Positions 1 to 64,000 of a DNA stretch of 64,000 nt are shown piece by piece (within the stretch, counting starts at the first letter, position 1; every line of letters begins with the position of its first letter). This DNA comes from Cryobacterium sp. SO1. GTDB lineage: Bacteria > Actinomycetota > Actinomycetes > Actinomycetales > Microbacteriaceae. A program made the position numbers and the translations under genes. Below the pieces are notes generated by a model. The model was not told the DNA's origin. It did no database searches and was given only the letters and a program-made list of their open reading frames with translations. Location: contig NZ_CP067394.1 in NCBI RefSeq assembly GCF_004210215.2, positions 2,604,001 through 2,668,000 of the forward strand, given 5' to 3'.

Positions 1-2
1 CC

Positions 3-146
3 GCGCTGGTGCCCATCGTGCAGGAGGCCGGCGGCCGGTTCAGCTCCGCCGACGGGGAGGACGGCCCCTGGCACGGCAGCGCCCTGGCCACCAACGGCCG
101 GCTGCACCAGCTCGTGCTGGACGCGATCGCCCGGCCGGTTCGCTGA
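3..146 (+). CDS. Histidinol-phosphatase / inositol monophosphatase family protein, C-terminal fragment
   Basis: Only the last 47 codons are inside the window, ending in TGA at 144-146. The peptide ALVPIVQEAGGRFSS followed by GSALATNGRLHQLVLDAI matches the C-terminus of the IMPase superfamily, where a conserved stretch precedes a GS..A.N....H closing helix. In actinobacteria this form is usually HisN (histidinol-phosphate phosphatase) or SuhB-like. The metal-binding motifs lie upstream of the window, so substrate cannot be decided. A lipoprotein gene follows after 35 bp on the same strand. Confidence 0.7.
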   Translation, partial: ALVPIVQEAGGRFSSADGEDGPWHGSALATNGRLHQLVLDAIARPVR

Positions 147-181
147 GCGGGCCCGCAGCCAGAGCCCGAGCCGGCACCCTG

Positions 182-724
182 ATGCGTCTGAAGACCGCTG
201 TGCGTCGCCGTCGGGGGGTGCCCGCCGGCATCCTGGTCGCACTGACCGCGCTCACCGGATGCGGAGCCATCGACGCTGCCGTCCCCGCCCCCTCGGCCGG
301 CATCGGCCTGGCCCCCGGCACGGATGTGTTCGCCCTCTCGGTCGGCGACTGCGTCAATGCGCTCAATGGGGATCTTCACTCCGGGGTCAGCCTGGTGCCC
401 TGCGCGGACGACCACGACTGGGAGATCTACTACCAAGCCGGTGTGCCAGGAACCGGTCCCTCCGGCGAGGACTATCCGGGCGACGAGGTGCTCATGGCCG
501 CCGCCGAGACGGACTGCGGAGCACGGTTCGGCTCATTCCTCGGCCTCGACCCGGCCGCCGCAGCCGATACCGACGCGCGGGCCGATACCGTCTCGGAGCT
601 CGGCTACACCTACCTGATCCCGTCGGAGACCGACGGGAAAGCCCGGGCCGAACACGGGTTCACCTGCCTCATCGGCACCATGGGCGGGCCGGTCGCCGGG
701 TCACTGGCCGGCGCGGCCGGCTGA
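182..724 (+). CDS. Septum-formation-domain lipoprotein
   Basis: 180-aa secreted protein. The N-terminus has an Arg-rich start, a hydrophobic core and a lipobox ending LTGC (Cys about 27), so it is predicted to be lipid-anchored on the outer face of the membrane. The mature part has the pattern VGDCVN...VPCADDHDWEIY, with further Cys residues and a late FTCLI. This resembles the small extracellular septum-formation domain (PF13845 type) of actinobacterial membrane proteins, where Cys pairs are thought to form disulfides. ATG start at 182. The gene converges on the GAF protein gene with only 2 bp between the two stop codons. Its actual role in septation is inferred from the family name only. 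Confidence 0.6.
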   Translation: MRLKTAVRRRRGVPAGILVALTALTGCGAIDAAVPAPSAGIGLAPGTDVFALSVGDCVNALNGDLHSGVSLVPCADDHDWEIYYQAGVPGTGPSGEDYPGDEVLMAAAETDCGARFGSFLGLDPAAAADTDARADTVSELGYTYLIPSETDGKARAEHGFTCLIGTMGGPVAGSLAGAAG

Positions 725-726
725 AT

Positions 727-2043
727 TCACGCACGACGGGGGGCGGCCTGATAGTCGGCACGGTGGCCACCGCCGTCGACCGCGCGCCAGAGTTCGTTCT
801 GCAGCAGCAGCGCCAGCTCGCGCAGCAACACGACGTCGACGCCGTCCTCGGTCCGCGGTCTCTGGTCGTACACGCACAGGGCGCCGATCCGTTCGCCCGA
901 GGGCGACTCGATCGGAAACCCTGCATAAAAGCGCATCTTCGGATCGGCCACGACCAGGGGGTTGTCGCGGAAGCGCTCATCCAGCAGCGCGTCGGGAACG
1001 ACCAGAGCGGCGGGTTCGAGCACGGTGACCGTGCAGAACGAGCTGCTGCGGGGGATTTCGGCGACGTCCAGCCCCACCGTGGACTTGTGCCATTGCCGGT
1101 CGCCGTCGAGAACGGTGAACGCGGCCGCGCTGGTACCGAGCGACGAGCTGGCCAGGGCGACGATCCGGTCGAATCGCTCCTCCGGCTCGGTGTCGAGCAG
1201 GTTCAGCGCCATCAACGCCCGGTGCCGGGCGCCCTCGATCTCCTCGGACGTGCGGCTCTGCACCTCGGGCTCCTGCACCCTGTCGGAGCCCGGTGCGCGC
1301 TCCAGGAAGACCGCCATCCGCTCGGCCAGGGCATCCGCCCAGACTTCATAGTCGCTGGCAGCGAGGAACCGGCCGAGCGCGGAAACCGGCGGGCTCGTCA
1401 GCGGAATGAAGCAGAACCGGTCCACACCGGCGCACACCTCACGACTGACCCTGTTGAGCTCGAGAGCCTGCGCTCCGGCAAGCGCCCCGCACGGGCCGCG
1501 GAAGACCGGAAGATCCGCCAACGGCACGATCCCGGCCAGGAAAACCTCGGTGCCGAGGGAACTCGAGCGCTGGACCTGCTCGACCAACCGGCTCAGGTCC
1601 CGCCGCCAGGCCCGCACGGAGGTCAGCCGGCCGGCGTCACCGATGCCGAGAGTGAGCACCACCGCGTCGTAGCGCCACAGGTTGGCGAAGTCGATGTAGT
1701 CGGGCGCCGCACGTACGGTCATTTTCGGCCGAGAGACCACATCGACATCGGCGCCGCGGCCGGTGCGGGCAGTAAGCGCCCTGGCCAACGCCCCGGGCAG
1801 GGCGAGGGTATGGCTGAGCACACCCCAGCCGACGGCGGGACCGCCACCGACGATGAGGATACGGTCGCTGTCGATGCCCGGCGAATGAGCCTGGGGGGCA
1901 TCGGTCGGAAATGGGATTCCGCGGAACTTGCGCTCGAGGGCGGTCGTCCAGGTTCGCATCACGGGGACCAGCGTCCAGCGCAGGGCTTCGCGCACGTGAC
2001 CCTCCAAGGTGGTGCTGTGGGAACCGAGGTCCCACGCGAACAT
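727..2043 (-). CDS. SGNH-like / GAF domain protein, apparently non-catalytic SGNH part
   Basis: About 438 aa from ATG at 2043; an in-frame TTG at 2052 would add three residues. The N-terminal ~230 residues have an SGNH-hydrolase-like order of alternating strands and helices ([14 protein letters not shown], later [10 protein letters not shown], then [15 protein letters not shown]). However, the block I GDS serine is replaced by GGGP and no Asp-x-x-His is seen at the C-terminal block, so hydrolase activity looks lost. Residues ~290-420 form a GAF domain of the small-molecule or redox sensing type ([38 protein letters not shown]). No output domain follows the GAF domain. It faces mshA across a short divergent promoter region. 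Function unknown; a sensory or scaffolding role is inference. Confidence 0.6.
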
Positions 2044-2061
2044 TGCATACAACTTGCATTC

Positions 2062-2090
2062 ATCTTACGCATCCGCTCGTGTCATAAGAT
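2062..2090. promoter_or_regulatory. Compact divergent promoter region between GAF protein and mshA
   Basis: Two identical TAAGAT hexamers face opposite ways: on the + strand at 2085-2090 and on the - strand at 2062-2067. The plus-strand hexamer ends 6 bases before the mshA GTG at 2097, so transcription would begin at or next to the start codon, giving a leaderless mRNA. No Shine-Dalgarno sequence is visible there. The minus-strand hexamer lies about 20 bases before the GAF gene ATG. No convincing -35 boxes were found, so this is a weak prediction from position and hexamer match. Confidence 0.35.
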
Positions 2091-2096
2091 TCTTCA

Positions 2097-3323
2097 GTGT
2101 CCCCTGTTACTGATCCCCTGCGTATCGCCCTGGTTTCCCTGCACACCTCCCCCGGTGCCGAGCCCGGTTCGGGGGACGCCGGCGGCATGAATGTCGTGGT
2201 GCGGCACCAGGCCGAGGCGCTGGCGGCCCTGGGCCACCAGGTCGAGATCCTCACCCGTCGCTCCTCCCCCGAGATGCCCGCCGCCCGGCGCCTCACCGCG
2301 GGCGTCACCCTGCGTTACCTCGACGCCGGACCGCTCCGATCGGTGCCCAAGGGCGACCACGAGGGGTTCATCGACGACTTCCGCGCCCAGGCGGCCCGGC
2401 TCGGACCGTGGGACATCATCCACTCGCACCACTGGTTCTCCGGCATGGCCATGCTGCCGCTGGCTCGCGAGTTGGGCGTGCCGAACGTGCAGAGCTTCCA
2501 CTCCATCGCCGCCGACGAGGCCACCCCGCTGTCGGATGGTGAGCGCCCGGAGTCCGGCGGACGGATGGCCGGCGAGGCCTGGTTGGCCCGGGAGTCCGAC
2601 CTGATCGTGGCCGTGAGCGCCGCCGAGGCCGACACCGTGGTGCTGCGGCTGGGCGGGTCGATGGACCGCGTCGCGATCGTGCCGCCCGGTGTGGACGGGT
2701 CGCTCTTCCACCCGCTCGCCGCCGGCACGGCCGGCGCGGGCCGGGTCGCCGCCGACCGCGGTTACGCCGTCGTCGCCGGACGACTGCAGCCGCTGAAGGG
2801 CCTGGATCTCGCCATCCGGGCGATCGCCGCCGTGCCGGCCGCGCTGCGGCCCGAGCTTGTGATCGCGGGTGACGCGTCGGCCGACTACGACGGCTACATC
2901 GACGAACTGGGCCGACTGGCCGCCACGCACGGCATCACGGACGGGGTGCGCTTCGTCGGACCGCGTTCCCGCGTCGACCTGGCCAAGCTGCTCCGCGGCG
3001 CCCGGGTGGTGCTGGTTCCCTCGCACTCGGAGACCTTCGGCCTGGTGGCCCTCGAGGCCGCCGCCAGCGGCGTGCCCGTCGTCGCCCAGGGCACCGGCGG
3101 ATTGCGCGAAGCGGTGCTCGACGGCGACACAGGCCTCCTGATCGAGTCGCGCGAGCCGCGGGTCTGGGCGGCAGCTCTCACCGAGGTACTGTCTGACCCC
3201 GCGCTGGCTGAGCGGCTGTCGCTGGCGGCCCGCGCCCGCGCCGAGAGCTTCGACTGGCCCCGCTCCGCCGCCTCGCTGTTGAGAGCGTACTGCACTTTGC
3301 TGCCGGTTGCGATTTGCGCGTGA
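2097..3323 (+). CDS. mshA: D-inositol-3-phosphate glycosyltransferase (mycothiol step 1), GT4 family
   Basis: 408 aa, GTG start. MshA transfers GlcNAc from UDP-GlcNAc to L-myo-inositol-1-phosphate, the first step of mycothiol synthesis. It has the MshA-type N-terminal pattern HTSP....GDAGGMNV (GDAGGMN near residues 26-32), which forms the donor/acceptor loop. It also has DIIHSHHWFSG, and near residues 307-323 the GT4 retaining-transferase motif SETFGLVALEAAASG with its paired glutamates. It overlaps the next gene, a PIG-L deacetylase fitting MshB, by four bases (GTGA), which supports a mycothiol rather than a generic sugar-transfer role. It is slightly shorter than typical MshA (420-480 aa). 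A different GT4 acceptor cannot be fully excluded. Confidence 0.8.
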   Translation: MSPVTDPLRIALVSLHTSPGAEPGSGDAGGMNVVVRHQAEALAALGHQVEILTRRSSPEMPAARRLTAGVTLRYLDAGPLRSVPKGDHEGFIDDFRAQAARLGPWDIIHSHHWFSGMAMLPLARELGVPNVQSFHSIAADEATPLSDGERPESGGRMAGEAWLARESDLIVAVSAAEADTVVLRLGGSMDRVAIVPPGVDGSLFHPLAAGTAGAGRVAADRGYAVVAGRLQPLKGLDLAIRAIAAVPAALRPELVIAGDASADYDGYIDELGRLAATHGITDGVRFVGPRSRVDLAKLLRGARVVLVPSHSETFGLVALEAAASGVPVVAQGTGGLREAVLDGDTGLLIESREPRVWAAALTEVLSDPALAERLSLAARARAESFDWPRSAASLLRAYCTLLPVAICA

Positions 3324-4072
3324 CCCTGCTCGACGGGCAGCGCTCGGTGTTGTTCGTTCACGCCCACCCCGACGACGAGACCATCTCCACCGGCGCCCTC
3401 ATCGCCGAGTACGTCGCCAGGGGCAGCCGGGTCTTCCTGCTCACCTGCTCCCGCGGTGAACGCGGCGAGGTCGTCGACGGTCCGCTCACCGCCCTGGCCG
3501 GCACCGACGAGCTGGCCGAGGAGCGGGACCGGGAACTGGAACGGGCCACCGACATCCTGGGCATCACCGAACGCTTCTGGCTGGGCCAGCCGCCGGCCAG
3601 GGTCGACGGGCGCGAAGCCCGCCGCTATCGCGACTCCGGCATGGTCTGGCTCAGCCCCGGCCTGGCCGGACCGGCGGACGACGCCGCCGAAGACGCCCTG
3701 TCGGTGGCCTCGCTGGCGGAGGTCAGCGCCGACATCGCGGCCCTGGTCGAGCGGTTGCGGCCGTCCCTGGTGATCAGCTACGACGACGGCGGCGGCTACG
3801 GCCATCCCGATCACGTGCGTGCCCACGACGCGGCGCGTGCCGCATGCCTGGCCACCGGCGCCGACTTCGCCGAGGTGCTCGAGGCACCCGCGGCCGGCAG
3901 CGACTGGTTCGACCTGCCCCAGCACCTGAACGTGGTGACGGATGCGTTGCGCGCGCACGCCAGCCAGCTCACCGTGCACGGCGCCGAGATCGTGCACTCC
4001 GGCGGTCAGCGGGAGGCCATCGGCACCTCGGCCGGCCTGCGGCTGCATCCCCACGGCGCCGGCCCCGAGTGA
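3320..4072 (+). CDS. mshB: PIG-L family deacetylase, probable MshB (mycothiol step 2)
   Basis: 250 aa from GTG at 3320, chosen because it overlaps the mshA stop as GTGA; a TTG at 3314 is also in frame. MshB removes acetate from GlcNAc-inositol with a Zn ion. The Zn-binding motifs are visible: AHPDDE near residues 15-20 and YGHPDHVRAHD around 160-169. The internal stretch LTCSRGERGEVVDG is typical of the actinobacterial MshB/Mca group. Shorter than most MshB proteins (about 290-300 aa), and the related Mca is encoded separately at 28326-29189, so assignment to MshB rests mainly on pairing with mshA. Confidence 0.75.
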   Translation: MTLLDGQRSVLFVHAHPDDETISTGALIAEYVARGSRVFLLTCSRGERGEVVDGPLTALAGTDELAEERDRELERATDILGITERFWLGQPPARVDGREARRYRDSGMVWLSPGLAGPADDAAEDALSVASLAEVSADIAALVERLRPSLVISYDDGGGYGHPDHVRAHDAARAACLATGADFAEVLEAPAAGSDWFDLPQHLNVVTDALRAHASQLTVHGAEIVHSGGQREAIGTSAGLRLHPHGAGPE

Positions 4073-4175
4073 GGCCGGCTCCCTTCCAGGTGATCCCTGG
4101 ACACGGCCTGACTCACCCCGCATCCGCAGCTCGCCTGCCGCCGCATCCGGTCGCCGCCGGGGGCTGACGTCGGGC

Positions 4176-5324
4176 TCAGCCCAGGATCGCACCTGCCGCC
4201 GCCGTCACCCGCTCGCCATCCTCGCGCGGGGTCATCGACGCCGTCAGCAGCCGGCCCAGCTCGGGCGGTCCGCCGCGCTGGAATGCGGCGCGCTGCCGGG
4301 CCGCGCCGGTGCCGTCGATCCGCAACCGCGCCACTGCCTCCCTCGTCAACGCCGCGTCGCCAAGTTCTTCGAGGTCGGGCTCGAGCATCCGCACGAATCG
4401 GTCGAGGCACTCCGCCGCCGGGGCCAGTCCGCCGACCAGCGGGTCGAAGATCTGGTGTCTCATCCCGTGATGGGCCGAATGCAGCAGAGCGGCGGAGAGG
4501 AGTTCGGACGGCATCTGCGCGGACGCTCGTGCCGCGGCGTACCGCGCGGCCGGCACGGCCAGGGAGTGCGCCACGAAGGCCCGGCACAGGGCGGTGATGA
4601 ACAGCGTGGTCTCGGCGTCGAGTTGTGCGTCGGCCACCCGGAACTCGATGGTGGGCAGGTGCTCCGAGAGGCGCACGTCCCACATGATCACTCCGAGGTC
4701 GACGGTGCCGCCGATGCCCAGCAGCCGAACGATCCGCCGGTCGTAGTCCGCCGCGTCGATGAAGGAGGGCGGGCAGCCCGAGGTCGTCCACCGGCGCAGC
4801 AACACCGTGCGCCAGCTGTCGTGCCCGGTGTCCTGGCCGCGCCACATCGGCGAGTTCGACGAAATGGCCGTCAAGAGCGGCAACCAGGGCCGCACCGCAT
4901 TCAGGACGATCACGCCGGCCTCCCGGCTGGGGATACCCACGTGCACGTGCAGACCGCTCACCTGGTGGTCGGCGATGACGGCGTCCATGGTGCGCACGAT
5001 ACGTTGGTAACGCTCGGTGTCGGTGATCGACGGGAAGGGCGTCGTGTCGGGCGGAGTGCCGACGCTCGCCACGATGACACCGAGGTCGGCCGCCTGCTCG
5101 GCGACCACGCGGCGAAAGCCGGTCACGGCTGTGCGTGCCACGTCCATCCTGTCGAAAACCGCCGAGGCGTGCTCGATCTGCGAGGCCAGGAACTCCCGGT
5201 GCGTGACCTCGCGCCAGGCGGGCAGCACCGAGAGACGCGCGAAGACCTCATCGCCCACAGCCACCGGGAACAGGGTGTCTGCACTGAGGAACTGGAACTC
5301 CTCTTCGATGCCGAACGTCGCCAC
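4176..5324 (-). CDS. GCS2-family carboxylate-amine ligase (YbdK-like glutamate-cysteine ligase)
   Basis: 382 aa. Members of this ATP-grasp-like family (PF04107) join a carboxylate to an amine, usually glutamate and cysteine. Seen here: the N-terminal FGIEEEFQ motif (glutamates bind metal), HVHVGI near residue 127, and the conserved TIEFRVADAQL near 225. Length matches YbdK (about 372 aa) rather than the longer EgtA of ergothioneine synthesis. It lies next to mshA-mshB and opposite a class II glutamine amidotransferase. Because mycothiol replaces glutathione in this lineage, the physiological product is uncertain; YbdK-type enzymes often have weak gamma-glutamylcysteine activity. Confidence 0.85.
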   Translation of the reverse strand: MATFGIEEEFQFLSADTLFPVAVGDEVFARLSVLPAWREVTHREFLASQIEHASAVFDRMDVARTAVTGFRRVVAEQAADLGVIVASVGTPPDTTPFPSITDTERYQRIVRTMDAVIADHQVSGLHVHVGIPSREAGVIVLNAVRPWLPLLTAISSNSPMWRGQDTGHDSWRTVLLRRWTTSGCPPSFIDAADYDRRIVRLLGIGGTVDLGVIMWDVRLSEHLPTIEFRVADAQLDAETTLFITALCRAFVAHSLAVPAARYAAARASAQMPSELLSAALLHSAHHGMRHQIFDPLVGGLAPAAECLDRFVRMLEPDLEELGDAALTREAVARLRIDGTGAARQRAAFQRGGPPELGRLLTASMTPREDGERVTAAAGAILG

Positions 5325-5521
5325 GTTGACCTCTTCCGTTCACGTCGGAACACGACAGTGTGATCCGCTTGCGACGAGTGTGGCCTCGCCCCGGATGGTG
5401 GTCAAGGGTCCGTCGCTCGGGGGCGCCGGGTCGTGCCGGGGCATCCGTGCCGCCCGTCGCGGACGGGTGCACAATGGTCGCGTGCACGCCGCCGCGGCCG
5501 TGCCGGATGGGAGATGGTCGG

Positions 5522-6358
5522 ATGTGTAGATGGCTGGCGTACATCGGGGAACCTCTGCGCCCCTCGACGATCGTGCTCGACGCGAAGCACTCTATCGTCG
5601 CGCAATCGCTGAACTCCCCGCTCGGGGCCGAGACCGTGAACGGTGACGGCTTCGGCTTCGGCTGGTATCCCACGGACGCCCCGCAGGGCACCGAGCCGGC
5701 GCTCTTCCACAGCATCGAACCTGCCTGGAACGACGCGAATCTGAGCGAACTCACCCGGGCCATCACCAGCCCGCTCTTCTTCACCCACGTTCGCGCGGCG
5801 ACGGCACCGCCGATCCAGCAGACGAACTGCCATCCGTTCCGCTACGAGAACTGGATGTTCATGCACAACGGCGCCATCACGGGGTGGCGACAGCTGCGGC
5901 GCGACCTGACGATGGCGATCGACCCGTCGCTGTACCCGAACGTGCTCGGCACAACGGACTCCGAGGTGCTCTTTCATCTCGCGTTGACCTACGGTCTTCG
6001 TGACGACCCGATCGACGCCATCGGGCGCGCCATCCGCACAGTCGAGTCCGTCGGTCACGACCATGGCGTGCAATTTCCCTGGCAGGGCACCGTTGCCGTC
6101 TCGGACGGCTCAACCCTGTGGGCGTTCAGGTACTCGTCCCAGGGGCGCACGCGGTCGCTGTTCCATTCGGCGGACATCCGCACGTTGCGCCAGATGTACC
6201 CGGACCAGGAGCGTCTGGCCGCCTTCGGCGATCAAGCGAAGGTCGTCGTCTCGGAACCGCTCAACGATCTCCCGGGAGCCTTCGTGGAGGTACCGGAATC
6301 ATCCGCACTCATCCTCGACCTGGACGGGTACCGGCATCAGGAGTTTCTGGCTGACTGA
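5522..6358 (+). CDS. Class II glutamine amidotransferase domain protein
   Basis: 278 aa. Start set at ATG 5522 because the next codon is Cys (MCRWLAYIG): in this Ntn-hydrolase family the Met is removed and Cys2 becomes the catalytic nucleophile. Earlier in-frame starts would bury it. Other family features are HVRAATAPPIQQTNCHPF and WMFMHNGAITGW, which bind the glutamine amide, and GTTDSEVLFHL. It is a stand-alone glutaminase-fold protein of the YafJ/EgtC type with no synthase domain. Its divergent neighbour is a GCS2 ligase. EgtA/EgtC of ergothioneine synthesis have the same pair of folds, but egtB/egtD are not in the window, so a hydrolase for gamma-glutamyl compounds is only a suggestion. 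Confidence 0.8.
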   Translation: MCRWLAYIGEPLRPSTIVLDAKHSIVAQSLNSPLGAETVNGDGFGFGWYPTDAPQGTEPALFHSIEPAWNDANLSELTRAITSPLFFTHVRAATAPPIQQTNCHPFRYENWMFMHNGAITGWRQLRRDLTMAIDPSLYPNVLGTTDSEVLFHLALTYGLRDDPIDAIGRAIRTVESVGHDHGVQFPWQGTVAVSDGSTLWAFRYSSQGRTRSLFHSADIRTLRQMYPDQERLAAFGDQAKVVVSEPLNDLPGAFVEVPESSALILDLDGYRHQEFLAD

Positions 6359-6390
6359 CGGGTTCTCAACAGCGTGTGGCAACAACTCAA

Positions 6391-6776
6391 GGGTGGAGAT
6401 GCGGGGAATTGAACCCCGGTCCATTGCTGTGGTCATGTTTCTTCTACGGGTGTATCCAGTGAAGACGTTCTACTCGGCTCCGGAACTTGCCACTGTCAGC
6501 TGATCCGACGAGCCCAGCCCTCGTTTGAGTCCCCCTATACCCCGAGGCTCAGGATAGGAGCAATCTCTCTAAATGACGTCAGGGTCCGGGTAGAGAGCAT
6601 TCCCGGTCTGACGGTCTCAATGTGGTTCTACTTAGGCCGCGAGGGCGAAAGCGGAACGCGAGACAGTGCGGTTTGAATTGGCACTTATTGTTTTGCAGAG
6701 ATCGTTAACGAGATAACCCTGCATCCTCGACCCGCTTCTCACAGTTACGCAGGCAATGTCGAAACCGATCATCCCC
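6391..6776 (-). ncRNA. ssrA: tmRNA (transfer-messenger RNA)
   Basis: The 5' end on the minus strand reads GGGGATGATCGGTTTCGACA (from 6776) and the 3' end contains GGTTCAATTCCCCGC then CATCTCC (to 6395), forming a 7-bp acceptor stem with one G-U pair and a tRNA-like T arm. The discriminator A is at 6394; the next bases are CCC, so the terminal CCA is not fully encoded. The tag reading frame starts at GCC (6682-6680) and ends at TAA (6634-6632), encoding ANSNRTVSRSAFALAA. The A-L-A-A ending is the usual degradation signal. tmRNA with SmpB rescues stalled ribosomes. smpB is about 2.4 kb upstream of the gene on the same strand, separated by an HNH gene. Confidence 0.93.
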
Positions 6777-6970
6777 ATGGTCGTACCGCCGACTCTAATG
6801 AGCGAAGCAGTACGCGATTGTTGTCACACGCTGTTGAGTTGCCAATCTTGTTTCCAAGACCGCAGTGGCGAACATTGCAGCCCACCACTACGGCCTTTCA
6901 GGATACAACACTTTCGCCCCGCTCCGGTAGCGCCACCTCGCTGGCCTCGCTGGCCTCGCTTGTCGACGCC

Positions 6971-6989
6971 GTGCTGAGCCTGTCGAAGG
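6971..6989. repeat. REP-like short repeat (CTGAGCCTGTCGAAGG type)
   Basis: The 19-base stretch gtgctgagcctgtcgaagg is the half-palindrome that recurs as an intergenic element in many GC-rich genomes (CCTTCGACAGGCTCAGCAC on the other strand). It sits alone in the 294-bp gap between the tmRNA 5' end (6776) and the HNH gene (7071), 82 bases before that ATG. A related full hairpin is present at 23730-23775. I see no gene in this gap; the rest of it is AT-richer than its surroundings and holds no clear promoter. Confidence 0.5.
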
Positions 6990-7070
6990 CTGAAGGAAAC
7001 TTACGAAACTCGATTGTGGAATATCTGAGGTTTCCTCACATTTATCTCTGATTCGTGAGAGAATGGGGTT

Positions 7071-8918
7071 ATGGATGAAGAGCTAGCCGGCTCCACCGCA
7101 CCGACGGGAACTCCTCCCGCCGGTCCGAATCTCCATGACTGGAACACAGCTTTGGCCGCTCCGGCGCCGGATGCTTCCGACCTCGATGCTGCCGTCTCGG
7201 ATTCGGCCGGCTTGCCTGCCGCCAACCTAGGCGGCACCACCGACACTCCGACCACGGGCGGCACCCGCCCGGCCAACTCCCGTCGCGGCCTCACGGACGG
7301 GCGGCCCAAGTGGCGGGATCCGGCCGAGATGCCCGGGGTGCAACGGGCGCACACCGGGGTGTTCGGTGAGAAGTTGCAGGCTCTGGAGGATGCGGCTGAC
7401 ACGGTGCGGGCGGTGATGGATTCGCTGGACGTGAATGCGTTGAGTGACGCCGAGGTGGTGGCGTTGACGCAGATGGTGGAGCGTGCCGGCCGGCCGGTGG
7501 ATGCGGCCCGGGTCAGTACCGCGACGGTGGTGGGCTACCGGTCCCGGTCCGGGTTGGGCCGGGACTCGATGGCCTGGCGGTTGGGCGCGACGCACTCGAA
7601 TGACCTGTTGATCCGGTTGACCGGCGCATCGGTGCCGGAGATGAAACGCCGGGTGCTCTTGGGCGAGAAGGTGGCCCCGCGGGTATTGGGCGGGGTGGTG
7701 TTGGAGCCGGTGTTCCCGTTCGTGGCCGCGGCGCTGGCCGCGGGCGAGCTCGGCATCGACGCGGCCGAGAATATCGTGACGGGCCTGTCCGACTACAAGG
7801 TGCACGGCCGCTTCGACGCGAACCAAGCCGACGTGGATGCCGGTGAGGCCGGTTTGGTCGAAAGCGCCACCGGGTCGGTCTTCGGCCGCACCCCCGGCCC
7901 CGCAGAAACCCGCCCGGACGCTGACAGCGGCGCCGACACCGACACGGACGCCGGCACCGGCACGGACGCCGGCACCGTCTTTACGGGTCCGATCGCCCGC
8001 CTGGGTGACTCGGCCGGGTTCACCTTCCCCGCCGACCGGATCCGGGAAATGACCCAGACCTGGCAGGCCGCACTGAACCCCGACGGCGCCGCACCCACCG
8101 AAGCTGTTCTCGAGGCGAAATCGACGCTCTCTTTCGGCAAGCTGACCCGGGGGTTGCACCCGCTGCGCGGCGGAGTGACGCCGGAACTCAAGGGCATCAT
8201 CCACACCCTCTTCGACAGCTTCCAATCCGCCCGCAGTGCACCCGCGTTCCCCTCCGCGGAGGACCAGCAGCGCATCGAGGCCGGCGAACTCGTGCCCGGC
8301 CAGATCCTGGACGAACGCACCGGCGGCCAAAAACGCGCCGACATCCTCCGCGGCATCCTGGTCCAGGTCGCCCAAGACCCCCGCACCCCCACCATGGGCG
8401 GCATGCCACCCACGGTGATGGTGCACGTGAGCGCGACCGACCTGCTCGCCGGCACCGGTGTCGGCTGGATCGACGGCATCGAGGGGCCGATCTCGATGAC
8501 AACCATCAACCAAATGATCGACAACGGCGGCTTCCAACCGATCTTCTTCGGCGGCACCGGCGCCGTGCTGGCCCTGGGCAACAAAGCCCGCTGCTTCACC
8601 CCGATGCAACGCAAAGCCATCACCGCCCGCGACGGCGGCTGCATCATCCCCGGCTGCACCTGCCCACCCCAATGGACCGAGGTCCACCACGTCGTGCCCT
8701 GGCAGAACGGCGGCCCCACCAACGTCACCAACGGGGTCCTGCTCTGCTGGCGCCACCACCACGGCATCACCCACACCGACGGCTGGAAAATCCGCATGAT
8801 CCTCGGCATGCCCGAAGTCAAAGCACCACACTGGATCGACCCCACCGGCACCTGGCGCACACCACCCCAACACCGCGCCCACAACCCCACAACCCGAAAA
8901 CCACCCCACACCGAATGA
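7071..8918 (+). CDS. DUF222 / HNH endonuclease domain protein (13E12 repeat family)
   Basis: 615 aa, ATG start. The central part matches the DUF222 region found in actinobacterial 13E12 proteins. The C-terminus (about 505-575) is an HNH nuclease fold: a CIIPGCTCP cysteine pair, WTEVHHVVPW with the HH catalytic pair, NGVLLCWRHHHGITH. A Thr/Asp/Gly-rich insertion (around 275-305) encodes a short repeat DTDAGTGTDAGT. Such genes are multicopy and behave like mobile or selfish elements in actinobacteria, though no transposase is present. It interrupts the usual smpB-ssrA neighbourhood and runs opposite to it. Its 3' end runs into a 250-bp tandem repeat. Substrate and biological role are unknown. 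Confidence 0.85.
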   Translation: MDEELAGSTAPTGTPPAGPNLHDWNTALAAPAPDASDLDAAVSDSAGLPAANLGGTTDTPTTGGTRPANSRRGLTDGRPKWRDPAEMPGVQRAHTGVFGEKLQALEDAADTVRAVMDSLDVNALSDAEVVALTQMVERAGRPVDAARVSTATVVGYRSRSGLGRDSMAWRLGATHSNDLLIRLTGASVPEMKRRVLLGEKVAPRVLGGVVLEPVFPFVAAALAAGELGIDAAENIVTGLSDYKVHGRFDANQADVDAGEAGLVESATGSVFGRTPGPAETRPDADSGADTDTDAGTGTDAGTVFTGPIARLGDSAGFTFPADRIREMTQTWQAALNPDGAAPTEAVLEAKSTLSFGKLTRGLHPLRGGVTPELKGIIHTLFDSFQSARSAPAFPSAEDQQRIEAGELVPGQILDERTGGQKRADILRGILVQVAQDPRTPTMGGMPPTVMVHVSATDLLAGTGVGWIDGIEGPISMTTINQMIDNGGFQPIFFGGTGAVLALGNKARCFTPMQRKAITARDGGCIIPGCTCPPQWTEVHHVVPWQNGGPTNVTNGVLLCWRHHHGITHTDGWKIRMILGMPEVKAPHWIDPTGTWRTPPQHRAHNPTTRKPPHTE

Positions 8919-8929
8919 GTTAGGCCCGG

Positions 8930-9181
8930 CCGGGTTGGCGGGCTGGCTGGGTTGTCTGGGCTGTCTGGGCTGTCTGGGCTGTCTGGGCTGGCTGGGCTGG
9001 GCTGGGCTGGCTGGGCTGGCTGGGCTGGCTGGGCTGGCTGGGCTGGGCTGGGCTGGGCTGGCTGGGCTGGGCTGAGCTGAGCTGAGCTGAGCTGAGCTGA
9101 GCTGAGCTGAGCTTGGCTGAGCTTGGCTGAGCTTGGCTGGCTGGGCTGGCTGTCTGGCTGGCTGTCTGGCTGTCTGGCTGG
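8930..9181. repeat. Composite tandem repeat of GGGCT / GGCTG / GCTGA units
   Basis: About 250 bases made almost only of 4-5-base units. In order there are several copies of a 9-mer gtctgggct, runs of ggctg and gggct, about nine copies of gctga (9071-9113), a few of the 10-mer gcttggctga, then gctgtctg units. It fills the whole gap between the HNH stop and the smpB stop, reaching the last base before smpB. The + strand has GGG runs spaced by 2-6 bases (for example near 9031-9060) that could form a G-quadruplex. No reading frame or promoter is evident. Such tracts vary in length by slipped-strand replication. Confidence 0.9.
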
Positions 9182-9658
9182 CTAGTCGCCGAGGTTACGG
9201 CGGGCGGAGATGGCTCGGTCGGACTCGCGCTTGTCCTGGCGTTCGCGCAGGGTCTGGCGTTTGTCGAATTCCTTTTTACCCTTGGCCACCGCGATCTCGA
9301 CCTTGGCCTTGCCGTCGCTGAAATAGATCTTCAGCGGAATGAGGGTGTAACCACCCTCCTTGGTCTTGTGGCTGATCTTGATGATCTCCTGCTTGTGCAG
9401 CAGCAGCTTTCGCTTGCGACGGGGCGGGTGGTTCGTCCAGGTGCCGGCGGTGTACTCCGGAATGTGCACGGCATCCAGCCACGCCTCGCCGGACTCGATG
9501 AACGCATATCCGTCGACGAGCGACGCCCGCCCGGCCCGCAACGACTTCACCTCGGTGCCGCTGAGCACCATTCCGGCCTCGTACGTATCCTCGATGAGGT
9601 AGTCGTGGCGCGCCTTGCGATTGGTCGCAACGACCTTCTCGCCTTTTTCCCTGGGCAC
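9182..9658 (-). CDS. smpB: SsrA-binding protein SmpB
   Basis: 158 aa, the usual length. SmpB binds the tRNA-like part of tmRNA and places it in the empty A site of stalled ribosomes. Family features are present: [29 protein letters not shown], and the basic C-terminal tail [25 protein letters not shown] that enters the mRNA channel. ATG at 9658. It lies downstream of ftsX with a 73-base gap in the conserved prfB-ftsE-ftsX-smpB order; its partner ssrA lies on the same strand beyond an inserted HNH gene. Confidence 0.97.
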
Positions 9659-9731
9659 GGCATTCTCCTCGATCGGTTCGGTTAAATCGGCCGGGCATCC
9701 GCCGGGCAGCCCATCAGTCTAGTGGATCTGA

Positions 9732-10646
9732 TCAGACCTTCAGATAGCGGGTGATCGCGAAGTTGGCCGACGCCGCGGCCAGCGCCGCACCGAGGACCAA
9801 CAGAATGGGCACCACGGTGAACGCATCATCGAGGCCGACCAGGGCGAATCCGCTCAGGCTGACGCCCAGATAGCCCTGCACGAAGTAGTGCACGATCGCC
9901 ACGATCGCACCACCGGCCAGCAGCGATCCCAACAGCGCCGCGAAGACACCCTCGAGGATGAACGGAGTTTGGATGAACCGGTTCGACGCGCCCACCAACC
10001 GCATGATGCCGAGCTCCTTGCGCCTGGAGAAGGCCGACAGCCGGATGGTCGTGGCGATCAGCAGGGCCGCCGCCACGAGCATCAGCGACGCGATCCCGAT
10101 GGCCGTGTAACTGGCCACGTTCAGCACCGAGAAGATCTGGTCGAGGTACTTGCGTTGGTCGGCAACGTTCTCGACACCGGCGACACCGGAGAGGCTCTCC
10201 ACCAGCACGTCGGAGTCCGCGGGGTTGGTCAGGTTCACCCAGAAGGTCTGGTTGAGCTGATCGGCCGTCACATAGTCGGCCACGGGGTTGCCCGCGAACT
10301 GCGTCTTGAAGTTCTCGAACGCCTGCTCGTGGGTCTCAAAGTAGTACTTGTCGATGAAGGTCGTCAGCGTCGGGGACTGCAGCTGCGCCTCCACCGAGTC
10401 GATCTGCTCCTGGCTGGCCTCGCCGGCCGTGCAGGTCTCCCCCGGCGAGATGGCGGTGCACATGTAGATGCCCACCTGTGCGCGGTCGTACCAGAAGTTC
10501 TTCATCTGGCCGATCTGCATCTGCATGAGGATCGCCGCTCCGACGAAGGTCAGCGAGATGAACGTGACCAGAACGACCGAAACGACCATCGAGGCGTTGC
10601 GGCGCAGGCCGTTGGATGCTTCGGAAAGCACAAGTCCGAGTCTCAT
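9732..10646 (-). CDS. ftsX: Cell division ABC transporter permease-like protein FtsX
   Basis: 304 aa with the FtsX topology: one N-terminal membrane segment (about 20-42), a large extracellular domain, then three more segments near 175-200, 225-255 and 275-300. The extracellular domain carries a cysteine pair ([13 protein letters not shown]), as expected for the disulfide-bearing actinobacterial loop that contacts cell-wall hydrolase partners such as RipC. The cytoplasmic coupling stretch [16 protein letters not shown] contacts FtsE. It overlaps ftsE by four bases (ATGA), so FtsE and FtsX are translationally coupled. Confidence 0.95.
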
Positions 10647-11890
10647 CGGGTGGGTCCTACGTTCTGCTCACTGGTCGGGTCGGGCTTTTCGCCCGGAGCG
10701 CGCAGGCCGAGTTTCTCGGCCAGGGTGAGCTGTTCTGGTTCGTCGTGCTGGGTGACCGGAAGGACCGGCCTGGACATCGTGGAGGTCGGCGGTTCAACCG
10801 GAGACTCAGCATCCGACCGCGGGGTGACCGCAGCGGGAGCGTCGGCTCGCGGCGCAAGCGGCGCAGGCGGAGCAGGCGGAGCAGGCGCAAAGGCCGGCAC
10901 GTTCTCTGCAACGGCAGGCCGGGTCTCGGCTGCCGGCACGGACTGTGCGGCGGTCGGTGCGGCGGTCGGTGCCGCGGTCTCGGCGACGGTCTCTGCGGGA
11001 ACAGTCGGCGGAGCGGTGTTCACCGCGACGGCGGCGGCCTCGACCTCTGCCGATGCCACCTGCTGGGGCAGCACCTCGGGCGCGGGGTGGGTGAACGGCT
11101 CGACCGGGGTCTGATCGGTGATCGGCCCGGCGCTCGATGCCGTTGTCGGCATCCGCGACGACCGGGACGCGGCCCGTTCGCCCGGCGCAAGCACCATCGG
11201 GATGGCCGCGGTGGCGTAACCGCCCTGGCGCTCGTCACGCACGATCTGGCCCGCGGAGAGTTCGATCACGCGGCGCTTCATCTTGTCGACGATGCCCGCC
11301 TCGTGCGTGGCCATGATCACCGTGGTACCGCCGGCGTTGATCCGAGCCAGCAGCGACATGATCTCGGCACTGGTGGTCGGGTCGAGGTTACCGGTCGGCT
11401 CGTCGGCCAGAACGATCTGCGGCTTGTTCACGATCGCGCGGGCGATCGCCACACGCTGCTGCTCACCACCGGAGAGTTCGTGCGGCAGCCGCTGCGCCTT
11501 CTCGGCCAGCCCCACCATGTGCAGGGTGTCGGGCACGGCCTCCTGGATGTACCCGCGAGACTTGCCGATCACCTGCAGGCTGAACGCAACGTTGTCGTAG
11601 ACGGTCTTGTTCGGCAGCAGGCGGAAGTCCTGGAAGACGACCCCGAGGTTGCGGCGGAAGTACGGCACCTTGCGGTTGGAGATGGAGCGCAGGTCCTGGC
11701 CGAGCACGTGAATGCTTCCGCTGGACGGCTTCTCCTCCTTCAACATCAAGCGAAGGCAGCTGGACTTACCCGAGCCCGAAGCCCCGACCAGGAAGACAAA
11801 TTCGCCGCGAAGAATCTCGACGTCGATTGAGTTCAGGGCCGGACGGTTCGTACCGGGATATTTCTTGGTGATGTGATCAAATCGGATCAT
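10643..11890 (-). CDS. ftsE: Cell division ATP-binding protein FtsE with long C-terminal extension
   Basis: 415 aa. Residues 1-228 are a standard FtsE ATPase: Walker [10 protein letters not shown] (about 36-44), signature LSGGEQQR (about 139-146), Walker B VLADEP, then the H-loop ATHEAG. FtsE powers FtsX to activate peptidoglycan hydrolases at the septum. Unlike the usual ~229-aa protein, it continues for about 185 residues that are Ala/Pro/Val-rich and probably disordered, ending with a short helical-looking segment [16 protein letters not shown]. The reading frame overlaps ftsX, so the tail is truly translated rather than a frameshift artefact. The role of the tail is unknown. Confidence 0.95.
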
Positions 11891-11984
11891 GGCGTTTCGA
11901 GCCTAGGCAGCCATCCGCGTTTTACCTACTTGCGACATGCCTCAACCAGCAAGTCCAAAGGTTCGCGGGCGTCGTGCCGGCGCC

Positions 11985-13091
11985 TTAATCGGTCGGGGTT
12001 TTGCGCCACCGGATGCCCGCGGCGATGAATCCGTCCAGGTCGCCGTCAAAGACGTTGGACGGGTTGTTGACCTCGTACTCGGTGCGCAGGTCCTTGACCA
12101 TCTGGTACGGAGCGAGCACGTAACTGCGCATCTGGTCACCCCAGCTGGCGGTGATGATGCCGGCGAATTCCTTCTTGGTGGCCGCTTCCTGCTCACGCTG
12201 CAGCAGCAGCAGCCGGGAGGCCAGCACCCGCATGGCCGCGGCACGGTTCTGGATCTGGCTCTTCTCGTTCTGGCAGCTCACCACCAGGCCGGTGGGCAGG
12301 TGGGTGATGCGCACGGCGGAGTCGGTGGTGTTGACCGACTGGCCGCCGGGGCCGCTGGAGCGGAACACGTCGACCCGGATGTCGTTGTCGGGGATCTCCA
12401 CGGCCTCGGCCTGCTCGATCAGCGGTACCACCTCGACGGCGGCGAAGGAGGTCTGGCGCTTGCCCGCGGAGTTGAACGGGCTCATCCGCACCAGCCGGTG
12501 GGTGCCGGCCTCGACGCTGAGGGTGCCGAAGGCGTACGGCGCGTTCACCTCGAAGGTGGCGGACTTGATGCCGGCCTCTTCGGCGTAGCTCACGTCGAGC
12601 ACATTGGTGGTGTAGTCGTGCTGCTCGGCCCAGCGCAGGTACATCCGCAGCAGCATCTCGGCGAAGTCGGCGGCATCCACCCCGCCGGCACCGGCACGGA
12701 TGGTGATCACGGCCGGGTTCGGGTCGAACTCGCCGTTGAGCAGGGTGTGCACCTCGAGGTCGCCGAGCACCTTCTGCACGCTCTTCAACTCGGCGGTGGC
12801 CTCCTCGGCCGACTCCTGGTCGCCCTCGGCGTTGGCCAGCTCCACGAGCACCTCGAGGTCGTTCAGGCGCGACTCGATGCTCTCGATGCGCTTGAGCTCG
12901 CTCTGGCGGTGACTGAGGTCGCTGGTCACCTTTTGGGCGTGCTCGGAGTCGTTCCACAGGTCGGGGGCACCCGCCGCATCGTTCAGTTCGGCAATGTCCA
13001 GGCGCAGCCTGTCCATGTCGATCACCGACCGGATGTCGTCAAACGTGGCCCGCAGCGCGGCGATCTGCTCAGAGAAATCCAACTCAATCAT
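11985..13091 (-). CDS. prfB: Peptide chain release factor 2
   Basis: 368 aa. RF2 ends translation at UGA and UAA. The stop-reading tripeptide SPF ([11 protein letters not shown], near residue 203) and the GGQ peptidyl-hydrolysis motif ([17 protein letters not shown], near 246-250) are both present. There is no in-frame TGA around codon 25, so the autoregulatory +1 frameshift known from E. coli is absent. It is first in the prfB-ftsE-ftsX-smpB series, with 94 bases before ftsE. The start at 13091 is divergent from the MFS gene. Confidence 0.97.
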
Positions 13092-13132
13092 TGTGGAATC
13101 CAGCCTACCGGGCGAGAGGTAGCATCGAACGG

Positions 13133-14407
13133 ATGAGTACCGACCGCCCCTTCAGCCTCCGGGGAGTGGCTCTCGCGGCGTTCCTGCCCACCATGCTCTT
13201 CTCGATCGGCGAGGGCGCGATGATCCCGCTGATCCCGCTGGTGGCCGACAGCCTCGGTGCCTCCCTCGCGTTTGCCGGATTCATCGCGGCCATGGTGATG
13301 GTCGGCGAACTCGTCGGGGACATTCCCAGCGGCGCGGTCGTGTCGCGCTTCGGCGAGCGGAACTCGATGATCGGCGCGTCGCTGCTGGCGATCCTTGCCG
13401 TGCTGGTCTGCATCGTCGCCCCCAACCCGGTCGTCCTGCTGGTCGGCATCTTCCTCATCGGCCTGGCCACCGCCGTTTTCGCCCTGGCCCGGCACGCCTT
13501 CATGACCAGCTACGTACCCGTGGCCTACCGGGCCAGGGCCCTCTCCACCCTCGGCGGCGTCTTCCGGGCCGGCTGGTTCGTCGGCCCGTTCATCGCGGCC
13601 GGCGTCATCCAGCTCACCGGCAGCACCACCGCGGTCTTCTGGGTGTTCATCGTCTGCTGCCTGGCGGCGGCCGTGGTGCTGATGCTGCTGCCGGACCCCT
13701 CAAGCACCTTCGCCAGCGCAGCGCCCGGAGCACCCACCGGCACCACCGTGCGCACGGCCGGAGAGGACGAAGCCAAGGCGGAGACCACCGGCCTGTTCGC
13801 CACCATCTGGCGCTACCGCGGCGTGCTGCTACGACTCGGCACGGGCGCGGGCCTCGTCGGCGCGATGCGCGCCACCCGCACGGTGATGCTGCCGCTCTGG
13901 GCGGTCAGCATCGGCATCAACGAGCCGGACACGGCCCTGATCATCGGCATCGCCGGCGGCATCGATTTCGCCTTGTTCTACGCCAGCGGCCAGATCATGG
14001 ACCGGTTCGGCCGGATGTGGACGGCGATCCCGTCGATGATCGGGCTGGGCATCGGCATGGTCGCCCTCTCGTTCACCCACGACCTGCCCGACAACGTGGC
14101 ATGGTTCATCGCCGTGGCCATGTTCCTGTCGCTGGCCAACGGCATCGGCAGCGGTCTGCTGATGACCCTGGGCGCCGACCTGGCACCGGCAACCGGGCCG
14201 GCACCGTTCCTGGGTGCCTGGCGTTTCACCGCCGATTTCGGCAGCGCCGCCGCTCCCCTGGCCGTCGCCGGCATGACCGCGGTGTTGTCGCTGTCGGTGG
14301 CCAGTGGTGTCATGGGCATCGTGGGGCTCCTCGGCGCCGGGGTGCTCTGGCGCTACATTCCCCGGTACGCACCGCGCCACCCTCGTTTTTTCCCGAGAGA
14401 AAGATAG
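13133..14407 (+). CDS. MFS transporter
   Basis: 424 aa from ATG 13133; the in-frame TTG at 13091 overlaps the prfB start codon and is less likely. About twelve hydrophobic segments in two halves separated by a hydrophilic loop (about 205-225, rich in Ala, Thr and Glu). The loop between segments 2 and 3 has [13 protein letters not shown], a form of the MFS G-x(3)-D/S-R-x-G-R signature, repeated in the second half as [11 protein letters not shown]. It resembles drug/efflux members, but substrate cannot be read from sequence. The next gene starts five bases downstream, so they are probably cotranscribed. Confidence 0.85.
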
Positions 14408-14412
14408 CCATC

Positions 14413-14850
14413 ATGCCCCTGCACGGCGAGTACCAGCCCAGCCCTGAGAAGTGGGTCCGCGATCAGGTCGACCTCTACGAGACCTCTGGCGGCACCGCGG
14501 GCACCACAATGCGCGGGATGCCCGTGATCGTGCTGAGCACCGTCGGAGCGAAGTCCGGGAAGATCCGCAAGGCCCCGCTGATGCGAGTCGAGCACGACGG
14601 CCGGTACGCCGCCGTCGCATCGCTCGGCGGCAGCCCGAAGAACCCGGTCTGGTACGCCAACGTTCTCGCGCATCCGCTCGTGGAGGTGCAGGACGGCCCG
14701 ATCAGGCAGGACATGCGGGCGCGGGAGATCACCGGCGAGGAGAAGGCACTGTGGTGGGAACGCGCGGTGGCCGCGTACCCGGACTATGCCGACTACCAAA
14801 AGAAGACCGACCGGGTCATCCCGGTGTTCCTGCTCGAGCCGTTGTCCTAG
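14413..14850 (+). CDS. Nitroreductase / F420-dependent (DDN-type) oxidoreductase
   Basis: 145 aa. The split-barrel fold of the deazaflavin-dependent nitroreductase (DDN/FDOR-A) family is indicated by [38 protein letters not shown], and [19 protein letters not shown]. These cover the phosphate and ring contacts for cofactor F420 in the family. Many members use F420H2 to reduce quinones or xenobiotics. Starts five bases after the MFS gene and overlaps the next gene by one base (TAGTG), implying a small operon. F420 synthesis genes are not in the window, so cofactor use is inferred from family. Confidence 0.85.
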
Positions 14851-15506
14851 TGGCCCGCTCCAAGAAGCGCGGCCCGCAACTGGACCGCATCATTCTCGAG
14901 AACCTGCTGGACGACGACGGCGCCCTGGTGGGGCGCGGCGACGACAGGGAGGCCGAGCGGTTCAGCCGGGTGGATTTCTCCGGCCGGGACCTCACCGGCA
15001 CGAGCTTCACCGAGTGCGAGTTGCACGCCGTGGACCTGAATACCACGGTGCTGCGCGGCAGCTCCTGGTCGGAATGCATCGCCACCGAACTGCACGCCGC
15101 GGTGTTCAGCGCACCCCGGTCGTCCTGGCGGGACGTGCGCATCGAGCATTCCAGGCTCGGTTCGGTGGAGATGTACGACGCGAACCTGCGCAGCGTTCAG
15201 ATCGACGGTTCGAAGCTGGACTTCGTGAACCTGCGGAATTCCACGCTCACGGACGTGCTGATCAGCAACTGCATCATCGACGAGCTCGACCTGTCCAGTG
15301 CCGTCGTGCAGCGGCTGGAACTGCACGACTGCCGCATCGGCACGCTCGACGTGGCCGGCGCCCGCCTCACCGACGTCGACCTGCGCTCGAGCGACTTCTC
15401 GGCCATCCACAGCCTTGAGGGCCTCAAGGGCGCCACCATCGACGACGCTCAGCTGTCGATGCTGGCGCCGCTGTTGGCCGCGCACCTCGGCATCCTGGTC
15501 GAATAG
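14850..15506 (+). CDS. Pentapeptide-repeat-like protein
   Basis: 218 aa, GTG start overlapping the upstream stop by one base. From about residue 35 to 190 the chain shows a five-residue periodicity with a central Leu/Phe and small residues: FSRVDFSGRDLTGTSFTECELHAVDL and later groups such as LRSVQIDGSKLDFVNLRNSTL. This predicts a right-handed quadrilateral beta-helix as in pentapeptide repeat proteins. The N-terminus is basic and soluble (ARSKKRGPQLDRII) with no signal peptide. Some members mimic DNA and protect gyrase, others are scaffolds. The repeats here are degenerate and no function is assigned. Last gene of the MFS-oxidoreductase operon, converging on glpX. Confidence 0.7.
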   Translation: MARSKKRGPQLDRIILENLLDDDGALVGRGDDREAERFSRVDFSGRDLTGTSFTECELHAVDLNTTVLRGSSWSECIATELHAAVFSAPRSSWRDVRIEHSRLGSVEMYDANLRSVQIDGSKLDFVNLRNSTLTDVLISNCIIDELDLSSAVVQRLELHDCRIGTLDVAGARLTDVDLRSSDFSAIHSLEGLKGATIDDAQLSMLAPLLAAHLGILVE

Positions 15507-15510
15507 TCGG

Positions 15511-16497
15511 CTAGAGCCACTTCTCCGCGAGGTGCTCGGCCACGACCCGGCGAATGGTGCCGCTCTTGCCTCGCAGCACGATGGACTCTGTGCGGATCTT
15601 CGGGCCCATCTTGCGCACCCCGCCGACCAACTGGCCGTCGGTGACGCCCGTGGCCACGAAGTAGGTGTTGTCGCTGGTGACGAGGTCGTCCACGCCCAGG
15701 ATCCGCTCGAGGTCATGGCCCGCGTCGATGGCCTTCTGCGCCTCGTCGTCGTCCTTGGGGTGCAGCCGGGCCTGGATGAACCCACCGAGCGCCTTGAGTG
15801 CGCACGCGGTGATGATGCCCTCCGGGGTGCCGCCGATGCCCACGCACATGTCGATGCGGGTCTCGCTCAGCGCAGCGTTGATGCCGCCGGCCACGTCGCC
15901 GTCGAGCATCAGGCGGGTGCCGGCTCCCGCGGCGCGCACCTCGTCGATCAGGCCCGCGTGGCGCGGACGGTCGAGGATGGCGATGGTCATGTCGGCCACG
16001 TCCTTGCCCTTGGCCTTGGCGAGGGCGCGGATGTTCTCGCCGATCGGCTGGCGCAGGTCCACAACACCGTGGCCCTCCCAGCCGGTGACGATCTTGTCCA
16101 TGTAGAACACGGCGCTGGGGTCGTACATGCTGCCGCGGTCGGCGACGGCGATCATGCTCAGCGCGTTCTGGCGGCCGTTGGCCGTGAGCGAGGTGCCGTC
16201 GATCGGGTCGACCGCGATGTCGCACGACGGCCCGCGGCCACTGCCGACGTGCTCGCCGTTGTAGAGCATGGGGGCGTCGTCCTTCTCGCCCTCGCCGATG
16301 ACGACAACGCCGTCGAAATCGACCGTGCCGAGGAACTTGCGCATGGCGTCGACCGCGGCACCGTCGGCGGCGTTCTTGTCGCCCCGGCCGATGAACGGCA
16401 CCGCACGGATGGCGGCGGCCTCGGTGGCCCGCACCAACTCCATGCCGAGGTTGCGGTCGGGGTGCAGGTAGAGCGAAGCGTGTTCGGTATTCACCAT
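15511..16497 (-). CDS. glpX: Class II fructose-1,6-bisphosphatase
   Basis: 328 aa from ATG 16497, chosen because an AAGGA box lies about 8 bases before it; an upstream start at 16548 has no such site. GlpX removes the 1-phosphate of fructose-1,6-bisphosphate in gluconeogenesis. Visible motifs are [13 protein letters not shown], the metal-site stretch [16 protein letters not shown], and [16 protein letters not shown]. Divergent from the class II aldolase gene fba 184 bases away. In many actinobacteria glpX sits near fumC, which is about 6 kb away here. Confidence 0.95.
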
Positions 16498-16680
16498 TGG
16501 TGGTTGTCCTTCGAGGTCGTATGTGGGTTGCTGAGGGACGTGCCGCATCGAACGGTACCCGGCTCAGCTTACCCAGCCCCCGTTTTGGGGCAGGACCTTC
16601 TACCCCCGACGCGCTCGGCACGTGCACATCCGCTCTCGCTACACTTGACAGACACCCCAGCTCGATTTCGAGGAGACGCA

Positions 16681-17706
16681 ATGCCCATCGCAACCCCAGA
16701 CCAATACGCCGAAATGCTGAACAAGGCCAAGTCGAAGGGGTTCGCGTACCCCGCATTCAACGTTTCCTCCTCGCAGTCGATCAACGCCGTTCTCCAGGGC
16801 CTGACCGAAGCCGGCTCGGACGGCATCATCCAGGTGACCACCGGAGGCGCCGACTACTTCGCCGGCCACACCGTCAAGAACCGCGCCGCCGGCGCCCTCG
16901 CGTTCGCCAAGTTCGCGCACGCCGTTGCCGACAACTACCCCGTCACCGTTGCCCTGCACACCGACCACTGCCCCAAGGGCGCACTGGACGACTTCGTCCT
17001 GCCGCTGATCTCGGCCTCCGAGACCGCAGTCGCCGACGGCTTCAACCCAATCTTCCAGTCGCACATGTGGGACGGCTCCGCCATCGCGCTCGACGAGAAC
17101 CTGGAGATCGCCAAGGGCATCATCACCCGTACCAAGGCGATCAACGCCATCCTCGAGGTCGAGATCGGCGCCGTCGGCGGCGAAGAAGACGGCGTTGAGG
17201 GCGACATCAACGACAACCTGTACACAACCTTCGACGACACCGTCAAGATGATCGAAGCCCTCGGCCTCGGCGAGCAGGGCCGTTACATGGCCGCCCTGAC
17301 CTTCGGCAACGTGCACGGCGTGTACAAGCCCGGCAACGTCAAGCTGCGCCCGGAGCTCCTTGCGGAGATCCAGGAGAGCGTCGCCGCCAAGTACGGCACC
17401 AGCGCCCTGCCGCTCGACCTCGTCTTCCACGGCGGCTCCGGCTCGACCGACGCCGAGATCGCGGAAGCCGTTGCCAACGGCGTCGTGAAGATGAACGTCG
17501 ACACCGACACCCAGTACGCGTTCACCCGCGCCATCGCCGACTACATGCTGAAGAACTACGACGGCGTGCTCAAGGTCGACGGTGAAGTGGGCAACAAGAA
17601 GCTGTACGACCCTCGCGCTTGGGGCAAGGTTGCCGAGACGGCCATGGCCGCCCGCGTCGCCCAGGCCACCCGCCAGCTCGGCTCCGCCGGACACTCCAAC
17701 AGCTAG
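16681..17706 (+). CDS. fba: Class II fructose-bisphosphate aldolase
   Basis: 341 aa. Zn-dependent aldolase that splits fructose-1,6-bisphosphate or joins the two triose phosphates. Metal ligands are visible in VALHTDHCPKG (near residue 95-105), FGNVHGVYKPG (around 212) and DLVFHGGSGS (around 250), with the phosphate loop GVVKMNVDTDTQYA. GAGGAG lies 7 bases before ATG 16681. It faces glpX, so the two gluconeogenic genes share the intergenic region; a loose TACACT hexamer is at 16640-16645. A small membrane protein follows after 15 bp. Confidence 0.97.
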   Translation: MPIATPDQYAEMLNKAKSKGFAYPAFNVSSSQSINAVLQGLTEAGSDGIIQVTTGGADYFAGHTVKNRAAGALAFAKFAHAVADNYPVTVALHTDHCPKGALDDFVLPLISASETAVADGFNPIFQSHMWDGSAIALDENLEIAKGIITRTKAINAILEVEIGAVGGEEDGVEGDINDNLYTTFDDTVKMIEALGLGEQGRYMAALTFGNVHGVYKPGNVKLRPELLAEIQESVAAKYGTSALPLDLVFHGGSGSTDAEIAEAVANGVVKMNVDTDTQYAFTRAIADYMLKNYDGVLKVDGEVGNKKLYDPRAWGKVAETAMAARVAQATRQLGSAGHSNS

Positions 17707-17721
17707 ATCAGAAACAACCGG

Positions 17722-18300
17722 ATGACGATGGCAGAGAACGCTCCAGACCAGTCGCCGGCGACCCCGCCGGTGGACTACCGCCCCCAGCCCCGCTACGGCG
17801 AGCTGGCCCCGGAGGGCTGGACCTGGACCCCGCCGCAGGACGAACACGCGCCCGCGGACTCTGCCGTCGTCAGCCCGGAACCGGTCCAGGCCCCCGTGAC
17901 CCCTGGCCGTGCCGTACCGAGCTCGGCACCAGGATCGGCACCGACCTGGGACCGACCCGTCACCCTCAGCCTGCTGATCCTGGGGGTGCTCGGCGCGTTC
18001 TTCACCATCTCGATCCTCGGCTCGATGCCGGAGGCCTTGCAGACGCTCTACACGCAGGCGAGCCTGGGCGATTACACCGCCGCCGACTCGGTCGGCGCGA
18101 TCATCACCGGCGGCAGCATCGGCCTCGGCGTGCTCTGGCTGGCCACCGCCACGGTCTCGACCATGCTGCTGCTCCGTGGCCGCCGGGCGTTCTACGTTCC
18201 GATCGTCGGCGGCGTCGTCGCTTTCGTGCTGCTGGTCGCGGTCACCGCCGTTGTGCTCGCCGGCGATCCGGCACTGCTCGACTACTTCAGCCGGCCGTAA
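17722..18300 (+). CDS. DUF6264-type membrane protein
   Basis: 192 aa with a proline-rich hydrophilic N-terminus (about 1-75) that includes PRYGELAPEGWTW, then three hydrophobic segments near 80-103, 120-150 and 158-182. The combination of a short conserved YGE-APEGW-W box and a few C-terminal membrane spans is common in Microbacteriaceae proteins of unknown function (DUF6264 type). No catalytic motif. Follows fba closely and converges on ispH with 18 bases between stops. Function not known. Confidence 0.6.
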   Translation: MTMAENAPDQSPATPPVDYRPQPRYGELAPEGWTWTPPQDEHAPADSAVVSPEPVQAPVTPGRAVPSSAPGSAPTWDRPVTLSLLILGVLGAFFTISILGSMPEALQTLYTQASLGDYTAADSVGAIITGGSIGLGVLWLATATVSTMLLLRGRRAFYVPIVGGVVAFVLLVAVTAVVLAGDPALLDYFSRP

Positions 18301-18318
18301 CCGCGCAGCCCGGCAGGA

Positions 18319-19398
18319 CTACTCGGGCTGGCTGACCCGGCCACCGAGCGCCCGCGCGTCGGTCTTGCCCTGCAGATCCTTACGCAGTTCCTTGGGTAGC
18401 GAGAAGAGCAGATCTTCCTCAGCGGTCTTGACCTGCTCCACGTCTCCGTAGCCGGCATCGGCCAGGTCGCGCAGCAGTTCCTCCACCAGTTCCTCCGGCA
18501 CGGAGGCCCCGCTGGTGACGCCGACGGTGTTCACTCCGTCGAGCCATTCCTGCTTCACTTCGTTGGCGTAGTCCACCCGGTAGGCGGCCTTGGCGCCGTA
18601 TTCCAGCGCCACCTCCACCAGACGCACCGAGTTGGACGAGTTGGCCGATCCGACGACGATGACCAGGTCGGAGTCGCGGGCGACCTTCTTGATGGCCACC
18701 TGACGGTTCTGGGTGGCGTAGCAGATGTCGTCGCTGGGCGGGTCCTGCAGGTTGGGGAACCGGGCCCGCAGGCGCCGGACGGTCTCCATGGTCTCGTCGA
18801 CGCTCAGCGTGGTCTGCGATAACCAGACCACCTTGTTCGGGTCGCGCACGGTGATGGTGTCGGCTTCATCGGGGCTGCCGACCAGGGTCGTGTGCTCCGG
18901 CGCTTCGCCGGCGGTGCCCTCGACCTCTTCGTGACCCTCGTGGCCGATCAGCAAGATCTCGAAATCGTCCCTGGCGAAGCGCACGGCCTCGCGGTGCACC
19001 TTGGTGACCAACGGGCAGGTGGCGTCGATGGCCGACAGGCCGCGCTCAGCGGCGGCGTTGACCACGGCCGGCGACACGCCGTGGGCGCTGAAGACGATAT
19101 GCGAACCGGTGGGAACCTCATCCACTTCTTCGACGAAGATGGCACCCTTCTTCTCGAGTTCGCTGACCACGTGGGTGTTGTGCACAATCTGTTTGCGCAC
19201 GTACACGGGGGCGCCGTACAGCTCGAGGGCCTTCTCGACGGCGATGACGGCGCGGTCCACGCCGGCGCAGTAGCCGCGTGGGGCCGCGAGCAGCACCTTT
19301 TTCGGCCCTTCCACCGGGGTATCCTTGAGCCTGTTGGCCAGGCTCGGAATTCTGGGCATGCCAAGGCCGATCACGGGCGCATTAGTACTGGTACTCAC
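18319..19398 (-). CDS. ispH: 4-hydroxy-3-methylbut-2-enyl diphosphate reductase
   Basis: 359 aa. Last enzyme of the MEP isoprenoid pathway, an iron-sulfur protein that gives IPP and DMAPP. The three cluster cysteines are in [12 protein letters not shown] (about 42-53), [14 protein letters not shown] and [13 protein letters not shown]. The substrate-binding histidines are in QIVHNTHVV and FSAHGVSP, and the catalytic Glu region is [11 protein letters not shown]. It supplies precursor for UppS, encoded at 26494-27279. Divergent from xseA, 71 bases apart. Confidence 0.97.
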
Positions 19399-19469
19399 CT
19401 GAACAGTCTAAGCGGGCGCGTCTGGACAGACCGTGCGAGCCGTCAGTAGACCTGCAGACCTGGAGAACC

Positions 19470-20696
19470 ATGAACGCTGTCACGATGCCCGCCGCCGGCG
19501 ATGAGCCGCCCACCGTCGACGCCCCCTGGCCGGTCGCGGTGCTCTCGAACAAGATCCGCGGCTACATCGAACGGCTCGGCACCGCCTGGGTCGAGGGTGA
19601 GATCGTGCAGTGGGGCGCCAGCGGCGGCAACGTCTACGGCAAGCTCAAGGACCTCTCGGTGGATGCGACGGTGAGCTTCACGGTGTGGTCGTCGGTGAAG
19701 GCCCGCCTCACCGGTGACTTCAAGCAGGGCGACCGGGTGATCGCGCTGGTCAAGCCCAACTACTGGGTCAAGGGCGGCACCCTCACGATGCAGGTCTTCG
19801 AGCTGCGGCACGTGGGGCTGGGCGACCTGCTTGAGCGTCTCGAACGGTTGCGCGCTCAGCTCACGGCGGAGGGCCTGTTCGATGCCTCCCGCAAGCGGGC
19901 GCTGCCCTTCCTGCCGCACCGCATCGGCCTGGTCACCGGCAAGGACTCCGACGCCGAGAAGGATGTGCTCCGCAACGCCCAGCTGCGCTGGCCGGCGGTG
20001 GACTTCAGCGTTGTGCACGCCGCCGTGCAGGGCGACCGGATGGTCGGCGAGGTCACCGCGGCCATCACACGGCTCGATGCCGACCCGGAGGTGGATGTCA
20101 TCATCGTCGCCCGCGGCGGCGGCGACTTCCAGAACCTGCTCGGCTTCAGCGACGAGTCCCTGGTGCGCGCCGTCGCGGCCTGCACCACCCCGGTGGTCAG
20201 CGCCATCGGCCACGAGGCCGACCGGCCGCTGCTCGACGATGTGGCCGATCTGCGCGCCTCCACCCCCACCGACGCCGCCAAACGGGTCGTACCCGACGTC
20301 TCCGACGAACTCAACCGGGTGCAGCAGGCCCGGGCGCGCCTGAGCAGCCGGCTCACCGGCACCCTCGCCACCGAGGTGGACAGGCTCGGCACCCTCCGCA
20401 GCCGCCCGGTGCTCGCCGGCGCCGACTGGATCATCGACAGCCGCTCGCAGGACCTCACCCGGTTCGTGGCCCGCGGTGCCGAGCTGATGCACCGCACCCT
20501 CGAACGCGCGGGCTCCAGCGTGCTGGAACTCCGCTCCCAGCTGCGCGCCCTCTCCCCGCAGGGCACCCTGGACCGCGGCTACGCCATCGTGCAGCTGCCC
20601 GACGGCCACGTGCTGCGCTCGAGCGACCAGGCGCAGGCCGGCACCGATCTGCTGATCACCGTGGCCGTGGGCACCGTGCCGGCCGTCTCGAAATAG
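19470..20696 (+). CDS. xseA: Exodeoxyribonuclease VII large subunit
   Basis: 408 aa. N-terminal OB fold (about 20-115: [20 protein letters not shown]), then the nuclease domain with [37 protein letters not shown] and the conserved [16 protein letters not shown], followed by a helical C-terminus ending LDRGYAIV. With XseB it degrades single-stranded DNA without metal. One base separates its stop from the xseB start, so they are coupled. Confidence 0.96.
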
Positions 20697-20697
20697 A

Positions 20698-20934
20698 ATG
20701 GCTGACATGACTTCGTCCGCAGGCACGCCCGTTCCCGTCGACTCGCTCAGTTACGAGCAGGCCAGGGACGAACTGATTCGCGTCGTCACGGTGCTCGAGC
20801 AGGGCGCGTCGACGCTCGAAGAGTCCCTGTCCCTGTGGGAGCGAGGCGAAGCCCTCGCGACCCGCTGCGAGGAATGGCTGATCGGCGCGAAGGCACGCCT
20901 GGACGCCGCCCGCGGCGCGGCCGCCGCGGAATGA
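20698..20934 (+). CDS. xseB: Exodeoxyribonuclease VII small subunit
   Basis: 78 aa, the usual size. Has the family helix pair: [20 protein letters not shown] then [22 protein letters not shown], which forms a coiled coil on XseA. ATG at 20698; a second ATG at 20707 is also possible. It overlaps the next gene by ATGA (20931-20934). Confidence 0.95.
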
Positions 20935-21620
20935 GCCGCAGCCCCCGCCCACCGCGCGTCGTCGCGGAGCTCGGCCGCCCGGAGACCGCGGAGGAACGGG
21001 CCACCCGGCTGGCGACGAACTCCCGCAACTACCGTTCGCGGAAGACCATCAACAATCTCGTCTACTCGTTGCTGGCGACCGTGGGCGCCGTCATCGTGCT
21101 GGTGCTGATCGTGCCGCGCAGCGACACCCCGCTGACCCGGAACGTGGACTACGCCGGTGTGGCCGAACAGGTCCAAACCGGTGTCGACGTGGCTCTGGTG
21201 GCCCCCGATCTGCCCGCGGGCTGGGCCGCGAACGCTGCCGAATGGCGAAGCGGCGGCAGTGACGGCGTCTCCAGCTGGTACATCGGCCTGCTCACCCCGT
21301 CGAACGAGTTCATCGGCCTCACCCAGGCCGTCGACGCGAACCCCACCTGGCTGGCCGACAAGCTGGGGAACGTCGCCGCAGACGACACCGTCACCATCGA
21401 CGGCGTCGAGTGGGACGTCTACCGCAACCCGGCGCCCCAGGAAGACCGGGGCAATTTCGAGTCCGCCCTCGTCACCGACGCCGGCGCCAGCAGTTACCTG
21501 CTGATCGGCACCGCCTCCGACGAAGAGCTCAGCGTCCTGGCCGGCGCCCTCGCCGAGCCCATCAGCACAGACATCAGCACAGAGCAGACCAGCACCGAAC
21601 AGAATGGTTCCAGCGAATGA
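20931..21620 (+). CDS. DUF4245-type single-pass membrane protein
   Basis: 229 aa, ATG overlapping the xseB stop. A basic N-terminal segment ([13 protein letters not shown]) precedes one membrane helix at about 44-64, then an extracellular domain of about 160 residues ([38 protein letters not shown]). This order directly after xseAB is typical of DUF4245 proteins in actinobacteria. No enzyme motif. The Ser/Thr/Glu-rich tail [17 protein letters not shown] ends in the stop that overlaps the next ATG. Function unknown. Confidence 0.75.
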
Positions 21621-22254
21621 GTGACACCCTCACACCAGCCCAGGTCTGGAACGAACTGGCAGCGGGAAACGAGCGGTTTGTCGCCGGCACCCCCAGCACC
21701 CCCGCCAGGACGTCGACCGTCGCGCCGAGACCGCGTTCGTGCAGACCCCGATGGCCGCCCTGTTCGGCTGCAGCGACTCCAGACTCGCCGCCGAGATCAT
21801 CTTCGACAAGGGCCTGGGCGACCTGTTCGTCGTGCGGAACGCCGGCCAGGTCATCTCCGACTCCGTGCTCGGCTCGCTCGAATACGCCGTCGCCGTGCTC
21901 AACGTTCCGCTGATCCTGGTGCTCGGCCACGACAGGTGCGGCGCGGTGCGCGCCGCCATCGACTCGCAAGGCGCAGACGCCGCGGCCCTGCCCCCGCACA
22001 TCAACACCATCATCGAAAAGATCGTGCCGGCCGTGCGCCGCGTCGGCGGCCCCACGACCGGCCCGCTCGACACCGACGACATCGACGCATCCGCCGTGGG
22101 CCGGGAACACCTGCGCGACACTGTCGCCGAACTCGTCCAACGCTCCGAGATGATCAGTGCCGCCATCGCAGAAGGTACATTGGCTATCGTCGGCGCGAAC
22201 TACCGGCTCCTCGAGGGCCGGGCTGATCCGGACATCGTCGTCGGCGTCGTCTAG
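21617..22254 (+). pseudogene. Beta-carbonic anhydrase, broken by a one-base frameshift
   Basis: Carbonic anhydrases interconvert CO2 and bicarbonate with a Zn ion. The gene starts at ATG 21617 (ATGA overlap with DUF4245), reading [20 protein letters not shown], then FVAGTP, but the frame then runs into nonsense. The true continuation HPRQDVDRRAETAFVQTPMA is in the next frame and leads to the Zn ligands CSDSR (21769-21783) and GHDRCGA (around 21925-21942), ending at 22254. One extra C in the run 21690-21694 (or 21699-21703) would restore about 212 codons. Could be a real mutation, a homopolymer sequencing error, or recoding; the rest of the gene looks intact. Confidence 0.85.
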
Positions 22255-22296
22255 AGCCCTCGTCACAAAGCAATGAATCGAAAGGTATGACACACC

Positions 22297-23721
22297 GTGG
22301 TGGACATTTCAACTGAGACAGACTCCGTGCCGACCGAATACCGGATCGAGCGCGACACGATGGGCGAGGTGCGGGTTCCCGTCAACGCGCTCTACGGCGC
22401 GCAGACGCAGCGCGCGGTCGAGAACTTCCCGATCTCCGGGTCGGTGCTCGAGTCCGCCCAGATCGCGGCCCTGGCCCGCATCAAGAAGTCGGCCGCCCTC
22501 GCCAACGCCCGCCTGGGGGTGCTCGACCCGGCCGTCGCCGACGCCATCGCGGCGGCAGCGGACGAGGTCATCACGGGCCGCCACGACGCCGAGTTCCCCA
22601 TCGACGTGTACCAGACCGGCAGCGGCACCTCGTCGAACATGAACATGAACGAGGTGCTCGCCACCCTCGCCACCCGGCGCCTGGGCAGCCCGGTGCACCC
22701 CAACGACCACGTGAACGCTTCTCAGTCCTCCAACGACGTCTTCCCCACCTCGGTGCACATCGCGGTGACCAGCGCTCTCATCGACGACCTGATCCCGTCG
22801 CTCGACCACCTCGCGGTGGCGTTCGAGGCCAAGGCCGAACTGTGGGCGACCGCAGTCAAGGCCGGCCGCACCCACCTGATGGATGCCACCCCGGTCACGT
22901 TGGGCCAGGAGTTCGGCGGTTACGCCCGCCAGATGCGCCTGGGCATCGAGCGGGTGCGCACCGCGCTCCCCCGCGTCGCCGAGGTGCCGCTGGGCGGCAC
23001 CGCCGTCGGCACCGGCATCAACACCCCCGCCGGCTTCCCACAGCTCGTCATCGAACTGCTCACCGCAGAGACCGAACTGCCGATCACCGAGGCCATCGAC
23101 CATTTCGAGGCGCAGGCCAACCGTGACGGTCTCGTGGATGCCTCCGGGGCGCTCCGCACCATCGCCGTGGGCCTGACGAAGATCTGCAACGACCTGCGCT
23201 GGATGGGCTCGGGCCCCAACACCGGCATCGGGGAGCTGAGCATCCCCGACCTGCAGCCCGGATCGTCGATCATGCCCGGCAAGGTCAACCCGGTCATCCC
23301 GGAGGCCGTGCTCATGGTCTGCTCCCGGGTGATCGGCAACGACGCCACCATCGCCTGGTCGGGCGCCTCCGGCGCGTTCGAGCTCAACGTGGCCATCCCC
23401 GTGATGGGCACCGCCCTGCTCGAGTCGATCCGGCTGCTCGCCAACGGGGCCAGGGTACTCGCCGACAAGACCGTCGACGGCCTGGAGGCCAACCTCGACC
23501 GGGCCCGCGCGCTGGCCGAGTCCTCGCCGTCGATCGTCACCCCGCTCAACCGGGTGATCGGCTACGAGGCCGCCGCCAAGGTCGCCAAGCACTCCGTGGC
23601 TCAGGGCCTCACGGTGCGAGAGTCGGTGATCGACCTCGGTTTCGTTCAGCGCGGCGAGGTGACCCTCGAGCAGCTCGACACGGCTCTGGACGTTCTGAGC
23701 ATGACGAGGCCGCCGCAGTAG
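22297..23721 (+). CDS. fumC: Class II fumarate hydratase
   Basis: 474 aa. Iron-independent tetrameric fumarase of the TCA cycle. Motifs: [48 protein letters not shown] (substrate binding), and the fumarase/aspartase signature [12 protein letters not shown] with the flexible catalytic loop. GTG start at 22297, followed by another GTG at 22300; a GAAAGG box lies about 12 bases upstream. A perfect hairpin follows the stop. Confidence 0.96.
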
Positions 23722-23729
23722 TAATCGCT

Positions 23730-23775
23730 GGTCGAGCTTGTCGAGACCTGGTACCGGGTCTCGACAAGCTCGACC
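23730..23775. terminator. Perfect 19-bp inverted repeat between fumC and phoH
   Basis: Left arm 23730-23748 (ggtcgagcttgtcgagacc) and right arm 23757-23775 are exact reverse complements with an 8-base loop. It lies between two convergent stop codons (fumC 23721 and phoH 23786), where it could stop transcription from both sides. There is no T-run, so it may instead be a REP-type palindrome; the core TCGACAAGCTCGACC is a form seen widely in Microbacteriaceae intergenic regions. Confidence 0.75.
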
Positions 23776-23785
23776 GACGGATCGG

Positions 23786-25147
23786 TCAACTCAGCTCGTT
23801 GCCCTCCAACATTTCCGTGACCAGGGCGGCAATGGCGCTCCGCTCCGACCGGGTCAGGGTCATGTGCGCGAAGAGCGGGTGCCCCTTGAGGGTCTCGATG
23901 ACCGAGGCGACCCCGTCGAAACGGCCCACCCGCAGGTTGTCGCGCTGCGCCACATCGTGGGTGAGCACCACGCGGGAGTTCTGCCCGATGCGGCTCAGCA
24001 CCGTCAGCAAAACGTTCCGCTCCAGCGACTGCGCCTCGTCCACGATCACGAAGGCGTCGTGCAGGCTCCGGCCGCGGATGTGGGTGAGCGGCAGCACCTC
24101 GAGGATGCCGCGCTCGACGACCTCCTCGAGCACGTTCTCGCTGACCAGGGCGCCGAGGGTGTCGAAGACCGCCTGGCCCCACGGGCCCATCTTCTCCTGC
24201 GCGTCACCGGGCAGGTAGCCGAGCTCCTGGCCGCCCACCGCGTAGAGCGGCCGGAACACCATGATCTTGCGGTGCTGCTGACGCTCGAGAACGGCCTCAA
24301 GGCCCGCGCAGAGGGCGAGCGCCGACTTCCCCGTCCCCGCTCGACCTCCCAACGACAGGATGCCGATCTCCGGGTCGAGCAGCAGGTCGATCGCCAGGCG
24401 CTGCTCGGCCGAGCGGCCGTGCAGGCCGAACAGGTCCCGGTCGCCCCGCACCAGGCGCAACTCGCCCCGGCCGGTGACCCGGCCGAGCGCTGAACCGCGA
24501 TCGGAGTGGATCACCAGGCCCGTGTTGACGGGCATGTCCTGCACCAGCCGGGTCTGCAGGGACTCCTTGTCGTAGAGGTCGTTCACCTGCTCGGCGCTCA
24601 GGGTGATCTCATCCATGCCGGTCCAGCCCGAGTCCACCGCCAGCTCGTGCCGGTACTCGTCGGCGGCCAGGCCGATCGAGGCGGCCTTGACCCGCAGCGG
24701 CAGGTCTTTGGACACCACCGTGACGGCCAGCCCGTCGTTGGCCAGGTTCATCGCCACCGCCAGGATCCGCGAGTCATTGTCGCCCAGTTGCAGGCCGTTG
24801 GGCAGCACCGACATGTTGGAGTGGTTCAGCTCCACCCGCAGGCTGCCGCCCTCGCCCACCGGGATGGCGAAGTCGAGCCGTTCGTGCTTGACCCGCAGCT
24901 CGTCGAGGTAGCGCAGCGCCTGCCGGGCGAAGTAGCCGATCTCCGGGTCGTTGCGCTTGGACTCGAGTTCGGTGATCACCACCACCGGCAACACCACGGC
25001 ATGCTCGGCGAAACGGAAGATCGCCTTGGGATCCGAGAGCAGCACCGAGGTGTCCAGCACGAAGGTGCGCTCGGTTTGGTCGACCCCTGAGACGCTCTGG
25101 TCCACGTTCAGGTAGTCGGTTCGATTAGCGGTCACAGCCACTCCCAC
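23786..25147 (-). CDS. PIN-PhoH family protein (PhoH2-type)
   Basis: Up to 453 aa. The N-terminal PIN nuclease domain (about 25-165) starts [12 protein letters not shown] and has the acidic residues of [15 protein letters not shown] and [15 protein letters not shown]. The C-terminal PhoH ATPase has Walker [14 protein letters not shown] (about 272-284) and Walker [14 protein letters not shown], then [21 protein letters not shown]-PhoH proteins are RNA helicase/RNases, sometimes paired with an antitoxin; no antitoxin ORF is seen here. GTG codons at 25147, 25141 and 25135 are all in frame. A GGAG box five bases before the last favours 25135. Confidence 0.9.
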
Positions 25148-25224
25148 CCCGCACCCGAGGGTGCGGATTCTTAGCGAACGACCACAAGCTTTTTTTCTCG
25201 AGCCGTACTTATGTGGCCGTCTCG

Positions 25225-25312
25225 ATCAGGTGCCGTACCTGATGTGATGAACGTACGTCGATCGGCTGGGAATTGGAAAAACGACACGCCCAAGGTCATG
25301 AGACGTTAACGT
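25225..25312. promoter_or_regulatory. Palindromes in the phoH upstream region
   Basis: The 201-bp gap 25148-25348 holds no gene. It contains an exact 7-bp inverted repeat with 5-base spacer, atcaggt-gccgt-acctgat (25225-25243), and a 10-base palindrome acgttaacgt (25303-25312). Both lie upstream of phoH (minus strand) and downstream of the aminotransferase gene. They could be regulator sites or a weak terminator; nothing further supports either view. Confidence 0.25.
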
Positions 25313-25348
25313 TCACCGCCGGCGGGCGGGGCACACGGGGCGGGCAGT

Positions 25349-26497
25349 CTAGTAGGTGGCGCCGGCGGAGTACGCCATCAGAGCGCCTCGCAGCATGTCG
25401 ACGGTGTCGCCGGCGAGGTGGGCGTGCACACTGAGGCGCACCCTGCCGCCCCTGGTCGTCACGGTGACCCCGTGGTTGTGCAACGCCGCGCCCAGCGCGG
25501 TGAGGCGCTCGGCGGGCGGCGCGAGCACCACCAGGCCGGCCCGTTCCCGTACGTCCCTGGAGGAGACAACCGGCAGGGCATATTCGTCGGCCAGGTTGAT
25601 CAGCCGGTCCACGTTGCCCTGAACGGCGCCCTCGATCGTGGCCACCCCCACGGCCTGGATCTCCTCCAGCGCCGTCGCGAACCCGGCCTGGGCGATGCCG
25701 TCGCCGTTGGTGACCCGGAACGCCGACGCCGCACGCACCGGCGGCAGCACCTCATCCCAGGATTCGGTCGCGTCGGTGCCGGTGAAACCGGACACGACGG
25801 GGGTGAGCCGTTCGACGGCGCGGTCGCTCAGGGCGAGGAAACCGGTACCCCAGCCGGCCCTGACCCATTTCTGGCCGCCGGAGACGACAACGTCGGCGAC
25901 CTCGTAGGCCGCGTCGACCACCCCGAAACCCTGAATCGCGTCCACGATGAGCAGCCGGTCACCGATCACCTGCCGGATGCCCTCCAGGTCGACCCTGAAG
26001 CCCGTGCGGGAGTCGACCAGGCTGACGGCGACCGCGGCGGTGCCCGGTGTCAGCTGGTCGCGCACCTGGCCGGGCGTGACCGCTCCGGCGCTATTCTCGC
26101 CGCCGTCCACCGTGAGCCAGAGCGGGGTGGCCACGTGCAGCGCCTCGGCGGCGCGCACGGCCGCGAACGGCACGCTGGGAAAGTCCGCCGGCGAGAGCAG
26201 CACGTCACCCGTGAGACCGAACATGGCGTGCATGAGGCCCATGCTGGTGTTCGGCTGCGACACGATCTGATCGGTCCGGAAGCCGAGAACGGCCGCCACC
26301 GCGGTACGCATCCGCAGGTCTTGCTCACCGAAATGCCCCAGACTGCCGAACCGCGCCCTGGCGAGGATTTCGGTCTGGCCGCGCGTTTCGGCCACGACGG
26401 CCCTGGAGACCGGGCCGATGCGACCGTAGTCCAGGTAACCGGGGTCTTCGGTGAATCCGTCCAGGTAGCCGGCCAGGGGCGTGTCGACCCTGCTCAC
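25349..26497 (-). CDS. Class V aminotransferase (PLP-dependent)
   Basis: 382 aa. Aminotransferase class V/cysteine desulfurase-type fold: a VSQPNTSMGLMHAMFGL region at the cofactor phosphate site, the PLP-ring aspartate in LLIVDAIQGFG, and the Schiff-base lysine in VVVSGGQKWVRAGWGTGFL (about residue 218). No cysteine-rich desulfurase loop is visible. Relatives include isopenicillin-N-epimerase-like and selenocysteine-lyase-like proteins; substrate unknown. Its GTG start overlaps the uppS stop by four bases, so both are in one operon. Confidence 0.8.
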   Translation of the reverse strand: MSRVDTPLAGYLDGFTEDPGYLDYGRIGPVSRAVVAETRGQTEILARARFGSLGHFGEQDLRMRTAVAAVLGFRTDQIVSQPNTSMGLMHAMFGLTGDVLLSPADFPSVPFAAVRAAEALHVATPLWLTVDGGENSAGAVTPGQVRDQLTPGTAAVAVSLVDSRTGFRVDLEGIRQVIGDRLLIVDAIQGFGVVDAAYEVADVVVSGGQKWVRAGWGTGFLALSDRAVERLTPVVSGFTGTDATESWDEVLPPVRAASAFRVTNGDGIAQAGFATALEEIQAVGVATIEGAVQGNVDRLINLADEYALPVVSSRDVRERAGLVVLAPPAERLTALGAALHNHGVTVTTRGGRVRLSVHAHLAGDTVDMLRGALMAYSAGATY

Positions 26498-27279
26498 CCG
26501 CCGAACCTGCGGTGCCGTTTGGCGAAGTCGCGCAGGGCCCGCAGGAAGTCGACCTGGCGAAGGTCGGGGCCGAGGGCCTCGACGAAGTAGAACTCGCTGT
26601 GCGCGCTCTGCCAGAGCATGAAGTCACTGAGCCGCTGCTCGCCCGAGGTACGGATGACCAGGTCCGGGTCGGGCTGGCCGCCCGTGTACAGGTGCTGGCC
26701 GATCAGCTCAGGGGTGAGGGTCTCGGCGAGGTCTTCGAGGGTCCCGCCGTGGGCGTGGTGGGTGGAGACGATGCTGCGCATCGCATCGGTGATCTCGGTG
26801 CGGCCGCCGTACCCGACGGCGAGATTCACGTGCAGGCCGCGGTTGGCGTGGGTGCGGGCCTCCGCGGCGGCCAGGGCGCCTTCGAGCGGGCCGGGAAGGC
26901 ACTTCTTGGAGCCGACCTGCTGCACCTTCCAGTCCCGGTAGTGCGAGAGGTCCTCGGCGAGGTCAGCGATGATCTCGAACAGGGCATCGAGTTCCTCGGT
27001 CGGCCGCTGGGTGAGGTTGTCGGCGGAGAGCAGGTACAGCGTGACGACGGAGATGCCGAGATCGTCGCACCATTCCAGGAACTCGCGCATCTTCGCGGCC
27101 CCGGCCCGATGGCCGTGCGCGGCGGAGTCGTAGCCGAGCTGCTTGGCCCAGCGGCGGTTGCCGTCGATGATCATGGCAACGTGCTTGGGCAGGACCGCGG
27201 CGGTCAGCCCGCGACGCAGCCGACGCTGGTAGATCCGGTAAAGGAGTCCGCGTCCGAGGGAGGATTGCCGCATCTGCAC
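26494..27279 (-). CDS. uppS: Isoprenyl (undecaprenyl/decaprenyl) diphosphate synthase, cis-type
   Basis: 261 aa. Cis-prenyltransferase that builds the lipid carrier for cell-wall synthesis. Motifs: AMIIDGNRRWAKQLGY with the catalytic Asp (about 36-51), HRAGAAKMREFLEWCDDLGI, LYLLSADNLTQRP and PDLVIRTSGEQRLSDFMLWQ. A basic N-terminus (LYRIYQRRLRRGL) precedes the domain, common in actinobacterial members. Precursor comes from the MEP pathway (ispH is in this window). Chain length cannot be told from sequence. Confidence 0.95.
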   Translation of the reverse strand: MQMRQSSLGRGLLYRIYQRRLRRGLTAAVLPKHVAMIIDGNRRWAKQLGYDSAAHGHRAGAAKMREFLEWCDDLGISVVTLYLLSADNLTQRPTEELDALFEIIADLAEDLSHYRDWKVQQVGSKKCLPGPLEGALAAAEARTHANRGLHVNLAVGYGGRTEITDAMRSIVSTHHAHGGTLEDLAETLTPELIGQHLYTGGQPDPDLVIRTSGEQRLSDFMLWQSAHSEFYFVEALGPDLRQVDFLRALRDFAKRHRRFGG

Positions 27280-27349
27280 ACAGTTACGCTAGCTCAATCC
27301 GGCCCGCGTTCGCGCCGCATGGCTTCCGGCGCTGCCGTATCCTGACAAC

Positions 27350-28051
27350 ATGGCCTCCACGGACGACATCCCGAATCTCCCTCTTCTCGAAGACGAGATC
27401 GAGCATCCGCTTGCCGAAAAGCCAACCTGGCGGGGCTGGATCCACGCGGGTACGTTCCCGGTCACCATCGTCGCCGGCATCGTTCTCCTGCTCGCCGCCG
27501 ACGGCCCGGCCGCGAAGTGGAGCTCGGCGGTCTTTGTGGCCAGTTCGATGCTCCTGTTCGGCAATTCGGCGTTGTACCACCGGTTCAACTGGCAGCCGCG
27601 CACCCGGATGGTGCTCAAACGCATCGACCACGCCAACATCTTCCTGCTGATCGCCGGCTCCTACACGCCCATCACGGTGCTGGCCCTCCCGCCGGAGAAG
27701 GCCGTGCTGCTGCTGTCGCTGGTCTGGGGCGGCGCCATCCTCGGCATCGCGTTCCGGGTGTTCTGGATCAACGCCCCGCGCTGGTTGTACGTGCCGCTCT
27801 ACCTGGCGCTCGGCTGGGGCGCACTGATGTTCATCGTCGACTTCTTCCAGGCCGATGCCCTGATGATGACGCTGATCATGGTCGGCGGACTCTGCTACTC
27901 GGTCGGCGCCGTCGTCTACGGCCTCAAGAAGCCCAATCCGGTTCCCGGAGTCTTCGGATTCCACGAGATCTTCCACTCGCTCACCGTCGTGGCGTTCCTC
28001 TGCCACTGGGTCGCGATCCTGATCATCGCGACCCACCCGCTCTACCCGTAG
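27350..28051 (+). CDS. Hemolysin III / TrhA family membrane protein
   Basis: 233 aa with seven hydrophobic segments between about 28 and 232. PAQR-type features are seen: the conserved His/Ser in SSMLLFGNSALYHRF (segment 2), RIDHANIFLLIAGSYTPI (segment 3) and the C-terminal FGFHEIFHSLTVVAF with two histidines that form the metal site in this superfamily. Bacterial members have been called hemolysin III and linked to membrane homeostasis; haemolysis is not implied. Divergent from uppS. Confidence 0.92.
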   Translation: MASTDDIPNLPLLEDEIEHPLAEKPTWRGWIHAGTFPVTIVAGIVLLLAADGPAAKWSSAVFVASSMLLFGNSALYHRFNWQPRTRMVLKRIDHANIFLLIAGSYTPITVLALPPEKAVLLLSLVWGGAILGIAFRVFWINAPRWLYVPLYLALGWGALMFIVDFFQADALMMTLIMVGGLCYSVGAVVYGLKKPNPVPGVFGFHEIFHSLTVVAFLCHWVAILIIATHPLYP

Positions 28052-28065
28052 GGCCCGCTCCACAC

Positions 28066-28329
28066 TTAAGGAGTGTCGGACTTCTTCTGCTCAGCCGCCG
28101 CGGCATCGCGTTCGGCGACCTCGGCCTGCAACCGTTCCCGCATTTCGGCACGGTAGGTGGTGCGGCGGATGCGCCGGGCCAGGTCCATGCCCAGCAACAG
28201 GGTCACGACCGCGACAAACAAGATCGCGAAGAAGCCCCACGGTCCCGGAGTGACGGTGTCAGGGTTGAACTCCGGCGGCGGGGTGTTGGACAGGATGAAG
28301 CCGAGCACGGGCGCGAGCGTGACGCTCAT
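28066..28329 (-). CDS. Small membrane protein of unknown function
   Basis: 87 aa. One membrane helix near 31-52 (WGFFAILFVAVVTLLLGMDL), followed by a basic, helical cytoplasmic tail (ARRIRRTTYRAEMRERLQAEV) likely to form a coiled coil. It overlaps mca by four bases (ATGA), so the two are coupled. Such small proteins are commonly found next to mca in actinobacteria, but no function is known to me. Confidence 0.75.
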   Translation of the reverse strand: MSVTLAPVLGFILSNTPPPEFNPDTVTPGPWGFFAILFVAVVTLLLGMDLARRIRRTTYRAEMRERLQAEVAERDAAAAEQKKSDTP

Positions 28330-29189
28330 GCGTCGTCCCGCACGCCGCTGAAGAGGTCGGATTCGGGCATGACGGTGTCAACTTTCGATTCGACGAGCTG
28401 GAAGTCCTCGTAGGGCCAGGCTTTGCGGACCATGTCGTTGGGCCAGAAGAAGAAGCTGCTCGTGGGTGAGACCTGGCTGGCGTGCGCCTTGAGGGCCTCA
28501 TCACGCACCTCCAGGAAGTCCCCGATCGGCACGTGCGTGGTCGCCAGGTTGGGGTAGTCGCTCATCCGCTCCCTGGCGCTGGCGAGCGGCTCGAGAAGGT
28601 CGGAGTCCGGTTCGGCGACGCTCAGCTCGAGGTACATGGCGTCCATGCGTTCGAGGTTGAAGATACGGTCGTAGTACAGCTTGTCGATCTGCCACGGCGC
28701 GCCGGCATCCGGGTACCGCTCGGTGTCAGCCGCCGCCCGGAACGCCTCGAGGGAGACCTCGTGGGAACGGATGTGGTCGGGGTGCGGGTAGCCGCCGTTC
28801 TCGTCGTAGGTGACGAGCACCTGCGGGCGGAACTCGCGGATGATGCGCACCAGGGGTTCGGCCGAGTACACCAGGGGAATGTCGGCGAACGAGTTCTTCG
28901 GCACCCCGCCGTCGTCGGCCATGCCGGAATCCTGGTAGCCCAGCCAGCGGTGCTGGATGCCCATCGCCTGCTGCGCCGCCGCCATTTCCAGGCGGCGCAG
29001 TCCCGAGAGGTCGCGCTCGGCCATGGCCACGTCGACCAGGTCCTCGTTGAGGATGCTGCCGCGTTCACCGCCGGTGCAGCTCACGATGAGCACCTCCGCG
29101 CCCAGGCTTCGGTAGTAAGCGTACGTAGCGGCGCCCTTGCTCGACTCGTCGTCGGGATGGGCGTGCACTGCCAAGAGCCGCAGCGTCAT
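28326..29189 (-). CDS. mca: Mycothiol S-conjugate amidase
   Basis: 287 aa, the usual Mca length. Mca cleaves mycothiol conjugates of toxins, releasing mercapturic acids and GlcN-inositol for reuse. It belongs to the PIG-L Zn-hydrolase family: AVHAHPDDESSKGAATYAYY (Zn site, near 8-27), LIVSCTGGERGSILN, and GYPHPDHIRSHEVSLEAF. The AHPDDESSKG form with a following SSFFFWP near the C-terminus separates Mca from MshB. Together with mshA and mshB it shows a mycothiol-based thiol system. The order mca, DUF4307, greA, ilvA is conserved in actinobacteria. Confidence 0.93.
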   Translation of the reverse strand: MTLRLLAVHAHPDDESSKGAATYAYYRSLGAEVLIVSCTGGERGSILNEDLVDVAMAERDLSGLRRLEMAAAQQAMGIQHRWLGYQDSGMADDGGVPKNSFADIPLVYSAEPLVRIIREFRPQVLVTYDENGGYPHPDHIRSHEVSLEAFRAAADTERYPDAGAPWQIDKLYYDRIFNLERMDAMYLELSVAEPDSDLLEPLASARERMSDYPNLATTHVPIGDFLEVRDEALKAHASQVSPTSSFFFWPNDMVRKAWPYEDFQLVESKVDTVMPESDLFSGVRDDA

Positions 29190-29241
29190 GAAACTCCTCA
29201 GAAATGCCAGCTAACCTAGGTGCAAGCCTAATCGTTGAACA

Positions 29242-29661
29242 GTGAGTGTGGAGTCTTCAGTGGCCGTGAGCAGCAACCTCGACGAACGCTATGGGCGAAC
29301 CTCCGGCAGCAGGATGCGCGACCGCCGGGTGCTCTGGATCGTCGCGGGCGCCTTCGCCCTGATCCTCACCGCCTGGGTGGTCTGGGCGGGACTGGACGGC
29401 GCCGGCCCGGCGATCGAGGCCAGGGACACCCGGCACCAGATCATCGACGAGAACAGCATCAGTGTCACCTTCGAGGTGTCGCTGCCCACCGACACGGCCT
29501 CCAGCTGCGCCGTGCAGGCGCTCAACGAGTCCTTCACCGTGGTGGGCTGGAAGGTCATCGACCTGCCGCCGTCTGACGACTACACCCGCTCGTTCACCGA
29601 GATCGTGAAGACAACGGAGCTGAGCAACACCGGATTGATTTACCGCTGTTGGTTGACCTAG
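29242..29661 (+). CDS. DUF4307 domain single-pass membrane protein
   Basis: 139 aa, GTG start. Cytoplasmic N-terminus with LDERYGR (a motif seen in the family), a membrane helix at about 31-51, then an extracellular domain SVTFEVSLPTDTASSCAVQAL...GWKVIDLPPS with two Cys (SSCAV and IYRCWLT) that may form a disulfide. Located between mca and greA as in other actinobacteria. Function unknown. Confidence 0.85.
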   Translation: MSVESSVAVSSNLDERYGRTSGSRMRDRRVLWIVAGAFALILTAWVVWAGLDGAGPAIEARDTRHQIIDENSISVTFEVSLPTDTASSCAVQALNESFTVVGWKVIDLPPSDDYTRSFTEIVKTTELSNTGLIYRCWLT

Positions 29662-29810
29662 ACTGATGTATTCGCCCTGACAGAAGTCGGGGCGTCCGCT
29701 GTATGGCGCGGTGTCTTCGTAGCGTACTCAGCGACGAACGGCCGCCTCCGCGGCACCATCGGCGCACTATCTGCCGGCGCACCACCGATCAGCACGAGAA
29801 GGAGAGAACC

Positions 29811-30299
29811 ATGACAACCGAAACTTCGGTCACCTGGCTGACCCAGGAGGCCTATGACCGCCTCGCTCTGGAGTTGGACACTCTCAGCACCGTTGCTCGG
29901 GTGGACATCGCCAACAAGATCGAGTCGGCCCGGTCGGAGGGTGACCTCAAGGAGAACGCGGGTTACCACGCGGCCAAGGAGGAGCAGGGCAAGATGGAGG
30001 CCCGCATCCGCACCTTGACGTTGCTGCTGCGCACCGCCGAGGTGGGCCACGCCCCCGAGAGCAAGGGCGTCGTGGAGCCCGGCACGATCATCACCGCCAC
30101 GATCGCCGGCGATCAAAGCCGGTTCCTGATCGGCAGCCGCGAGATCGCCGGCGACAGCGACCTGGACGTGTACAGCGAGAAGAGCCCCCTGGGTGAGGCC
30201 ATCATCGGGCTGAAGGTCGGCGCGAAGACGAGCTACGAGACCCCCAACGGCAAGCAGATCGCCGTCGAGATCCACCTGGTGGAGACCTTCACCGGTTGA
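29811..30299 (+). CDS. greA: Transcription elongation factor GreA
   Basis: 162 aa. N-terminal coiled coil (about 10-78) with the acidic tip ARSEGDLKENAGYHAAKEEQ that enters the RNA polymerase secondary channel and stimulates cleavage of backtracked RNA; then the FKBP-like C-terminal domain with SPLGEAIIGLKVGAKTSYE. ATG 29811 follows a GAAGGAGAG ribosome site. A strong intrinsic terminator follows. Confidence 0.96.
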   Translation: MTTETSVTWLTQEAYDRLALELDTLSTVARVDIANKIESARSEGDLKENAGYHAAKEEQGKMEARIRTLTLLLRTAEVGHAPESKGVVEPGTIITATIAGDQSRFLIGSREIAGDSDLDVYSEKSPLGEAIIGLKVGAKTSYETPNGKQIAVEIHLVETFTG

Positions 30300-30317
30300 G
30301 TGCCGCGCACAACGTGA

Positions 30318-30350
30318 AACGGCCGGCTGCATGGCAGCCGGCCGTTTTTT
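30318..30350 (+). terminator. Rho-independent terminator after greA
   Basis: Exact 13-bp stem (aacggccggctgc at 30318-30330 with its complement at 30334-30346), a 3-base loop, and six T at 30345-30350. It begins 19 bases after the greA stop. The same hairpin lies downstream of the ilvA stop on the other strand, with A-run mirrored, so it may act in both directions. Confidence 0.95.
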
Positions 30351-30357
30351 CGCGTCT

Positions 30358-31614
30358 CTAGTCGGTGCGCGGGTCGTACCCGGCGGCGCGCAGGGTGTCG
30401 ACGACGTGCTGGCGGTGCTCCGGCCCGCGGGTCTCGACACTGATATCAAGCTCGACCTCGCTGATCTGCAGACCCACGCCGTGCCGGGTGTGCAGCACCT
30501 CGATGACGTTGGCGCGCGCCTCGGCGAGCAACTCGGAGATCCGGGCGAGCTGTCCCGGCCGGTCGGGCAGCATGATCCGCAGCTTGAGGTACCGGCCGGA
30601 TGCGGCCAGGCCGTGGCTGATCACGCGCTGCATGAGCAGCGGGTCGATGTTGCCCCCGGAGAGCATGGCCACGGTGTTGCCCGTCGCGGTGATCTTGCCC
30701 GCCAGGATGGCCGCGACGGAGACGGCGCCGGCCGGTTCGACAACGAGCTTGGCCCGTTCGAGGAGCACCAGCATGGCCCTGGCCATGTCGTCCTCGGTGA
30801 CCGTGACGATCTCGTCGACGGCGTCGCGGATGATCGCGAAGTTGAGCAGGCCCGGCTTGGCCACGGCGATGCCGTCGGCCATGGTGGGGCTGATGTCGAT
30901 CGCGAGGGCCTCGCCGGCTGCGAGAGAGGGCGGGTACGCCGCCGCGTTCTGCGACTGCACGCCGATGACCCGGATCCGACGGTTGTGGCTGGCCGCGTAC
31001 TGCTTGAGCACGCTGGCCATGCCGGCGGTGAGCCCGCCGCCGCCGATCGGAACGATCACCGTGTCGAGCTCAGGTACCTGGTCGAGGATCTCGAGGCCGA
31101 CGGTGCCGGCGCCGGCGACGACATCCGGGTGGTCGAACGGGGGGATCAGGATGGCGCCGGTCTCGCGGGCGTACTCCGCGGCGGCCAGCAGCGGCTCCGC
31201 GACGGTGTGCCCGCGGAGGATCACCTGGGCGCCGTAGTCCCTGGTGGCCTGCAGCTTGGGCAGGGCGACACCGACGGGCATGAAGATGGTCGCCTCGATG
31301 CCGAGTTCGCAGGCGGCGAAGGCCACGCCCTGCGCGTGGTTACCGGCCGACGCGGCGACGACGCCGCGGGCCTTCTCCTCGTCGGTGAGCTTGGACAGCC
31401 GGTTGTACGCGCCGCGGATCTTGTACGATCCGGTGCGCTGCAGGTTTTCGCATTTGAGGAACACCGGGGCGCCCAGAATCGCCGACAGGTACCGTGAGGT
31501 CTCCATGGGGGTCACATCGGCCACCCGGGAGACGATGGTGCGCGCCGTCTCGAAGTCGGCCAGGGTGGGGCCGGCCAGATCTGCGGGGGCAAGAACTGCG
31601 GGGCTGTCAGTCAT
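30358..31614 (-). CDS. ilvA: Threonine ammonia-lyase
   Basis: 418 aa from ATG 31614 (MTDSPAVLAPADLAGPTLAD); longer in-frame starts lack support. Converts threonine to 2-oxobutyrate, first step to isoleucine. The PLP lysine is in ENLQRTGSYKIRGAYN (about 54-70), the cofactor Gly loop is PIGGGGLTAG, and AGNHAQGVAFA and SGGNIDP are typical. Residues about 340-418 are a single ACT-like regulatory domain (LRIMLPDRPGQLARISELL). Shorter than the two-ACT enzyme of E. coli. ilvA converges with greA at a shared terminator. Confidence 0.94.
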   Translation of the reverse strand: MTDSPAVLAPADLAGPTLADFETARTIVSRVADVTPMETSRYLSAILGAPVFLKCENLQRTGSYKIRGAYNRLSKLTDEEKARGVVAASAGNHAQGVAFAACELGIEATIFMPVGVALPKLQATRDYGAQVILRGHTVAEPLLAAAEYARETGAILIPPFDHPDVVAGAGTVGLEILDQVPELDTVIVPIGGGGLTAGMASVLKQYAASHNRRIRVIGVQSQNAAAYPPSLAAGEALAIDISPTMADGIAVAKPGLLNFAIIRDAVDEIVTVTEDDMARAMLVLLERAKLVVEPAGAVSVAAILAGKITATGNTVAMLSGGNIDPLLMQRVISHGLAASGRYLKLRIMLPDRPGQLARISELLAEARANVIEVLHTRHGVGLQISEVELDISVETRGPEHRQHVVDTLRAAGYDPRTD

Positions 31615-31627
31615 GGACGGGTCTCTC

Positions 31628-32944
31628 TTATTCTGCTGTGCTCTGGGATGTTGCGATCGTGACCGGGGCGGTCCGCGCCTGCCGGAACCCCGGCCGTTGC
31701 GGAATGGTCTGCCACAGGATGGAGCCGGGCACAGCGCCCGCCGGTGGCACTCCCCCGCGCCAGGCACCGCTGTGGATGTAGCTGATCATAACGTTCAGCA
31801 CGGCCGCGACGGGAACCGCGAACAGGGCGCCGGGGATGCCGGCCAGAAGAGCACCGGCCGCGACGACGAGCACCACGCCGAGAGGATGCACCTTGACGGC
31901 GGTGCCCATGATCAGCGGCTGCAGCACGTGACCCTCGATCTGCTGCACCAGGAGCACGACGCCGAGCATCAGCAGGGCCACGAACCAGTCGTTGAAAATG
32001 AGCGCGATGAGCACGGCCACCGCGCCGGTGGCCACGGCTCCCACGATCGGGATGAACGAGCCCAGGAAGACCAGCACGCCGATCGGGATGGCCATCGGCA
32101 CACCGAGGATCGCGGCACCGGCGCCGATACCGATGGCGTCGATCGTGGCGACCAGGATCTGCACCCTGGCGAAGTTGCCCAGGGTCCGCCACCCGGCCAT
32201 GCCGGCGCCGGCGATGGCCGGCCGGGCCCGGCGGGGGAAGATCTTGACGATCCAGTTCCAGATACCGGCACCGTCGATGAGGATGAACAGCAGGCTGAAC
32301 AGGGTCAGCAGCGCACCGGTGGCCAGGTGCCCCAGCGACGAGCCCAACGACAGCGCACCGGTGATGAAGATCTGACTGTCGTTCTGGAGGGCGTCGACCG
32401 CCTGGCCGAGGTAGCCGTTGATCTCGGCGTTGCTCAACTGCAGCGGCGACGCGGCCAAGAGCTCCGTGAGGTTCGCGTACGAGGCGGCAAACCGGGAGCT
32501 CAGCCCCACCGAAGCGGCCGCGATCTGGGTGACGGCCAGCGTGACCAGGCCGGCGATCACCGCGAGGGTGCCCACCAGCGCCAGGGCCACGGCGAGGCCC
32601 TTTGGCCAACGGTGCCGGGTGAGGAAACCGACCAGGGGCACCAGCAGGGCGGACACCAGCACCGCCACCAGCAGCGGAATCACGATGAAGCGCAACTGCA
32701 CCACCAGGAACAACACCACCGCGATGGCCGCCGCGATCACCAGCAGCCGCCACGCCCAGGCGCCGGCCAGGCGGATGCCCGCAGGGATGTTCTCGTCCAC
32801 CCCGTTCGGCTCGGCCGGGATGGGCGACACGACCGCCGTGATCGGCTGTGCCGAGGGTGCCGAGGGCGCCGCGGGTGCCGGGGGCTCCGTACGGCCTCTA
32901 CGCCGGCGGCCGAACCAGCCGGATCTTCCCGTGGATGTGCTCAC
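31628..32944 (-). CDS. AI-2E family transporter (PerM type)
   Basis: 438 aa. Proline/arginine-rich cytoplasmic N-terminus (about 1-50), then eight hydrophobic segments, with the long helical insertion between segments 3 and 4 typical of the family and PIVGAVATGAVAVLIAL, GHVLQPLIMGTAVKVHPLG near the C-terminal half. The family includes AI-2 exporters and Na+/H+ antiporters, so the substrate is open. Sits 13 bases before ilvA on the same strand and may be cotranscribed. Confidence 0.88.
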   Translation of the reverse strand: MSTSTGRSGWFGRRRRGRTEPPAPAAPSAPSAQPITAVVSPIPAEPNGVDENIPAGIRLAGAWAWRLLVIAAAIAVVLFLVVQLRFIVIPLLVAVLVSALLVPLVGFLTRHRWPKGLAVALALVGTLAVIAGLVTLAVTQIAAASVGLSSRFAASYANLTELLAASPLQLSNAEINGYLGQAVDALQNDSQIFITGALSLGSSLGHLATGALLTLFSLLFILIDGAGIWNWIVKIFPRRARPAIAGAGMAGWRTLGNFARVQILVATIDAIGIGAGAAILGVPMAIPIGVLVFLGSFIPIVGAVATGAVAVLIALIFNDWFVALLMLGVVLLVQQIEGHVLQPLIMGTAVKVHPLGVVLVVAAGALLAGIPGALFAVPVAAVLNVMISYIHSGAWRGGVPPAGAVPGSILWQTIPQRPGFRQARTAPVTIATSQSTAE

Positions 32945-32953
32945 CGAACCAGT

Positions 32954-34063
32954 CTAAGACGCTGCGTGAACCGGTACCGGTGCGCCGCGGAAGCGCACCA
33001 CAACGGCGTCGCCCACCTGCAGGCGGTCGCGTACGTCGTGCTGCACAACGACGGTGCCGCCCTGCGCGAGCCGCACGCTCGTGCGGCGCAGCGACCCGAG
33101 GAAACTGGAGATCAGCACCGTGCCGGCCAGGCTCCTGCCGGCCGCGCTCAGGTCCGTAGCACCCACGCCGCTCGGCCCGGCCGGGGCCAGCGTCAGGTCC
33201 TCCTGGCGCACGAAGACCAGCACCGCGCCATCCGGATGCGACGGATCGAGCAGCGGCAGCTTCACACCGTGCACCTCGGCAAAACCGTGCCGCACCACGC
33301 CCGGCAACCGATTGCTCAGCCCCACGAAGTCGGCGATGAACGGGGTCGCCGGCCGGGTGTAGAGCTCCTCAGGCGTGCCCACCTGTTCGATCCGGCCGTC
33401 CCGCATGACCGCCACCCGGTCGGCCACGGCGAGGGCCTCGTCCTGGTCGTGGGTGACGAACAGGGTCGTGATGCCCAGGTCGGTCTGGATCCGCCGGATC
33501 TCGTCGCGCAGTTGCACCCGCACCTTCGCGTCGAGCGCCGAGAGCGGTTCGTCCAGGAGCAGCACCCTGGGCTGGGTGACCAGCGCCCTGGCCAGGGCCA
33601 CCCGCTGCTGCTGGCCGCCGGAGAGCTCGTGCGCGAACCGGCCGTAGTGGGCGTCCAGGCCCACCAGCGCCAGCGCGGCCGCCGCCCGCTCGCGCCGTTC
33701 GGGGGCCGGCACCCGGCGCATCCGCAACCCGAATTCGACGTTCTCGCCGGCACTCAGGTGCGGGAACAGCGAATAGGACTGGAACACCATGCCCATGTCC
33801 CGGCGGCTGGTCGGCAGAGCGGAGACGTCGTCGCCGTTGATCCGGATGCCCCCGTCGTCGCAGCTCTCCAGTCCCGCCAACACCCGCAGTGCCGTGGTCT
33901 TGCCGCTGCCGCTGGGGCCGAGCAGGGCCACGAGTTCGCCGGCCCGCAGGGTGAGGTCGAATTCGGCCAGCGCCAGATGAGTGCCGTAGCGCTTGGCCAC
34001 CCCGGCGAATTCGACGACGGCGCCGGTCCTGGTCTCTGCACGCTGCGTTGTCGCCTGGCTCAT
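32954..34063 (-). CDS. ABC importer ATP-binding protein (PotA/FbpC type)
   Basis: 369 aa. Walker A GPSGSGKTTA (about 50-59), Q-loop MVFQSYSLFPHLSAGENV, signature LSGGQQQRVALARAL, Walker B LLLDEPLSALD, H-loop VTHDQDEALAVADR, then a C-terminal TOBE-like domain (about 265-369). This layout belongs to the spermidine/iron/2-aminoethylphosphonate importer group. It is the last gene of a four-gene operon and overlaps the upstream permease by four bases. Substrate not determined. Confidence 0.9.
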   Translation of the reverse strand: MSQATTQRAETRTGAVVEFAGVAKRYGTHLALAEFDLTLRAGELVALLGPSGSGKTTALRVLAGLESCDDGGIRINGDDVSALPTSRRDMGMVFQSYSLFPHLSAGENVEFGLRMRRVPAPERRERAAAALALVGLDAHYGRFAHELSGGQQQRVALARALVTQPRVLLLDEPLSALDAKVRVQLRDEIRRIQTDLGITTLFVTHDQDEALAVADRVAVMRDGRIEQVGTPEELYTRPATPFIADFVGLSNRLPGVVRHGFAEVHGVKLPLLDPSHPDGAVLVFVRQEDLTLAPAGPSGVGATDLSAAGRSLAGTVLISSFLGSLRRTSVRLAQGGTVVVQHDVRDRLQVGDAVVVRFRGAPVPVHAAS

Positions 34064-34944
34064 GGTCGGTCTCCGGTCGGGTTCGGGGTCGCGGTCTGGG
34101 GTGATGACGCGGTGACCGCGCGCCGTGTGCGGGTGCGGCGCGGGGCGCCGAGCCTGCCGATGGCCATCAGCAGGGCGAAGGCCACGAGCAGGGCGATCAG
34201 CGAGAGGATCACCGCGGTGTACGGGTCGTCCTTGCTCACCACGACCAGTGCGGTCTGCAGGTTCACCCGGTTGAGCAGCGAGGCGATGGTGAATTCGCCC
34301 AGCACCACGGCCACGGCGATGAACGCTCCGGCGAGGATGCCCCGGCGCAGGTTCGGCACCAACACCCGCAGCAGCACGCTGCCCCAGCCGGCGCCGAGGG
34401 TGCGGGCCGCCTCGCTGAGGGTGCGCACGTCGACGCCGTCGAGGTTGGCCTGGATGGCACGGTAGGCGAACGGCAGCACGGTGATGCCGTAGGCGAGCGC
34501 CAGGGTCCAGACGCCGCTGCCCACGAGTCGGGCCACGACGGAGAACACCGGCGCCAGGCCCACCACGAGCACGATGGCGGGAATCGAGATCGGCAGGATG
34601 CAGATGATCTCCAGCGTCCGGCGCAGCCTCGGGAACCGGATGTGCACGAGCAGCATGGTCGGCACCAGCAGCAGCAGCATGATGGCGACGGTGCCGAGCG
34701 CCAGGCCCACCGAGTTGCCCAGCGCCACCAGCACGGGCTTGTATTCACCGGTGAGGCCACCCTGGAACAGCTCGGTCCAGCGGTGCAGGTCGTAGCCGCC
34801 GACGAGTCCTCGTCGCAGGGTGAACTCGACCATGGCCAGCACCGGCACGACGAAGACCAGCCCGACGACGCCGAGGATCAGACCGCGGACAAGCCTGCTG
34901 GGAGCGTGGGCGACGACGCCCGTGCTGCGGAGCCCGCCGCTCAT
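34060..34944 (-). CDS. ABC importer permease (second)
   Basis: 294 aa from ATG 34944, which overlaps the preceding permease stop (ATGA); an in-frame GTG at 34953 is less likely. About six membrane segments with the coupling EAA-type loop ARTLGAGWGSVLLRVLVPNLR (seen at around 200). Pairs with the 34941-35801 permease to form the channel of the importer. The polyamine/AEP/iron permease family is the closest type by layout. Confidence 0.88.
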   Translation of the reverse strand: MSGGLRSTGVVAHAPSRLVRGLILGVVGLVFVVPVLAMVEFTLRRGLVGGYDLHRWTELFQGGLTGEYKPVLVALGNSVGLALGTVAIMLLLLVPTMLLVHIRFPRLRRTLEIICILPISIPAIVLVVGLAPVFSVVARLVGSGVWTLALAYGITVLPFAYRAIQANLDGVDVRTLSEAARTLGAGWGSVLLRVLVPNLRRGILAGAFIAVAVVLGEFTIASLLNRVNLQTALVVVSKDDPYTAVILSLIALLVAFALLMAIGRLGAPRRTRTRRAVTASSPQTATPNPTGDRP

Positions 34945-35801
34945 CGCTGCCACCTCGCCGCGCGGGACTGCAGCAACGAGTAACCGGCCATCACGACGGT
35001 CATCACCAGGATCATGCCCAGGGCGAGCGCCCCGGCCAGGTTTTCCCGGCCGAGCATGGTTTCGCTGGTCAGGGCCGAGCGGATCTGCAGCGGCACGATC
35101 TGCGACCCCTGGCTGGTGAGGGCCGCCGCGGTCGCGTAGGAGGAGAACGCGTTGGCGAACAACAACAGCAGGCTGCCCAGGAAGGACGGTGCCAGCACCG
35201 GCAGAGCGATTCGCAGCCAGTAGCTGCGGGAGCTGCCGCCGAGGGTGGCGTTGGCCTCGGCCCAGGTGGTCTTCAGCGACACCAGGGCGGGCATGAACGT
35301 GATCACCATGAGGGGCACCTGAAAGTAGACGTAGGGCAGCACCAGGCCGGGCAGCTCGTAGAGCCAGACACCGTCCGCGTAGATGTCGACGCCGAAGGTG
35401 TCGCGCAGGAGCACGGTGACCATGCCTTGGATGCCGATGGTCGCGATGAACGCGAACGCGAGCATGACGCCGCCGAACTGGGCGAGCACACTGCTCAGCG
35501 AGTCGATGGTCGACCGCAGCGGTCCCTCCGGCGGGGCACCGAGCAGCGCGTAGCAGACCAGGGCGCCCACGATTGCGCCGATGACCGCGGTCAACGCCGA
35601 CAAGCCGATCGAACTGCCGAAGGCGGCCAGGACCACGGGGTCGGTGAGGGCGGCGACGGTGTCGAGGGTGAAGGCTCCATCGTTGCCGACGAACCCGGTG
35701 CCGACCGCGATCAGGGTCGGCAGCCCCAGGAAAAGCAACACGTACACCGCGAACGGCAGCAGCCCGAAGGCTGCTGCCGGTACACGGAACCTACTGGACA
35801 G
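34941..35801 (-). CDS. ABC importer permease (first), apparent CTG start
   Basis: About 286 aa. Membrane segments begin at FGLLPFAVYVLLFLGLPTL and the coupling loop reads SLKTTWAEANATLGGSSRSY. The reading frame upstream of this overlaps the substrate-binding gene in another frame and reads as nonsense, with no ATG, GTG or TTG near the expected start. The best start is CTG at 35801, giving (M)SSRFRVPAAAF, overlapping the upstream stop by 11 bases. The alternative is a later GTG inside the first membrane segment, which would damage it. Confidence 0.8.
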   Translation of the reverse strand: MSSRFRVPAAAFGLLPFAVYVLLFLGLPTLIAVGTGFVGNDGAFTLDTVAALTDPVVLAAFGSSIGLSALTAVIGAIVGALVCYALLGAPPEGPLRSTIDSLSSVLAQFGGVMLAFAFIATIGIQGMVTVLLRDTFGVDIYADGVWLYELPGLVLPYVYFQVPLMVITFMPALVSLKTTWAEANATLGGSSRSYWLRIALPVLAPSFLGSLLLLFANAFSSYATAAALTSQGSQIVPLQIRSALTSETMLGRENLAGALALGMILVMTVVMAGYSLLQSRAARWQR

Positions 35802-36942
35802 CCGCTGCCCACTTCTCGCCGAGCAGCGTGGCTGCGGCTTCGCTCTGCGCTCCTGTGGGCACCACGGTGGTGTCCGGCACGGCGGGCAGGGCGTCGAACA
35901 GGTCGGCGTCGATGGTGCCTTCCGCGGCCATGGCGTCGGCCCGGGCCGGGCGGGCGCCTCCGGCGAGCCACAGGTTCTGGGCGTCGTCGGTGTAGAGGAA
36001 TTCCTGCCAGAGGCGCGCGGCGGCCGGGTGCGGCGCATCCACGTTGATCGCCTGGTTGTAGTAACCGGCGTATCCGGTGCCGGGGAAGACCACGACCTCC
36101 CAGTTGCGCTCACCCTCCAGCTGGGTGCCGTAACCCACGTTGAGGTAGTCCCAGTCGAAGACCACTGGGGTCTCACCGGAGGCGATGGTGGCGGGGGTCG
36201 GGTCGATCTTCACGAAGTTCCCGGCCGCGTTGAGGTCGCCGAAGAAGTCGATGCCGGTTTGGAAGTCATCCACCGAGCCGTCGTTCTGCACGGCGGCCAT
36301 GCCGACAGCGGCGAACGCGGCACCGGCCTGGGTCGGGTCGCCGTTGATGGCGACCTTGCCCTTGTACTCCGCGCCGAGCAGGTCGGCGAGCGACTTCGGT
36401 GCCGGCACGGTGTCGGGGTCGTAGCCGACGGCCATGTATCCGCCGTAGTCGCCCACGTACAGCCCGCTCTCTTCCTTCAGGGCGTCGGGGATGTCGGACC
36501 AGGTCGCCACCTGGTACGGGGCGAACTGGTCGGTGTTGGCCAGGGCAACGGCCAGGCCGAGGTCGAAGACGTCGGGGGCGGTGTCCTGGCCGGCCAGGTT
36601 CTGGGCTGCCTGGATCTCCTCGGCGCTGGACCCATCGGGGGCGGCCTCGGTGATGGTGATCTCCGGGTACTTCTCGGCGAACAGGTCCAGCACCGCGCCG
36701 TAGTTGGCCCAGTCCCGCGGCAGGGCGATGACGTTCAGTGCCCCTTCGTCGATGGCCGCGGCCTCGAGGGCGGCCAGGTCGCCGAAGGCGGAGATACTGG
36801 TCGCGGTGGAGGCGTCGACGGCGGTGCCTGTGCCGGACGCGTCGGCGGCGCCCGAGCAGCCGGTGAGGGTGAGGGCGACGATCGCGGTCGCCGCGATGGT
36901 GGCTGCCAGGGTTCGGGTGGTAGGCAAGGGTTCCTCCGTCAT
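35791..36942 (-). CDS. ABC importer substrate-binding lipoprotein
   Basis: 383 aa. Signal peptide with lipobox TLTGC (Cys about 29), so anchored outside the membrane. Typical family 1 solute-binding fold: NVIALPRDWANYGAVLDLF, VFDLGLAVALANTDQFAPY, then YGGYMAVGYDPDTVPAPKSLADLL and the ligand-pocket FDWDYLNVGYG. Layout resembles spermidine/putrescine or iron/aminoethylphosphonate binders. First gene of the operon; ligand unknown. The Ala/Gly/Thr-rich stretch after the Cys is a flexible linker. Confidence 0.88.
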   Translation of the reverse strand: MTEEPLPTTRTLAATIAATAIVALTLTGCSGAADASGTGTAVDASTATSISAFGDLAALEAAAIDEGALNVIALPRDWANYGAVLDLFAEKYPEITITEAAPDGSSAEEIQAAQNLAGQDTAPDVFDLGLAVALANTDQFAPYQVATWSDIPDALKEESGLYVGDYGGYMAVGYDPDTVPAPKSLADLLGAEYKGKVAINGDPTQAGAAFAAVGMAAVQNDGSVDDFQTGIDFFGDLNAAGNFVKIDPTPATIASGETPVVFDWDYLNVGYGTQLEGERNWEVVVFPGTGYAGYYNQAINVDAPHPAAARLWQEFLYTDDAQNLWLAGGARPARADAMAAEGTIDADLFDALPAVPDTTVVPTGAQSEAAATLLGEKWAAAVQ

Positions 36943-37065
36943 GAACAGTTCGGGTGCCGGGTAACCGGTCGCTGCGAGGCTAGAGGCGGGGAATGTCCTG
37001 GTGCCGCCCTGCTCCTAAACGGCGTGTGAACGTCGTGTGTCACCGGGCATCGGTAGGGTCGAGTC

Positions 37066-38271
37066 GTGGTCCAGACGATCTCCCCCGCCCTTGCCCGCCG
37101 CATCGCCCTCACCGCGCAGGGCTTCGGCGGGACCTCCGCGCCCGCTCCCGGCATCCGCCAGCTTGGCGCCCTGGTGGAGCGGCTCGGGTTGCTTCAGATC
37201 GATTCGGTGAACGTCTTCGAGCGCAGCCACTACGTGCCGGCGTTCAGCCGGCTCGGCCCGTACGACAAGGCCCAGCTCGACCGGTTGTGTACCGGCACCA
37301 AGCCGCGCCTCACCGAGTACTGGGCGCACGAGGCGTCGCTGATCCCGGTCGATGACTGGCCGCTGTTCCGCTGGCGGATGCAGGCCTACCGGGACAGGGC
37401 GGCCGCCGACGACGCGCACTGGTCGCGGGACAACGCCCCGATGCTGGCCTGGCTGCTGGGCGAACTGGCCGCGAACGGCCCCCTGCGCGCCAGCGCCATC
37501 GAGCACGACGCCAACACGAAGCGCGGCCCGTGGTGGGGCTGGTCCGACGTGAAGATCGGCTTGGAGACCCTGTTCCGGTGGGGTGATGTGGTCAGTGGCG
37601 GCCGGGAGCGCTTCGAGCGGGTCTACGCGCTGCCGGAGCAGGTCTTCAGCACGGCACTGCTGGACCGGCAGGTCTCCGCCGCCGACGCCCACCGCGCTCT
37701 GATCAGCCAGGCGGCGAGGGCGCACGGCATCGGCACGGTGAAAGACCTGGCCGACTACTTCCGGTTACGCACCGAACCCGTCAGGGCCGCCATCACCGAC
37801 CTCGTGGAGGCCGGCGAGCTCATCCCCGTCGAGGTGCCGGGCTGGGGCCGCGGCGGGGCGGCCGGCGCTGCCTGGTTGCACCGGGACGCCCGGCTGCCGC
37901 GCCGGATGGATGCCGCCGCCGTGCTCAGCCCGTTCGACCCGGTGGTCTGGGAGCGGGCGCGGGCGCTGCGGTTGTTCGACTTCCACTACCGCATCGAGAT
38001 CTACACCCCCCAGGAGAAACGTCAATTCGGCTATTACGTGCTGCCGGTGCTGCTGGGCGACACCATCGTGGGCCGGGTCGACCTGAAGAATGACCGGCAG
38101 GCCGGGGTGCTGCGGGTGCAGGCCAGCTGGGCCGAGCCCACAGCGCCCGCCGACACCGCCGCGCGGCTGGCCGGGCTGCTGCGGAGCACCGCCGCGTGGC
38201 AGGGCCTGTCCGACATCGAGGTGGTGCCGCGCGGCACCCTCGCGGGCGGCCTCGCTGCCGAGCTGGCCTAG
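37066..38271 (+). CDS. YcaQ/AlkX-like winged-helix DNA glycosylase family protein
   Basis: 401 aa, GTG start. Members open with tandem winged-helix domains (HTH_42) and include crosslink glycosylases. The family catalytic loop appears as GLLQIDSVNVFERSHYV (Q-x-D, about 44-60), and other conserved parts are EYWAHEASLIP, WWGWSDVKIGLETLFRWGDV, LSPFDPVVWERARALRLFDFHYRIEIY and YYVLPVLLGDTIVGRVDLK. AlkX-type enzymes excise bulky alkyl and interstrand crosslink lesions; activity here is inferred from the family. A palindromic repeat follows its stop. Confidence 0.88.
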   Translation: MVQTISPALARRIALTAQGFGGTSAPAPGIRQLGALVERLGLLQIDSVNVFERSHYVPAFSRLGPYDKAQLDRLCTGTKPRLTEYWAHEASLIPVDDWPLFRWRMQAYRDRAAADDAHWSRDNAPMLAWLLGELAANGPLRASAIEHDANTKRGPWWGWSDVKIGLETLFRWGDVVSGGRERFERVYALPEQVFSTALLDRQVSAADAHRALISQAARAHGIGTVKDLADYFRLRTEPVRAAITDLVEAGELIPVEVPGWGRGGAAGAAWLHRDARLPRRMDAAAVLSPFDPVVWERARALRLFDFHYRIEIYTPQEKRQFGYYVLPVLLGDTIVGRVDLKNDRQAGVLRVQASWAEPTAPADTAARLAGLLRSTAAWQGLSDIEVVPRGTLAGGLAAELA

Positions 38272-38285
38272 TTTCCCGGTCGCAG

Positions 38286-38356
38286 CTGTTCCCAGTGCGG
38301 ACAAGTGCGCCCGGCGCACCGGGACCAGTTGTCCGCTTCGGGAACAGTTGGCTCAG
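38286..38356. repeat. Imperfect palindromic intergenic element, copy 1
   Basis: Arms 38286-38307 and 38326-38347 pair over 22 bases with four mismatches; both carry ctgttccc and gcggacaa blocks. The loop includes cccggcgcaccgggacc. It is followed by cagttggctcag (38345-38356). A second copy with the same arms and the same cagttggctcag end is at 55659-55730. It lies between convergent genes (YcaQ-like and htpX) and could act as a terminator. Confidence 0.75.
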
Positions 38357-38360
38357 AGGG

Positions 38361-39245
38361 TTAGAACTTGCTGCCCATCGCGTGCAGGCGCTCGATGCGC
38401 TCGTTCAGCGGCGGGTGGGTGGCGAAGAGCTTGTCCATCACGCCGGGCTTGAGCGGGTCGGCGATCCACAGGTGCGCCATCGAGGTGTTCTGCTTACGCA
38501 TCGGCCGGCCGTACTCGCCGAGCTTGGCCAGGGCGCTGGCCAGCGCGTCCGGCTGACGGGTGGTGAGAGCTCCCGTCGCATCCGCCAGGTACTCGCGCTG
38601 ACGTGACACGGCCAGCTGCACCACGGAGGCGATCAGCGGGGCCACAACCATGGCGACCAGGCCGAAGACCAGCACGATCGGGTTGCCGTTGTTATTGTTG
38701 CCGCGTCCGAAGAACGCCATCCGCAGGAAGATGTCGGAGATGAAGCCGACGGCCACGACCAGGCCGAACACGATCATCGACACCCGGATGTCGTAGTTGC
38801 GCACGTGCCCGATCTCGTGGGCCATGACGCCCTCGAGCTCGGCGTCGTCCATGATGTCGAGCAGACCGGTCGTGGCGGCCACGATGGCGTGCTTGGGGTC
38901 CCGCCCGGTGGCGAAGGCGTTGGGCGCCGGGTCGTTGATGATGTAGACCTCGGGCATCGGCGTGCCGGTGGTGATCGACAGGTTTTCCACGATGCGCCAC
39001 AGCCGGGGGTGGTCGGTGACGCTGTTCACCCGGATGCCGCCGCTCATGGCGATCGACTGCCGGCCGGCCGCGAAGTACTGGATCAGCGCATAACCGCCGG
39101 CGACGACCAGGGTCAGGATGAGCACGCCGGGGCCCTGCACACCGTAGGCGGCGCCGGCGAGCCAGCCGAGCCCGGAGATGATCACCAGGAACAGCACGAT
39201 GATGACGACGGTGTTGCGCTTGTTTCGCGCGATCGCGCTATACAT
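38361..39245 (-). CDS. htpX: Membrane zinc metalloprotease HtpX
   Basis: 294 aa. Two N-terminal membrane segments (about 10-55), then the M48 catalytic motif GVMAHEIGHVRNYD (about 137-150) and two more hydrophobic segments near 155-175 and 190-215. Second Zn-ligand region includes REYLADATGAL. HtpX degrades misfolded membrane proteins. Follows lemA with a 47-base gap on the same strand; htpX-lemA pairs are common. Confidence 0.94.
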   Translation of the reverse strand: MYSAIARNKRNTVVIIVLFLVIISGLGWLAGAAYGVQGPGVLILTLVVAGGYALIQYFAAGRQSIAMSGGIRVNSVTDHPRLWRIVENLSITTGTPMPEVYIINDPAPNAFATGRDPKHAIVAATTGLLDIMDDAELEGVMAHEIGHVRNYDIRVSMIVFGLVVAVGFISDIFLRMAFFGRGNNNNGNPIVLVFGLVAMVVAPLIASVVQLAVSRQREYLADATGALTTRQPDALASALAKLGEYGRPMRKQNTSMAHLWIADPLKPGVMDKLFATHPPLNERIERLHAMGSKF

Positions 39246-39292
39246 GGATCCTCTTCGAGCTCAGGGTGAGAACTAGACGTGGTCAGGACTGG

Positions 39293-39859
39293 TTAGAACT
39301 GCACGCGGGGCGGCTCGGCGATGGCCGCGGCGTCGCTGACCTCGAAGAACTCGCGCTGGGTGAAGCCGAGGTTTTTCGCAAACAGATGGTTCGGGAAGAC
39401 CTGGATCTTGGTGTTCAACTCCCGCACGCCGCCGTTGTAGAACCGGCGCGAGGCCTGGATCTTGTCTTCGGTGTCGACCAGCTCACCCTGCAACTGCAGG
39501 TAGTTCTGGCTGGCCTGCAGCTGCGGGTAGGCCTCGGCAACGGCGAAGATGCTCTTCAGGGCGGTCTGCATGTGGTTCTCGGCCGCCGCGGCGTCCACCG
39601 GGCCCTGCGCGGAGAGAGTCTCGGCGCGCGCCTTGGTGACGTTCTCGAAAACCGACTTCTCGTGTGCCGCGTAGCCCTTGACCGTTTCGATCAGGTTGGG
39701 GATGAGGTCGGCACGACGCTTCAGCTGCACCGTGATGTCGCTCCACGCTTCATCCACTCGCACCTTGAGGGTGATGAGCGAGTTGTAGGTCGCCCACAGG
39801 TAGATACCCGCGATCGCAACGAGTACGACAACGATGAGGACCGGGATGAGCCATTCCAT
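39293..39859 (-). CDS. lemA: LemA family protein
   Basis: 188 aa from ATG 39859, preceded at a good distance by AGGAG; the longer frame start lacks this. N-terminal membrane helix (about 4-24), then YNSLITLKVRVDEAWSDI and ADLIPNLIETVKGYAAHEK, the LemA signature, forming an all-helical domain. N-out or N-in orientation is not known. Role obscure; often linked to HtpX. Confidence 0.92.
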   Translation of the reverse strand: MEWLIPVLIVVVLVAIAGIYLWATYNSLITLKVRVDEAWSDITVQLKRRADLIPNLIETVKGYAAHEKSVFENVTKARAETLSAQGPVDAAAAENHMQTALKSIFAVAEAYPQLQASQNYLQLQGELVDTEDKIQASRRFYNGGVRELNTKIQVFPNHLFAKNLGFTQREFFEVSDAAAIAEPPRVQF

Positions 39860-40035
39860 GGCAACGTCTCCTTGCAATTGAAGCTGTGACAAATTCTCCG
39901 GGGGCGAGTGAGCCGGTGGGGATTGAGCCCATCATAACGAAGCACTCTGGGGCTCCCATGTGCTTCCCATGACACTCCAAGGAATCGCGCCGCACGGCAC
40001 GTGACATTCGACCCTGACCGGCGAATAATGCAGTC

Positions 40036-40770
40036 ATGGAGCACTCACCAGGGCATCAGCCGGAGCCGGCCGTTGCGGTGTCCGGCCTGCACGTGCGCCG
40101 CGGCACCCGACCGGTGCTGGCCGGGCTGTCCCTCACGATCCCGGTTGGCGTCGTCGTGGGCCTGATCGGGCCGAGCGGATCGGGCAAGACCACTCTCATG
40201 CGCGCCATTGTCGGCGTGCAGGTCGTGCAGTCGGGATCGGTCACGGTGTTCGGCCAGCCGGCCGGATGCGCGGCCCTCCGCCGGCGGGTAGGCTACGTCA
40301 CCCAGGACGCCAGCGTCTACGACGACCTGACCGTGCGGCAGAACCTGGACTACTTCCGGGCCGTGCTGGGCGCCAGCCGCGCCGACGTGGCCAGGGTCAT
40401 CGACGCGACGGACCTGGGCGCCAGCTCGGCCCAGCTGACCGGGTCGCTCTCCGGCGGGCAGCGCAGCCGGGTGTCGCTGGCTGTGGCCCTAATCGGCTCC
40501 CCCGAACTGCTCGTGCTCGACGAACCCACCGTGGGCCTGGATCCGGTCCTCCGGCGCGACCTGTGGGCCCTGTTCCACCGCCTGGCCGCCGGCGGTACCA
40601 GCCTGCTGGTCTCCAGCCACGTGATGGACGAGGCGGCCAGGTGCGACCGGCTGCTGCTCATGCGCTCAGGAGAGGTCCTCGCCGACGACACCCCGGCCGG
40701 GTTGCTCGCCGCCACGGGCACGACGGACATCGAGGCCGCCTTCCTCAGCCTCATCGAGAAGGGCGCATGA
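40036..40770 (+). CDS. ABC transporter ATP-binding protein (ABC-2 export type)
   Basis: 244 aa. Walker A GPSGSGKTTL (about 48-57), Q-loop YVTQDASVYDDLTV, signature LSGGQRSRVSLAVAL, Walker B LLVLDEPTVGLDP, H-loop VSSHVMDEAARCD. Similar to the NodI/DrrA exporter group. Overlaps the permease start by ATGA (40767-40770), so the two subunits are made together. Substrate unknown (drug, lipid or polymer). Confidence 0.92.
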   Translation: MEHSPGHQPEPAVAVSGLHVRRGTRPVLAGLSLTIPVGVVVGLIGPSGSGKTTLMRAIVGVQVVQSGSVTVFGQPAGCAALRRRVGYVTQDASVYDDLTVRQNLDYFRAVLGASRADVARVIDATDLGASSAQLTGSLSGGQRSRVSLAVALIGSPELLVLDEPTVGLDPVLRRDLWALFHRLAAGGTSLLVSSHVMDEAARCDRLLLMRSGEVLADDTPAGLLAATGTTDIEAAFLSLIEKGA

Positions 40771-41501
40771 CCATCACCCGCACCCTCGCCACCGCCGGCC
40801 GGGTGCTCACCCAGATCCGGCACGACCCGCGCACCATCGCGCTGCTGCTGCTCGTGCCGAGCCTGCTGATCGGCCTGGTGGCTTGGATCTTCTCCGACAC
40901 CACGGTGTTCCAATCGGTGGGGCCGGCGATGATCGCGCTCTTCCCGTTCATCGTGATGTTCCTGGTCACCAGCATCACCACCCTCCGGGAGCGGCGCACC
41001 GGCACGCTGGAGCGGTTGTTATCGATGCCGATGGGCCGCGGCGACCTGATCCTCGGCTACACGCTCGCGTTCGGGCTGCTCGCGGTGCTGCAGTCCAGCA
41101 TCGCGGCGCTGTTCGCCGTCACGGTCTGCGGGCTGGACATCGCCGGCTCGCTCTGGCTGCTGGTGGCCGTCGCGGTGGCGGACGCCATCCTGGGCACGGC
41201 CCTGGGGCTGCTCGCGAGTGCCTTCGCCCGCACCGAGTTCCAAGTGGTGCAGTTCATGCCGCTGCTGGTCTTCCCGCAGATCCTGCTCGGCGGTATCTTC
41301 CTGCCGCGCAACCAGCTGCCGGAGGTGTTGCAGGCGATCGGTGATGCGCTGCCGCTCTCGCACGCCATCGACGCGCTCACTGCTGTGGCCGACGGAAACC
41401 ACGACGACGCCTACGTGCTCGGCAAGCTCCTCGTCATCCTGGCCTGGATCGCCGGTGCGGTGATCCTGGCCTCCCTCACCCTGCGCCGCCGCACCCCCTA
41501 G
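40767..41501 (+). CDS. ABC-2 type permease
   Basis: 244 aa. About six membrane segments; the ABC-2 features REERRTGTLERLLSMPMGRGDLILGYT-type loop and LPLSHAIDALTAVA near the C-terminus are present (seen as TTLRERRTGTLERLL and MPMGRGDLILGY). Together with the upstream ATPase it forms a two-gene exporter. A 25-base inverted repeat follows the stop, between this gene and the glycosidase-like gene. Confidence 0.9.
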   Translation: MTITRTLATAGRVLTQIRHDPRTIALLLLVPSLLIGLVAWIFSDTTVFQSVGPAMIALFPFIVMFLVTSITTLRERRTGTLERLLSMPMGRGDLILGYTLAFGLLAVLQSSIAALFAVTVCGLDIAGSLWLLVAVAVADAILGTALGLLASAFARTEFQVVQFMPLLVFPQILLGGIFLPRNQLPEVLQAIGDALPLSHAIDALTAVADGNHDDAYVLGKLLVILAWIAGAVILASLTLRRRTP

Positions 41502-41506
41502 CCCCT

Positions 41507-41571
41507 CCCGCGAACTGTGAGCTAAGCACCTTTCCGGGCCCGTTTTAGGTGCTTAAGTCACAGTTCGCGGG
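41507..41571. repeat. 25-base inverted repeat after ABC-2 exporter
   Basis: Arms 41507-41531 and 41547-41571 are complementary over 25 bases with two mismatches (cccgcgaactgtga...taagcacct), with a 15-base loop. It lies exactly between convergent stops (41501 and 41573). It would form a very stable RNA hairpin on both strands and so could terminate both transcripts. No poly-T follows. The core gcgaactgtga...taagcacc looks like a genus-level intergenic repeat, which I cannot confirm here. Confidence 0.8.
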
Positions 41572-41572
41572 C

Positions 41573-43027
41573 CTAGCGGGAGTTGAGGACCCGCTGGAGC
41601 CAGCGGTAGGAGAGCTTGGGAGTGCGCGGGCGGGACGGGTCGGTGAAGTCCACGTAGACCAGGCCGAAGCGCTGGGTGTAGCCGGCCGCCCACTCGAAGC
41701 CATCCAGCAGCGACCAGACCAGGTAGCCGCGCAGGTCCACGCCCTCGGCCGGCCCGCCGGGGGCGACGGCGTCCACGGCCGCGACCAGGTGCTCGGCCAG
41801 GTAGTCGATCCGGGCCAGGTCGGTGACCGCGCCGTGCGCATCCGTTCGGTCGGGGTAACTCGCACCGCCGGCGGTCAGGTAGACCGGCGGCAGGGCCTTC
41901 TGGTAGCGCTCATGCAGTTCGGCGAGCAGCACCGGCAGGTACTCCGGGGCGTTCGGCCAGCCGAACCCGGTGACCGGATGCTCTCGGAACGCCTCGACAT
42001 GGAAGGGCAGGCGGTTGACCATCGGGCGCTCCTCGGCGGGCCGCTCCCCCGGCACACTGACCGGTCGGGCCCCGCCTGCGGCCACCCGGGTGGGCTGGAA
42101 GTAGTCGACGCCGTAGAAGTCCAGCGGTTGGTGGATCGTGCGCAGGTCGTCTGGCTCGATCTCGTGCAGGAAGCGCAACTCGTTCTCGAACACCCCGGCG
42201 GGGTCCGGGTAGCGGCCGAGCAGCACCGGGTCGGCGAAGAGCCGGTTGTGCAGCAGGTCGTAGAGCGCGGCCGCGTCGCGGTCGGCCTCCCGGTCGGTGG
42301 CGCTCTGCACGGGCGAGTGCGCGTTGGACAGGCCGATCCGGCCGCTGACGTCGGCGGCGCGCAGGCCCTGCACCGCCAAGCCGTGCGCGAGCAGCTGGTG
42401 GTGGCCGGCCGGCAGTGCGCCCAGCAGCAGGGTCTCGCCCGGGGCGTGCACGCCGATCGCGTAACCATTGAACATCACCGTGGCCGGGTCGGCGATGGTG
42501 ACCCAGCGTTCGATCCGGTCGCCGAAGACCTCGCCCATCTGGTGGGCGTAGTCGCCGAAGCGCATCGCCGTGTCCCGGTTCAGCCAGCCGCCGCGGAGCG
42601 CCAGCGGGGTGTCCCAGTGATAGAGCGTGGCCATCGGGCTGATGCCGCTGCCGAGCAGTTGGTCGAGCAAGCGGTCGTAGAACGCCAGGCCGGACCGGTT
42701 GAGCGACCCGCGCCCGTCGGGCTGCAGCCGCGGCCAGGCGAAGGAGAACCTGTAAATGTCTGCGCCCAGTTCGGTCAGCAGCGTCACGTCCTCGGTCAGG
42801 TTGGTGACGTGGTCGGCTCCGATCGACGCGTTCTGGCCGTCCAGGATGCGCCCGGGCGCGCGGGTGAAGGCGTCCCAGCTGGATTCGCCGCGGCCGCCGT
42901 CGCGGGCGCCGCCTTCGATCTGGAAGGCGGAGGTGGCCGTTCCGATCTGGAATCCGGTGGGCAGCCGGTCGCCCAGCTCACTGGCCCGGTGCTGCCAGGC
43001 GCGGGAGGCCGGGGTGTTGCTGTTCAT
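41573..43027 (-). CDS. GH1 family protein lacking both catalytic glutamates (pseudo-glycosidase)
   Basis: 484 aa, full-length GH1 beta-glucosidase fold: FQIGTATSAFQIEGGARDGG, YHWDTPLALRGGWLNRD, GYLVWSLLDGFEWAAGYTQR, VYVDFTDPSRPRTPKLS. In active GH1 enzymes the acid/base is the Glu of NEP and the nucleophile is the Glu of TENG. Here these read WVTIADPATV (about residues 175-184, Glu to Asp and Asn to Ala) and VYLTAGGASYPD (about 381-392, Glu to Ala, Asn to Gly). The sugar-binding Gln, His and Glu-Trp positions are kept. The gene has no stops and overlaps the oxidase by ATGA. It may bind a sugar without hydrolysing it. Confidence 0.9.
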   Translation of the reverse strand: MNSNTPASRAWQHRASELGDRLPTGFQIGTATSAFQIEGGARDGGRGESSWDAFTRAPGRILDGQNASIGADHVTNLTEDVTLLTELGADIYRFSFAWPRLQPDGRGSLNRSGLAFYDRLLDQLLGSGISPMATLYHWDTPLALRGGWLNRDTAMRFGDYAHQMGEVFGDRIERWVTIADPATVMFNGYAIGVHAPGETLLLGALPAGHHQLLAHGLAVQGLRAADVSGRIGLSNAHSPVQSATDREADRDAAALYDLLHNRLFADPVLLGRYPDPAGVFENELRFLHEIEPDDLRTIHQPLDFYGVDYFQPTRVAAGGARPVSVPGERPAEERPMVNRLPFHVEAFREHPVTGFGWPNAPEYLPVLLAELHERYQKALPPVYLTAGGASYPDRTDAHGAVTDLARIDYLAEHLVAAVDAVAPGGPAEGVDLRGYLVWSLLDGFEWAAGYTQRFGLVYVDFTDPSRPRTPKLSYRWLQRVLNSR

Positions 43028-44333
43028 GGTCCAAGGACTCTTTCCAGGTAACGGTTGGTGAATCGACGCTCCGGGTCCAGCCGGTCCCGCACGGCGAGGA
43101 AGTCGTCGAAGTGCGGGTAAACCGTGCGGAGTGTGTCCGCGGTCTGGTTGTGCATCTTCCCCAGTGTGGGCGACCGTCGTGCGCGCGCATAATCGCCTCG
43201 ACATCGGTGAAGTAACGGCTGGGGTCCTCCCGGTAGTACGTGTGCACGGCGATGTAGCCGGTATCCCGGCCGAAGCCGGTGGACATCCACAGGTCGTCTG
43301 CCGCGGCGGTGCGCACCTCGAGGGGGAAGGAGATGCGCCAGCCGCGCTTCTGGATGAGCGCGCGCACCTCGCGGAGTGCTGCCGGCACCGCCTCGCGGGG
43401 CAGCGCGTACTCCATCTCGTGGAACCGAACAGAGCGGTTCGTGACGAAGACCCGGTGCGAGTGGTCGGTGAAGTCCCGGCGGCCGGTGAGCCGTTCGACG
43501 AGCCGGTTGACCCTGGGCACGACCGGCGGCACGATCAGGCCGGCCGCGCAGGTGGCGCGGTACAGCCCGTTGGCGAGCAGTTCGTCGTCGACCCAGCGGT
43601 TCAGCCGGCCCCGCGGGGCCCGGCCGGTTCCGGGCGGCAACCGGGTGTTGGTCTTGGTCAGGGCGGTCTCGGTATGCGGAAACCAGTAGAACTCGAAGTG
43701 GTCGGCCGAGGCACTGCGTTCGAGGTACCCGTCCAGCACGTCCTCGACCGGCTCCGGCGTGTCGACGGCATGCAGCAGGTAGGCGGGCACGCACTGGATG
43801 GTGAGGTCGACGAGGATGCCCAGCGCGCCCAGGCCCAGCCGCACGGCGGGGAGCAGCTCGGGGTTCTCGGAGTCGCTGACGTGCAACAGCGTTCCGTCGC
43901 CGGTGACCAGGGTGACGGCCACGATTTGGGCGGCCAGGCCGGCGAAACCGGTGCCGGTGCCGTGCGTGCCCGTCGAGGTGGCGCCGGCGATGGTCTGCCG
44001 GTCGATGTCGCCCATGTTCTGCAGCGCCAGACCGTACGGGGCCAGGAGCGCGGGCAGCTCGTGAAGATGGGTGCCCGCGGCGACGGTGACCCGGCCGGCC
44101 GCCTCGTCGACGTCGACCAGCCCGCCGAACGCCAGGTCGAGTTGCACCCCGGAGGCCAGCGCGATGCCGGAGAAGCTGTGCCCGGCGCCGACGGCCTTGA
44201 TCCGGATGCCCGCGGTCGCCGCGGCGAAAACGGCGCGTTGCACCGCTCCCGCGCTGGTGGGCCGCTCCACCCTGGCCGGCACGACGGATTCGCTGCGTGC
44301 CCAGTTCTGCCAGCGCGCACCGCTGGCCGTCAC
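43024..44333 (-). pseudogene. D-arabinono-1,4-lactone / alditol oxidase family protein, frameshifted near C-terminus
   Basis: VAO-family flavoenzyme: residues 20-190 form the FAD domain with AVGAGHSFSGIALASG, whose His is the covalent FAD site in this family, and TSTGTHGTGTGFAG. The C-terminal ALO domain should end in HWGK. From GTG 44333 (GTGA overlap with the upstream gene) the frame is intact to GRPHWG at about 43160, then a run GGGG (43159-43162 on the + strand as CCCC) is one base short: the true ending KMHNQTADTLRTVYPHFDDF...ERVLGP is in the other frame and ends at 43024, overlapping the next ATG. With one base restored it would be 436 aa. Real mutation or homopolymer error. Confidence 0.85.
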
Positions 44334-45577
44334 AGGAAGGCCTTCCCTTCGCCTCGGTAGGTCGGCAGCATGTCGACCACGATACCGTCGTCGACCAGCG
44401 CGAATTCGTTGAGGTGTTCGCTGAGCTCCCCGGATTTCGTGTGCCGCAACCACACCCGGTCGCCCACCTGCAGTTCCGCCGCTGCGGCCCCGGTGACCGG
44501 GGACTGCACCTCCCCGGCCATCTCGCGGGGCACCAGGGCCAGACCCTCCGGCCAGACCAGCCGGGGCGAGCGGTCAGCGCCCGGCGGGCCGGAGGCGATC
44601 CAGCCGCCGCCGAGCAGGGCCGCCGTGGAGGCGGTCGGTTTGCGCACCACCGACAGCGCGAACGCGGCGGCCGGGGCCGGCCGGAAGCCGGAGTAGTTGT
44701 CGAAGTGGTGGCCGCCGAAGAAGCCGCTCCCGGCGGCGATGTCGGTCACCGAGGTGTCGGCATGGGTGCTCTCCAGCGACCCGGTTCCGCCGCCGTTGAC
44801 GAATTCCAGGTCGGCCACCTGCCGCACCGCGGCGACGGCGGCGGCCCTGCGGGTGTTGATGTCCACGATCGACCGGTTGCGCACCCAGCGGTTCAACCTG
44901 CCCTGCACCGGCCGAGCGTCCGGCCGGTCGCCGAGCCCGGCGATCTGGGCCTCGTACGCCATCAACCCGACCAGGTCGAAGCCGGGCCGGGAGACGATCC
45001 CCACGGCCAGCGCCCTGGCGTCCTCCGGCGTGTGCACGGGCGAGCGCCAGACGCCGAGGTGGCCGAGCACCGGCGCGTTCCAGGACGCATCCAGTTCGAG
45101 GCAGACCCGGATGCGTTCACGCTGGGGCGGCGCGATCACAGCGTCGATCAGGTCGAGGTGGGCGATCGAATCCACCATCAGGGTGATCCGGCCGGCCAGC
45201 TCGGCCGAGCGGGCCAACCGCAGGATCGCCGAGGTGTCGGCGCTGGGATAGCCGACCACGATGTCATCGAGGGTCTCGGCGAGCCAGAGGGCCTCGGCCA
45301 GGGTGTACGCGAGCACACCGCGGTAGCCGGGCAGCGCGACCACGGCCTCGAGCACGCCCCGCACCCGCAGCGATTTGCTGGCCACCCGGATCGGGGTGCC
45401 CTGGGCGCGGCGGAGCAGATCCTGGGTGTTGTGCCGCAGCGCGCCGAGGTGCAGCGCGCCCACGGGGGTGTCCAGACCGCTGGTGGCCTCGGTCAGGCCC
45501 GGCCAGTACAGCTCGGGTGTCTGCCAGGGCGCCCCGCCCTGGTCGGTGCTCTCGCCGAGGGCCAACGCCAGGCTCAC
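44330..45577 (-). CDS. PLP-dependent amino acid deaminase/aldolase (alanine racemase-like fold)
   Basis: 415 aa. N-terminal alanine-racemase-like barrel of the D-threonine aldolase / D-serine dehydratase group: LHLGALRHNTQDLL then the PLP lysine in PIRVASKSLRVRGVL (about 60-74). LMAYEAQIAGLGDR and LEFVNGGGTGSLE are phosphate-site parts. The C-terminal domain includes VWLRHTKSGELSEHLNEF, where metal-dependent members hold ligands. Substrate unknown; the operon (TetR, this, oxidase, GH1-like) suggests a small-molecule pathway. Overlaps both neighbours by four bases. Confidence 0.8.
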   Translation of the reverse strand: MSLALALGESTDQGGAPWQTPELYWPGLTEATSGLDTPVGALHLGALRHNTQDLLRRAQGTPIRVASKSLRVRGVLEAVVALPGYRGVLAYTLAEALWLAETLDDIVVGYPSADTSAILRLARSAELAGRITLMVDSIAHLDLIDAVIAPPQRERIRVCLELDASWNAPVLGHLGVWRSPVHTPEDARALAVGIVSRPGFDLVGLMAYEAQIAGLGDRPDARPVQGRLNRWVRNRSIVDINTRRAAAVAAVRQVADLEFVNGGGTGSLESTHADTSVTDIAAGSGFFGGHHFDNYSGFRPAPAAAFALSVVRKPTASTAALLGGGWIASGPPGADRSPRLVWPEGLALVPREMAGEVQSPVTGAAAAELQVGDRVWLRHTKSGELSEHLNEFALVDDGIVVDMLPTYRGEGKAFL

Positions 45578-46194
45578 GCGGGGCGTCCCAGCCGAGCGAC
45601 GGAGTCGGCGGCGACGTCAAGCAGGCTCGCGGTGGCGGCGTCGTTCCGGTCGACCAGCCAGGCGATGGTGAGGCCGTCGGTGAGGGCGACCACCAGACGG
45701 GCGATCTCGCCGACCGGGAGGAGCCAGACCGAGCCGCTGCGTTGGGCCGCGGATTCCAGCGCGACGGCGGCGAGGGCGTGGTAGCGCTCGTACTGCGCCT
45801 GCGCGAGATGGCGCATCGCCGGGGACCTGAGGGCGTACTGGGTGAGTTCGAGCATGGCCTTCTCTCTCAGCGGGTCGTGGCGCAGGTGATCGGCGTAACC
45901 CTGTAGCCCGACGCGCAGCACCTGCCGCAACGGTTCGGGCCCGCCCACCCCCTGGGGGACCTCGGCGGCCGGCTGTGGCAGCACGGCGGTGCCTTCCTGT
46001 TCGACGACATGACGGATCAGTTCGGCCATCAGCTCGTCGCGGCTCTCGAAGGCGTAGTGGAAGCTCGCCAACGACATGCCGGCATCGGCGACGATCGCAC
46101 GGGTCGTGGCCTGGGCCACGCCCTTGTCGGCAACGACCCGCAACGCGGCGCGTACCAGAGCGCTGCGCCGGTCAGCGGCGGGGATTCGAGTCAC
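45574..46194 (-). CDS. TetR family transcriptional regulator
   Basis: 206 aa, GTG start with a GAGG box 7 bases upstream. N-terminal helix-turn-helix (about 12-58): LVRAALRVVADKGVAQATTRAIVADAGMSLASFHYAFESRDEL-type pattern (quoted parts: ADKGVAQATTRAIVADAG and SLASFHYAFESRDEL). The remainder is a helical ligand-binding and dimer domain. First gene of the four-gene overlapping operon, so probably regulates itself and the operon. A 12-bp palindrome is upstream. Confidence 0.92.
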   Translation of the reverse strand: MTRIPAADRRSALVRAALRVVADKGVAQATTRAIVADAGMSLASFHYAFESRDELMAELIRHVVEQEGTAVLPQPAAEVPQGVGGPEPLRQVLRVGLQGYADHLRHDPLREKAMLELTQYALRSPAMRHLAQAQYERYHALAAVALESAAQRSGSVWLLPVGEIARLVVALTDGLTIAWLVDRNDAATASLLDVAADSVARLGRPA

Positions 46195-46216
46195 GCGGTC
46201 ACCTCGTTCCTGCCTG

Positions 46217-46228
46217 TTCGACGTCGAA
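46217..46228. promoter_or_regulatory. Candidate TetR operator palindrome
   Basis: Perfect 12-base palindrome TTCGACGTCGAA, 23 bases before the TetR start codon and about 95 bases before the divergent Ig-like protein gene. TetR proteins bind palindromes of similar size in their own promoters. It lies in the correct place for autoregulation, and the 128-bp divergent region (46195-46322) could control both sides. No binding evidence exists here. Confidence 0.4.
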
Positions 46229-46322
46229 TAGTGGGGCAGTTGACCCAGTGCATAGTATGCCGCACCGGGCGCGCCGGATTGACATTCCGGGCCATGGACC
46301 GTGGAATGGTCTGAGGGGGTCC

Positions 46323-48653
46323 ATGCTCACGTCACGCCGTTCTAGCGCGCACGGGCCGAATCATCGAGCCCGTCGGGGTGGTCGGCGAGCCCTGGTGACA
46401 CGGTTGGTCACGCTGGGCATCCTCGTCGCGGCCCTGATCGTCGGCCCGCTCGCCGGCACCACGACACCCGCCACCGCGGAATCCATTGAGTCCGCAGCGA
46501 CCGTCGGTACCGCCGAACCGACGCCGGAGCCCTCGGAGACCGCCGCACCCTCCCCGGCACCCAAATCGTTCGCGCCGACACAGGAACCGTCCGCGCAACC
46601 GTCGGCGCAACCGTCGGCGCAGCCCTCAGAATCGCCGTCGCCGACTCCGTCCGCCGCCCCAGCCCCGGCGCCGACCATCGACAGCCCCAGCGCCAACGCC
46701 TTCATCGGCGGCAGCATCACCGTCGCCGGAACCCGGGACCCCGCTCAGGAGATCCAGCTGCTCTCCCCCACCGGCGGCGATCCTCTGTGCATCGTGGAAC
46801 CGGACGGCTCGGCCACCTGGGAGTGCTCGCGGGTACGTCTGCCCAGCGGGCCCAGTGTCAGCCTCAAGGCCGTGGTGACCAGGGACGCCGGCCTCGCCGC
46901 CGCGCTTAAAGTGCGGGTGCTCCAGGCCCCCACCGTCACGGGCGGTTCGACCGGTCAGCCCACCACGAACGGCATCGTACGCGGCACCGGGTACCCCGGC
47001 GCCACCGTGACCGCAACCCTGACCGGCGGAGCGCGCTGCTCATTCACCGCCGACGCATCCGGAGCGTGGGCCTGCCTGTTGCAGGGCACGCTGACCAGCG
47101 GGTCGGAGCAGGTCACCGCCTTGCAGCAGACCTCGTTCAGCGCCCCGGAGTCGTCTCCGGCGAGCGATCCGGTCTCGCTGACCATCGACGTCGACGCCCC
47201 GGCCGCCCCCGCCGTGGTGAACCCCGGTGCCGGCGCCACGCTCACCGCCGCCGCCGGGCCGTACGACGGGCAGGGCGAGAACGGGGCCACGGTCACGGTG
47301 TTCGCCGGCGCGTACTCGGTGTGCAGTGCCGTGGTCTTCGGCGGTAGCTGGTCGTGCACCGGGTCCGGCATCGCCGACGGTACCTACGATCTGCGCGCGG
47401 TACAGCAGGATGCCGCCGGCAACGTGAGCCCCGGCAGCCCCGCAATCAAGGTCACCTACGCCGCCGCACCGGCGGCGCCCGCGCCGGCACCCAGCCCCAC
47501 TTCCACTTCCACCCCCACCCCCACCCCCACGGCCGCCCCACCCGTCGTGCCGGCGCCGACGGCCACGCCGCAACCCACCCCCTCGGCTACACCGGGCAGC
47601 TCGAGTCCCACCCCGGTGCCGGCGGTGCCCGGAGGCGGGGACGACCAGGCCGGCGCCGTTCCGCCGGCGCTCACCGTGCCCGGCGGCTGGAACGACCCCA
47701 CCCAGTTCAGCACAGCGGTGATCCCGCCCTGGACGGTGGCGCAGTTCCCCTGGCTGCAGGCGGCGATGCTGACCCTGGGCGCGCTGCTGCTGCTTGTGGT
47801 GCCCGCCCGGCTTCTGGCCGGCACGATCAGCCGGGCGCGGGGCGGCCGGGCGCTTCTGGCCGGCCATCGGTTCTCCGGCCGCAACCGGGCCAGGGAGGAA
47901 TTCGAGGTCGCCCCGACGGTGCGGGTCAACCGCTGGGTCGCCTACGGCGGTGCCGTCCTGACCGCCGCGGTCTTCGTGCTGCTGTCCGGACCGGTGTCTG
48001 GAACGCTGTCCTACGTCAGGCTCCTGCTCGCGGTGACGCTCGCCCTGCTCGTGGTGAACGCCGTGGCCGGCCTCGTGCCGCAGTGGTGGGGGTCGCGGGT
48101 ACTGCAGGTGGACGTGTCGATGACCATCCTGCCGCGCTACCTCGCGGTCATCGCCGTCACCGCACTCGCATCCCGCGTGTTCGAGCTGCAGCCGGCCCTG
48201 CTTTTCGGCCTGCTGGGCAGCGTCGTCGTGACCGCGGGGCCCGTCGCGGCCCAGCGCGGTCAGCTGGCCGCCATCCGCGCCGGCAGCCTGCTCGGCCTGG
48301 GGCTGGCGGCCCTGGTGATCGTCGGCACCCTCCCGGTCGCCAGCAGCTTCCTCAGCGCCCTGGCCGCCGAGGTCGCCAACACCGTGGTGCTGGCGTCGAT
48401 CGGATCCGCCGTGCTGGTCCTCGTGCCCATCGGCAACACCAGCGGGCGCAGCATCCTGGCCTGGTCGCCGCCGATCTGGGCGGCCCTGACCGTGCCGGCC
48501 TTTCTCACCCTGTTCGCGCTGCTCTCGCCGATGCTGCCGCAGTGGACGGGCAGCGGCACCGCGAGCCTGCTCTGGCTGGTCGCCGCCGGCTTCGCCGTGC
48601 TGAGCGTGGCCGCCTGGGCCTGGCAGCGCTTCGTGCAACCGGCGCTCGACTGA
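46323..48653 (+). CDS. Secreted Ig-like repeat protein with polytopic C-terminal membrane domain
   Basis: 776 aa from ATG 46323. A basic start and hydrophobic core (about 26-45) form a signal segment. A Pro/Ser/Ala-rich region follows with repeated AQPS units. Residues ~115-395 hold about three bacterial Ig-like modules of the GNGATVTV type (IDSPSANAFIGGSITVAGT, GYPGATVTATLTGG, ENGATVTVFAG), each with a Cys pair. A Pro/Thr-rich linker (about 400-455) leads to a first helix near 480-500, a cytoplasmic loop, and about seven more helices (545-770). The combination of an external adhesion-like stalk with a polytopic membrane part is unusual. Function unknown. Confidence 0.7.
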   Translation: MLTSRRSSAHGPNHRARRGGRRALVTRLVTLGILVAALIVGPLAGTTTPATAESIESAATVGTAEPTPEPSETAAPSPAPKSFAPTQEPSAQPSAQPSAQPSESPSPTPSAAPAPAPTIDSPSANAFIGGSITVAGTRDPAQEIQLLSPTGGDPLCIVEPDGSATWECSRVRLPSGPSVSLKAVVTRDAGLAAALKVRVLQAPTVTGGSTGQPTTNGIVRGTGYPGATVTATLTGGARCSFTADASGAWACLLQGTLTSGSEQVTALQQTSFSAPESSPASDPVSLTIDVDAPAAPAVVNPGAGATLTAAAGPYDGQGENGATVTVFAGAYSVCSAVVFGGSWSCTGSGIADGTYDLRAVQQDAAGNVSPGSPAIKVTYAAAPAAPAPAPSPTSTSTPTPTPTAAPPVVPAPTATPQPTPSATPGSSSPTPVPAVPGGGDDQAGAVPPALTVPGGWNDPTQFSTAVIPPWTVAQFPWLQAAMLTLGALLLLVVPARLLAGTISRARGGRALLAGHRFSGRNRAREEFEVAPTVRVNRWVAYGGAVLTAAVFVLLSGPVSGTLSYVRLLLAVTLALLVVNAVAGLVPQWWGSRVLQVDVSMTILPRYLAVIAVTALASRVFELQPALLFGLLGSVVVTAGPVAAQRGQLAAIRAGSLLGLGLAALVIVGTLPVASSFLSALAAEVANTVVLASIGSAVLVLVPIGNTSGRSILAWSPPIWAALTVPAFLTLFALLSPMLPQWTGSGTASLLWLVAAGFAVLSVAAWAWQRFVQPALD

Positions 48654-48665
48654 GCGCTCTGTCGG

Positions 48666-48739
48666 TGCCCCCGCTGGGATTCGAACCCAGACTGTGACGA
48701 TTTTAAGTCGCCTGCCTCTGCCGGTTGGGCTACGGGGGC
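48666..48739 (-). tRNA. tRNA with UAA anticodon (nominally tRNA-Leu), class I shape
   Basis: 74 bases with full cloverleaf on the minus strand: acceptor stem 5' GCCCCCG (48739-48733) with CGGGGGC (48673-48667), discriminator A (48666), anticodon stem GGCGA/TCGTC around loop CTTAAAA, T arm CTGGG-TTCGAAT-CCCAG. The anticodon in positions 34-36 is TAA, which reads the Leu codon UUA. The variable region is only ACAGT, whereas leucine tRNAs normally have a long variable arm. CCA is not encoded. It stands alone between the Ig-like gene and ndh. Confidence 0.88.
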
Positions 48740-48803
48740 ACGCCCGGCTTGGCCGGGAAGCACGAGCGGATGCCGCACCCGCGTGCGGCATCCCCTCGTG
48801 ACT

Positions 48804-50258
48804 CTACGGTGCTGAGACGGTCTCTGTGCCGGCTTCGGCCGCGGCGACCTCGGCAACGGGCTTCTTCACCGGGGGCTTGCGCGGTGCGCGCGGGGCCCTG
48901 ACGGCGGCGGCCGGGGCCGCGGCGGGCGCGGCTGCCGGCGGCTTGGGGCGGGACGCGAACTCTTCGAACACGGCGCGCGGAGTCTGCACGGCCTCGAGCG
49001 ACACGATGTCGCGACCGAGGAACAGGTTCAGCACCCAGCCGCCGACGACGCGGATCTTGCGCTCCCAGCTCGGCATCGCCAGGCCGTGGTAGCCACGGTG
49101 GGCGACCCAGGCCGGGAAACCCGTGAGGGCGAAGTTGCCGGACTGGAATGCGCCGACGCCGACACCGAGACCGGCGACCGCTCCGAGGTTCTTGTGGTTG
49201 TACTCCACGGTGCCTTCACCGCGGATGACCGCGACGATGTTCTTGGCCATGAGCTTGCCCTGACGAACGGCGTGCTGGGCGTTGGGCACGCAGAAGCCGC
49301 CGACGCCGCCGCCGGAGAGGTCGGGAACCGCGGTGATGTCACCGGCGGCCCAGGCGTCGACGACGATCTCGTCCTCGGTTCCCACGCGCAGGTCTGGGCG
49401 CACGCGCAAGCGGCCGCGTTCCTCGACCGGCAGGTCGGTGTTGCGCACGATACCCGGGTTCGCCATGACGCCGGCGGTCCACACGATCAGGTCGGTCTCG
49501 AAGGTCTCACCGGTGGAGAGTTCGATCTTGCCGTCGACGGCGGAGGTGAGCTGGGTGTTCAGGTGCACCTCTGCGCCACGCGCGGCGAGGTTCTTGATCA
49601 CCCAGAGAGCCGTCGACTCGGACACCTCGGGCATGATGCGGCCCATCGCCTCGATGAGGTGGAAGTGGGTGTCCTCGAAGGCGATCTGCGGGTACCTGGT
49701 CAAGAGCGAGCTGGCGAAGGAACGCAGCTCGGCGAAGACCTCGATACCGGCGAAGCCGCCGCCGATGACCACGAAGGTCAGCAGGCGGTCGCGTTCGGGC
49801 CCGGCGGGCAGCTGAGCGGCCTTGTCGAAGTTGGTGAGGACCTTGTCGCGGATCGCGACGGCTTCCTCGATGGTCTTCAGTCCGATGGCCTGGTCGGCGA
49901 CCCCGGGGATCGGGAAGGTGCGCGACACGGCACCGGCGGTGACCACGACGATGTCGTAGTCGAACACCCACGGCTCGCCGACGGGCGGCGTGATGGTGGC
50001 CTTCTTTTCCGCGTGGTTCACGTTGGTGACCTTGGCGGTGAGCACGTTGGTCTTCGTGAGGTGGCGACGGTGCGCCACAACGGAGTGACGCGGGTCGATG
50101 GAACCGGCGGCGACTTCGGGAAGGAACGGCTGGTAGGTCATGTACGGCAGCGGATCGACCATGGTGACCTCGGCCTCGCCGGGTCGCAACCACTTCTCAA
50201 GCTTCCAGGCGGTATAGAAACCCGCGTAGCCGCCACCGACGATGAGAATTTTGGGCAC
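48804..50258 (-). CDS. ndh: Type II NADH dehydrogenase
   Basis: 484 aa. Single-subunit, non-proton-pumping NADH:quinone oxidoreductase. FAD site ILIVGGGYAGFYTAWKLE (about 4-21), second Rossmann motif FVVIGGGFAGIEVFAEL (about 165-181), AAGDITAVPDLSGG, FAD/NADH dinucleotide folds and the membrane-binding C-terminal half with WERKIRVVGGWVLNLFLGRDIV. The last 50 residues are an Ala/Pro/Lys-rich tail (rich in AAAPAAAPAAA and PRAPRKPPVKK), not needed for the fold. Upstream is a 39-base gap to the S8 protease gene. Confidence 0.94.
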   Translation of the reverse strand: MPKILIVGGGYAGFYTAWKLEKWLRPGEAEVTMVDPLPYMTYQPFLPEVAAGSIDPRHSVVAHRRHLTKTNVLTAKVTNVNHAEKKATITPPVGEPWVFDYDIVVVTAGAVSRTFPIPGVADQAIGLKTIEEAVAIRDKVLTNFDKAAQLPAGPERDRLLTFVVIGGGFAGIEVFAELRSFASSLLTRYPQIAFEDTHFHLIEAMGRIMPEVSESTALWVIKNLAARGAEVHLNTQLTSAVDGKIELSTGETFETDLIVWTAGVMANPGIVRNTDLPVEERGRLRVRPDLRVGTEDEIVVDAWAAGDITAVPDLSGGGVGGFCVPNAQHAVRQGKLMAKNIVAVIRGEGTVEYNHKNLGAVAGLGVGVGAFQSGNFALTGFPAWVAHRGYHGLAMPSWERKIRVVGGWVLNLFLGRDIVSLEAVQTPRAVFEEFASRPKPPAAAPAAAPAAAVRAPRAPRKPPVKKPVAEVAAAEAGTETVSAP

Positions 50259-50297
50259 GATTAGAAGGCCTCCTACAAGGATTGGATACGCGAGATT

Positions 50298-51575
50298 TTA
50301 GAGCTTGGAACGAATTCGCTTGAAATGCCGCGTGGCCCCAATGCCGAACAGCGTTACTAGGATACCAAACCCGACCAGCAGGGCGAGCGGCACGCTCACA
50401 TAGGTCAGCGTGAGCGGGGTCGGCAGCCAGCCGGCGGCGGCGTTCTGCTGCGGCAGGGGCGGGTCGGCGTCCGGAACGGTCGGGGCCGCGGTGCTCGGCG
50501 TGGTGGGCGTCAGCGGTGCCGTATCGGCCCGGCGGTGCAGCGTGATCCACTCCTGCAGCAGCTCGGTGGGCGTGGCGGAGGCCGACTTGGGCACGTACGC
50601 CGAGACCGCGGCGGCGGCATCGATCAGGCCGTTGCCGTAGATCGGGCTCGGTACGGTGTGCCCGTTGGGGTTCGCGGTCTCGATCACCCGGTTGATCACC
50701 TCCGCGGCATCCAGCTTCGGGTACGCGGAGCGCACCAGGGCGACCAGCCCCGACACGATCGGCGCGGCAGCGCTCGTGCCGTACCACTCCATGTAGCCGC
50801 CGCCTGGCGCGACGCCGACGAGTTTCTCGCTGGGCGCTGCCACGGCAATCGTGATGCCCTGGGAGGAGGCGTCGAAGCTGGCTTCCTTGGACTGGTCGAC
50901 GCCGGCCACGGTGAGCACGCCCGGAATGGTGGCCGGCGCGCCCACCTCGGTGGTTCCGCTGCCCCGGTTGCCGGCCGCCGCGACGACGACGACGTCGTGC
51001 TCGAACGCATACAGGAACGCGTCATCCCAGCTGGTGGGCCAGTCCAGGGTGTTGCGGGTGAGGGACATATTGATCACGTCGGCGCCGTTGTCGACGGCCC
51101 AGCGGATGCCTGCGGCGATCTGGTCGTCGTTGCTCAGGGCCGCGTCACTGGTGCCGAACGCCACGGAGACCGCGAGGATCGACGCCTCGGGCGCCACGCC
51201 GATCAGGCCGCCTCCGGTGGGCGTGCCGCGGCCGGCCAGCAGCGAGGCCACCAGGGTGCCGTGTTCGTTGTCGTCGCCGACGGGGGTCTGCCCATTGGAC
51301 GATCCGACACCGGAGACGTCCGTGCCTCCGACGACGGCTCCGTTGAGTTCGGCGATGCTGCCATCGACACCGGTGTCGATGACGGCAACCGTCACACCTT
51401 TTCCCTTGGTGGTGTTCCAGGCCTGGCTGAAGCCGTAGTCGTTCAGCCAATACTCGAGGTCGCGCACCTGGTCGGCCCGGGCGACGGGGGCGTCACCGAC
51501 GACGCCGACGACGGCGACGGCTGCCGCGAGGGTGATCGCGATGCCGGTGAGGATGCGGCGCCAGGCGCCCGTCAC
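50298..51575 (-). CDS. Mycosin-like S8 serine protease, membrane anchored
   Basis: 425 aa from GTG 51575, which overlaps the DUF501 stop (GTGA) and gives a clean signal peptide (MTGAWRRILTGIAITLAAAV). The subtilisin triad is complete: Asp in VAVIDTGVDGS (about 66), His in DNEHGTLVASLLAG (about 104), Ser in YGTSAAAPIVSGLVALVR (about 267), and the oxyanion Asn in VVAAAGNRGSG. A Pro/Thr-rich linker leads to a single C-terminal helix (about 388-410) and a basic tail, as in type VII secretion mycosins. No other ESX genes are in the window, so it may act independently. Confidence 0.9.
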   Translation of the reverse strand: MTGAWRRILTGIAITLAAAVAVVGVVGDAPVARADQVRDLEYWLNDYGFSQAWNTTKGKGVTVAVIDTGVDGSIAELNGAVVGGTDVSGVGSSNGQTPVGDDNEHGTLVASLLAGRGTPTGGGLIGVAPEASILAVSVAFGTSDAALSNDDQIAAGIRWAVDNGADVINMSLTRNTLDWPTSWDDAFLYAFEHDVVVVAAAGNRGSGTTEVGAPATIPGVLTVAGVDQSKEASFDASSQGITIAVAAPSEKLVGVAPGGGYMEWYGTSAAAPIVSGLVALVRSAYPKLDAAEVINRVIETANPNGHTVPSPIYGNGLIDAAAAVSAYVPKSASATPTELLQEWITLHRRADTAPLTPTTPSTAAPTVPDADPPLPQQNAAAGWLPTPLTLTYVSVPLALLVGFGILVTLFGIGATRHFKRIRSKL

Positions 51576-52108
51576 GCGTGTGCCGGCGGGCCCGAAGGCG
51601 GAGCGTAGTCCAGGCATTCGCACACTTGGGGTGACCAGGCTGCTCGCCGCAGGGCGAGGTCGCCGATCGGGTTGACGCCGGGTCCGGCCGCCAGGGCGTG
51701 GGCGGCCAGGGCGTGCAGGCACTTCACCCGCACCGGCATGCCACCGGAGGAGACGCCGGCGAGTTCCGGGACCACGCCGATTATCTCGCGGTCGGCGAGG
51801 AAGCTTTCGTGCGCGGACCTGTAGTGCGCGCGCAGGTCCTCGTCGTCGGCGAGCATCTGGTTGTATTCGTTCATCACCTGGGTGGCCTCCAGGAACGACA
51901 ACGCGGCCGTCGCGGCGGGGTGGGACAGGTAGTACAGGGTGGGGAACGGGGTGCCGTCTTCCAGCCGCGGGGCCGTGGCCACCACCGTGGGGGCGCCGCA
52001 GGCACACCGTGCGGCGATGCCGATCACGTTGCGGGCGGGTCGGCCGAGTTGGGCGGACACGGTGGCGATGTCGGCCTCTGAGGCGGGGTCGAAGGGCGGT
52101 CGGGTCAT
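51572..52108 (-). CDS. DUF501 domain protein
   Basis: 178 aa. Starts MTRPPFDPASEADIATVSAQLGR-like (quoted part: MTRPPFDPASEADI), has the conserved cysteines in AARCACGAPTVVATAPRL and CLHALAAHALAAG, and FPTLYYLSHPAATAALSFLE. This arrangement matches DUF501, a widespread actinobacterial protein found right after ftsB. It overlaps ftsB by four bases and the S8 protease by four bases. Function unknown; the Cys pattern hints at metal binding. Confidence 0.9.
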   Translation of the reverse strand: MTRPPFDPASEADIATVSAQLGRPARNVIGIAARCACGAPTVVATAPRLEDGTPFPTLYYLSHPAATAALSFLEATQVMNEYNQMLADDEDLRAHYRSAHESFLADREIIGVVPELAGVSSGGMPVRVKCLHALAAHALAAGPGVNPIGDLALRRAAWSPQVCECLDYAPPSGPPAHA

Positions 52109-52650
52109 TGTGCTGCCTCCTGTGGTGCCAATCCGGCGGTCATCACCGATCGAAAGACCGAATCGACCCAGTCGACCTCGGTGTCCTGGATGGCGGTGCT
52201 GATCGGCGCGCTGTCGGCGGCGCCGTCGACACCGGCTCCGGTGTCGTTGATGACCAGGAAGCTGATGTCGCCCGGCAGCACGTAGGAGAGCCGGTCGCGC
52301 GCCTGGGTGGTCACGAAGGTGCGGTCGTTCCAGCGCTCACGCTCCGCCTTGAGGTCGTCGACAGAGTCCTGCTGCGCCGCGACGGTATTGCTGAGTTCGT
52401 CGATCTGCTGGCGCTGTTCGGCGAAGGTGCGAACGCTGGGCGCGAGGACGATGACCGCGAGCACCAGGATGCCCATCATCACGAACGAGAAACCGCTCAG
52501 CCGCAGGCCCCGCAGCCAGCCGCGCACCGCGGAGTCATCGGCGAGTGTGACGGTTCTCTTCTCCGTCGGGCGCGGCGTCGGCCGGGACGTCGGGCGCGGC
52601 GTCGGCCGGGACGTCGGCCGGCGCGGTGTGGGTGGCCGGGGCGGGGTCAT
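52105..52650 (-). CDS. Septum formation initiator (FtsB/DivIC family)
   Basis: 181 aa from ATG 52650. FtsB-type protein: a basic, Pro-rich N-terminus with a tandem RPTSRPTP unit (about 10-33), one membrane helix (about 60-82), a coiled coil (EQRQQIDELSNTVAAQQDSV) and the end motif RDRLSYVLPGDISFLVIND. FtsB links FtsL and FtsQ in the divisome. It follows eno as in other actinobacteria and overlaps DUF501 by four bases. The RPT repeat is DNA-level tandem duplication. Confidence 0.88.
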   Translation of the reverse strand: MTPPRPPTPRRPTSRPTPRPTSRPTPRPTEKRTVTLADDSAVRGWLRGLRLSGFSFVMMGILVLAVIVLAPSVRTFAEQRQQIDELSNTVAAQQDSVDDLKAERERWNDRTFVTTQARDRLSYVLPGDISFLVINDTGAGVDGAADSAPISTAIQDTEVDWVDSVFRSVMTAGLAPQEAAQ

Positions 52651-52849
52651 GCCTGAACCGGTGAAGGTCACGGTGGCTCCCGTCCGGTGCTCGGTATGGC
52701 TGCTCGATGTGTGACTGCTGGCCGGGGCACACGAAGTCGCCCCGGCTCTAGACTGCCAGATCTTTCGGCCCGAACGGTTCGCCACGGGACGGACAATCGG
52801 AATCCTGAGCAAACCCGCAGCCAAGCCGTCACGACGGCCCACACAAAGA

Positions 52850-52885
52850 GCTCCCCGCCCCGGACGGTGTCCGAAGGCGGGGAGC
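52850..52885 (-). terminator. Stem-loop terminator after eno
   Basis: Ten-bp exact stem (gctccccgcc at 52850-52859 with its complement 52876-52885) and a 16-base loop, 23 bases after the eno stop on the minus strand, followed on that strand by TCTTTGTGT. A short T-rich stretch makes a rho-independent terminator plausible, though the T-run is weak. The ftsB gene lies just downstream, so some readthrough is likely. Confidence 0.65.
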
Positions 52886-52907
52886 CCGTGTGTCTTCTCT
52901 GAGGCGA

Positions 52908-54347
<1,440 letters not shown>

Positions 54348-55601
54348 TCAGCCGCCCAACGGTTTGAAAACGAGCTCGGCCGGGTCGGCGGAGTTCTGGG
54401 TCACGAAGGCGAACCTGCCGTAGCCGGCCTGGCCGGCTCGCTCGAGCAGCGCCTTGAGGTTCTTCGTGCGCTTCTCCAGGCGCACGCGCAGACCGTCGGC
54501 GACCAGGGCGGACTTGAGGGCGACGAGGGCGGCCGGGTCGGCATCCTTCTCGTGCACCAGCAGCACCGCCCGGTCGGTGTCTCCGGCGGAGCCGGCAAGA
54601 AGGTCGACGATGCGTTCGAAGCCGATCGAGAAGCCGCAGGCGGGCACGTCGGTGCCGAGGAACCGGCCGATCATGCCGTCGTACCGACCGCCGCCGCCGA
54701 GCGAGTAGCCCAGGTCGGGGTGCTTGATCTCGAAGATGGTGCCGGTGTAGTAGCCCATCCCCCTCACCAGGGTGGGGTCGAACTCCAGCGACGCGCCGGG
54801 CAGTGCGGCGCGCAGGGCGGTGAGGTCGGCGTAGGCCGCGGCGTCGAGCCAGGCCGGCGCGGCCGCGGGGTCCGGCCAGCCCGCGTCGGCGAAGCCCGCC
54901 AGGGTGTCGGCCAGGCCGGCGGTGGTGATGCCGAGCTGCGCGAGTTCGGCGACCACGCCGTCCACACCGATCTTGTCGAGCTTGTCGAGGGTGATCAGGG
55001 CCCGTTCGGTGAGTTTCTCGGCCACGCCCCAGGCGGCGAGCATGGTGCTCAGGATGCGCCGGTCGTTGATCCGGATCGAGCAGCCGGACAGCCCCAGGTT
55101 GTCCAGGGCCGCGACGGTGGCGGTGATCAGCTCGATCTCGGCGAGCGGACCGGCTTCGCCGATGATGTCGATGTCGCACTGCACGAACTGGCGGTAGCGC
55201 CCCTTCTGCGGGCGTTCGGCGCGCCAGACCGGGGCGATCTGGATGGAACGGAACACGGTGGGCAGTTCGGCATGGTGGCTGGCGTAGAACCGGGCCAGCG
55301 GCACCGTGAGGTCGAAGCGGAGACCCAGGTCGGTCAGCGAGAGCAGCTCGTCGGCCTCGGCGGCTGCCACCAGGTCGGCGGGACCGATGCCGCGCTTGAG
55401 CACGGCGAAGCCGAGCTTCTCGTTGTCACCGCCGAGACCGGAGTGCAATTTGGCGGTGTCCTCCATCACCGGGGTCTCGATCTCGTCGAAGCCGTGTGCG
55501 GCGAAGCTGGAGCGGATGACGCCCAGCGCCCGTTCACGGGTGGCCTTGTCGGCCGGGAGGAAGTCGCGCATGCCGCGAGGAGGGGTCACTGCTGTTGCCA
55601 T
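54348..55601 (-). CDS. hisS: Histidine--tRNA ligase
   Basis: 417 aa class II aminoacyl-tRNA synthetase. Motif 1 region with PVMEDTAKL, motif 2 RPQKGRYRQFVQCDIDIIG (ATP site), histidine A motif LVRGMGYYTGTIFEI, motif 3 GFSIGFERIVDLL, then the anticodon-binding domain (about 325-417). Ferritin and mazG lie upstream on the same strand. The 159-bp region before eno holds no gene. Confidence 0.97.
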   Translation of the reverse strand: MATAVTPPRGMRDFLPADKATRERALGVIRSSFAAHGFDEIETPVMEDTAKLHSGLGGDNEKLGFAVLKRGIGPADLVAAAEADELLSLTDLGLRFDLTVPLARFYASHHAELPTVFRSIQIAPVWRAERPQKGRYRQFVQCDIDIIGEAGPLAEIELITATVAALDNLGLSGCSIRINDRRILSTMLAAWGVAEKLTERALITLDKLDKIGVDGVVAELAQLGITTAGLADTLAGFADAGWPDPAAAPAWLDAAAYADLTALRAALPGASLEFDPTLVRGMGYYTGTIFEIKHPDLGYSLGGGGRYDGMIGRFLGTDVPACGFSIGFERIVDLLAGSAGDTDRAVLLVHEKDADPAALVALKSALVADGLRVRLEKRTKNLKALLERAGQAGYGRFAFVTQNSADPAELVFKPLGG

Positions 55602-55658
55602 GCCCCAATTCTGTCAGGTCCCCCGTCGCGTCCCCGCCCGGCCCGGTTCCCCGCCTTT

Positions 55659-55730
55659 CTGTTCCCGCTCGCGGACAAATGGTCCCGGTGTGCCGGGTGC
55701 ACGTGTCCGCACGGGTGACAGTTGGCTCAG
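55659..55730. repeat. Imperfect palindromic intergenic element, copy 2
   Basis: Left arm 55659-55681 (ctgttcccgctcgcggacaa...) and right arm 55700-55721 pair imperfectly, with loop ggtcccggtgtgccggg. The arms share ctgttccc and gcggacaa with copy 1 (38286-38356), and both are followed by cagttggctcag (here 55719-55730). The loop reads as the near reverse complement of the copy 1 loop. It is in the 137-bp gap between the ferritin stop and the hisS start. Confidence 0.7.
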
Positions 55731-55738
55731 GAGAGGAG

Positions 55739-56272
55739 CTACAGGGCTCCGCCCGCCGCGCCCGGGGCGTCGGTGTCGCCGCCGGCGTCGCCGACCGCCT
55801 CACGGGCGATGAAGTTCTCGATGTCGAAGAGGTTGTCCTTGGCGCGCCGGGCGATGGTCAGCAGTGTCGACATTGAGGCGACCTCCTCGACCTGCTCCTT
55901 GAGGAACCAGAGCATGGCCTGCTCGCCGAGCGCGTCGCCATCCTCTCGGGCAGCACGGAACAGCGCCTCGATCTGGCCGGTGACCTGCTGCTCCTGAGCG
56001 AGGGCCAGCGCGATGGGTTCGACGATGTTCGCGAAGCCGTTGACCACCGCGGGAATGCCGGGGATCACGACCTCCAGGCCACGGTCCAGGCGGTACTGCA
56101 CGAGCATCATGGCGTGGTTGCGCTCTTCGACCGACTGGCGGTAGAAATGCGCGGCGAGTTGGGGCAGGTCCTGGCTGTCGAACCAGGTGGCGATGGCGAT
56201 GTACTGCTGGGACGCGGCGAATTCATTGCCGATCTGCTGGGTGAGAAGGGCGTTGAAGGATGTCTCGGTCAT
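55739..56272 (-). CDS. Ferritin
   Basis: 177 aa. Four-helix ferritin-like protein with the ferroxidase residues spaced as in bacterial ferritins: NEFAASQQYIAIATWFD (Glu in helix A), FYRQSVEERNHAMMLVQY (Glu-x-x-His in helix B), then AREDGDALGEQAMLWFLKEQVEEV. Starts ATG 56272. Stores iron as a mineral core and limits oxidative damage. The last 20 residues are Gly/Ala/Asp-rich and unstructured. Confidence 0.93.
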   Translation of the reverse strand: MTETSFNALLTQQIGNEFAASQQYIAIATWFDSQDLPQLAAHFYRQSVEERNHAMMLVQYRLDRGLEVVIPGIPAVVNGFANIVEPIALALAQEQQVTGQIEALFRAAREDGDALGEQAMLWFLKEQVEEVASMSTLLTIARRAKDNLFDIENFIAREAVGDAGGDTDAPGAAGGAL

Positions 56273-56304
56273 GATTCGACGTTACCGGGCTACGCTCTGC
56301 CCCG

Positions 56305-57009
56305 CTACGCGGACGGGTATCCGATGATCCCGGCGTCCCCGGGGTCGCTCTCCTGTTCACTGCTGCGGATCTCATCCTGCAGGTCGCGAAGGGCCGTGCG
56401 CAGCGCCCGCTCGGAGTCCAACCCCTGGGCCTTGGCCGCCGACACGATGGCCAGCAGGATCGGGCCGAGCTCGTCCTCGCTGTCGATCGGCAGCAGGGCG
56501 GGCGGGTCCGTTTCGAGCAGGCCGATCTTCTGGGCCCGGCCGATCACCTTGTCGGCCAGGGCCAGGGCCGGCATGCCCTGCGGGATACCGTCGAGCACGC
56601 TGGTGCGGTGCGGCTTCTCGGCCGCCTTCACGTCGTCCCAGCCGGCCACGACGGTCTCGAGGCTCTGCCGGCCCGCGTCGCCGAAGACATGCGGATGCCG
56701 GCCGACCATCTTCCGGGTCATCCGCGCCGCCACATCCTGGATGTCGAACCCCTCACCGGCCGTCTCGGCCGCGATCGACGCGTGGAAGACCACCTGGTAG
56801 AGCACGTCGCCGAGTTCCTCGAGCAGGTCGTCGCTGCTGCCGCTCTCGATGGCCTCGATCAGCTCGTGGGTCTCCTCGGTGAGGTACTGCACGAGCGACT
56901 CGTGGGTCTGCTCCGCGTCCCACGGGCAGCCGCCGGGCGCACGTAGCCGGGCGACCGTGGCCACGAGCTGGTCGAAAGCGGATGGGGTGGGCGGGGAGTA
57001 TTCGGTCAC
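56305..57009 (-). CDS. mazG: MazG family nucleotide pyrophosphohydrolase
   Basis: 234 aa. MazG hydrolyses nucleoside triphosphates, including mutagenic ones, to monophosphates. Conserved motif CPWDAEQTHESLVQYLTEET with E-E-x-x-E region HELIEAIESGSSDDLLEELGDVLYQVVFH binds Mg (quoted parts: CPWDAEQTHESL, EELGDVLYQVVFH). GTG start 57009. The second half (about 130-234) is less conserved. Independent of any MazEF toxin pair here. Confidence 0.9.
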   Translation of the reverse strand: MTEYSPPTPSAFDQLVATVARLRAPGGCPWDAEQTHESLVQYLTEETHELIEAIESGSSDDLLEELGDVLYQVVFHASIAAETAGEGFDIQDVAARMTRKMVGRHPHVFGDAGRQSLETVVAGWDDVKAAEKPHRTSVLDGIPQGMPALALADKVIGRAQKIGLLETDPPALLPIDSEDELGPILLAIVSAAKAQGLDSERALRTALRDLQDEIRSSEQESDPGDAGIIGYPSA

Positions 57010-57130
57010 ACTCCATCGTAGGTGGCCTGGCTAGACTGGTCACAGGTGTGCCGGGAAGTCTGGTCGGCGGGCGAAGTGATTCGCTCTGACTCACGACAGA
57101 CCCGTTTTCGGCGGGTGGACAGGACCACGC

Positions 57131-58339
57131 ATGACCTTCATTCGCTCCGAGCGTTACGCCGCCGGATTCCTCCTCTTAGCCGGAGTCCTCGGCCTCCTCG
57201 CCGCGAACGTCGCGTTCGGGCCCGCCCTGATCGTGGCCGCCGACGAACACCTGCCCACCGGGATCTTCGGGCTCGACCTGTCCGCCAAGCACTGGATCAG
57301 CGACGGGCTGTTGGCGGTCTTCTTCTTCCTCATCGCCATCGAACTCAAGCGTGAGCTCGTGATCGGCGACCTGAACAGCATCGGCAAGGCCGCGCTGCCT
57401 GCCCTCGCCGCGCTCGGCGGGGTGGTGGTGCCGGCCGGAATCTACCTGCTGCTCACCCAGGGGTCGGGGCTCGCCGCCGGCTGGCCGGTGCCGACGGCCA
57501 CCGACATCGCCTTCGCCCTGGGTGTGCTGGCGGTGTTCGGCCGCGGCATCCCCACCCGGGTGCGGGTGTTCCTGCTGGCGCTGGCCGTGCTCGACGACCT
57601 CGTGGCGATCCTGATCATCGCGTTCTTCTTCACCCAGGACCCGCAGCTGCAGTACATCGGCTTCGCCGCCATCGCCGCGACGCTCTTCGGCGTGACCAGC
57701 CGGCTGCTCAAGCCCCGCTCGGCCTGGGTGTTGGGCCGGAAGCCGGTCTGGCCGATCGTGGCCGCCCTGACCGTGCTGGGCCTGGCGACCTGGTACTTCA
57801 CCTACCTGTCCGGCGTGCACGCCACGATCGCCGGCGTCATCCTGGGCCTGGTGATGGCCCGGGTCCCCGGCGGCCGCGCCCACCACGTGCTCGAGCCGTA
57901 CTCCAACGCCGTGATCCTGCCCTTGTTCGCCTTCTCGGCGGCCCTGGTCGCCATCCCCCAGGTGAGCCTGGCCGAGCTCAGCCCGGCGTTCTGGGGCATC
58001 CTGGTGGCCCTGCCGGTGGGCAAGCTGATCGGCATCACCGTGGCCGGCAGCCTCGGCAGCCTGATCTCCCGGCGGCCGAACGGGTCCAAATCCGGGCTCA
58101 AGTTCGCCGACATCGTCATGGTCGCCTGCCTGGGCGGTATCGGCTTCACGGTGTCGTTGCTGATGGGCGCTCTCGCCTTCGCCGGCAGTGTCGAGGTGGT
58201 CGACGAGGCCACCCTCGCCGTGTTGCTCGGCTCAGGATTCGCCATTCTGGTGTCGGCCGTCGTGGTCAGTGTGCGGGCACGGCAGTATCGACGGGCCGCG
58301 GAAACACCGCGTCCAGCAGCGAGCCCGTCCACACGATAA
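57131..58339 (+). CDS. nhaA: Na+/H+ antiporter NhaA
   Basis: 402 aa, about twelve membrane segments. Conserved transport residues seen: VPTATDIAFALGVLAVFG (Asp of the trans-membrane assembly) and LAVLDDLVAILIIAFFF (the Asp pair that binds Na+/H+). The region HYLSGVHATIAGVILGL is typical (as TYLSGVHATIAGVI). Acts in pH and sodium homeostasis. Its 3' end overlaps the mfd stop on the other strand by 74 bases. Confidence 0.95.
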   Translation: MTFIRSERYAAGFLLLAGVLGLLAANVAFGPALIVAADEHLPTGIFGLDLSAKHWISDGLLAVFFFLIAIELKRELVIGDLNSIGKAALPALAALGGVVVPAGIYLLLTQGSGLAAGWPVPTATDIAFALGVLAVFGRGIPTRVRVFLLALAVLDDLVAILIIAFFFTQDPQLQYIGFAAIAATLFGVTSRLLKPRSAWVLGRKPVWPIVAALTVLGLATWYFTYLSGVHATIAGVILGLVMARVPGGRAHHVLEPYSNAVILPLFAFSAALVAIPQVSLAELSPAFWGILVALPVGKLIGITVAGSLGSLISRRPNGSKSGLKFADIVMVACLGGIGFTVSLLMGALAFAGSVEVVDEATLAVLLGSGFAILVSAVVVSVRARQYRRAAETPRPAASPSTR

Positions 58340-61300
58340 GCCCGGCGTCGGCCAGCGGCTCGCCGTTCAGGCGCGGCAGCGGCACGATCATCGACCCGGC
58401 CGCGGCCGAGTACTTCGCGCCCGGGTACATCCGTTGCACCCGCACCTGCATCGAGTCGGCCAGGTCGACCGGGGCCACCCGCAGGTTGGAGCCCATCGCG
58501 ACGACCTCGCCGAGACCGGCCTGCTGGGCGTGCCGGCGCAGCCTGGACACGGCGATGAGGTTGGTGACGGCCTCGGGCGGTTCGCCGTAGCGGTCGGTGA
58601 GCTCCTCGAGCACCAGGCCGATCTGATCGTCGGCGGCCGCCAGTGAGCTGGCGCCGGAGAGCTTCTGGTACGCCTCCAGGCGCAGCCGCTCGCTGTCGAC
58701 GTACTCCTCGGGGATGTGCGCGTCCACGGGCAGCTCGAGCCGCAGCTCGGTCTGGCCCTCGGCGACGTCGCCGCGGAAGGTCGCCACGGCCTCGCCGATC
58801 ATGCGCAGGTACAGGTCGAAACCCACCCCGGCGATGTGGCCGGCCTGCTCGCCGCCGAGCAGGTTGCCCGCACCGCGAATCTCCAGGTCCTTCAGCGCCA
58901 CCTGCATGCCGGCGCCGAGCTCGTTGTTGGCGGCGATGGTGGCCAGCCGGTCGTGCGCGATCTCGCTGAGCGGCTTGTTCTCGTCGTAGAGGAAGTAGGC
59001 GTAGGCCCGTTCCCTGGCCCGACCGACCCGGCCGCGCAGCTGGTGCAGCTGGCTGAGCCCGTACTTGTCGGCGCGGTCGATGATGATGGTGTTCGCGTTG
59101 GCGATGTCCAGGCCGGTCTCGATGATGGTCGTGGAGACCAGGATGTCGAACTTGTTCTCCCAGAAGTCCACCACCACCTGCTCCAGCTGGGCCTCCGGCA
59201 GCTGCCCGTGCGCCACGGCGACCCTGGCCTCCGGCACCAGTTCGGCCAGCTGCGCGGCCACCCGGTTGATGCTGGAGACCCGGTTGTGCACGAAGAAGAT
59301 CTGCCCCTCGCGCAGCAGTTCCCGGCGGATGGCGGCCGCCACCTGACGGTCGGAGTACGGGCCGACGAAGGTGAGGATCGGGTGCCGATCCTCGGGCGGG
59401 GTGGCCAGGGTGGACATCTCCCGGATGCCGGTGACGGCCATTTCCAGGGTGCGCGGGATGGGTGTGGCGCTCATGGCGAGGATGTCGACGTTGGTCTTGA
59501 GCTTCTTCAGCGCGTCCTTGTGCTCCACGCCGAACCGCTGCTCCTCGTCGATGATGACCAGGCCGAGGTCCTTGAAGATGGTGTTGTCCGAGAGCAGCCG
59601 GTGCGTGCCGATGACCATGTCGACGGTGCCGCCCTGCATGCCGGCCACGGTCTCGCGGGATTCCTTGTCGGTCTGGAACCGGCTGAGGGCGCGCAGGTGG
59701 ATCGGGAAGCCCGCGAAGCGTTCCTGGAAGGTTTCCATGTGCTGGCGCACGAGCAGGGTGGTGGGCACGAGCATGGCCACCTGCTTGCCGTCCTGGATGG
59801 CCTTGAACGCGGCGCGCACGGCGACCTCGGTCTTGCCGAAGCCCACGTCGCCGGAGAGCAGCCGGTCCATCGGGATGGGCCGTTCCATGTCGGCCTTGAC
59901 CTCTTCGATGGTGGTGAGCTGGTCGGGCGTCTCCGCGAACGGGAACGCCTCCTCGAGCTCACGCTGCCAGGGGGTGTCCGGGCCGAACGCGTGGCCCTTG
60001 CTGGCCATCCGTGCGGAGTAGAGCTTGACCAGTTCGACGGCGATGTCGCGCACCGCCCGGCGGGCCTTGGTCTTGGCGGCCGACCAGTCGCTGCCGCCCA
60101 TTTTGGACAGCGCCGGGGCCTCGCCGCCGACATAGCGGGAGACCAGGTCCAGCTGGTCGGTGGGCACGTAGAGCTTGTCGCCGCCGTGGCCGCGCTTGGA
60201 TGCGGCGTATTCGAGCACCAGGTATTCGCGGGTGGTTTTGACCGGGTTGCGGCCCCCGCTGGAGACCTCGCGCTGGGTCAGTTCGAGGAACTTGCCGATG
60301 CCGTGGGTCTGGTGCACGACGTGGTCGCCGGTTTTGAGCTGCAGCGGGTCGACGACGTTCTTCCGCCGGCTGGCCAACTTCTTGATCTGCCGGGCGTCGT
60401 AGCCGACGGTGCGGCCGTAGAACTCGCTCTCGCTCACCAGGGTGAGCTTGGTCTCCGGGATCTCGAAGCCGTGGGCGATGGAGGCCTTGATCAGGTAGGC
60501 GATGCCGGGCTCCGGGTCCGCCGGGAATTCCGCCACGATGCGGGCGGGCAGTTCGGCGCCGGCGAGCACGTCGGCGGCCCGGTCGACCAGGCCGGCGCCC
60601 TGGGCGACGACGGCGACCGTCCAGCCGTCCTTGAGCCGGCTGGAGAGGTGTCCGACGGCGCCTTCGACACTGCCTGCGAAGCTCGGCACGGCGTCGCCCT
60701 CGATGCGGATGGTGAGCAGTTCGTCGATCTCGCGGTGCTCAGGCAGCACCTCGATGTCGGTCGGGGCGGCCTGGAACGAACTGAGCGTCCACCAGACTCG
60801 TTCGGTGGCGGGGGCGCCGGGGGCGGAGTAGCGCACGGCGTCCCGCAGGGTGCCCAGGGTGAGGAAGTCACCGCTGGCCAGGTCGATGGGCGCTTCGGCG
60901 CCGGCGGTGGCGGCGTTCCAGGCTGCGGAGAGGAACTCCCGGTTGGTTTCGGCGAGGCTGATCGCCCGGGAGGCGACCCGTTCGGGCGAGATCACCGCGA
61001 CGGCGGCCTGCCGGGGCAGGTAGTGGGTGACCGGCACGAGCCGGTCCACCAGCGCCGGCGCCAGGCTTTCCATGCCCTCGACCGGGATGCCCTCGGCGAC
61101 CTTGGCGAGGAGGCCGGCGAGGCTGGGGAATTCGTGCTGCATCTCCCGGGCACGCTGCCGCACGGCGGGGCTGAGCAGCAGCTCCCGGCTCGGCGGCAGG
61201 GTCACCGAGTCGATGGGCTCGGGCATCGAGCGCTGGTCGGCGACCGCGAAGGCGCGGATCTGCTCGACCTCGTCGCCGAAGAACTCGATCCGGTACGGGT

Positions 61301-61901
61301 GCGCGGCCATCGGCGGGAACACGTCGAGGATGCCGCCGCGCACGGCGAACTCGCCGCGCCGGGTGACCATGTCGACGCGGGCGTAGGCCACGTTGACCAG
61401 GTCCACCGAGATGGCGGCGAGGTCGTGGCCGCGGCCGCCGGCGCTGAGCTCGAGGGGGTCGTAGTCGGTGAGGTTGTCGGCCACGGGCTGCAGCGCGGCC
61501 CGCACCGAGGCCACCACGATGAGGGGACGGCGGCCGGCCGCATCCGAGTTCTCCCAGTCGCGCATCCGGCGGAGCGCGTAGAGCCGGCGGCCCACGATCT
61601 CGGCACTGGGGCTGAGCCGTTCGTGCGGCAGGGTCTCCCAGGCGGGGAATTCGACGATCTCGGCGTCGTCGGAGAAGCAGCCGAGGTTCTCCCGGAGCGC
61701 TTCGGACTCGCGGCCGGTGGCCGTGATCACGAACAGGGCTCGGCCCTTGTCGAGCCGGGACCGTTGCTCCAGCAGCGCGGCCAGCAGCGGGGCCCGCAGG
61801 CCCTCGGTGAGGGAGAAATCGGCGTCACACGCCGCGAAGGCGAGGGCGTTGTCGAACGTGGAGGCACCAGAAAGCGCCGGAATCAAGCCCTGAAGAATCA
61901 C
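58266..61901 (-). CDS. mfd: Transcription-repair coupling factor
   Basis: 1211 aa, normal length. Moves stalled RNA polymerase off DNA lesions and recruits UvrA. N-terminal UvrB-like part (GRESEALRENLGCFSDDAEI region), RNA polymerase interaction domain (near 470-540: VVHQTHGIGKFLEL), then RecG-like helicase: Walker A LLSGDVGFGKTEVA (about 675-688), IIDEEQRFG (DEEQ box, about 785), MSATPIPRTLEMAV, and C-terminal TRCF domain (about 1010-1130). First gene after pth. Converges with nhaA. Confidence 0.97.
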   Translation of the reverse strand: MILQGLIPALSGASTFDNALAFAACDADFSLTEGLRAPLLAALLEQRSRLDKGRALFVITATGRESEALRENLGCFSDDAEIVEFPAWETLPHERLSPSAEIVGRRLYALRRMRDWENSDAAGRRPLIVVASVRAALQPVADNLTDYDPLELSAGGRGHDLAAISVDLVNVAYARVDMVTRRGEFAVRGGILDVFPPMAAHPYRIEFFGDEVEQIRAFAVADQRSMPEPIDSVTLPPSRELLLSPAVRQRAREMQHEFPSLAGLLAKVAEGIPVEGMESLAPALVDRLVPVTHYLPRQAAVAVISPERVASRAISLAETNREFLSAAWNAATAGAEAPIDLASGDFLTLGTLRDAVRYSAPGAPATERVWWTLSSFQAAPTDIEVLPEHREIDELLTIRIEGDAVPSFAGSVEGAVGHLSSRLKDGWTVAVVAQGAGLVDRAADVLAGAELPARIVAEFPADPEPGIAYLIKASIAHGFEIPETKLTLVSESEFYGRTVGYDARQIKKLASRRKNVVDPLQLKTGDHVVHQTHGIGKFLELTQREVSSGGRNPVKTTREYLVLEYAASKRGHGGDKLYVPTDQLDLVSRYVGGEAPALSKMGGSDWSAAKTKARRAVRDIAVELVKLYSARMASKGHAFGPDTPWQRELEEAFPFAETPDQLTTIEEVKADMERPIPMDRLLSGDVGFGKTEVAVRAAFKAIQDGKQVAMLVPTTLLVRQHMETFQERFAGFPIHLRALSRFQTDKESRETVAGMQGGTVDMVIGTHRLLSDNTIFKDLGLVIIDEEQRFGVEHKDALKKLKTNVDILAMSATPIPRTLEMAVTGIREMSTLATPPEDRHPILTFVGPYSDRQVAAAIRRELLREGQIFFVHNRVSSINRVAAQLAELVPEARVAVAHGQLPEAQLEQVVVDFWENKFDILVSTTIIETGLDIANANTIIIDRADKYGLSQLHQLRGRVGRARERAYAYFLYDENKPLSEIAHDRLATIAANNELGAGMQVALKDLEIRGAGNLLGGEQAGHIAGVGFDLYLRMIGEAVATFRGDVAEGQTELRLELPVDAHIPEEYVDSERLRLEAYQKLSGASSLAAADDQIGLVLEELTDRYGEPPEAVTNLIAVSRLRRHAQQAGLGEVVAMGSNLRVAPVDLADSMQVRVQRMYPGAKYSAAAGSMIVPLPRLNGEPLADAGLIVWTGSLLDAVFPRPVDTAVPAH

Positions 61902-61931
61902 CGCACAAGTCTACGGGTTCCAGGATGATCG

Positions 61932-62519
61932 CTAGGCGGGAGGGGCGTGGAACTTCTGCTGCGCCGCGGTGACGCCGTCTGCGGCGATCATCTCGATGGC
62001 ATCCGCGGCGTCCTCGAGCATGATCGGCAGGGTGCTGCGCTCGATGCTGGAGAAGTCGTGCAGCACGAAGTCGGCGGCGTTCTGGCGGCCGGGCGGCCGG
62101 CCGATGCCCATCCGGATGCGGGTGAATTCGTTGCTGCCCGTAGCGGCGATGATGTCCCGCACCCCGTTGTGGCCGCCGTGGCCGCCGCCCACCTTGATCT
62201 TCAGGGTGTCGAAGGGCAGGTCCAACTCGTCATGCACGACGATCAGCCGGGAGACGTCGAGCGAGTAGAAGCGCAGCAGGCCCGCGACGGGGCCGCCGGA
62301 GAGGTTCATGAAGCTGTTCGGCTTGGCCAGGATCAGCTTGGGGCCGCCGGGCGCGCTGCGACCCTCGGCGACGGAGGCGTTCGCCTTGTGGTTCTTGAAG
62401 TTCGCGCGCATCCGGTCGGCGAGCACTGCCGTGACCATGTGGCCGACGTTGTGGCGGTTGCCGGCGTAGCCGGGCCCGGGGTTACCGAGCCCGACTACGA
62501 GCCAAAGATTCTCGTCCAG
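61932..62519 (-). CDS. pth: Peptidyl-tRNA hydrolase, apparent CTG start
   Basis: 195 aa. Releases peptides from peptidyl-tRNA. The catalytic His and Asn lie in LWLVVGLGNPGPGYAGNRHN (N-terminus), HNVGHM, and the later PNSFMNLSGGPV and DELDLPFDTLKIK are conserved. The first ATG in frame is at 62438, which would remove GNPGPGYA and the catalytic His. Upstream of these there is only CTG at 62519, preceded by AAAGGA, and a TAA in frame at 62531-62529. So the gene most likely starts at CTG. 30 bases separate its stop from mfd. Confidence 0.88.
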   Translation of the reverse strand: MDENLWLVVGLGNPGPGYAGNRHNVGHMVTAVLADRMRANFKNHKANASVAEGRSAPGGPKLILAKPNSFMNLSGGPVAGLLRFYSLDVSRLIVVHDELDLPFDTLKIKVGGGHGGHNGVRDIIAATGSNEFTRIRMGIGRPPGRQNAADFVLHDFSSIERSTLPIMLEDAADAIEMIAADGVTAAQQKFHAPPA

Positions 62520-62566
62520 GGGGTTCCTTTACACAAGTTCCTGTCCGGCGGTGAGGAGGGGAAAGG

Positions 62567-63178
62567 CTACTCGGCGGCGGCTTCCTCGGCGGGAGCCTCG
62601 GCCTCGGTGGTCTCCTCTGCCTCTTCCTCTGCGGGCAGGTGCACGCCGATGACGACCATCTCGGGGTCGGAGACGAGCGACGCGCCGGCGGGGAGCTTGA
62701 TCTCGCTGGCGTGGATGAGGGCGCCGTCTTCCAGTCCCTCGACATCGACGCTGACGCTCTGCGGGATGTTGGTGGCTTCGACCTCAAGGAGCAGGGTCTT
62801 GGCGTCGAGGTCCGCGATGGTGCCGGGGGCGCTCTCACCGGTGATGTGCACGGCGACCTCGACCTGGACCTTTTCACCCTTGCGGATGACGATGAGGTCG
62901 AGGTGCTCGATGATCTGGCGAACCGGGTCCTTCTGCACGTCCTTGACCAGGGTCAGGTGCGTGGTGCCCTCGACGTCGAGCTCGAGCACGGCGTTCGCGC
63001 GACGCAGAAGCAGGCCGATCTCGTGGGCCGGCAGGGCCACGTGCACGGGCTCGGTGCCGTGGCCGTAGATGACGGCGGGGATCTTGCCCAGCACGCGCAG
63101 CTTGCGGGCAGCGCCCTTGCCGAAGCTGTGGCGCGCGTCAGCGGAAATCTTGTTGTTGTTGTTCTTGGCCTCGGCCAT
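62567..63178 (-). CDS. rplY: 50S ribosomal protein L25/general stress protein Ctc
   Basis: 203 aa, the long Ctc type. N-terminal L25 domain (about 8-98: RHSFGKGAARKLRVLGKIPA, VIYGHGTEPVHVALP) that binds 5S rRNA, then the Ctc C-terminal domain (about 100-180) and a Glu/Ala-rich acidic tail. Start ATG 63178 with a GGAGAC site. Stress-inducible in other bacteria. The order rplY-pth-mfd is conserved. Confidence 0.95.
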   Translation of the reverse strand: MAEAKNNNNKISADARHSFGKGAARKLRVLGKIPAVIYGHGTEPVHVALPAHEIGLLLRRANAVLELDVEGTTHLTLVKDVQKDPVRQIIEHLDLIVIRKGEKVQVEVAVHITGESAPGTIADLDAKTLLLEVEATNIPQSVSVDVEGLEDGALIHASEIKLPAGASLVSDPEMVVIGVHLPAEEEAEETTEAEAPAEEAAAE

Positions 63179-63398
63179 GGTGTCTCCTTGCGGGCCTCGT
63201 GTGCCCGTATTGATGTGTGCTGGCGCTGGGCCCGCAGTACGGATGCTGGTTCAACTCGAACGCATGTCAGCGTGAGGAAAGGCCTTGGAGGGACTTTTCG
63301 CCGCGTCGATTACGGATTTCACCGGGCCGGTTTCCCGGGCCCCGCACGAATCCCTCGCCGAAGTTCAACTCACCACTCTAGACGATAAAGTGACGATC

Positions 63399-64000
63399 AT
63401 GGCCAGCCTGCACACCCGAGTGACCGATGACGTCGGCCGGTCCATCGTCGATGGCACGGTTCCGGCGGGCACGATCCTGCTCTCCGATGAGATCGAACGC
63501 CGGCAGGGTGTGAGCCGGTCGGTGATCCGGGAGGCGATCCGGGTGCTGGGGTCGATGGGGCTGGTGGAGTCGGTCAAACGGGTCGGCATCCGGGTTCTGC
63601 CGCCGGAGAGCTGGAACGCGTACGATCCCACCATCATCCGCTGGCGCCTGCTCGGGCCGGGCAAAGGGGAACAGTTGCGGTCACTGACCGAACTCCGAAG
63701 CGCCGTGGAGCCGATGGCCGCGGAGCTGGCCGCCCGGCACTCGGCTCCCGCGGTCTCCGCCGAGCTGGTGGCCGTGGCCGAGCTGATGCGCAGCGCCGGC
63801 GATTCCGGTGACCTGTCCCAGTTCCTGGAGCTCGACATCCGCTTTCACACGCTGGTGCTGCACGGGTCGGGCAACCAGATGTTCGCCAAACTCGGCGAGC
63901 CCATCGCGGCGGTGCTGTCCGGCCGCACCGACCTGGGCCTGATGCCCGACCGCCCGCACGAGAACACGTTGCAGTTGCACGCCGACGTCGCCGATGCCAT
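63399..64000 (+). CDS. GntR/FadR family transcriptional regulator, N-terminal part
   Basis: At least 200 aa, running off the window end. ATG 63399; an in-frame GTG at 63390 is possible. N-terminal winged helix (RVTDDVGRSIVDGTVPAGTILLSDEIERR with GVSRSVIREAIRVLGSMGLV; quoted parts: GTVPAGTILLSDEIERRQGV and SRSVIREAIRVLGSMGLVES), then an FCD domain with LDIRFHTLVLHGSGN (metal-binding Asp and His). FCD regulators usually control sugar acid or organic acid catabolism; target unknown. Divergent from rplY. Confidence 0.9.
   Translation, partial: MASLHTRVTDDVGRSIVDGTVPAGTILLSDEIERRQGVSRSVIREAIRVLGSMGLVESVKRVGIRVLPPESWNAYDPTIIRWRLLGPGKGEQLRSLTELRSAVEPMAAELAARHSAPAVSAELVAVAELMRSAGDSGDLSQFLELDIRFHTLVLHGSGNQMFAKLGEPIAAVLSGRTDLGLMPDRPHENTLQLHADVADA

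Follow-up and report, generated by a model that had tools for sequence, protein, structure and literature searches.

A candidate GH1 pseudoenzyme of Cryobacterium and the apparent repeated loss of the catalytic nucleophile in one operon gene of Microbacteriaceae

Pseudoglycosidases are already known as a kind. The passages of PMC10628560 on Klotho report that its KL1 and KL2 domains are GH1-like, lack the conserved catalytic glutamates and are perhaps lectin-like. Similarly, parts of PMC3526467 describe GH5_30 as a glycoside-hydrolase subfamily in which every sequence lacks essential residues, and the relevant portion of PMC7828330 treats YKL-39 and CyRPA as pseudoglycosidases, relatives of glycosidases that bind glycans or are inactive. 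The gene described here lies in a window of 64,000 nucleotides (the whole stretch that was analysed) from Cryobacterium sp. SO1, a bacterium of cold habitats. Its nearest functional parallel within GH1 may be the Klotho domains, a comparison made by GH1 membership only: Klotho is an animal receptor-type protein with two GH1-like domains per chain, whereas the window protein is bacterial and contains a single GH1 stretch (residues 20-482 of 484). GH5_30 and the other GH5 proteins without catalytic residues belong to a different family, where the passages of PMC3526467 describe no recurrent loss within a single operon gene, and YKL-39 and CyRPA, unlike the window protein, are not bacterial GH1. 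In the open PMC literature, we found no comparable pseudoenzyme among bacterial GH1 proteins, and no account of repeated loss in one bacterial GH1 operon gene with living intermediates.

The solved structures 8znv and 8znw (Cba3 of Cellulomonas biazotea) and 1gnx (Streptomyces) share with the window protein the fold, the order of motifs and the equivalents of Q36, H137, E445 and W446 (numbering of the window protein, used throughout). Unlike them, the window protein lacks the nucleophile glutamate and the NEP motif, and the Asn of DNFEW is replaced.

The window protein and its locus

The GH1 gene is the final gene of a minus-strand run composed of TetR, Alr, ALO and GH1 (Table 1). The longest open reading frame extends to 43204, and the ATG at 43027 was taken as the start because it shares bases with the stop codon (TGA) of the preceding gene, an arrangement that suggests translational coupling of ALO and GH1. 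The preliminary description had claimed a full-length, uninterrupted GH1 fold and this is borne out: the translation has no internal stop and matches Pfam Glyco_hydro_1 (PF00232) at 415.3 bits (cut-off 22.6) over profile positions 3-449 of 453, that is, across the entire barrel. Its best structural matches are GH1 beta-glucosidases; with 444.1 bits, it falls below the cut-off of the beta-glucosidase equivalog TIGR03356 of NCBIfam (478.5 bits).

Table 1. Features of the GH1 locus (window coordinates)
Feature	Position	Strand	Basis or remark
TetR-family regulator, first of run	45574..46194	-	
Alr, PLP fold-III type, with an alanine racemase N-terminal domain	44330..45577	-	
ALO, FAD-linked sugar-lactone/alditol-oxidase-type, TIGR01679	43024..44333	-	
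ATGA overlap: stop of ALO frame / start of GH1	43024..43027	-	
GH1-like protein, putative pseudoenzyme, P0001, 484 aa	41573..43027	-	profile match, alignment to solved structure, relatives
ABC transporter ATPase and ABC-2 permease	40036..41501	+	convergent with GH1 gene

When the protein is aligned with 8znv, WVTIADPATV stands opposite WCPVNEPNVV and YLTAGGASY opposite LITENGCSY, which places the acid/base position at D180 and the nucleophile position at A386. Both glutamates of an active beta-glucosidase are thus replaced, as first described: A179-D180-P181 stands where N-E-P is expected, and A386 occupies the place of the Glu of T-E-N/G-G. The glycone-binding Gln, His and Glu-Trp noted at the same time are indeed retained (Q36, H137, E445 and W446), together with Y309 and W438. 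Two further changes emerged, D308 for the Asn of NYY and G443 for the Asn of DNFEW, so that the full set relative to a normal GH1 is N179>A, E180>D, N308>D, E386>A and N443>G. These are no sequencing slips, since four relatives (G046, G055, G048 and G038) carry the same A179, D180 and A386.

Alr distantly resembles 3-hydroxy-D-aspartate and D-threonine aldolases, the aldolase matches being those of the orthologue in genome G021. The ALO frame is broken near 43160, where a run of G is one base shorter than in two relatives, and its remainder runs on in another frame to 43024; when the genus was searched with an ALO query, the match of the window genome itself ended at query residue 419 of 460. 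The break may be a real change or an assembly or sequencing slip. The ABC pair is often a syntenic neighbour and we did not take it as a member of the system. Elsewhere in the genome, the closest other GH1 is only 42% identical to the window protein; a full-length copy and a 422-aa frame both carry NEP and TENG. Also outside the window, this genome contains a GH1 fragment from the C-terminal end that bears TENG, and a TGA-containing GH1 remnant (L003, L005, L007; G000:C1:357752-358384 and 3988873-3989274).

Nucleophile loss in Cryobacterium and its relatives

A GH1 orthologue is present in 55 of 57 Cryobacterium genomes, at most loci with LemA and M48 genes downstream and often with the ABC pair in between. 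Residue counts and trees cover 52 of the 55, G033 and G044 (where the contig ends within the gene) and G050 (broken frame, in a genome 83% complete) being omitted. The nucleophile Glu is absent from 47 of the 52 (A in 21, L in 17, S in 3, V in 3, T in 2 and G in 1) and kept in five, G002, G006, G020, G021 and G051. The preliminary description had reasoned that orthologues with normal motifs would mark the window copy as a lone mutated gene. Such orthologues do exist, but the window copy is one of 56 copies without E386 in the combined set described below, which appear to stem from several losses, and a lone mutation is ruled out.

Within the genus, all five operon genes (TetR, MFS, Alr, ALO and GH1) occur together only in G002 and G021, and the same two copies are the only ones in Cryobacterium with normal residues at all 15 listed positions (G after the nucleophile counted as normal); the upstream contig of G006 is too short for an operon call. 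Of the 57 genomes of the genus, 55 contain GH1, 39 contain ALO (with one match at 58%), 32 contain Alr and 8 contain the MFS orthologue; TetR was sought in the fetched loci only. An MFS gene is still present beside five copies without E386 (G025, G032, G039, G052 and G054), G051 keeps E386 with the MFS gene absent, and the clade of the window has TetR and no MFS. In a clade of 17 genomes whose nucleophile stretch reads S-L-A, no partner gene of the four was found near GH1, and searches of these genomes at E 1e-60 brought up neither Alr nor ALO nor MFS. The survival of GH1 there without its partners indicates that its job in these 17 genomes is independent of the old operon.

Some copies show peculiarities of their own. 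L065 (G005), which lacks E386, is 549 aa long; it has additional sequence in the stretch from about residue 318 to residue 332 and differs from the other scored copies in carrying Q at 137 and R at 138. L106 (G006), which has E386, carries R-A-W-Q-H-R-A twice in tandem at its N terminus. All Cryobacterium orthologues inspected, those with E386 included, contain a W-x-[HR]-R-x-x-E-[LF]-G segment near the N terminus (window residues 9-19), a possible interaction element; it is not specific to Cryobacterium, similar segments occurring in E386-bearing copies of the genera g38, g84 and g58.

Outside Cryobacterium, relatives in Microbacteriaceae mostly keep the nucleophile and usually lie in a TetR-MFS-Alr-ALO-GH1 operon. 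Of 564 confirmed stretches, the 80 best were analysed as named loci; two are from Cryobacterium and, of the other 78, 77 have the nucleophile and one (L143, from an unclassified Microbacteriaceae bin) does not. With the L143 protein as query (E <= 1e-125), 66 of 398 genomes of the family, drawn evenly from a larger group, were matched; 10 are Cryobacterium, and the copies of the 56 others were all read. The share of copies without E386 applies to copies read at this threshold. The combined set has 113 rows (110 distinct), five named copies included: 57 with E386 and 56 without, the latter comprising 47 from Cryobacterium, four from g37 and five from g113. Nucleophile loss is therefore found in two additional genera, and a Subtercola copy falls within g37 on the tree. 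Among 34 loci of other genera, fetched with flanks of up to 5 kb on either side, TetR, MFS, Alr and ALO lie upstream in 19 of 26 with E386 and in none of 8 without, two of these 8 being on short contigs. Three g2 rows (L217, L236 and L239) have no operon and may not be true orthologues; L207 (G406) ends at a contig edge and misses residues 438-446.

How many losses these copies represent was estimated on trees built without the active-site columns. On the 58-row tree (15 columns removed), parsimony requires at least 5 changes at the nucleophile and at least 8 at the acid/base position; on the 113-row tree (17 columns removed), the minima are 6 for the nucleophile, 10 for the acid/base, 7 for W438 and 4 for N443. 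All are unordered parsimony minima; the 113-row tree comes from a quick search, and support is low on some internal branches. A single loss in Cryobacterium was rejected when the 47 copies without E386 were constrained to one group (p-AU 7.65e-06), a group chosen by residue and not from the tree. The placement of G002 is weakly supported (84/39 on the 58-row tree; 10 on the first tree, which additionally omitted G005 and five distant rows), and gene conversion of the active-site stretch could mimic its retention of E386. On independent tree pairs, the association of E386 loss with the change of N443 (4 pairs on well-supported branches) or with the loss of MFS (3 pairs) was not significant, the pairs being too few. 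Taken at these minima, the nucleophile appears to have been lost several separate times in one orthologous operon gene of one bacterial family.

Constraint on the altered proteins and their possible function

Selection was estimated under a one-omega codon model, with neighbour genes as controls. For sets without E386, omega is 0.070 in the five-genome clade of the window, 0.106 when six copies are added, 0.081, 0.092 and 0.066 in three other sets, 0.117 in g37 and 0.119 in g113. For copies with E386, it is 0.113 in a set of ten, 0.096 in g37, 0.055 in g107 and 0.090 in g41. The two ranges are thus 0.066-0.119 and 0.055-0.113, and omega = 1 was rejected for every GH1 set tested. Constraint remained strong also in the clade from which the four partner genes have disappeared. 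In the sets win+w2, ND and S-L-A, the controls gave 0.085 and 0.122 for Alr and 0.119 and 0.122 for ALO (where present), 0.065, 0.042 and 0.027 for the ABC permease, 0.088, 0.052 and 0.069 for the ATPase, 0.028, 0.029 and 0.016 for LemA and 0.022, 0.047 and 0.031 for M48. The constraint on GH1 copies without E386 is therefore similar to that on Alr and ALO and weaker than that on LemA and M48. The preliminary description had proposed to check whether the AD and AG substitutions are conserved with dN/dS below 1; the second part holds in all sets tested, but the exact residues are confined to the five-genome clade, other copies having different ones. Its broader claim that the gene is kept and not decaying agrees with these values and with the near invariance of Q36, H137, E445 and W446. 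The window protein has thus lost the residues needed for the ancestral chemistry in a gene that selection maintains.

In the 56 copies without E386, Q36, H137 and Y309 are each found 55 times, E445 in 54 of 55 and W446 in 55 of 55. W357 remains in 6, N308 in 15 and N179 in 18 of the 56, W438 in 33 of 55 (R in 19), and N443 in none of 55 readable copies (G in 31, A in 14 and S in 10). By contrast, N443 is kept in 53 of the 57 copies with E386. We tallied sites with one residue in at least 95% of 77 E386-bearing relatives, calling fixed those kept in 98% or more of the 47 Cryobacterium copies without E386 and leaving intermediate sites out: of 89 such sites, 68 are fixed and 21 released, the latter including R93, W138, N179, E180, N308, Y310, W357, E386, W438 and N443. 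The 36 sites "gained" in these copies were set aside as evidence, because the lower divergence of these copies relative to the comparison set makes such sites expected.

We consider it probable that the window gene encodes a GH1 pseudoenzyme selected for a non-hydrolytic job, most likely cytosolic binding of a sugar or small glycoside. The retaining GH1 reaction requires the nucleophile Glu, so that ordinary hydrolysis by copies without it is very unlikely. In the mechanism we propose, (i) these copies would not hydrolyse glycosides, (ii) the pocket would still hold a monosaccharide-like ligand and (iii) a partner (sensor, regulator or scaffold) would read out the bound state. The constraint on Q36, H137, E445 and W446, combined with the changed catalytic and aglycone side, fits the predicted holding of a ligand without cutting, though it is only suggestive and could instead reflect packing. 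The acid function may persist in copies without E386, the acid/base position being Glu in 32 and Asp in 21 of 56.

Alternatively, the protein could be a non-catalytic scaffold or subunit, in which selection acts on the surface of the barrel, or on the W-x-[HR]-R-x-x-E segment at the N terminus, and the pocket is vestigial. The presence of that segment throughout the orthologues inspected and the survival of GH1 beyond its operon partners would both suit such a role. We nevertheless think it unlikely: hardly any copy without E386 has changed Q36, H137, E445 or W446, position 443 is restricted to G, A or S, and the segment is shared with E386-bearing proteins of other genera.

More doubtful still is a GH1-fold enzyme whose pocket was rebuilt for non-Koshland chemistry (inverting, lyase-like or transfer), perhaps using D180 and D308 in the clade of the window; another mechanism had also been raised in the preliminary description. 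Strong purifying selection, an acid/base position occupied by E or D in 53 of 56 copies and D or E at 308 in the five-genome clade are in its favour. However, the nucleophile position is A, L, S, G, V or T, the next residue is missing in 8 of 56 and the 56 copies show no conserved replacement for the nucleophile at position 386 or next to it; moreover, 26 copies have S and 15 have N at position 308, and the acid/base position switches between E and other residues at least 10 times.

Plain decay of a redundant gene after the disappearance of its pathway is highly improbable. Many genomes do lack the other operon genes, two of 57 lack the GH1 orthologue, and the frames of the window ALO and of the G050 orthologue are broken; the strong constraint nonetheless speaks against it, with omega = 1 rejected for copies without E386, and the 47 scored Cryobacterium copies of this type measure 472-549 aa, none with an internal stop. 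Finally, a weak glycosidase in which water or an external base replaces the nucleophile is scarcely credible: acid/base Glu persists in 32 of 56 copies, and myrosinases are GH1 enzymes that function without one of the two Glu, but they retain the nucleophile, which is the very residue lost here; R93 is gone as well in 15 of 56 copies, and W438 in 22 of 55.

Four copies (G020, G051, G006 and G339, the last of g37) have R438 and G443 with E386 still in place, which shows that remodelling can precede nucleophile loss, not necessarily always. We tentatively suggest a repeatable route followed in several lineages, in which the aglycone side was remodelled and Asn443 replaced by a small residue at a time when the catalytic Glu was still there, and the nucleophile was lost afterwards. 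The new function could lie in sensing a monosaccharide inside the cell or in a different chemistry performed by the rebuilt GH1 centre.

In practice, a Pfam match by itself would label such proteins glycosyl hydrolases, a warning for annotation. Pseudoenzymes are commonly linked to gene duplication, according to the abstract of PMC6549527. Here, one orthologous operon gene appears to have lost its nucleophile repeatedly, and the nearest other GH1 of the window genome is the copy of 42% identity mentioned above. If the rebuild-first order is true, the new function arose first and hydrolysis was dropped later. The living forms with E386, the intermediates and the forms without it offer a naturally replicated experiment on how, and for what reason, enzymes abandon catalysis.
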